Below, piece after piece: positions 1 through 30,015 of a stretch of DNA of 30,015 nt; position 1 is the stretch's first letter; each line of letters begins with the position of its first letter. The DNA comes from a virus, in IMG/VR virus record IMGVR_UViG_3300032242_001879, positions 1-30,015 of that record; one strand, given 5' to 3'. Below the pieces are notes generated by a model that was given only the letters and a program-made list of their open reading frames with translations, made no database searches and was not told the origin of the DNA. The position numbers and the translations under genes were made by a program.

Positions 1-114
1 GCATGGTTAGTTTTGACGGGATCTGCAAAAACAGTTGTTGGAGATGCAATTCTTATCTCTATCTTCTTGTGGATTGCAACATATAGATTAAGAAATCCAA
101 AAGGAAAGGAGTAA
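1..114 (+). CDS. Small membrane protein, C-terminal part (5' end outside window)
   Basis: The first reading frame is open from base 1 and gives 37 residues before TAA at 112-114. A hydrophobic stretch (VVGDAILISIFLWIATY) ends in a basic tail (RLRNPKGKE), which reads as one membrane-spanning helix with a cytoplasmic basic end. The Shine-Dalgarno site of the next gene (AAAGGAAAGGAG) lies inside its last codons, so the two genes are translationally linked. Position next to a second small membrane protein suggests a lysis-related or other envelope protein, but the fragment is too short to assign a family. Confidence 0.55.
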   Translation, partial: AWLVLTGSAKTVVGDAILISIFLWIATYRLRNPKGKE

Positions 115-118
115 TAAA

Positions 119-406
119 ATGGCTAAAGTAATTCAAGAACCAGAGCAAATAGGAAGTGGCGTAACAGCTAGTGTAACTAACGTACTTGCTAGAATAGTTG
201 CTGTTTTTGCTGCTTCTGGATTAAGCATAATAGGTGCTGGTGCAGTTGTTGGAATAAGCACTGTTAAAGCTGTAGTTTTAGCTGGAACATTAGGGGTAGC
301 CACAGTGGTTGAAAAACTTGCTCGTGGATTCCTAGATGATGGCAAATTAACAGTTAAAGAAATAAATGCCGCATTTAGATCAGTGGATAAAAGATCTGAA
401 ATATAG
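119..406 (+). CDS. Small holin-like membrane protein
   Basis: A 95-residue protein starting 4 nt after the previous stop, with the strong site AAAGGAAAGGAG upstream. Residues about 20-65 are almost entirely hydrophobic or small (two possible membrane helices separated near GIST), followed by an amphipathic, charged C-terminus (EKLARGFLDDGKLTVKEI and onward). Small size, two hydrophobic segments and a charged tail are what phage holins look like, so holin is the best guess. Its position directly ahead of the prohead protease is unusual for a lysis gene, so another membrane role cannot be excluded. It is followed by a hairpin, which suggests it ends a transcription unit. Confidence 0.6.
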   Translation: MAKVIQEPEQIGSGVTASVTNVLARIVAVFAASGLSIIGAGAVVGISTVKAVVLAGTLGVATVVEKLARGFLDDGKLTVKEINAAFRSVDKRSEI

Positions 407-414
407 GTTTTTTT

Positions 415-460
415 ATAAGGCGGGGGAATTAAAAATATTCCCCCAAATTATGCCTTATTT
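415..460 (+). terminator. Nested hairpin, possible terminator
   Basis: The inner stem GGGGGAAT (422-429) pairs with ATTCCCCC (437-444) around a 7-nt loop. An outer stem ATAAGGC (415-421) pairs with GCCTTAT (452-458), with a 7-nt one-sided bulge. The tail is only weakly T-rich (TTATTTAT), so it could equally be an RNA-stability hairpin. A very similar GGGGAAT/ATTCCCC stem forms the better terminator after the capsid gene. Confidence 0.5.
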
Positions 461-468
461 ATAAAACT

Positions 469-477
469 TGGTATTAT
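469..477 (+). promoter_or_regulatory. Extended -10 promoter for the protease/scaffold/capsid unit
   Basis: TGGTATTAT matches the extended -10 form TGN-TATAAT with one mismatch and sits in the gap just after the hairpin. No clear -35 is visible. The predicted transcript would begin about 3-4 nt before the ATG at 488, giving a near-leaderless mRNA. Confidence 0.5.
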
Positions 478-487
478 TTATTTACAT

Positions 488-1870
488 ATGGATATTCAAA
501 AGACATACTGGAATAACAATGAGTCTTCAATGACTCTATCATTTCCTATTGCTAAAGTCAATAAGGAAAAAAGAACCGTTTCAGGATTCGCATCGCTAGA
601 CAACATTGATCATCATGGGGATGTTGTAACAGCCGAAGCCAGCAAAAAAGCATTTGAAAGTTTCAGAGGAAATATTCGTGAAATGCATGGTCCATCAGCA
701 GTTGGCAAGATGCTTAATTTTAAAGAAGATTCTTATTTTGATCCAAAAACAAATAAAAAATATAATGGTATTTTTGTTGAGGCTTATGTCTCCAAAGGTG
801 CACAGGATGCCTGGGAAAAGTGCTTAGATGGCACCTACACAGGTTTTTCTATTGGTGGTAATATAATTGATGCAAAGATGGAAAAATCAGATGATGGACA
901 AGATTCACATAGAGTAATTCATAAATATGAATTACATGAATTATCTTTAGTTGATTCTCCAGCAAACCCACTTGCAAATATTTTCTCTATTCAAAAAATG
1001 GCAGAAGGAATTATTACAGAAAATGTATTTTGGTGTGATTCAGATGAAGTATCATCTACATCTGCATCAAAGTCAAGAGATTGTGTTGTTTGCGGAGATG
1101 AAATGAAAAACATTGGTTGGGTTGAACAATCTGATGTTGAAAAGTTTGAAGCAATTGAAAAAGTAATTGATACTTATTTTAAAAAAGATGATGCCCCAGG
1201 TCCAGATCATGCTGCAACAACTCATGATTCAGATAATGTTGTAAATTCAACAACAGCTATTAATCTTTATCCAGATCAAAATAAAACAAAAAAGGTTTCG
1301 CCTATAGATGTTACTAGTGCGATTAAGAAAAATGAAGGAGGTAACGAAATGACAGAAGAAACAATTACAGATGTAGCAGAAGCTACTGAAGTTGCTCCAG
1401 CAGAAGAAGTTGCGGTTGTTGAAGAGGTAGCAGTCCCTGCTGACGATTCAGTTGAAAAAGCCGTATCTATCTCAGAAGTTGAGAATCCACTTGATTTTGA
1501 GAAGATGGTTGATGACCTAAAAACCTTCATGGGAGAATCGCTTAAAAAGAATTATACAGAAAATAATCAGTCAGTTCAAGAAATCACAAAAATGTTTGAG
1601 GAAAAAACTGGTGATATCACAAAAGCAATTGCTGATTTAAATGAAAAGTATGATGAAATAAATAAGACAGTTACAGAAAAATATGAAACTCTTAATAAGA
1701 CCATTACAGATATGTATGGCAAAATTGAGTACGTTGACAATAAGCTCAACGGTTTTGAGTCTGCAACTGCAGTTAAGAAGTCCAGTGACCTAGAAGGTAC
1801 AACTGGTGTAAAAATACAAAAAAGTATATGGCAAGGACACTTCCTCGGTGTTAATAGCTTAACTAAATAA
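488..1870 (+). CDS. Prohead maturation protease fused to C-terminal scaffold
   Basis: A 460-residue protein. Residues about 17-170 look like an HK97-type/XkdF-like prohead serine protease: VSGFASLDNIDHHGDVV near the start, a candidate catalytic His at 67 (REMHGP), a candidate Ser at 121 (YTGFSIGG) and the family-typical ELSLVDSPANP at 151-161. Next comes a short Cys-containing insert (C183, C199, C202). Residues about 288-460 are acidic then helical, with coiled-coil character (about 380-430), as expected of a scaffold. The protease should trim scaffold and capsid during prohead maturation. The capsid gene follows directly. No Shine-Dalgarno precedes the ATG at 488; a later Met (residue 15) also lacks one, so the longer start is kept. 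A strong internal start at 1349 probably makes the scaffold alone. Confidence 0.85.
   Translation: MDIQKTYWNNNESSMTLSFPIAKVNKEKRTVSGFASLDNIDHHGDVVTAEASKKAFESFRGNIREMHGPSAVGKMLNFKEDSYFDPKTNKKYNGIFVEAYVSKGAQDAWEKCLDGTYTGFSIGGNIIDAKMEKSDDGQDSHRVIHKYELHELSLVDSPANPLANIFSIQKMAEGIITENVFWCDSDEVSSTSASKSRDCVVCGDEMKNIGWVEQSDVEKFEAIEKVIDTYFKKDDAPGPDHAATTHDSDNVVNSTTAINLYPDQNKTKKVSPIDVTSAIKKNEGGNEMTEETITDVAEATEVAPAEEVAVVEEVAVPADDSVEKAVSISEVENPLDFEKMVDDLKTFMGESLKKNYTENNQSVQEITKMFEEKTGDITKAIADLNEKYDEINKTVTEKYETLNKTITDMYGKIEYVDNKLNGFESATAVKKSSDLEGTTGVKIQKSIWQGHFLGVNSLTK
1335..1351 (+). promoter_or_regulatory. Internal ribosome binding site and in-frame start for scaffold
   Basis: AAGGAGGT at 1335-1342 is a perfect match to the complement of the 16S rRNA 3' end. 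It lies 6 nt before an ATG (1349-1351) that is in frame with the protease gene (codon 288). The gene's own start has no such site. Confidence 0.75.
1349..1870 (+). CDS. Nested capsid scaffold protein (in-frame internal start)
   Basis: Translation from the internal ATG gives a 173-residue protein identical to the C-terminus of the protease polypeptide. It begins with an acidic, Ala/Val/Glu-rich stretch and continues into heptad-like helices (DLNEKYDEINKTVTEKYETL region). Size and composition fit a scaffolding protein for the capsid gene 31 nt downstream. The arrangement parallels lambda C/Nu3, where the scaffold is read from an in-frame start within the protease gene. The Shine-Dalgarno is seen directly; use of the start is inferred. 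A shared stop would give both proteins the same C-terminus, which lets the protease co-assemble with the scaffold. Confidence 0.7.
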   Translation: MTEETITDVAEATEVAPAEEVAVVEEVAVPADDSVEKAVSISEVENPLDFEKMVDDLKTFMGESLKKNYTENNQSVQEITKMFEEKTGDITKAIADLNEKYDEINKTVTEKYETLNKTITDMYGKIEYVDNKLNGFESATAVKKSSDLEGTTGVKIQKSIWQGHFLGVNSLTK

Positions 1871-1873
1871 ACT

Positions 1874-1904
1874 AAATAAAATAAGGTGGTGAAATAAAAA
1901 AATG
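1874..1904 (+). promoter_or_regulatory. Capsid-gene translation initiation leader
   Basis: AAGGTGGTGA pairs with the 16S rRNA tail at 9 of 10 positions (one mismatch to AAGGAGGTGA) and is flanked by an A-rich unstructured spacer up to the ATG at 1902. Bases 1874-1894 are identical to 6238-6258, upstream of the major tail gene. Confidence 0.7.
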
Positions 1905-3044
1905 AGTAATGAACTTCTACAAAAAGTAATAGATACAACAAATCTTGGTTCAGATGCAGTTAATGCTTCTGGCGATTCAGCAGCTCTTTCTGGTAATGGT
2001 TTACTATATCCAGATCAGGCTAATCGTTTCTTAGATTACATGTGGGATGCAACGATTCTTGCTAAGGCAGCTCGTACAATCCGCATGCGTTCAAACACAA
2101 CAGAAATTGATCGTGTTGCAGTAGGTCAGAGAATTATGACAGTTGCACAGGAAGATAATCCACGTGATTATACTAACACAACTTCAGGTCAGGCGGGCGA
2201 ATTCACAAACGCAGCTGCTACATTTGCAAAAATTTCTCTTACAACTCGCAAGCTTCGTCTTGACTGGGAACTTTCATCTGAGTCTCTTGAAGACAACGTT
2301 GAAGGTCCAGATCTAGAAGATCACATTGCACGTTTGATGGCTACCCAGGCTGGTAACGATATCGAGGATCTCTTGATCAACGGTACAGGAACTGGCTCAG
2401 GTTTGCTTTCAGCGTTTAAGGGCTTCCGTCAGTTAGCACTTGATAACGCACACGTCGTTGACGCACAGGGCGTAGGACTTGATAAGGCTGTATTCAACCT
2501 TGCAATCAAGACACTCCCACGTAAATACAAGCAGCGTCGTAATCAGCTTCGTTTCTTCACAGGATCAAACCTTGTACAGGATTACCTATACAACTTGACC
2601 GCTGAGACAAGCTCTGGCTTCACTCCATTCGATATTGCTTCTGGAATCCTTCGTGGAGACACAGCAGCTAACGATGGTGGTCCAGGTACCGTTACACCGT
2701 TTGCTTTCGGTATTCCAGTAATCAACGTTCCATTGATGGACGAGACTCTTGCAGGAACATATGCTTCCCCAGCAGGTCTTCATGGAGATGTCCACTTGAC
2801 ATTCCCACAGAACTTCATCGTTGGTATTAAGCGTGATGTAACTGTTTACCGTTTGTTCCAGCCAAAGAAGGATACAATTGAGTACACTCTCTTTATCCGT
2901 GTTGGTGCACAGATGGAAAACTACGATGCACACGTTATCGTTAAGAACGTTAAAGTTGCAGGTTCAGTAGCTGGCTCAGCTGACTTTGGTTCCGTATCAC
3001 ACGGAGCACATGTCAAGGGCGGTTCAGGAACATACACATTCTAA
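1902..3044 (+). CDS. Major capsid protein (HK97 fold)
   Basis: A 380-residue protein directly after the protease/scaffold gene and followed by a terminator, which is the expected place for the major capsid protein. The N-terminal 40 residues are polar and may be trimmed. Residues about 85-160 hold the E-loop/spine-like part (EFTNAAATFAKISLTTRKL, then DLEDHIARLMATQAGNDIED), where members of the HK97-fold family have a long spine helix after an extended strand. The A-domain-like C-terminal half includes a run on IGKRDVTVYRLF-type strands (near 305-325). Codon use stands apart: 18 of 19 arginines are CGT/CGC, and many C-ending codons occur, consistent with very high expression. The fold is inferred from context and pattern, not from a search. 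Confidence 0.88.
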   Translation: MSNELLQKVIDTTNLGSDAVNASGDSAALSGNGLLYPDQANRFLDYMWDATILAKAARTIRMRSNTTEIDRVAVGQRIMTVAQEDNPRDYTNTTSGQAGEFTNAAATFAKISLTTRKLRLDWELSSESLEDNVEGPDLEDHIARLMATQAGNDIEDLLINGTGTGSGLLSAFKGFRQLALDNAHVVDAQGVGLDKAVFNLAIKTLPRKYKQRRNQLRFFTGSNLVQDYLYNLTAETSSGFTPFDIASGILRGDTAANDGGPGTVTPFAFGIPVINVPLMDETLAGTYASPAGLHGDVHLTFPQNFIVGIKRDVTVYRLFQPKKDTIEYTLFIRVGAQMENYDAHVIVKNVKVAGSVAGSADFGSVSHGAHVKGGSGTYTF

Positions 3045-3063
3045 TTTAAATAATTAGATGCAA

Positions 3064-3101
3064 AGCTAGGGGAATACGTGAGTATTCCCCTTAGCTATTT
3101 T
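3064..3101 (+). terminator. Intrinsic terminator after the capsid gene
   Basis: The stem AGCTAGGGGAATAC (3064-3077) pairs with GTATTCCCCTTAGCT (3082-3096), leaving one bulged T and a GTGA tetraloop, followed by ATTTTCT. This is the strongest terminator-like hairpin in the window together with the one after the tail-tube gene. Confidence 0.85.
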
Positions 3102-3102
3102 C

Positions 3103-3111
3103 TGATATAAT
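3103..3111 (+). promoter_or_regulatory. Extended -10 promoter for the connector unit
   Basis: TGATATAAT is a perfect extended -10 (TGN-TATAAT) starting 6 nt after the terminator stem. No good -35 is visible, as the terminator occupies that space. The expected start of transcription is near 3118, 20 nt before the next ATG. Confidence 0.65.
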
Positions 3112-3137
3112 AGAAACACATTAACGAGAGGAAGATA

Positions 3138-3536
3138 ATGTCTTTTACAGATCTAAAAATTGCCGAACTTAAAAAAGTTGCAGAATCGTTTGGTGTAGAT
3201 ATTACAAGCGTAAAATCTAAAAATGAAATTGCAGCCCTTCTTGAAGAAGAAGGTATTACATATCAAATGTATAACAAGTTTGTTGGGGCAGAAAAAGAAG
3301 AAATAGAAGTATCTCCAATTGAAAAACAAAGAAAAGAGAAAAAAATCTTGAAGACAGAACAAGCAGTACTTGTAAAGATGGATAGAACAAATCACTCATA
3401 TCAGACAATGGGATACACATTTACCGATACACATCCTTTTGTAGCTATGACAGAATCAGATGCACAGAGCATTTTTGACACAGAGACAGGATTTAGACTA
3501 GCTACACCACGTGAAGCACAAGAATACTACGCATAA
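3138..3536 (+). CDS. Post-capsid protein with N-terminal SAP/HeH-like domain
   Basis: A 132-residue protein with GAGAGGAAG upstream. Residues 4-40 (DLKIAELKKVAESFGVD, then KSKNEIAALLEEEGI) have the helix-extended loop-helix pattern of SAP/HeH/Rho-N-like domains, which often bind nucleic acid. A charged Lys/Glu/Arg linker (about 60-72) leads to a compact C-terminal part (about 72-132, with HPFVAMTESDAQSIF and GFRLATPREAQEYY). The position between major capsid and connector suggests a head-associated protein, perhaps decoration or packaged-DNA contact. I do not recognise a named family for the C-terminal part. Confidence 0.6.
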   Translation: MSFTDLKIAELKKVAESFGVDITSVKSKNEIAALLEEEGITYQMYNKFVGAEKEEIEVSPIEKQRKEKKILKTEQAVLVKMDRTNHSYQTMGYTFTDTHPFVAMTESDAQSIFDTETGFRLATPREAQEYYA

Positions 3537-3548
3537 CAAGGAGTAAAG

Positions 3549-4496
3549 ATGCAAGACATAGTTAAGGGAAGTCAAGAAAAAATACACCTAAATGTGTATA
3601 ATGACAATGTTCTTGCACAGGCTGATAGCCTACCGAGAGTAAGCGTATATGATGCAGATGATGATGCAGTCCCGCTTGTTGGTTTTTCAAACAAAGTAAC
3701 AGATGAAGAGCCAACAGGCATATATTCCTATATGCTTACGCCATCACTAACTAATATTGTGCGTGTACTTAAAATTGTATGGACATATCAAATAGATGGC
3801 GTTGACTTTACAACTGAAGATTTTTATAGGGTAAGTACTGTATACGCTACAGTAAGTGATATTATAGACTTTTTAGGATTTGGAGCATCTCCAAATGCAC
3901 TAAATTATCAAAGTCCAGAAAAAATTATAGCTGCTGAAAAAGTAGCAAGAACAATAGTTGAAGGTTATACTAACCAAACTTTTTATACATTTTATGGCTC
4001 ACAAGAAGTATTTGGAAAAGGCGGGGACGCTGTAAGTGTAATCTCCAAAATGCTTACCCTAGATAAAGTCTGGGAAAACGATATGCTACTTATTGACAAT
4101 ACAGTAGACCCTGTATACAATACATTTGGCTTTGGTCTTGAGATATCACCTACAGGATTTGCTGTCCGTATAGTCAATGCTGGCTGGGATGTAAGGTATG
4201 ATAATCAGGTAGATCCAGCCGTATTATATTATGGACGTTTTAGAGATAATGGTCGCTATAAGTTCCAAGGTCAGATGGGATATAAGTATGTTCCAGAAGA
4301 TATTAAGATTGCAACAATGTTGCTTGTAAATGATATCTTGGCAAATGACTTTAACTGGAGAAATAAGTATCTTAATAAAGTTAACTTATCTGAAATTTCA
4401 TTTGAAATGTCAGGTGGAGCATTTAACGGAACAGGAAATGTTACTGTAGATAATATACTTGATCAGTATAGAAATACTAACATTGTAATCATCTAA
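3549..4496 (+). CDS. Head-tail connector/adaptor protein with N-terminal Ig-like domain
   Basis: A 315-residue protein with AAGGAG upstream. Residues about 1-95 look like a small beta-sandwich (alternating strands, TGIYSYMLTP). Residues about 97-315 are helical-then-beta: an N-terminal helical part (TVSDIIDFLGF, EKIIAAEKVARTIVEGYTNQ) resembling gp6-like/YqbG head-tail adaptors, a beta segment, then PEDIKIATMLLVNDILAND and a C-terminal SFEMSGGAFNGTGNVTVD followed by a helix ending DQYRNTNI. These features and the position after the capsid gene fit the adaptor that docks on the portal. The extra N-terminal domain is not part of the basic gp6 fold and may be a surface decoration. Confidence 0.7.
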   Translation: MQDIVKGSQEKIHLNVYNDNVLAQADSLPRVSVYDADDDAVPLVGFSNKVTDEEPTGIYSYMLTPSLTNIVRVLKIVWTYQIDGVDFTTEDFYRVSTVYATVSDIIDFLGFGASPNALNYQSPEKIIAAEKVARTIVEGYTNQTFYTFYGSQEVFGKGGDAVSVISKMLTLDKVWENDMLLIDNTVDPVYNTFGFGLEISPTGFAVRIVNAGWDVRYDNQVDPAVLYYGRFRDNGRYKFQGQMGYKYVPEDIKIATMLLVNDILANDFNWRNKYLNKVNLSEISFEMSGGAFNGTGNVTVDNILDQYRNTNIVII

Positions 4497-4948
4497 TGTT
4501 TAATTCCTCTGTCGTCGCCTCAATTATGAATATGACTGCTGATGTATTAATTCAGCAAAATAATCAAAATCCCAACACAGGTGCTATAGGCAGAGAATGG
4601 GTTTATGATAAAACAATTCAATGTAAAATAGAACCAATTAAATCTGGGGGTGCTTCAACTCGTGGAGATAATAAACAATTTGATAGAGGAACTGCAGGCG
4701 GGTATGCAGAAAAACTCCAGCTTAGAGTTAAAGGTCTAGAGCTATTAAGTAAGCGTTGGAGAATAACTAATATTCGCTCAAGCGATGGTCATCCAATATT
4801 TATTGAAACAGATAGATATGGTGAGCCAGATACTATATTTGAAGTTTATTCATCACACGCAGTACTAGACCCATTTGGTAAAATTTCTTATTATGAAGCA
4901 GTTCTACAAAGGGTTCCAGTACAGAACAATGATCCAATTAACAATTAA
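4496..4948 (+). CDS. Probable head-closure (stopper) protein
   Basis: A 150-residue protein whose ATG overlaps the previous TAA by one base, so translation is coupled. It is mostly beta (QLRVKGLELLSKRWRITNI, then HPIFIETDRY), as expected for the small beta-barrel stopper proteins (SPP1 gp16 type) that sit between the adaptor and tail terminator genes. The assignment rests mainly on gene order and size. It could alternatively be another neck protein. Confidence 0.5.
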   Translation: MFNSSVVASIMNMTADVLIQQNNQNPNTGAIGREWVYDKTIQCKIEPIKSGGASTRGDNKQFDRGTAGGYAEKLQLRVKGLELLSKRWRITNIRSSDGHPIFIETDRYGEPDTIFEVYSSHAVLDPFGKISYYEAVLQRVPVQNNDPINN

Positions 4949-5657
4949 CCCAAAAGAGATTGATAAATTATTTAATGAAATAGGCCTTAAAATATCTGGG
5001 CTTAAAACATTAATATCTCCAAGCTCTGCAAGTGAAATTGCTAAAGCAGCATTTACATTAACAGGCGAAAGATTTGTTTTGGCAGTTGATAGATTTTCAA
5101 TTTCTAATCCAAAAAGAATGCATCACGTTTATGAATGGAAAAAAACAGGAAGATCAACTTCAAGACTTTTTGTGCTAGAAAGAGAATCAATACTTAATGG
5201 TAAACTCGGAGTTAATGTTAGTTTTCTATCATCAAGAACACCAGTGCCTATTCCTCCAGAATTATTATTGCCAGGCAACACTGGAAAATCGGTGACATCA
5301 AAAAATATATTTAGAGATAAAGCAAAAGTAATGGAAGAAGGAAAACCAGTTCAATTTGCTGCAAAAAAAATTATAACATTTATGGGGATGAATGGCCAAG
5401 TATTTTTACAACCTGGGACAGTAGTAAGAATTTTAAATCCTGGCGGACTTGAAGTAAGAAATTCTTTTCAAAAATTTATGCTTGAGTGGTATCAAGCAAA
5501 CTCTGAATCAATTATTAGGTCTTCAGGCTTATATGAAAGAATAGCAAATGATGTTGCTAACGTATTAAATACGACTGGAGCAGGTATGAAAGAAGTTAAT
5601 CTTGCAGTTAAAAATGCAGCAAGTTTGTATTCTAAAGAAAAGGCGGTTATTAAATAA
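4929..5657 (+). CDS. Probable neck/tail-completion protein (HK97 gp10-like)
   Basis: A 242-residue protein. The frame stays open upstream to an ATG at 4875, but that would overlap the previous gene by 74 bases; the ATG at 4929 (MIQLTINPKEIDKLF) gives a 20-base overlap and an N-terminus that looks like the start of a helical domain. No strong Shine-Dalgarno is present, so coupling to the upstream gene is likely. The N-terminal helix pattern, a central segment rich in Arg/Lys (HHVYEWKKTGRSTSRLF) and the position ahead of the tail terminator suit the HK97 gp10-like group of tail-completion proteins. The function is inferred from order. Confidence 0.5.
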   Translation: MIQLTINPKEIDKLFNEIGLKISGLKTLISPSSASEIAKAAFTLTGERFVLAVDRFSISNPKRMHHVYEWKKTGRSTSRLFVLERESILNGKLGVNVSFLSSRTPVPIPPELLLPGNTGKSVTSKNIFRDKAKVMEEGKPVQFAAKKIITFMGMNGQVFLQPGTVVRILNPGGLEVRNSFQKFMLEWYQANSESIIRSSGLYERIANDVANVLNTTGAGMKEVNLAVKNAASLYSKEKAVIK

Positions 5658-6169
5658 TGGCAGATTATACATATGTAGCATCGTATGATGTTAGAAAAGT
5701 TTTGTGGGAAGAGCTTCAGAATTCTGGACTTTTTGATATAAATGATTATTATGCGGATGGCTTTGCTGATCCATTAGTCCCAATTATTCCTACTCAACAG
5801 GTACCAGAATTTAACAACCTTTTGCCAGGCGTAAAATATCTTACATATGATGTACTATTAAAACACCACCCAGTTCAATGGTGGATGTCTGAAGAAACAA
5901 TGACTTTTGATGTAGTATCCAGAGATTCAGGGGAGATACAAACTGTCATTAACTTTATGACCGACCTATTTAGAAGATATGATCAAACAGCCAAGGATGT
6001 TAATCTACAGCTTGTTTCAGAAAGCCCCTATACCTTCCACTTCTTTAGAATAGAGTCTTCAGACCCAGTTCAAGCTTTTCAAAATGAGGGTGGATTTATG
6101 AATGCCCCATTTGTGATAGATTACTCCTATAGCCGTGAGCTTGATCCTATTACAGGCAGATATCTATAA
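5657..6169 (+). CDS. Tail terminator protein
   Basis: A 170-residue protein that overlaps the previous stop by one base. The sequence mixes helix and strand (VRKVLWEELQNSGLF at the start; GEIQTVINFMTDLFRRYDQ near 95-115; a C-terminal strand FVIDYSYSRELD). It sits immediately before the major tail tube gene, where gpU-like tail terminators are found. This protein would cap the tail tube and join it to the head. The assignment is mostly contextual. Confidence 0.65.
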   Translation: MADYTYVASYDVRKVLWEELQNSGLFDINDYYADGFADPLVPIIPTQQVPEFNNLLPGVKYLTYDVLLKHHPVQWWMSEETMTFDVVSRDSGEIQTVINFMTDLFRRYDQTAKDVNLQLVSESPYTFHFFRIESSDPVQAFQNEGGFMNAPFVIDYSYSRELDPITGRYL

Positions 6170-6171
6170 AA

Positions 6172-6200
6172 TTTGTCTTATACCAATTTAATGCTATGAT
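6172..6200 (+). promoter_or_regulatory. Promoter for the major tail tube gene
   Basis: TTTGTC (6172-6177), or TTGTCT one base on, lies 17 or 16 bp from TATGAT (6195-6200). The -10 is preceded by TGC, giving TGCTATGAT, an extended -10 with one mismatch. It sits in the 97-bp gap ahead of the tail-tube gene and leaves a leader of about 60 nt, which contains a small TTCC/GGAA hairpin. Confidence 0.55.
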
Positions 6201-6237
6201 TTTCCTTGAGGAAGTAAATTGTCATCTTTTTTTATTC

Positions 6238-6269
6238 AAATAAAATAAGGTGGTGAAAAATAAAATATG
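6238..6269 (+). promoter_or_regulatory. Tail-tube gene translation initiation leader
   Basis: Bases 6238-6258 are identical to 1874-1894 ahead of the capsid gene. The core AAGGTGGTGA pairs extensively with the 16S rRNA tail; an A-rich spacer follows up to the ATG at 6267. Confidence 0.7.
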
Positions 6270-6992
6270 GCTACAAATACAAAAAATGTTATTGTTGGTG
6301 CAGCAGATCTTTTTCTAAGCAAGGGTAATAACTCTAACGCTTCAGGTCGCCCAGCAACAGATGCTACAACTCTCGGAACTTTGTTCGGAGCTTCACAGTC
6401 TGCTCGTTCAGGACTTTTAGCTTCTGCAGATTATAATGAAGTTGGTTTTACATCAACAGGTCTTGAAATTTCATACGAACCAAATTATGGTGAAGTTATG
6501 GTTGATCAGCTTCTTGATGCTGCTCGTCTATTTAAGCAGACACTTAAAGTTATGCTTAAGACAGAGCTTGTAGAGGCAACACTTGAGAACCTCACTCTTT
6601 CATGGGGTCAGATGGATTCTTACTATGTTGCACAGACAGGAAGTATTGTAAACGTTCCAGCTCTCGCATCTGGAACACCAGTAAATTCTGAAACAGGTGC
6701 AACTCTTAATATGGCAGCAGGTGCTCTCGGAGATGCTCCAGTAGAGCGTACTCTTGTTGCAGTTGGAAATGCTCCAGCAACAATTAAGGGAACAGCAACT
6801 ACAAAGCGTAATAAAGAGCGTGTTTATGTTGCACGTCGTGTCGTATCAATTGATACAACAGCACACGGCTTAAAGCGTGACAATGCTACTGTTTTCCCAG
6901 TTAACTTCCGTTGCTTACCAGATGATTCAAATTCTGCTTATGCAGGTGCTGAATATGGTGTAGTAATTGATCGTGTATGGGGATCTAACTAA
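6267..6992 (+). CDS. Major tail tube protein
   Basis: A 241-residue protein between the tail terminator and the tail assembly chaperone, the usual place of the tail tube subunit. It starts MATNTKNVIVGAADLFL, a typical N-terminal beta strand, followed by a second strand block (YNEVGFTSTGLEISYEPN near 66-83) and a domain ending in FPVNFRCLPDD. The gene shares the capsid-type leader, has its own promoter and terminator, and all 11 arginines are CGT/CGC, which fits a protein needed in hundreds of copies per virion. The exact tube-protein family is not resolved by eye. Confidence 0.85.
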   Translation: MATNTKNVIVGAADLFLSKGNNSNASGRPATDATTLGTLFGASQSARSGLLASADYNEVGFTSTGLEISYEPNYGEVMVDQLLDAARLFKQTLKVMLKTELVEATLENLTLSWGQMDSYYVAQTGSIVNVPALASGTPVNSETGATLNMAAGALGDAPVERTLVAVGNAPATIKGTATTKRNKERVYVARRVVSIDTTAHGLKRDNATVFPVNFRCLPDDSNSAYAGAEYGVVIDRVWGSN

Positions 6993-7019
6993 AACTTAAT
7001 ATACAACTTAATATAGAAT

Positions 7020-7060
7020 TTCAAGCCCCGTCAGAAATGGCGGGGTCTTGAATTTGTTTT
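7020..7060 (+). terminator. Intrinsic terminator after the tail-tube gene
   Basis: TTCAAGCCCCG (7020-7030) pairs with CGGGGTCTTGAA (7041-7052), with a single bulged T and a 10-nt loop, followed by TTTGTTTT. It is a classical GC-rich stem and U-tract. Two copies of ACTTAATATA lie just upstream. Confidence 0.88.
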
Positions 7061-7081
7061 CACTGATTTTATTGGTATAAT
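7054..7081 (+). promoter_or_regulatory. Promoter for the chaperone/tape-measure/hub unit
   Basis: TGGTATAAT at 7073-7081 is a perfect extended -10. A weak -35 (TTGTTT, 7054-7059) is 16 bp upstream and overlaps the terminator's T-tract. Confidence 0.65.
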
Positions 7082-7107
7082 TTAGATAACATAAAAGGAG
7101 CTATAAA

Positions 7108-7446
7108 TTGGCAACAACAGTATATAACATTGAAGAAATTTCACTACGTGATGGAACAACAGTCACATTAAAACCGCTGCCTATCAAGCAGCTAAGAAAG
7201 TTTATGGAAATTATTAATCAGGGTCAAGTTGCAGAAAATGAAAATCCAGATGCAGCACTTGACATATTTATTGAAGCATGCATGCTTTGCTTACTTACAA
7301 CTGAAAGACCCGAGCTTGGTACAGATAGAGATAAGTTTGAAGAAGTAATTGAGACTCCTACAATGATGAAAATTCTTGAAATTATTGGTGGATTGAATCT
7401 TACAGACCCAAACCTACTGGGAGCGGCACTAGTTGGGACGAACTAG
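7108..7446 (+). CDS. Tail assembly chaperone, short (unshifted) form
   Basis: A 112-residue protein starting at TTG with AAAGGAG 7 nt upstream. No ATG is better placed. The sequence opens with a beta hairpin (ISLRDGTTVTLKPLP) and then helices (IKQLRKFMEIINQ, LDIFIEACMLCLLTTERPEL). This is the pattern of the G-type chaperone that coats the tape measure during tail assembly. It lies between the tail tube and tape measure genes. A TAG at 7444-7446 ends this form, and a slippery heptamer at 7407-7413 diverts some ribosomes to the -1 frame. Confidence 0.8.
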   Translation: MATTVYNIEEISLRDGTTVTLKPLPIKQLRKFMEIINQGQVAENENPDAALDIFIEACMLCLLTTERPELGTDRDKFEEVIETPTMMKILEIIGGLNLTDPNLLGAALVGTN

Positions 7447-7736
7447 ATCTACGCTCCTTGGAGTCCGAAGTATTCTTGTTAGGTCAATGGAAAAACTTTG
7501 ACGAACTAGAATCTAGCCTTTCACTTGAAGAGCTAACAGCTTTGTTAGAAATTTCAAGAAAGAAAAGCTATGAAGATAAAAAGTTTTTGGCTGCAATAAA
7601 TGGAGTAGAGCTAGAAGATGAAGTATCAGAAGAAGAAAATTCTGACATCTTAGAACTACAAGGTTATGCAGCATCACGTGAAGGCTTTGGTATAGATCAA
7701 GGACTCGGTGCAATGACTATGGGGGAGGATGAGTAA
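7108..7736 (+). CDS. Tail assembly chaperone, -1 frameshift (G-T type) form
   Basis: The product joins 7108-7413 to 7413-7736 (the base at 7413 is read twice) and gives 209 residues. The shift occurs at CCCAAAC, read C CCA AAC in the first frame and CCC AAA after slipping. The -1 frame then runs PTGSGTSWDELDLRSLESEV into an acidic helical domain (ELESSLSLEELTALLEIS) that has no usable start of its own: the first in-frame initiation-type codon is a TTG at 7458 with no Shine-Dalgarno. This arrangement is conserved in long-tailed phages, where the longer form bridges the tape measure and tail tube subunits. The stop overlaps the tape measure start by one base. Confidence 0.85.
7407..7413 (+). 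other. -1 programmed frameshift slippery heptamer CCCAAAC
   Basis: The heptamer fits X XXY YYZ in the correct phase for a -1 shift between the two chaperone frames. A 6-bp stem CTAGTT (7429-7434)/AACTAG (7441-7446) with a 6-nt loop lies 15 nt downstream. That is farther than the usual stimulatory spacing, and its role is uncertain. Confidence 0.85.
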
Positions 7737-10700
7737 TGGCAAAAGTTGAATTAAACATTGTCGCACTTGGCGATTTCTCATCAGTACAAAATCAGTTAAA
7801 AGCTTTGCAAGAACAAGTTGCAATGTTGCAAAAAGGCTTGGCTGGTGTTGGTGTTAGCTCAACCATATCTAAAGATTTACAAAGTTTAAATACACAGTTT
7901 AAACAAACAATGCTTTCCACTGGACAGTTTACTGCAGCAACAGTTGCTATGCAAACAGAAACAGCAAAGTTTGGAAATGAACTTGCAACAGGTAAATTAA
8001 AACTTACTGATTATTATAATATAATTAAAATGCGTTCATCTGAGGCAGTAACTCAGTTTAAAGCACTTGCACTTGAACAAACAAAATTACAAAATTCAAT
8101 TATAATGAATGATCCCACAAAAACTGGGATACTTAATGTTTATACGCCTACTCAAATTAATAAAGTTGCTAATGCAACTAAAATAGCAGCAAATGAAGCT
8201 AACCTTTATGCAATTGCAGTTAATAAAGGAACACAAGCATTAACCAATTTTGGTAAAAATACACAATGGGCGGGTCGTCAGCTAACAGTTGGTATGTCGG
8301 TTCCATTAATGATATTTGGTCAGCAAGCAACTCAAGTTTTTACAGATGTAAATAATGAATTAACTAGATTAGCAAAAGTTTATGGAACAGGATTAACACA
8401 GCCTTCACAGCAAGCACTTGATGCAATTAAATCACAGGTTACTGGGTTATCAAGAGAACTTGCTGGTAGCATGGGTATTGCTGCAAAAGATACAGCAGCA
8501 ATGGCAGCAGATTTAGCTGCTACTGGAAAAACTGGAAATGATCTTCTTGTTGCAACAAGAGAAGCCATGAGGCTTTCAAAATTAGGCGAACTTGACACTC
8601 AGTCAGCAATGAAAGCAACAGTATCATTGCAAAATGTTTATAAGTTAAGTACACAAGAACTGTCTGGAGCAGTAGATTTTCTTAACGCTGTTGAAAACCA
8701 AACATCAACAAGCTTGCAAGATTTAGTTGATGGTATACCACGTGTAGGACCAATTGTTCAACAGCTCGGAGGATCTTTTAAAGATACGGCTGTAATGATG
8801 GTAGCAATGAAAGAAGCGGGAGTACCAGCAGCTCAATCTGCTAACGCTATTAAATCTGCTATTGCTTCATTAATTAATCCTACAGTAGGGGCACAAAAAG
8901 CTTTTGCTGCATTTCATATAAACTTAAAAGGTATAGCAGCTTCAACTGGTGGAAATCCAGTAGAAATGATTATGCAACTACAAAAAGCATTAAAGGGTCT
9001 TGCACCACTAGCACAAGCACAATTAATAGAAAAGCTTTTTGGAAAGTTTCAAGAAGCAAGAATTCAAGCACTTATTACAAATTTAGGTGCTGCAAATAGC
9101 CAAACAAAAACAGCTTTTGAACTTATGAATGCTAATAGCAAGCAGTTATCTTCTGTTGCAGCAGGCGAAATGAAAACTGCAACCGATTCAACAACTGGAA
9201 GATATCAAAGAGCTTTGCAAACATTTAAAGCAGATCTTATTCCAGTAGGACAAAAAGTTGTAGAATTTGCAACTAAACTTATGAACTTTGGAAATGCAGT
9301 TGCTAATGTATTTTCAAAGCTTCCAGGACCACTACAATCAATTGCTGGATTTTTAGCCATAGGAACAGTTCTTGCTGGACCTATAATTATGTTAACTGGT
9401 TTGCTTGCTAACTTTGCGGGATTCTTAATAAAAGGTGTATTTAATATTAAGCAACTTGTTACTGGCGGTAAAACAATTGGTCAAATATTAACTCCAGAGT
9501 TTATAGCAGCACAAAATGCTTCAAAAGCATTTGGAACTAATATTGTAAGCAACGTCAGTGAAATTGAATTATTGTCAAAATCTATTGCAGATCTAACTAG
9601 AAATATAGAAGCAATGGTTTCATCAATGAATGTAGGGACAAATATATCATCATTGTCAAGCATGGTAGGCGGACTTGCTAAATCAGAAATAAGAACTTAT
9701 GAACAAATGAAGTTACCAGGATTTGCATCTGGCGGTGTTGTCCCAGGATCTGGAAATCAAGATACATTCCCAGCAATGTTAACTCCAGGTGAATCTATAA
9801 TACCAAAAGGCCCATCAGCAAAATATGCCCCATTAATTCAAGCAATGATATCTGGAAATCTTCCACATTTTAGTAAAGGTGCAAAAAAAGTAAAAAGAGA
9901 TGCTTCTGGTCAGTGGGTTCCTACCACAGATGACGACCCACTAGGAGAAGAAGTTACCTCAGAACTAATGCATCTTCAACCAAACGAAGCTGCCAATACA
10001 AGCTGGTTGCAAAAAGCAAGAGCAGCATTACATCTTCAAATAAATTCAAAAGGAAATCCATCGCTGGATCAAGTTAATGAAGTTGAGCCTACTTTTATGG
10101 TTCCAGGCCCAGGTCCTGTAAATCAAGCAACTAGATCAGATCGTGAAGGAATGTTGGGTTCTGAAATAGCAGATAATTATCGAAAATTTTTGGCAGCTGG
10201 AATAAAACCTATTGAATATATAGCAGAAGTAATGAGAAAACTTGGTATACCTTTAAAGGATATTGAAGAGCAACATGTTCCAAAATTAGAAGCAGCTTTT
10301 GAAAGTTTGATAAGAAAGCTAGAAACTGATAGTAAGAATGTACGTTTTGGAACAAATAAAGATATGGCAATTCATCCAGGGGAAACAAATGGCGGTTCTT
10401 TTGAATCTGAATATTATAAAGGTATGGAACAACCATTATCAGAAATTGAAGCAGTAGGAGCAAAAACTGGCAGAAGAATTTCCTTAAAAGAAATCTATAA
10501 TCGTGTTCTTTCAACAAGGGGTGCTTCTGCAGCAAGAAGAAAAGATAGAAAATACAACCCAGAAGATAAATCAAACACTGGTCAACCTGTAGTAATTCAA
10601 GATGATGGTTCTTTAGCTTCTTATGACGATAGTTTTATGGCAGAAGAATTTTCAGGAATTCATGCTAACATGTTTACAACAGGGGGAAGTTCACCATCCT

Positions 10701-13700
10701 TATTAAAAAGATTAGGTTTAAAGCAATCAAAATCAAGCAAGCCTAAATTACCAAAAGCAGTTGCTTATGATATAGATGAAACTCTTGCAAAAACCAAAGG
10801 TATAAATCAGCCAGGTGAATCCTGGATAGATGCAACAGCTAACGCAGAACCAATACCAGAAGAAGTTGCAAGATTAAATAAAATAAGAGAAAAAGGCCAT
10901 AAGATAATTATCTTAACGGCAAGAACAGAACATCATCAAGCACAAACAGAGGCCTGGCTCAAAGCAAATGATATTCCTTATGATGAACTAGTCATGAGAG
11001 AAAAAGGAAATAATTCTCCTGATGGTGAATTTAAAAAATCAGCATTGCAAAGATTGCAAGGTAGATTTAGAATTAAAGGTTTGGTAGATGATAAACAAGA
11101 AAATCTTAATGCAGCAAAATCTTTAGGTATTAAAGGAATGCCAGCATTAAATGGTATTAGTGATGAAGCAGAAAAAGCAGGTAAATCCGCTACAAAAAGT
11201 TATGCTAAAGGAATTGAAAGTGAGAAGGCTGCTGTAGAAAAAGCAGCTTCAGATGTTGCTCATGCAGCAACCGTTGCAATTGCAAGTACTCAGAGAAGTG
11301 CTTCTAAGTCAAAAGTAACAGAACAACTAGGTTTTGATTTTGGTGATGGTTACGATTATGGAATACAACAGTCAATTCCTAATGCCACCGCTGCTGGTGA
11401 AAAGCTTGCAACAGGAGCTATAACTGGAGTAGAAGAAGCAGGTGGTCCAATTGGCCCATTAATGGAAAATGGTAAGTTTACAAATAACTCTGGCATTCTT
11501 GGAAAAATAAAAGGTAAAGTTTTAAATGCTGAAGGAAAGATGAACATTCAATCAAGAATGGCAGCATCTACTGCTTTAATGATGGGCGGAAGTGCAATTG
11601 AAGGAATGCTTCCAAAAGGAAGTAATTTAAGTAATATATCTGGATCTATTTCAAATATGGCAGGCATGGGAATGATGTTTGGCCCATGGGGTGCTGCTGC
11701 AGGAGCAGCAATAGGATTAGTAACTGGTAGTGTTGGTGCGTTAATGAAAGCAGAAAAAGAGCACCAAGCAACAGTAAAAGCAACATTTACAGCAAGTGGA
11801 GATGTAATATCTGCATACGGCGGTAAAATGATTGAAGCTACACAAGCTGTATATAATTTTAATACTGCATCAAAACAAACAATTGCAACATTAAGTAAAA
11901 CAGCACAAGATGTAGCTGCAATTAATAAAGCACAATCTGACAATCCTTTGAAAGAAGTTGGCAATTTAATAAAAGGATTTGATACGGCAAGTAGTGTAAT
12001 AGGAACAGTTAAAACATTTGCAGCCGCACAAGTTGCTGCTGGCATGGATCCAAAACAAGTTTCTCAAATGGTTATAGATTTATTAACTTATGCAGGAAAA
12101 ACTCAATATCTAAATGCAGCACTAAAAGAAATTAATGCTGGAACAAAAGATATGACTACTGCAACAACAACTTGGCTTAATAAATTAAAAAATACAAGCG
12201 ATGCTTCAACAATAACTGCCACAAAATATTCAGATATGAGCAAATCTCAAAAAGCATATGCTGATGGATTGCTTACAACAACAAATATTATATCTAGTCA
12301 AAGTACTCCAATTGAAGTAGTATTGTCAAAAATTAAATCTTTATCTGATGCAAGCAATCAAAGTGCTTCTTCAGTCAACGGTCTAGCATTAGCATTACAA
12401 AATGCAGGTGCAGCAGCAGGAACAGTTTCTCAAGTAACTCAATGGGCTGCAATGGGCATAACAAATATGGGTGAAGTTGCAATGATGTTAAGATTATCAG
12501 CTGCTGGATTTACTAATTTAAATAGTAAAAATGCTGCTGATTTAACTAAAGCTGTAACAACAGATATAGTTAAAATGGTTGAAGATCAATCTGCTGCTTC
12601 AATTAAATCAGCACAAGAAAGATATGATTCAGAAGTTAAGAAATATAATGCTGCAGTAGCAGCTCAAAAAGCAGCAGCAGCAGCAGCAATTACAAAAGCA
12701 AAACAAGCAGAAATAGACGCACTAGGTAAATCTGGTGCAGCACAATATGATAGCGATAAAAAGTTATTAAAGGTAAAAGAAGCACAGTTAAATACTTTAA
12801 AGTTGCAAACTGCAGAATTGCAAAAACAACAACAGTATCAAATGACTCAGCAAGACCTAGATTCACAAATGAAACTTGCAGAAGTTTCAGGAGATTATTT
12901 AAAAGCTGCAGGACTACAACAACAAAAAAATTATACAGCATCACAATTTGGATCTGATAAGCAACAAACTGCTTTGCAATCTGAAATAGATATGTTAAAG
13001 AGCTCTATAGCCGATTCAGAACTTAAAATATCCAGCCACCAATCGTCTACTAGTACAGGTAGCCCAGTAGATAATAGTGGTGTTGTTATGGCTAAAGCAG
13101 CACTTGATATTGCTAAACAATCGGGTAATGTTAAAAATATGGTTATTGACATAAATAAATATTTATCAGATTCTGGATTAACGGGATTTAAAGCTGTAAT
13201 TGATGGAAAAGGTGCAATTCACGTAATAGTTGATAGTGGAAAATTAAGTATAACTGGAACTTCTGATAATATACCAGGAAGTATAAGTGCGCCTGTCAAT
13301 GCTTCTCAAGCAGAAAGCTATGCAACATTGCATAAAAATTTTGGAGCACCAGTATATGATAAATCAACAGGTGCATTATCAACATACACAGGCGGTACAA
13401 ACGAAGGAGTAAACGTTGCAACAACGGTTGCACATGACTTAGGGTTTAAAAAAGATACTTACTTTAAATGGTTTAATCCAAAAACTTTGACATATGATTA
13501 TTATTTTTATTCTGCTAAAAAAGACGATGCTATTAGGCTTGACCCAAATACGCCAGGACTTCCAACAAAAGCAAATGGTGGCTTAATATCAAATTATGCT
13601 GCTGGCAGCTTTGGTGGAGTAAAAGGGCCAGGAACTGGAACATCAGATTCAATTCTTGCGAGGGTTTCAAATGGAGAATATGTAATTAAAGCAGATGCAG

Positions 13701-13957
13701 TAGCACATTACGGATTAGGCTTTTTTGATTCTATAAATGCAAAGAAATTTGGTGCAAGTATACCAAATTCTAGCCCCAGATTCTCGGCGGTGTCTGGTCA
13801 AGATATTAATGCAAATTCTACCAGCACAGTGTATAATATTAATATGAACGTAAATAGCAATGCTTCTGATCCAAAAGCAGTTGCTGATTATGTTATGAGT
13901 CAACTTACAGTTGCAACAGCAAAGAAAAATGTTACTAATATAATTGGGAGAAATTAA
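7736..13957 (+). CDS. Tape measure protein with embedded HAD phosphatase domain
   Basis: A 2073-residue protein, the longest gene, following the chaperone pair with GGGGGAGG upstream. Residues 1-170 are coiled-coil-like. About 170-500 resemble the TP901/PhageMin tail core (RQLTVGMSVPLMIFGQQATQ). About 531-570 is strongly hydrophobic. A Gly-rich motif GFASGGVVPGSG with MLTPGESIIPK begins at 662, and a related GPGTGTSDSI/NGEYVIK motif lies at 1963-1993; both are common in tape measures. Between them, about 1005-1135, is a HAD phosphatase domain: DIDET 1012-1016, LTAR 1060-1063, Lys1100/1101 and Asp1118-Asp1119. A second hydrophobic, Met/Gly-rich segment spans 1275-1337, and a long coiled coil 1614-1760. 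At 1.5 angstroms per residue the upper limit for the tail is about 310 nm; inserted domains would shorten it. Confidence 0.9.
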   Translation: MAKVELNIVALGDFSSVQNQLKALQEQVAMLQKGLAGVGVSSTISKDLQSLNTQFKQTMLSTGQFTAATVAMQTETAKFGNELATGKLKLTDYYNIIKMRSSEAVTQFKALALEQTKLQNSIIMNDPTKTGILNVYTPTQINKVANATKIAANEANLYAIAVNKGTQALTNFGKNTQWAGRQLTVGMSVPLMIFGQQATQVFTDVNNELTRLAKVYGTGLTQPSQQALDAIKSQVTGLSRELAGSMGIAAKDTAAMAADLAATGKTGNDLLVATREAMRLSKLGELDTQSAMKATVSLQNVYKLSTQELSGAVDFLNAVENQTSTSLQDLVDGIPRVGPIVQQLGGSFKDTAVMMVAMKEAGVPAAQSANAIKSAIASLINPTVGAQKAFAAFHINLKGIAASTGGNPVEMIMQLQKALKGLAPLAQAQLIEKLFGKFQEARIQALITNLGAANSQTKTAFELMNANSKQLSSVAAGEMKTATDSTTGRYQRALQTFKADLIPVGQKVVEFATKLMNFGNAVANVFSKLPGPLQSIAGFLAIGTVLAGPIIMLTGLLANFAGFLIKGVFNIKQLVTGGKTIGQILTPEFIAAQNASKAFGTNIVSNVSEIELLSKSIADLTRNIEAMVSSMNVGTNISSLSSMVGGLAKSEIRTYEQMKLPGFASGGVVPGSGNQDTFPAMLTPGESIIPKGPSAKYAPLIQAMISGNLPHFSKGAKKVKRDASGQWVPTTDDDPLGEEVTSELMHLQPNEAANTSWLQKARAALHLQINSKGNPSLDQVNEVEPTFMVPGPGPVNQATRSDREGMLGSEIADNYRKFLAAGIKPIEYIAEVMRKLGIPLKDIEEQHVPKLEAAFESLIRKLETDSKNVRFGTNKDMAIHPGETNGGSFESEYYKGMEQPLSEIEAVGAKTGRRISLKEIYNRVLSTRGASAARRKDRKYNPEDKSNTGQPVVIQDDGSLASYDDSFMAEEFSGIHANMFTTGGSSPSLLKRLGLKQSKSSKPKLPKAVAYDIDETLAKTKGINQPGESWIDATANAEPIPEEVARLNKIREKGHKIIILTARTEHHQAQTEAWLKANDIPYDELVMREKGNNSPDGEFKKSALQRLQGRFRIKGLVDDKQENLNAAKSLGIKGMPALNGISDEAEKAGKSATKSYAKGIESEKAAVEKAASDVAHAATVAIASTQRSASKSKVTEQLGFDFGDGYDYGIQQSIPNATAAGEKLATGAITGVEEAGGPIGPLMENGKFTNNSGILGKIKGKVLNAEGKMNIQSRMAASTALMMGGSAIEGMLPKGSNLSNISGSISNMAGMGMMFGPWGAAAGAAIGLVTGSVGALMKAEKEHQATVKATFTASGDVISAYGGKMIEATQAVYNFNTASKQTIATLSKTAQDVAAINKAQSDNPLKEVGNLIKGFDTASSVIGTVKTFAAAQVAAGMDPKQVSQMVIDLLTYAGKTQYLNAALKEINAGTKDMTTATTTWLNKLKNTSDASTITATKYSDMSKSQKAYADGLLTTTNIISSQSTPIEVVLSKIKSLSDASNQSASSVNGLALALQNAGAAAGTVSQVTQWAAMGITNMGEVAMMLRLSAAGFTNLNSKNAADLTKAVTTDIVKMVEDQSAASIKSAQERYDSEVKKYNAAVAAQKAAAAAAITKAKQAEIDALGKSGAAQYDSDKKLLKVKEAQLNTLKLQTAELQKQQQYQMTQQDLDSQMKLAEVSGDYLKAAGLQQQKNYTASQFGSDKQQTALQSEIDMLKSSIADSELKISSHQSSTSTGSPVDNSGVVMAKAALDIAKQSGNVKNMVIDINKYLSDSGLTGFKAVIDGKGAIHVIVDSGKLSITGTSDNIPGSISAPVNASQAESYATLHKNFGAPVYDKSTGALSTYTGGTNEGVNVATTVAHDLGFKKDTYFKWFNPKTLTYDYYFYSAKKDDAIRLDPNTPGLPTKANGGLISNYAAGSFGGVKGPGTGTSDSILARVSNGEYVIKADAVAHYGLGFFDSINAKKFGASIPNSSPRFSAVSGQDINANSTSTVYNINMNVNSNASDPKAVADYVMSQLTVATAKKNVTNIIGRN
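10748..11141 (+). other. HAD/PNKP-phosphatase-like domain within the tape measure
   Basis: Codons about 1005-1135 of the tape measure encode all four HAD motifs in order: motif I YDIDETLA (nucleophile Asp1012, acid/base Asp1014), motif II LTAR (Thr1061), motif III Lys (1100 or 1101) and motif IV VDD (Asp1118-1119). KGHKIIILTAR, TEAWLKANDIPYDELVMR and the following Lys resemble the phosphatase half of bacterial and phage polynucleotide kinase-phosphatases. The surrounding 720-1000 region is polar and unlike the rest of the tape measure. Confidence 0.78.
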
Positions 13958-13960
13958 AGT

Positions 13961-15151
13961 ATGCCATATGCAATTGCTCAAGGAATACAAGTATCTTTAG
14001 ATGGTAATACATGGTATAAGCTTACAGACCATAATCGCCAACCAATTGGAATTACATATAATCTTATTGAATCAACAGATAGAATGGCAAATGGTACTTT
14101 AAGAAAATTTGTTGTTGCTCGTAAATTTGTTATATCAGCAGATTGGAAGGATCTTCCAACGCTTGACTCAAATCTTGTTGATTATGATCATTCTCAAAAT
14201 ACAGTTAATACAAATCAAAACAATACTCCAGCACCCACTCAATCTTATGTTCCTCCGCAAGCAATTGTTACTTCAACATTTAATCAGTACGCTTCAATTC
14301 AAAGCAATGGCTCCTATGAAATTAATATTATTCCTACCGTAAAGCCTCCCGTCGGAACAATAGTATCTATTAGCGGTATGACAAATAGCAGCTATGGCTA
14401 TCTTCAAAACGGTACATATACTATAACTTATAATGATGGAAATATTATAGGATTTATGGCACCAACAGTTTCTCATCCCGCAAATACAGGTCTGCCAGAG
14501 ACAGTGTCTGGAACTATGACTTGGAATACTGGTATCCAAATAACTTCAATAAGACCAGGCAACCTGCTTTCTGGCGGGACATTAAATGACTCATGGTTTA
14601 GTGCAAACATTGATGGAGTAGTACTTGCATCAACAATAAGCGTTGGTGACAGAATAACCATATACGGTTCAAATCAAAGTCAATATAACGGAGTATTTAC
14701 TGTTTCTAGAATTTCTGGAAATAACTTTCTTGTTTCTGGCTTTAATAGTGGAATTATTTATATCCCTTCAGCAGTTTCAGATAATATGTGGTTTCTTAAA
14801 GGAAGCTATACAAGCTCAACTCCAAATCCAACGGTTACACCTCAACAAATTCAATCTTCTAGTTCTGGGCCATTTGGCGGAGCATGGATAAAGTCTTTTT
14901 ATGAAGGTAATTATGGAAACCCTATTTATGTAAAGCTTATTTTTGCTAATGAGGGTGTTGTAATTAATGGTTTACCAGATGGAAACTATGTAGATTCTCA
15001 AAATTCGGGTTTATCAACAAATCAAGTTTATGAAGCATTCATGAGTACCTTTACATACAATGTTACAAAAAGAAGAATAGGTCCTATAATTAATAATAAA
15101 CAAACTGGTTACGATTATGTTGACCTAAAAATAGAATTTACGGAGATCTAA
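13961..15151 (+). CDS. Distal tail-like minor tail protein with inserted beta domains
   Basis: A 396-residue protein starting 3 nt after the tape measure stop. The first 68 residues (SLDGNTWYKLTDHNRQPIG, then MANGTLRKFVVARKF and SADWKDLPT) and the last 97 (GGAWIKSFYEGNYGNPIYVK, then FTYNVTKRR and YVDLKIEFTEI) look like the two halves of a small minor tail protein as found after the tape measure in actinobacteriophages. Residues about 75-295 form a Ser/Thr/Asn-rich insert with two beta-rich blocks (around 95-190 and 190-290). The role is likely the distal tail ring between tube and hub. The insert may be a displayed Ig-like or carbohydrate-contacting module. The family assignment is by resemblance and position. 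Confidence 0.6.
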   Translation: MPYAIAQGIQVSLDGNTWYKLTDHNRQPIGITYNLIESTDRMANGTLRKFVVARKFVISADWKDLPTLDSNLVDYDHSQNTVNTNQNNTPAPTQSYVPPQAIVTSTFNQYASIQSNGSYEINIIPTVKPPVGTIVSISGMTNSSYGYLQNGTYTITYNDGNIIGFMAPTVSHPANTGLPETVSGTMTWNTGIQITSIRPGNLLSGGTLNDSWFSANIDGVVLASTISVGDRITIYGSNQSQYNGVFTVSRISGNNFLVSGFNSGIIYIPSAVSDNMWFLKGSYTSSTPNPTVTPQQIQSSSSGPFGGAWIKSFYEGNYGNPIYVKLIFANEGVVINGLPDGNYVDSQNSGLSTNQVYEAFMSTFTYNVTKRRIGPIINNKQTGYDYVDLKIEFTEI

Positions 15152-18100
15152 TGTTAACCAATGTTGATAAAAGCATCTTTTTAGATTCCAGCTCTATTGA
15201 ATTACAACCAGTAGTAACTGCTGAATGGAATCAAAATCTTTTTAACCCGCCTTATGTAACAGTTGCTGGCAATGGAATTACAATTAGCCCAGTCAAATCC
15301 GCTGGAGCAATAAGTTTTTCAGTTACCGATTCAAATAAGCATCCAAACTTTAGCACTTTTCAATTTAATATGTCGGGAGGAGGACTCGGAGGCAATGGTT
15401 TTACTCCAGATTATGTAACATATACTGCTACCCCGTCTACTCCATCTCCAGCTTTTAAAATAATTACATATGTTAAAACTAGTAGTGCTGTCCCAGTTAT
15501 GGTTAATACTTTTGCAAAAGGAACAGAAAGCCAGTTTGGCTCGGCATCATCAGAAGTTAATTCATTTGGCTGGACAAAAATAGAAACATGGATGGGTTCC
15601 AGTGGTTATTCAGACCCAATAAGCAATATTGAATTTACCTTGTTTCTTAATAGTTTTAGTAATGATGAAGAAAAAATGATGGCAGACTATCAAAGTGGTT
15701 CATCTCATACAACTGTATATTATACTACTCCAGAAATATATCAAACAACTTTTAATGATTATGAATATAATTCAGTATGGCCAACAGATAGTGTATTTAC
15801 AGGCTTTAGACCAGGTGATTCATACGTTGGCTCTGGAGATGTAAAATATACATTTCCAGATAATTATAGAAAAATTAATTCTGAAATATTGAGTAACTAT
15901 TCTTATACAACATATTCTCCAATAAGTCCAATAGTTCAAAACCCAAAATTTTCACTTTTAAGTGTTCCCGTTCCAGTTTTTAAAAATGGTTTACCAAGTG
16001 ATATGTCTCCATATAAATACCATGTTTCTGATATTGATAATGGTCAAGTTTCAAATATTTCTGCAAAATATTTAAATAATGTATCAACAAATAAATTGGT
16101 ATTAAAGTTTAATACATTGATGACAACACCAACAATTAGTATTTTTCTTAATGGATCAAGTACTCCAATAACAGTTGATGGCAACACTCAGTTTTCACCA
16201 AATTCAAATGGCTTGCTTGTACTTTATTGGGATGGAGCAAAATGGACTACGAAAAAATGGGGAGACCCGTCCGCAAGCCCTGTTACATCAACTCCAAAGT
16301 TTAACCTAGATGGGTCACTTTCTTTATATACAAATATAAATGAGATAAGGGTAGAGCAATTAAGCGTAAGTGTAAATAGCCAATTCTCACAATATAACGT
16401 ATCTGGAACAGACGCTCATGATGATTTTAAAAGAATGCAAATAATTGAAGTATCTCCAAGACTTGAAATTGATTTAACAAATTATGTTATATCCGTAGAC
16501 GTGAATAAGTCATTAGATAGTAAAAACAATTATGTTCCAATATCATCTTTAAATGCAGATGATGCTGTAATTAATTTATCAGCAATACCAGTTGTAACCC
16601 CAACATCTTTTATACCATTATTTTCAAGTCAAAGTAATTTGTCAACAAATGTATTGTCTAATATGTTAAGAAAAAATATTAAATTTCATGTAAGCTTTAA
16701 TGTCATATCTTATTTTAGCAAACAAACTGGTCAGCTAACACATGTAAATACCCATGTACCAACTGGAGTTTTTTATTCAGATGTTTGGGATGAAACAGAT
16801 ATTAAAAGTGTTAAGATCCAATGTTATGATATAACAAGATACTTACAGACTACTCCAGTGCCAGATTATGTTTCTAATCTTAAACCTATTTTTGATGTAC
16901 TAACCAACATTTTAGATTTGGCGGGGTATACAGACTATGATTATGATTCTTTATATCAAGTATGTAATGATAGAAATACGGTAACAGATCTTGCATATTT
17001 TTACTCCAACTCTAAAGATAAAACTATAGTAGATGCTTTATCCGAGCTTTTCTTAGCCTATCAAATAGGTGCATATATAGACGAATATGGAATCATGAAG
17101 TTTAAGAGCCTTGCAAATATTCTGGGTTCAAATACCTCATCAATATCAATAGATGATAATAATATTATTGCTGGAGGATATGCTATATCTAATAAGGCAA
17201 AGCCAGGAAAAATATCTTTAAGATATCAAACTCCAAAAATTAAACAATCACTTTCTTTACAAAATATTATAAATCTTGGAATAAAAGAGTCTCCATCTTT
17301 TATTTTTACTACAGCTAACGATGTAGTTTGGCAACAGCAAAGCCTTGATTCAGTAGGGTTTAACTATCTTAATAAATCAATGGGGGAAAAAGATGTAAAA
17401 TTTAAATTAAATGTAAATGATTTATTAGACATATTTCATACTTTTTCTTTAAACAATAACGGCTATGCAGCAATAGAAGATGAAATTGTTTCTCTTGATT
17501 ATAAAGAATATAAAATTCATGATTCTTATTCCAACTTATCAACTGTTTCGGTAAAAAGTGATTTAGAGCTTTCTTCAGAAATAAATAGGTTTACTAAAAA
17601 ATATCAAAGCAAGCTTATAACAAATGATGGGCAATCAAAAGCAACTTATGATGTTCAAATAGATCCAACTGGTTATATTACAAATGTTAAAAGAGGTTTG
17701 TTTGGAACAAAAGCTTCAAGTCACAGTATAATAACCAGTCTTTCAAGCAAAGATTTAATTGAGGCTACGGTATTGCCAGATAGTTCAATTCAAATAAATA
17801 CGTCAAATGCTTCAATTGTAGATAGCATAAGTGATTATCCTAAAAATCCTAGTGTAAAAAAGATATCTTTAAATGTTCCAGCAAATGAAAAAGTTTTAAT
17901 TATGCCACAAAATGATTCAGATAATTCATACGGAACATATTCAGTAAAATTTGATTTACCAAAAACAGAAGTTTCTGCAGCAGGATTATTTTTTAATTTA
18001 CAAAATAGGTCATCCATAGATAATTCATACTTTGTAGAGCTTATACGTTTTAATCAAATTGATCCTAAAACAAAAAAGTTTTATACGTTTGGTTTAAGTG

Positions 18101-20241
18101 CAGAGAAACAAATATTTACTTATATAATTGCAATTTATCAGTCTACTAAAGGATTAGACAATATAATAGCATGGTCAGATGTTACTGGAATTGCAAATGT
18201 TATAGTTAATAATTTTGAAAAAGTAATTGTAAAAACTTTAAATGGAGATGGCAGCTATATATATTCTACCACTACAGATGAAGCTTTTCAATTAAAAGTT
18301 GTTCACTATCCATCAGAAGATGGAGACGGAGAAGATTCAGGCGAACTAGTTTCAGTATTTTTAAATAATATTGAAATAAATGGATGGCAAGTTCCAAATG
18401 TTCCTCAGTCTGCAAAAACACCAACAAATGGTGGTGGATCAGGTAATGGTGGTGGCGGTTCAGGTGGTGGCGGTGGTTCAGGTACACCTTCAGTGCCAAG
18501 TATTGAACTAACGTTAAACTCTTATCTTGCAGGTGCCATAGATGCTTCATGGCCATCTGTTTCTGGTGCCTTATCTTATACGGCTTTATGCAATGGAGTA
18601 CTTGATATTTTAGATACACCTGGAGATACTTTTGATGGCTTACTTAATACATTTACTTATCCAGTTACTGTAAAAGCCTATTCTGGAGTAAATGGGACGG
18701 GCACATTGATTGCAGAAGCAACAGTAAACTATTCACCAAAAGGTCAAAATCAAGGATCTACTCAACAGCCTTCTACAACTACATATAATATCTATGCAGA
18801 CTGGAATTTATTTAATGACCGTGTAGTTGGTTTTTATGGAAGTCCTCCTGCAACACAGGTAACAGGACATCATTACAAGTCTGGAACTACAACTTCATTT
18901 GGTTTGTCAAGTTCTCAAATAGTAAGCACACTTGGCATATCATATGATTCTAATAATAACGTAATTGGATTTGATCCATCATCAACCCCGCCTCCCCCTG
19001 CAGGAAACTATCCAATATATGTTGATTGGAATTTGTTTAGTGATGCCGTTCACGGATACTATGGTTCAATTCCAAGTGTTCCAACTCCAGGGCATCACTA
19101 TAAAGCAGGTTCAACAGATATATTAGGCTTAAACTCTTTACAAATTATAGATATAGTTGGAGCACCAGCAAATGGAGGATACACCCCTGGCGGTTCAGGA
19201 AATGGCGGTGGCACAAATGTATTTAATAAGGATTTATCTACTGGGTGGATGTCAAGAGGAATTAATCCAGTAACAAAATTAAGAAAAAAGGTTGTCCTTC
19301 CAACTTCAATAACATCTGGTTCTTTCTTTGGTTTTTATGCATCAAGTAAGCCAGTAGCAATATCTCAATATATAGTTTATAGATACACAAACCCAACCAA
19401 TCTTTCAAGTACAATTGATACTTCAAGTGGAACTACAAGTATAACTGCAAGAATTGCAAATTGTAGAGAAATTTACGCAACACAAAAACCATTAAAAGAA
19501 AGAAGTGTTAACTACTATTATCAAGATAGAGAATTTTTAAATGGTATGATTCAAAATCAAAATATATTTTCTCGCTCAAAAACATATCATATGCAAACAA
19601 CCCCTGAAGTTATTGGAATAAATGTCTATGATGTTCAATATACAACACCAGCAGCGGTATCCGTAGATTACCTGCCAATAGAATACAGCTGGTATTATTA
19701 TCCAGGAAGCAGTACAACAGACCAACAATATTATCAAAAACAAGAAGTTGATGAATATTCTTTGTCTTATTCAACACCATTGAATACAGGCTTTAGGGCA
19801 AAAATGGCAATTGCAAATAATAGCCCACATATGGTATATCTTTCAAAACAAGCTGATCAATTAAATAATTTTACAATTAACTTTAACCTTTGGACACATG
19901 AAGTAATTGCTCCTTCTGATCCAGAAATCATTGAAAAAGTTATTGATTCAGCAAATATTTCTGAGGTAGCTCAACTTGATTCTCAATGGATACAGTCTAA
20001 AGAGTCTGCAAATAAATTACTTAATATAATTAAATACGGTATTGATGGGTTTTCAAAGGATACAACTATACAAGTATTTGGAAACCCTCTTCTACAGGTT
20101 GGAGATATAATGAATTTAACATATAGCCTTGCTGGATTAAAAGAGCAAACTTATTTAATTCATTCAGTTTCTCATTCATTTAATCAAGGTCTAAAAACCA
20201 CAATAGTTGCCAATATGCTTGACAAAGGAAAGCCTTATTAA
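15151..20241 (+). CDS. Baseplate hub / tail-tip protein with inserted cassette
   Basis: A 1696-residue protein whose start overlaps the previous stop by one base. Residues about 30-210 look like a beta-sandwich of the carbohydrate-binding-module type. About 435-660 match hub proteins (EIDLTNYVISVDVNKSLD; VKIQCYDITRYLQ; ALSELFLAYQIGAYIDEYG). About 870-1085 resemble a concanavalin/laminin-G jellyroll. A Gly/Ser linker at 1094-1111 opens a cassette holding one FN3-like unit and two copies of a 52-residue domain (1212-1263 and 1287-1338), and a second Gly-rich linker (about 1345-1357) closes it. The C-terminus (from about 1641, IQVFGNPLLQVGDIMNLTY) returns to hub-type sequence. It should form the central tail tip that carries the fibres. 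No lysozyme or peptidase motif was seen. Confidence 0.72.
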   Translation: MLTNVDKSIFLDSSSIELQPVVTAEWNQNLFNPPYVTVAGNGITISPVKSAGAISFSVTDSNKHPNFSTFQFNMSGGGLGGNGFTPDYVTYTATPSTPSPAFKIITYVKTSSAVPVMVNTFAKGTESQFGSASSEVNSFGWTKIETWMGSSGYSDPISNIEFTLFLNSFSNDEEKMMADYQSGSSHTTVYYTTPEIYQTTFNDYEYNSVWPTDSVFTGFRPGDSYVGSGDVKYTFPDNYRKINSEILSNYSYTTYSPISPIVQNPKFSLLSVPVPVFKNGLPSDMSPYKYHVSDIDNGQVSNISAKYLNNVSTNKLVLKFNTLMTTPTISIFLNGSSTPITVDGNTQFSPNSNGLLVLYWDGAKWTTKKWGDPSASPVTSTPKFNLDGSLSLYTNINEIRVEQLSVSVNSQFSQYNVSGTDAHDDFKRMQIIEVSPRLEIDLTNYVISVDVNKSLDSKNNYVPISSLNADDAVINLSAIPVVTPTSFIPLFSSQSNLSTNVLSNMLRKNIKFHVSFNVISYFSKQTGQLTHVNTHVPTGVFYSDVWDETDIKSVKIQCYDITRYLQTTPVPDYVSNLKPIFDVLTNILDLAGYTDYDYDSLYQVCNDRNTVTDLAYFYSNSKDKTIVDALSELFLAYQIGAYIDEYGIMKFKSLANILGSNTSSISIDDNNIIAGGYAISNKAKPGKISLRYQTPKIKQSLSLQNIINLGIKESPSFIFTTANDVVWQQQSLDSVGFNYLNKSMGEKDVKFKLNVNDLLDIFHTFSLNNNGYAAIEDEIVSLDYKEYKIHDSYSNLSTVSVKSDLELSSEINRFTKKYQSKLITNDGQSKATYDVQIDPTGYITNVKRGLFGTKASSHSIITSLSSKDLIEATVLPDSSIQINTSNASIVDSISDYPKNPSVKKISLNVPANEKVLIMPQNDSDNSYGTYSVKFDLPKTEVSAAGLFFNLQNRSSIDNSYFVELIRFNQIDPKTKKFYTFGLSAEKQIFTYIIAIYQSTKGLDNIIAWSDVTGIANVIVNNFEKVIVKTLNGDGSYIYSTTTDEAFQLKVVHYPSEDGDGEDSGELVSVFLNNIEINGWQVPNVPQSAKTPTNGGGSGNGGGGSGGGGGSGTPSVPSIELTLNSYLAGAIDASWPSVSGALSYTALCNGVLDILDTPGDTFDGLLNTFTYPVTVKAYSGVNGTGTLIAEATVNYSPKGQNQGSTQQPSTTTYNIYADWNLFNDRVVGFYGSPPATQVTGHHYKSGTTTSFGLSSSQIVSTLGISYDSNNNVIGFDPSSTPPPPAGNYPIYVDWNLFSDAVHGYYGSIPSVPTPGHHYKAGSTDILGLNSLQIIDIVGAPANGGYTPGGSGNGGGTNVFNKDLSTGWMSRGINPVTKLRKKVVLPTSITSGSFFGFYASSKPVAISQYIVYRYTNPTNLSSTIDTSSGTTSITARIANCREIYATQKPLKERSVNYYYQDREFLNGMIQNQNIFSRSKTYHMQTTPEVIGINVYDVQYTTPAAVSVDYLPIEYSWYYYPGSSTTDQQYYQKQEVDEYSLSYSTPLNTGFRAKMAIANNSPHMVYLSKQADQLNNFTINFNLWTHEVIAPSDPEIIEKVIDSANISEVAQLDSQWIQSKESANKLLNIIKYGIDGFSKDTTIQVFGNPLLQVGDIMNLTYSLAGLKEQTYLIHSVSHSFNQGLKTTIVANMLDKGKPY
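18784..19164 (+). repeat. Two copies of a 52-residue domain in the hub cassette
   Basis: Copy A is encoded at 18784-18939 and copy B at 19009-19164. Aligned without gaps, 28 of 52 residues are identical, including DWNLF, GHHYK and a spaced GL-S-QI. The spacer between them is Pro/Ser-rich. I do not recognise the domain. Confidence 0.85.
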
Positions 20242-20254
20242 AATGATCAAAAAA

Positions 20255-20263
20255 TGGTATAAT
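20255..20263 (+). promoter_or_regulatory. Extended -10 promoter for the receptor-binding unit
   Basis: TGGTATAAT is a perfect extended -10 in the 51-bp gap ahead of the lectin-like gene. It is the same nonamer as at 7073-7081. The best -35 at proper spacing is only TTATTA (20235-20240). Confidence 0.62.
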
Positions 20264-20292
20264 ATTAAGATAAACAATAAAAAGGAGCATTA

Positions 20293-20817
20293 ATGAGCTA
20301 TGTAAAAATCTCAGATCCAGCAATCATTGACCTAGCAGCATGGCACAATGTTATTACCGTTGTAAATCAACACAGCGATACACTTGTAGCTATAACCAAT
20401 AACTTTGGAGCAGGCGGCACCCCAGACTGGACAGCTACGACATATTCTCATCAATATGACCCAGGCTCTCAAGCAATCATATTTGGAAGAGCCCAAATAA
20501 CAAAAGACGATATTGACCAAAGTCCAGACTCTTCAGTTTATTGGGGTGTTGTAAGCTTTGCTGATTCTACGTCAGGTGCAGGTGCCTTTGCAGCAATTCC
20601 AATTGTTACAGCAACAGTGTATGCAGGTAATACATCGGGTGCAGATTATTCTCCAGTAAATGATGATATTATAATTTCCGTTTACAATATTAGACAAAAC
20701 CAGTTCAGCTTTAGACTTCATAGAGCCAATCCTACAACTAACGATAACACAAGCTTAAAATTGTCAGAAGCTGTAAACGTTAACTGGATTGCAATAGGTC
20801 CAAAAGGACAAGGCTAA
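20293..20817 (+). CDS. H-type-lectin-like tail protein
   Basis: A 174-residue protein with AAAGGAG upstream and its own promoter. After an N-terminal helix-like segment (PAIIDLAAWHNVITVVNQHS) that could anchor to the tail, residues about 60-170 form a beta-rich domain: VYWGVVSF at 82-89, AFAAIPIVTATVYAG, DDIIISVYNIRQNQFSFRLH, and WIAIGP at 165-170. Paired strands around a P-x-V-T element and a terminal WIAIG are typical of the H-type lectin fold found in phage receptor-binding proteins and discoidin. A carbohydrate-binding or fibre-tip role is therefore likely. The family is recognised by pattern only. Confidence 0.62.
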   Translation: MSYVKISDPAIIDLAAWHNVITVVNQHSDTLVAITNNFGAGGTPDWTATTYSHQYDPGSQAIIFGRAQITKDDIDQSPDSSVYWGVVSFADSTSGAGAFAAIPIVTATVYAGNTSGADYSPVNDDIIISVYNIRQNQFSFRLHRANPTTNDNTSLKLSEAVNVNWIAIGPKGQG

Positions 20818-20841
20818 GTTTAATAAAGTAAAGGGGGCAGA

Positions 20842-23800
20842 ATGAAATCAGAATATGTAAGCGGTAAATCCGTTGGCAAAAATCAAACTGTCCCTATTGC
20901 TGCAGATGATAGACGTTTAAGGTGGGATAAAAGAGGTCCTACAAAAGGACGACAAGGTGCAGAAATAGATATAGTAGGTCTTAATACTACTTTATCAAAT
21001 CAAATTCTTTACAACAATCTTACTATGGGAAATAGTACAGGTTCATCTGCTTTAGCCTATGGTTCATCTGCTGCAGGATCTTCTGCTTTACCAAAAGGTT
21101 ACTATCCAGTAGTAGCATACGGAAGTTATTTGGGAGTTTATCCAAATGGTAGTGGACCCTATGTTTTAGTTCCTACAGATCCAGGTACGCCAACAGTAAC
21201 TTGGGTGGGGGATACATTAAAAATAGAATTTGACTATGATGTTTTAAATCCAATTAACATTACAGTATCTCAATTTATAGTTCAAATAACAGCAGAAGGT
21301 ATTACTGCATCTACACCTTTAAATACATTTCCAATTAATAGATCTCAAAGTAGACAAACTCTTTTATTAACGCCAACTATTAATGAACAAATGTTTAACT
21401 TCTTTGAAGTTAACATAGATTCCCTTACCGTACAAGCAGCAGACCCGCTAGGTAATATAAGTAGTAAAGTAGCAGCATTAAGCGTACCACCATATTCATT
21501 AGATTTTGCAGCACCAACAACAGATGGATTAAAAAGTGGTACAGGCGGATACTCATTTAATGTTACAAATGTTCCAACAAGTTCTGCTTATGATGCAATA
21601 GATGTTTGGGAAGTTGAATCAGATGGCTTAACACAACCAGAAATTTCATATAATGCAGGAACTAAAACACCATCTAATTATACAAGAGTTTATTTTCAAA
21701 AAATTAATCCAGTATTTGTTTCAACTCCAAATGGAAAACAAAGATATGTTGCAGTAAGGTTTTCTTCACGTTCAAGAAAATATACAGACTTTACTTTACT
21801 TGGAAAAATAACACCTTCTGGATCTGCAAACTTTGACCCAACCGCACCAAATGCTCCCTCAGTTAATTCATCAGATGTGTCCTGGTCTGGGGGAGATTTA
21901 AATATTCAATATACGTTGAATGCAACAAAGCCAGGAAATAGAGTAGGAATTTATTTAACACATACTGATTCCAGCAATATAATTTATTCTGGAACTTTTT
22001 ATTTTTTCCCAGATTCTACAAATGTAACAACTAAGCAAACAGCAACAATTCATGCAGCAGATATGCAAGCACAATTTGGAGCTTACTATCCTAATTTTCA
22101 ACATGCAGAAATATTTAGTACCAGCCTTGCAGGCGTTCAATCAGATTCTACTACATTTACTGTACCAGATAGATCAAATGATCTTGTAGGCATAACCCCA
22201 ACAGTTAGTGCAAGTCCTGCAGCAAACGGTTATATTGTTACATGGTCGCAAACAGCTGGGACATATGCAGACGTATATGCTAAAACAACACCTTGGACAT
22301 CTTACCCAATAGATGAAACTCAAAGAGTTTATAGTGGTAAAAGTCCAGTAACAATACAATCATTAGATTATGCAAACACGCAATATATCTTAATTCGTTT
22401 ATACAATGATTATGGACAGTACTCAAATTATTCTGCATTAACCCCAGTTGTTTCTGCTCAACCTTATGATCCAGGTGCACTTTCATTAATTGATAGTCCA
22501 GTATCATTTCAAACAAATGGTTCAATTTTGGCAGGAAATCTTAATAGTACAAGAGTAATATTTAATAAAGATGGGTTATTTGCTTACGGATCAAATGGAA
22601 CGCCAACAACAGAAATCATAAATACCGCAACTGGCAATACATTTATGACAAGTCAAGCACAGATAGCTGATTGGCAAATTACCAATAACAAAATAGAAAA
22701 TACAATAACACCACTGGGAAGCTCTGCACAAACATATACTGGTTTATCTGGTACGGGTTCTTATGCTTTTTGGGCTGGTGCAACTCAAACTTCTACGTCT
22801 GGACCCGTATCTGATTCTCAATCAGCTTTTTGGGTTAAGCCAAATGGTTCTGTTCAAGCAACAAATATTTCTATAAAAGGCGGTTCGTTAGATATTGGCG
22901 GTTCTGTTACTGTTGTAAAAACAATAACAGCAATAGCTGGAAGCAAAACAATTACCGTATCAGACAACTCTGGAATATTAACTGGCATGTATTTACTTGC
23001 AAACAATGTTCCTGCAAATTCAACCGTACAATCAATTGTCTCAAATACAATTACTATGTCTACTGCAACCACAGGTGCAGTAAGTGGTACTGGATATTTT
23101 GTTTCATCTGTAGGTGCACATATAACTGGAAGTGGATTATTGGTTGCACAAGGTGCTACTCTTTCTGGATCAATAGTTGCAACAAGTGGTTTATTTAGTG
23201 GTGATGTTGGCATAGGTTCTTCTGGAGCACTGTATTCTGGAACAATTGTTACTGCAGGATCTCCAGCAAAAGGAACAGGTAACGTTAAAAATGGCTATGT
23301 TTTATCCTCTGATGGTTTAACTTTTTATGATAATAATGCCTCATATGTAACTGATATAAATGCAGCAACAGGAAAATTAAGAACACAGCTTGCACAAATT
23401 GGTTTATGGAATGTAAATGAAACCAGCATATATACTGGAAACCTTTCTTTAAATTCAAGCGGAAAAATTGAAGTTACTGCAGCAGATACAACAACGTATA
23501 AAGCAGGTATAAATGCTGCAACATCTGGAGCATCTACAATTTTTTATGCAGGATCAGGAACAACTCCAGATGATTCTGCAAATAAATTTAGAGTAACTAT
23601 GGATGGAACAATATATGGTAAAGGTGGCCAATTTACAGGAGGGTCTGTAACAAGCTCAGGCTCACTTGGAACAGTAACAATAGATGGAGTAAATGATTTA
23701 ATATCTTTATCTACAGGTACAGGTTCATCTAAATATACATCTTACATAATGCCAAGAAATAATAATTTATATATTATTTCTCCATCTTTACCTACAGATA

Positions 23801-25071
23801 CTCCATGGGGTTCAGCTAAAGGTGATCCCAGTACTACAGGAACAATTACTTCTGCTCCTACATCAAAGCCTTATTTTGCAGCTGGATCAAGCTTTAAAGA
23901 TTCTTGGAATAACTCAGTAAGTGGTATAGGAATATATACTGGTGGCTGGGACTATTATAATTCACCAACTACTACAAAGCCATTTATAACTGCATCAACT
24001 ACAGGCTTACAACTTGCAGCTGCTGGAAATGTTGGAATTATAGTTGAAGATGGAACTAAAAATACTTTAACAAATCCTAGCGTTTTAACTCTTCCAAGCG
24101 TGTTAATTTATACATCTCAAGATACAACAAACTATAGTCCTTCAACAGCATATGGTGCCTATATTTTAGCAGAGCCTAAAAAGATTACTATGTTTTCAAA
24201 TAATCCTACAAGCGGTTCATTTCCAGTTGGTGGAATTATTATTGATAATAATGCTCCACCTGTAGGCGGAGCAGCTGGAACAGCACAAGGTGCTGGAGTT
24301 TATATCTATGCTGGTACTGATAAAGGTGTACAGCAAGCATTTACAAGTTTTAATAGTACTGGTATAACTATGCAGGCTACAACTTCTAAAGTTCAAGAAG
24401 TAATTACAAAAGATACAATAACAATTCAATCAACAAACGGTGCAACTGGCGGAGATATACAAGGTGTCTGGTCATCATCAGGAATTACAATACAATCAAA
24501 CGATACTGTAAAGGGTGTATGGGATGGTACATCTATTAAATTACAATCAACATCAAGCATATATGGATCTTGGGATTCTAGTGGCATTACATTTCAAAGT
24601 GGTTTAACTGCATATACAACTTGGAATTCAAGCGGTATAACAATTTCTCCATCATCTGGCTCATTAACTTATATAAAAGTTGATGGTTCAAAAATTAATA
24701 TGCAAACAGTAGTTACACCAGGAACATATATTGGTTCTGATGGACAATCTCATAACCAACCAGCAACACAAAAAATATCTTTTGCGTCAGATGGACTTCA
24801 TATTAATGGATTAACTGTTTATGGTGATGATTCAAGACTTTCATATATTGGAGGGACTTACAATCCAGAATATAATACAGATATTAATGGAACATCATAT
24901 GCCCCATTTACAAGAGCTATTACTTGGGCCCCGCAATCTAAAGACACTGGGGGAACAACTCATGTTAATGGTTCTGATGCAGTAGCTGGTTTTGCAGTAT
25001 ATTATGCAAGTAAGTCCCCTGTAGGAACAACTGGTACAGGTTTTAGTGGAGATTTGTGGGTGCAAATTTAA
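20842..25071 (+). CDS. Large tail fibre / receptor-binding protein
   Basis: A 1409-residue protein preceded by AAAGGGGGCAG. The basic N-terminus (DDRRLRWDKRGPTKGRQG) probably attaches to the tail. Residues about 110-560 hold several Ig/FN3-like blocks (PGTPTVTWVGDTLKIEF; PSVNSSDVSWSGGDLNIQY; PAANGYIVTWSQTAGTYADV). About 560-1140 are Ser/Thr/Gly-rich beta repeats (SQAQIADWQITNNKI; KTITVSDNSGILTGMYLL; FRVTMDGTIYGKGGQFTGG), like elongated phage fibres. Four 17-residue repeats each with a conserved Trp lie at 1208-1275. The C-terminal 130 residues form a different, probably globular end. No intramolecular chaperone or enzyme motif was recognised. The next gene starts on the base after its stop. 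Confidence 0.75.
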   Translation: MKSEYVSGKSVGKNQTVPIAADDRRLRWDKRGPTKGRQGAEIDIVGLNTTLSNQILYNNLTMGNSTGSSALAYGSSAAGSSALPKGYYPVVAYGSYLGVYPNGSGPYVLVPTDPGTPTVTWVGDTLKIEFDYDVLNPINITVSQFIVQITAEGITASTPLNTFPINRSQSRQTLLLTPTINEQMFNFFEVNIDSLTVQAADPLGNISSKVAALSVPPYSLDFAAPTTDGLKSGTGGYSFNVTNVPTSSAYDAIDVWEVESDGLTQPEISYNAGTKTPSNYTRVYFQKINPVFVSTPNGKQRYVAVRFSSRSRKYTDFTLLGKITPSGSANFDPTAPNAPSVNSSDVSWSGGDLNIQYTLNATKPGNRVGIYLTHTDSSNIIYSGTFYFFPDSTNVTTKQTATIHAADMQAQFGAYYPNFQHAEIFSTSLAGVQSDSTTFTVPDRSNDLVGITPTVSASPAANGYIVTWSQTAGTYADVYAKTTPWTSYPIDETQRVYSGKSPVTIQSLDYANTQYILIRLYNDYGQYSNYSALTPVVSAQPYDPGALSLIDSPVSFQTNGSILAGNLNSTRVIFNKDGLFAYGSNGTPTTEIINTATGNTFMTSQAQIADWQITNNKIENTITPLGSSAQTYTGLSGTGSYAFWAGATQTSTSGPVSDSQSAFWVKPNGSVQATNISIKGGSLDIGGSVTVVKTITAIAGSKTITVSDNSGILTGMYLLANNVPANSTVQSIVSNTITMSTATTGAVSGTGYFVSSVGAHITGSGLLVAQGATLSGSIVATSGLFSGDVGIGSSGALYSGTIVTAGSPAKGTGNVKNGYVLSSDGLTFYDNNASYVTDINAATGKLRTQLAQIGLWNVNETSIYTGNLSLNSSGKIEVTAADTTTYKAGINAATSGASTIFYAGSGTTPDDSANKFRVTMDGTIYGKGGQFTGGSVTSSGSLGTVTIDGVNDLISLSTGTGSSKYTSYIMPRNNNLYIISPSLPTDTPWGSAKGDPSTTGTITSAPTSKPYFAAGSSFKDSWNNSVSGIGIYTGGWDYYNSPTTTKPFITASTTGLQLAAAGNVGIIVEDGTKNTLTNPSVLTLPSVLIYTSQDTTNYSPSTAYGAYILAEPKKITMFSNNPTSGSFPVGGIIIDNNAPPVGGAAGTAQGAGVYIYAGTDKGVQQAFTSFNSTGITMQATTSKVQEVITKDTITIQSTNGATGGDIQGVWSSSGITIQSNDTVKGVWDGTSIKLQSTSSIYGSWDSSGITFQSGLTAYTTWNSSGITISPSSGSLTYIKVDGSKINMQTVVTPGTYIGSDGQSHNQPATQKISFASDGLHINGLTVYGDDSRLSYIGGTYNPEYNTDINGTSYAPFTRAITWAPQSKDTGGTTHVNGSDAVAGFAVYYASKSPVGTTGTGFSGDLWVQI
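24463..24666 (+). repeat. Four 17-residue tandem repeats in the fibre
   Basis: Residues 1208-1275 repeat with exact 17-residue spacing, with Trp at 1210, 1227, 1244 and 1261 and a consensus of W-S/D-S-S-G-I-T-x-Q-S. The spacing suggests a regular beta-helix or beta-prism shaft. Confidence 0.8.
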
Positions 25072-25206
25072 ATGGCATTTTTTGCAAAACAGGGCAGTAC
25101 ATGGAAAACTGCTACTAAATTTTTTGTTAAACAAGGCAGTACATGGAAGCCAATATTAAAAGCTTATATAAAACAAGGGGCAAATTGGGTTCAATTTTGG
25201 CCTAAA
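25072..25206 (+). repeat. Three 14-residue N-terminal repeats (KQG-x-x-W)
   Basis: KQGSTWK (6-12), KQGSTWK (20-26) and KQGANWV (34-40) are spaced by exactly 14 residues. At the DNA level the first two units share GGCAGTACATGGAA. Confidence 0.85.
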
Positions 25207-28200
25207 TCAGGACCATATACAACAACTGCTCCATATTTTTCAACAGATACTTCAGGCAATAGCACACCCGCTGGATTTACATTAAGTGTAGGTTCAACAT
25301 ATTATTTGCAAAAAGGAGTTTGGGTTGGAAATGGTGGAACAATATCTTCGTATGTATCAAATATTTATACAACTCCAAATTCTGATGCAAATACTGGAGG
25401 ATTAACACTTACCTCTGGCCCAACAAGTTTAATTAATTATACATCAATAACATTAAATGCAGCAACATATGATGGATTTTATATTGTTGGACAAATAAAT
25501 GCAACAAGAACAGATGGTATTGTAGGTACTGATACAACTGATTCAAACGGATATAGATATTTTGTTATGAGAAAATATTCTCCAAAAAAAACAAACACTC
25601 CTACTATTACTTCACAATCTAGTTTGACCGAATCTTCTGTAACGGGGGGGGATTTAGTTTTAAGAGGATCGCCAACAACTCTTGCATATAAAGGGTATTG
25701 GGATGGCACATCAGATTATTTGCCAGATAGCACAAGAAGCTTTGTCACATGGTATTCAAGTACTAATGGATCCTATACTACATCAGATCAAATTATTGCA
25801 AATGCTACTTATGTTTCAGGATCATTATCTTCAGTAACAAATACTGGAGGTGTTTATACCGCATCTGCATCTATAACTTTAAATACTATTACAAGTGGAA
25901 CATATTACTATGCAGTTAATAATGAATATAATAGCAACTCAGACTGGAATGTTCAATTTGGAACAAATCCTCCTACAGCAATTGCAGTTATAGGTCCAAT
26001 TAAAACTTCACCACAATCAACTACTTATCCAACTTTAACATCTGTAACACCATCAGGATATAATACAGATAATAATTTTCCTGGCAATTCAAATTCATTT
26101 ATGGTTGGATCTACAATTACTGGAAATACAGGATCTTGGTCGCCAACTCCAAGCGGAGTAGCACCATTTTCTTCTGCCTTTTTGTATTCAAATTTAAGCA
26201 GTATATCTTTGTCAAATATATCAAGTTGGAAATATGTTACTCTTCCATCAAGTGTATACGGATTTTTTGGCGATGCATCACAAAATCAAAACCACTCATT
26301 TACTCTAGGAAGTTTAGTTGACACTTCAGTAAATTCAATAGGTAAATATTTATCATATGAAGTTTATACACAAGATGGAGATTTAACTTCAGCATTGTCA
26401 GAATTTTATACTACTCCAAAATTATTGCATGATAAACCACACACAACAAATATTGGCGGGATTACCTATAGTCAATCAGATGGTTCATTATCTATAACAT
26501 CTTTAAGCTTCCCAGATAGCACAACATCTTATGCATATCAATTACAATATGCCCCATATCAAGGCTCATGGACCAACCTAGGTTCAATAAAATATCAAAG
26601 TAGTTTATCCTTAATTGGATATTCATATTTAAAATATGCAGCAGCATCCGTCCCGTCTGGAAACTATTATTACAGGATACTTGCATATAACGATGACAAT
26701 GTTTATATTGTAGGATCAACATACGGTCCAGTTAGTACTATAAAAATACCAGTAAATACAGTTGCTCCATATTGGACAGATACTTCAGGTAACTCAGTAT
26801 CTTCCCCGTATTATGCTGGAACGTATAGATTAAATTTTGGAACTTGGAGCAATAGCCCAACATATTATAGATATCAAATTTATTACAATAATCAAGCGGG
26901 AACAATAATAACTCAAGATTATTCAGACACATATACTAACAACTATGTTGACTATACATTTCCAATAAATACCAATACTATAAGTGCAAATGTTTATGCA
27001 GGCAATGCAGGTGCATTAAGTACTTTTGCATATCCTCCAACTTTTGGTCCAATTGTAGGAGTTCAAACAAAACCAACTTTAGGAACACCTACCTCTACTA
27101 CAGTTGGCTTTTATGTTTCAATAACCAATTATGATTCTGCTGCAACATACACTGTTAATCAAGTAAGTACAACAAGCACATCTACACCATCATATAGTGT
27201 ATCTGGATCAACTGTGTATGTTACAAATACATCCCCAAGTTCTAGCACATCTATAAATGTAACTGCAAGAAAAACGGGATATGTAGATTCTACATCAAAC
27301 ACAGTTTCCGCTACAACAATAGCACAGCCAGGAGCATTTACTTATTCTATTATAGATACTTCAGCAAACAGAGGTCCAAATACACCAGTCGTTACCTCCA
27401 GCGTTTCCAACAACGTACTTACATTAAATTGGTCAACAACAACACTTGCAGATCAATATAGAGAATATTTAACAGCTAAATCAGGAACACCAATTGCATA
27501 TAGTGGGTATTATCCAGGCGGTGCCACAAGCACATTTACATCAGACACATGGAATATTCAAGCAAGTGGAACAGAAACTATTACAGTTTATGCGTATAAT
27601 ACTTTAAATGGTCAAATTGCTGTAACATATGGCGGTTCGTCTAATGCAGATTATTATCAGATTTTATATCAAGTAGGAACGGGCGCAGTAACATTAAGCC
27701 CTAATTTAACAAGCGGAAATATATTTTTTATAAATGCTACAATAGGTACTGCAGTAACTATATATAGTGTTGTTGCTTGGAATAATGCAGGGGGAAGCGT
27801 TGGTGGAACTTTAAATGCTGCATCACCTCTAACCAGTCCAGCAACACCAACTACAAAGTCTACAAGCGTAACAAATGATTATGTTTTAACATATACCCCG
27901 CCATCATACACAGTAACATGGAATGCTAACGGAGGATCCGTTAGCCCTACAAGTTCAACAGTTACTGCTGGTGGCTCAGTTACAGCACCAACTCCAACTT
28001 TGTCTGGGTATACATTTAATGGTTGGTATGATTCAGCAAGCGGAGGTAAGCAACAGGTAACAGGCGGAGGCTCATATACACCTTCATCAAGCATTACTCT
28101 TTATGCACAATGGACAGCTATTATAGTAACCTATACAGTAACATGGAATGCTAACGGAGGATCCGTTAGCCCTACAAGTTCAACAGTTAATGCTGGTAGC

Positions 28201-28725
28201 TCAATCACAGCCCCAACCCCGACCCGCTCTGGGTACACAATGGCGGGATGGTACGATGCAGCAAGCGGTGGTAATTTAATTGTATCTTCTGGTTTTTCTT
28301 ACACACCTGGATCAAGTATAACTCTTTATGCACATTGGAATGTAGTTGTGTCTCCACCAAGTACGCCAACTTATAGTGCATATAATTATGGAACTTCAAC
28401 ACACACAGGTACGCCATCAATAACAATGTCATCTACAGGTGCTACAACAATTTATTATCAGGTTTGGAGAACTGCTACAGGCACAGGGGCACCAAATGGT
28501 TACGGAAATGGAACTTATACACAGGTATACCCAAATGGTGTGGGTGGCTACGCTAGTGTTAATGCATCTTCCGCTGTTGTAAATCTTGACACCATAATGT
28601 TAAATGGTACACTTGGTGCATATTCAAATGGATATTATTATGTTACGGCATACGGAAGTAACTCTGGTGGCAGCAGCTCAAGCTCAAATTCTCAAATATC
28701 TCCAAAGAACTGGTTCTATTACTAA
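25072..28725 (+). CDS. Large tail adhesin with InlB-type repeats
   Basis: A 1217-residue protein starting directly after the previous TAA with no gap. The N-terminus has three 14-residue repeats, KQG-x-x-W with Trp at 11, 25 and 39, a motif seen at the start of actinobacteriophage minor tail proteins and probably the attachment point. Most of the rest is Ser/Thr/Tyr-rich beta sequence with repeated Ig/FN3-like blocks. Two Listeria-Bacteroides (InlB B-type) repeats occupy about 946-1016 and 1021-1090, each with TVTWNANGGSVSP, GW-YD-ASGG and ITLYA-W. Such repeats occur in bacterial surface adhesins. A C-terminal 120-residue domain ends in SNSQISPKNWFYY. The role is host attachment by inference. 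It contains a G8 tract at 25644-25651. Confidence 0.75.
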   Translation: MAFFAKQGSTWKTATKFFVKQGSTWKPILKAYIKQGANWVQFWPKSGPYTTTAPYFSTDTSGNSTPAGFTLSVGSTYYLQKGVWVGNGGTISSYVSNIYTTPNSDANTGGLTLTSGPTSLINYTSITLNAATYDGFYIVGQINATRTDGIVGTDTTDSNGYRYFVMRKYSPKKTNTPTITSQSSLTESSVTGGDLVLRGSPTTLAYKGYWDGTSDYLPDSTRSFVTWYSSTNGSYTTSDQIIANATYVSGSLSSVTNTGGVYTASASITLNTITSGTYYYAVNNEYNSNSDWNVQFGTNPPTAIAVIGPIKTSPQSTTYPTLTSVTPSGYNTDNNFPGNSNSFMVGSTITGNTGSWSPTPSGVAPFSSAFLYSNLSSISLSNISSWKYVTLPSSVYGFFGDASQNQNHSFTLGSLVDTSVNSIGKYLSYEVYTQDGDLTSALSEFYTTPKLLHDKPHTTNIGGITYSQSDGSLSITSLSFPDSTTSYAYQLQYAPYQGSWTNLGSIKYQSSLSLIGYSYLKYAAASVPSGNYYYRILAYNDDNVYIVGSTYGPVSTIKIPVNTVAPYWTDTSGNSVSSPYYAGTYRLNFGTWSNSPTYYRYQIYYNNQAGTIITQDYSDTYTNNYVDYTFPINTNTISANVYAGNAGALSTFAYPPTFGPIVGVQTKPTLGTPTSTTVGFYVSITNYDSAATYTVNQVSTTSTSTPSYSVSGSTVYVTNTSPSSSTSINVTARKTGYVDSTSNTVSATTIAQPGAFTYSIIDTSANRGPNTPVVTSSVSNNVLTLNWSTTTLADQYREYLTAKSGTPIAYSGYYPGGATSTFTSDTWNIQASGTETITVYAYNTLNGQIAVTYGGSSNADYYQILYQVGTGAVTLSPNLTSGNIFFINATIGTAVTIYSVVAWNNAGGSVGGTLNAASPLTSPATPTTKSTSVTNDYVLTYTPPSYTVTWNANGGSVSPTSSTVTAGGSVTAPTPTLSGYTFNGWYDSASGGKQQVTGGGSYTPSSSITLYAQWTAIIVTYTVTWNANGGSVSPTSSTVNAGSSITAPTPTRSGYTMAGWYDAASGGNLIVSSGFSYTPGSSITLYAHWNVVVSPPSTPTYSAYNYGTSTHTGTPSITMSSTGATTIYYQVWRTATGTGAPNGYGNGTYTQVYPNGVGGYASVNASSAVVNLDTIMLNGTLGAYSNGYYYVTAYGSNSGGSSSSSNSQISPKNWFYY
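25644..25651 (+). repeat. G8 homopolymer tract inside the adhesin gene
   Basis: Eight consecutive G bases encode Thr-Gly-Gly-Asp in a strongly AT-rich gene. It is the longest G run I found in the window. Confidence 0.9.
27910..28189 (+). repeat. Exact 55-bp direct repeat within the InlB-type repeats
   Basis: Bases 27910-27964 are identical to 28135-28189, an offset of 225 bp or 75 codons. Outside this core the two protein repeats differ at the DNA level, so the core is unusually well conserved. Confidence 0.9.
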
Positions 28726-28937
28726 TGGAAAACAATGATAAAATAGCATTATTAAACTCATATATAGATTCTTATCGTCTTAAAATAGAATATTTTAATG
28801 ACGTAATATCTGGTATAAAAAAATTAGATGAATTAGATTCTATTAATGCTGAAGATTTAGTACAAATAATTGGTAATATTAAATTAATTATTGATTCTTT
28901 AAATGAAGAATTAACAAAATTGACCCAAAATCAATAA
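28725..28937 (+). CDS. Small coiled-coil protein, function unknown
   Basis: A 70-residue acidic, almost fully helical protein whose ATG overlaps the TAA of the adhesin gene by one base. It has heptad-like spacing of Ile/Leu (IALLNSYIDSYRLKIEYF; LVQIIGNIKLIIDSLNEEL). It is not recognised as a family. Translational coupling to the adhesin hints at a partner or assembly role for the fibres. Its last codons contain a -35 element of the next promoter. Confidence 0.6.
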   Translation: MENNDKIALLNSYIDSYRLKIEYFNDVISGIKKLDELDSINAEDLVQIIGNIKLIIDSLNEELTKLTQNQ

Positions 28938-28948
28938 ACTGCTATAAT
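28920..28948 (+). promoter_or_regulatory. Strong sigma70-type promoter ahead of small coiled-coil gene
   Basis: TTGACC (28920-28925) and TATAAT (28943-28948) are separated by exactly 17 bp, and the -10 is extended (TGCTATAAT). This is the best-formed promoter in the window. It overlaps the end of the upstream gene. Confidence 0.8.
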
Positions 28949-28964
28949 AAGAAAGGAGGAAAAC

Positions 28965-29192
28965 ATGACTATAGAACTATCAGCAGAAGATAAGATCACA
29001 ATTGTAGAGCAGCATTTAAAAAATGTACTTTACAGTGAATATAATGCTCAGCTTGCATTAATTGAAGCCAATGCCTTATCTACACCAAACCAAGCAAGCG
29101 TTGATTCAGCTAATGCACAGTTAAGAGATGTGACTGCACAAAAGGCTGCATTGCAAGCAGAACTTGATTCTTTAACTCCAACTTCTAAGTAA
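28965..29192 (+). CDS. Small coiled-coil protein, function unknown
   Basis: A 75-residue protein with the strong site AAAGGAGG (28952-28959) and a near-consensus promoter directly upstream, so it should be well expressed. It has two helical segments (EDKITIVEQHLKNVLYSEYN; ANAQLRDVTAQKAALQAELD) separated by a Thr/Pro turn, suggesting a helical hairpin or coiled coil. No family is recognised. Position after the fibres suggests a structural accessory or fibre chaperone, but this is a guess. Confidence 0.65.
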   Translation: MTIELSAEDKITIVEQHLKNVLYSEYNAQLALIEANALSTPNQASVDSANAQLRDVTAQKAALQAELDSLTPTSK

Positions 29193-29207
29193 TAGAAAAG
29201 AGATATA

Positions 29208-29399
29208 ATGGAAAAAGCGGAATTAATTATTACCGCCCTACAACAACGTATAGGCGAGATGGCAGCACAGCACGAACTAGAAAAAGCAATGTTAAGAGCA
29301 GAATATACTTTGCTACAACAGTCAATAGATGATAAAGAGAAAGCAAAGGATGAATATTCTCAAAGCCTTTCAGAAAAAACAATTAACGCAATCAGTTAA
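29208..29399 (+). CDS. Small coiled-coil protein, function unknown
   Basis: A 63-residue, highly charged, all-helical protein (LIITALQQRIGEMAAQ; LEKAMLRAEYTLLQQS) with AAAAGAG upstream. It follows the previous gene by 15 nt and its 3' end overlaps the next gene by 50 bases in a different frame. The heptad pattern suggests a coiled coil or oligomerisation helix. No family is recognised. Confidence 0.55.
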   Translation: MEKAELIITALQQRIGEMAAQHELEKAMLRAEYTLLQQSIDDKEKAKDEYSQSLSEKTINAIS

Positions 29400-29751
29400 A
29401 AAATATAACCCTCTTGTTCCAAGTGGCTTAATTGCACACACTGAAAGTGGATATTTTTATATTAAAGGTAATAAAAAATTTACTTTTGTTTCCGATAGAG
29501 CGATGTTGTCATGGGATTTGCCAATTGTTGAAACAAAAGATTCAGTTATGTCTGGATACCCAAGAGCTGGTATGCTTGGTTTTAGGGACGGAACTTTGGT
29601 GAAAGATATATCAGATGGTAAAATATATCTTATAAGTGATTCAAAGCGTCGTCACATTATAGATCCAGATGTGCTAGAATGGCTTAATGCAGAAATAATC
29701 CAGATCGGACAAAAAGAACTTTTTGTTCATTCAGAAGGAGAAAAACTATAG
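29350..29751 (+). CDS. Protein with two copies of a short YxI-K beta repeat
   Basis: A 133-residue protein. The frame extends to an ATG at 29329, but the ATG at 29350 is better supported, with GAGAAAG about 9 nt upstream. Two related units are visible: residues 25-55 (SGLIAHTESGYFYIKGNKK and on to W55) and 80-111 (DGTLVKDISDGKIYLISDSK and on to W111), sharing G-x-L/I, a Gly turn, Y-x-I, a Lys/Arg cluster and a terminal D-x-x-x-L-x-W. Similar repeats with YLI followed by KR are found in actinobacterial secreted and phage proteins of unknown role. It could be a virion or wall-associated protein. The 50-base overlap with the upstream gene implies coupling. Confidence 0.6.
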   Translation: MNILKAFQKKQLTQSVKKYNPLVPSGLIAHTESGYFYIKGNKKFTFVSDRAMLSWDLPIVETKDSVMSGYPRAGMLGFRDGTLVKDISDGKIYLISDSKRRHIIDPDVLEWLNAEIIQIGQKELFVHSEGEKL

Positions 29752-29752
29752 C

Positions 29753-30013
29753 ATGTATATTCCTATCAAAACTTGGACAAAGAGAGATAGGAAAGTTAGT
29801 AAAGAAGGCTATGTTTTAATTAAAGTTCCAGAACATCCAAAAAGTTTTAGAGGTTGGTATTATGAACACCGACTTGTAATAGAAAAAGAAATAAATAGAA
29901 TTATGGGGGAATGGGAAACTATTCACCATATCAATAAAGATAAGCAAGATAATAGATTAATTAATCTATTTTTATGTTCAAGATCAGAACATAATAAAGC
30001 ACACGTTGCTTGA
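29753..30013 (+). CDS. HNH endonuclease
   Basis: An 86-residue protein. The ATG at 29753 is chosen over the upstream in-frame ATG at 29723 because AAGGAG (29735-29740) lies 12 nt before it and the longer form would overlap the previous gene. The HNH pattern is complete: YEHRLVIEKE (38-46), ETIHHINKDKQDNRLINL with His58-His59, Asn67 and Asn71, and SEHNKAH with His80 and His84. The N-terminal part (GYVLIKVPEHP) is a typical strand pair of the phage/homing HNH group. It is free-standing at the end of the tail module, so it may be a homing endonuclease. TGA at 30011-30013 ends it, making it complete. Confidence 0.8.
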   Translation: MYIPIKTWTKRDRKVSKEGYVLIKVPEHPKSFRGWYYEHRLVIEKEINRIMGEWETIHHINKDKQDNRLINLFLCSRSEHNKAHVA

Positions 30014-30015
30014 CA

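Follow-up and report, generated by a model that had tools for sequence, protein, structure and literature searches.

The window analyzed here, a 30,015-nucleotide stretch of virus record IMGVR_UViG_3300032242_001879, raises the question of why a phage tail tape measure protein (TMP) would carry a HAD phosphatase domain. To our knowledge, most enzymes found in TMPs are lysins that cut the wall, and one is an RNA polymerase. The ORF at 7736-13957 was recognized as the TMP by profile searches (PF10145, E 1.2e-33; phrog_10030, E 1.9e-108), by its size and by its place 3' of two tail-chaperone-like ORFs. These two ORFs (7108-7446 and 7458-7736) resemble a tail assembly chaperone pair linked by a -1 frameshift; the frame of the second stays open further upstream, with a sequence that recurs in contig L084. 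By eye, a 1217-aa protein (25072-28725) has InlB/Listeria-Bacteroides-type repeats in its C-terminal part, and the right contig end (29723-30013) holds a fragment of an HNH-like endonuclease. The features of the TMP gene are as follows.

7736..13957, plus strand: TMP, 2073 aa, carrying the HAD domain (PF10145, phrog_10030)
9350..9406, plus strand: TM-like segment upstream of the cassette, residues 539-557 (Kyte-Doolittle scan)
9836..10744, plus strand: upstream cassette module, residues 701-1003, common to contigs L002, L077, L070 and L068
10748..11141, plus strand: HAD phosphatase domain, PNKP-phosphatase-like, residues ~1005-1135 (PF25109, AlphaFold2, Foldseek)
10769..10783, plus strand: motif I DIDET, residues 1012-1016, with predicted nucleophile Asp1012, predicted acid/base Asp1014, and Thr1016 (motif search)
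10802..10804, plus strand: Ile1023, where PNKPs have a signature Arg (T4 R176) linked to specificity (T4 alignment)
10913..10924, plus strand: motif II LTAR, residues 1060-1063, with Thr1061 and with Arg1063 corresponding to R213 of T4 Pnkp (T4 alignment)
11021..11035, plus strand: Asp1096 (T4 D254) and motif III Lys1100 (T4 K258) (T4 alignment)
from 11030, plus strand: FKKS, residues 1099-1102, with predicted catalytic Lys1100 (motif search)
11084..11095, plus strand: motif IV VDDK, residues 1117-1120, with Asp1118/Asp1119 and with Lys1120 replacing the PNKP Arg (alignment)
11690..11746, plus strand: TM-like segment downstream of the cassette, residues 1319-1337 (Kyte-Doolittle scan)

The initial annotation had placed a complete HAD domain inside the TMP, and profile and structure searches confirmed it. 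TMP residues 1006-1133 matched PF25109 (Pfam HAD_PNKP) with an E-value of 2.9e-14 and a score of 53.8 bits, where the gathering cut-off is 27.6 bits, and phrog_415 (PHROG 415) matched the domain at ~1e-28. An AlphaFold2 (AF2) model, computed from an alignment of 60 relatives, reached a pLDDT of 89.9 and a pTM of 0.82, and showed a Rossmann-like HAD core, in which strands and helices alternate. Its top match among solved structures was the 3'-phosphatase of T4 Pnkp (5uj0; TM 0.85 by target, rmsd 1.4, Foldseek E 1.5e-9), and ranks 1-6 of the Foldseek PDB search were occupied by PNKP phosphatases, including bacterial Pnkp1 (5uj0, 4xru, 4xrp and 1ltq). On the bit score, the phrog_415 match, the pLDDT and the Foldseek E-value, a chance match was rejected. 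A matching HAD fold was also seen in four BFVD records from uncultured phages annotated as prohead proteases (A0A6J5NAI8, A0A6J5MQJ8, A0A6J5S5M9 and A0A6J5R419), another virion-assembly protein bearing a similar domain.

HAD motifs I (DxD), II (T/S), III (K) and IV (DD) are all present in the correct order, and DIDET, LTAR, Lys1100 and Asp1118-Asp1119 were found at the residues first assigned to them. Alignment with T4 Pnkp pairs D165, D167, R213, D254, K258, D277 and D278 with D1012, D1014, R1063, D1096, K1100, D1118 and D1119, all of them conserved. Across the 60 aligned rows, D1012, D1014 and R1063 are invariant, the Lys1100 position is K in 59 and the Asp1096 position is D in 56. The initial annotation had named a missing HAD core and a substitution of Asp1012 or Asp1014 in relatives as the points on which its reading could fail; the core is there, and neither residue is replaced in any row.

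That annotation had further likened the domain to the phosphatase half of PNKPs, a likeness that held for fold and profile but not for 3'-end specificity. The domain shares with PNKP 3'-phosphatases (PF25109; T4 5uj0/1ltq, Pnkp1 4xrp) the fold, motifs I-IV, the equivalents of Arg213, Asp254 and Lys258, and the MR...D...K signature. It differs in having DIDET and DDK in place of DxDGT and DDR, and in lying within a tail protein; Pfam and PHROG profiles matched no linked kinase domain anywhere in the TMP. R176 of T4 Pnkp is essential; here its equivalent is Ile1023, and the GR(x)PY/F loop has no Arg in the window, L002 or L004. In the phylogeny, the kinase-linked PNKPs belong to a 43-row clade (97/93) from which the TMP domains are excluded, although long branches blur the exact place of these domains, and the NCBIfam DNA-3'-Pase model scored 14 of 107 bits, far below its cut-off. 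Because of Ile1023, the position outside the PNKP clade and this low score, we did not file the domain as a PNKP: judged by sequence and model, it is a predicted HAD phosphohydrolase with a PNKP-phosphatase-like fold, which deserves the name PNKP only in part. With R176 replaced, the kinase half missing and the clade position as described, nucleic-acid 3'-ends become one candidate substrate among several.

The same features bear on the idea of a true PNKP-type 3'-phosphatase that, as counter-defence, would mend the 3'-phosphate ends of either the entering phage DNA or RNA cleaved by host nucleases. The top profile and fold matches and the MR...D...K signature agree with it, and phage PNKPs are widespread (1829 records match), but the Arg-free loop, the tree, the missing kinase half and the NCBIfam score argue against it, as does the lack of a visible ligase partner in 30 kb of structural genes; we consider it unlikely. 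A second idea is that the enzyme dephosphorylates wall or membrane phosphates during TMP passage, much as TMP lysins act on peptidoglycan. Tail enzymes of other phages against wall polymers, including teichoic acids, have been proposed (PMC10194240), class B/C acid phosphatases were secondary matches of the domain in both profile and fold searches, and the two TM-like segments flank it. Its profile and fold are nevertheless nearer to nucleic-acid phosphatases, which makes an envelope enzyme distinctly unlikely.

We then considered how the domain is distributed. A scan of 2.9 million viral contigs found it in the TMPs of three further freshwater contigs, L002, L003 and L004, which form one lineage. 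Among 80 TMP loci no other TMP-borne HAD was found, an HMM search across all six frames of the examined loci gave no extra HAD in the cassettes, later HAD scans gave the same result, and 12 related contigs held no second PF25109 copy. A genome scan for the domain returned remote matches only. An assembly chimera was rejected because the frame is single and uninterrupted in all four contigs, the other three of which come from three different metagenomes. The best cultured relatives of the TMP are Streptomyces phages; a cultured fusion in Muntaha, Daubenski and Samisti12 was rejected, the HAD match there being a separate 'polynucleotide kinase' gene far from the TMP.

In a tree built from 61 TMP N-termini (49 distinct), all but two of the distinct proteins lack the domain, and well-supported branches impose two separate placements of it; L005, sister to the window (81%), and L080, sister to L002 (95%), are both without it. 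The L080 and L002 contigs are 87.5% identical in DNA over 12 kb up to the N-terminal part of the TMP; past this point their cassettes are unrelated, and the alignment resumes afterwards. L077 has the flanks of L002 and no HAD domain. The cassettes differ widely in length among related TMPs and are bordered at one end by the conserved PGE-VIP motif (~680) and at the other by an SPSK/FGPWG region; a TM-like segment lies on either side of the cassette. Judged by the tree and these alignments, the HAD domain is a module that entered the TMP by swapping. The upstream module (residues 701-1003) gave a low-confidence AF2 model (pLDDT 68.5) with no PDB fold match, and Pfam recognized no other known enzyme in 53 cassettes. 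The cassette at 9836-11150 and the equivalent TMP region in L005-L084 are hypervariable and swapped between near-identical phages; most of what they contain has no match among known domains, and further effectors may lie hidden there.

The window and the L002-L004 lineage are 73% identical over the HAD domain and 49% over the TMP N-terminus. Between the window and L002, the HAD domain had a dN/dS of 0.18, compared with 0.44 for the N-terminal 650 residues; the upstream cassette reached 0.80 and the downstream linker 1.44. These figures are indicative because dS is near saturation, the flank alignments are weak and, with just two distinct TMP-HAD lineages known, the estimate rests on one pair. 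The dS values of the domain (1.24) and the N-terminus (1.16) are similar and thus give no sign of recent exchange, and a dN/dS of 0.18 at equal dS suggests that the domain has been kept under constraint. By this indicative measure, it would be the most constrained part of the TMP, under strong purifying selection. An inert filler, that is, an enzyme fold taken up as length or spacer, would fit the variable cassettes and the absence of the domain from most relatives, but it would need neither invariant catalytic residues nor the highest constraint in the protein, and we regard it as very unlikely.

WhiB genes are typical of actinobacteria and their phages, and were found in 9 of the 14 related contigs tested, seven of the TMP family and two of a group with stand-alone HAD genes. 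Together with the Streptomyces phage relatives of the TMP, they make a freshwater actinobacterium the probable host. Stand-alone HAD cousins are common in lake phages (L097-L119, L194-L220). Like the TMP domain, they are phosphatase-only, carry LTAR and DDK motifs and, in the two contigs tested, occur with WhiB; unlike it, they are separate genes of ~150-165 aa beside a holin-like gene, with 31-37% identity to the TMP domain. In 32 of 38 loci, a stand-alone HAD is accompanied by a relative of window ORF 119-406, mostly as its direct neighbour. This small holin-like family (window 119-406; L098 6444-6785; L102 6440-6871) adjoins most of the stand-alone HAD genes of lake phages, with CHAP-type endolysin and proteasome-like Ntn-hydrolase genes as further neighbours by eye; the 118 bases at the left end of the window encode no stand-alone HAD. 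If the enzyme worked inside the cell that makes the virions, either late in infection or after being cleaved off, and not after ejection, this would suit the late or lysis-like setting of these distant cousins. There would then be no need to fuse it to a virion protein, however, and the cousins are only ~35% identical; we regard this too as very unlikely.

From the observed domain, its fold, its intact motifs, the selection on it and its patchy modular distribution, and by analogy with Thermus phage P23-45 for activity, delivery and substrate, we propose that the TMP carries a swappable, catalytically competent phosphohydrolase as cargo delivered at infection, a reading whose chances we put at about even. 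The central part of the TMP would be an exchangeable cargo cassette, which in two phage lineages includes the HAD phosphohydrolase. The domain would be made as part of the TMP and packed in the tail lumen. TMPs are thought to exit the tail at infection, forming a channel (PMC10770324); with the TMP leaving ahead of the DNA, the domain would be set free in the envelope or the cytoplasm of the host. There, with residue roles assigned from established HAD chemistry, Asp1012 would attack a phosphate monoester with Mg2+ and Asp1014 would serve as acid/base, while Thr1061 and Lys1100 would hold the phospho-Asp and Asp1118/1119 would bind the metal. The substrate would most likely be a small or terminal phosphomonoester, either a nucleotide or a nucleic-acid end. 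The initial annotation, too, had given entry into the cell and the role there as inference.

Against cargo delivery stand the 47 of 49 distinct TMPs in the family that do without the domain, and the missing PNKP substrate arginine. Whether several copies of a folded 130-residue domain fit the tail lumen is also doubtful, and partial unfolding or cleavage may occur. A wider form of the proposal, which we hold only tentatively and consider rather doubtful, makes the cassette a cargo bay of actinophages, different cassettes carrying different effectors into the cell; the one here would be a counter-defence phosphatase with a substrate of its own, which may be a signalling nucleotide or nuclease-generated ends. 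If cargo delivery is true, a conserved swappable TMP phosphatase would broaden the enzymes that phages may import with their DNA before phage gene expression, and the small size of the HAD domain makes its activity and delivery directly testable.

As read from profiles, model and alignments, the TMP contains a real, conserved and modular predicted phosphatase domain, and this extends the known TMPs with an enzyme domain. The TMP lysins, such as GH23 transglycosylases (PMC10194240), likewise have an enzyme domain within the TMP, but they cut peptidoglycan, whereas the window domain is a predicted phosphohydrolase. A search of the open literature found no paper on a TMP phosphatase. The initial annotation had held that such enzymes were not known as typical of TMPs, which has to be amended, since a TMP-fused RNA polymerase is established in P23-45, where it transcribes pre-early genes and the fusion is absent in some relatives (PMC10770324). 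By analogy, this fusion is the closest functional parallel and a precedent for a TMP enzyme acting at genome entry. In both P23-45 gp96 and the window, a catalytic domain lies within the TMP (here in a single open frame) and some close relatives lack it. The P23-45 RNA polymerase, however, is N-terminal in a 5002-aa TMP and its activity has been shown (PMC10770324), whereas the domain described here is a small predicted phosphatase in a central cassette.
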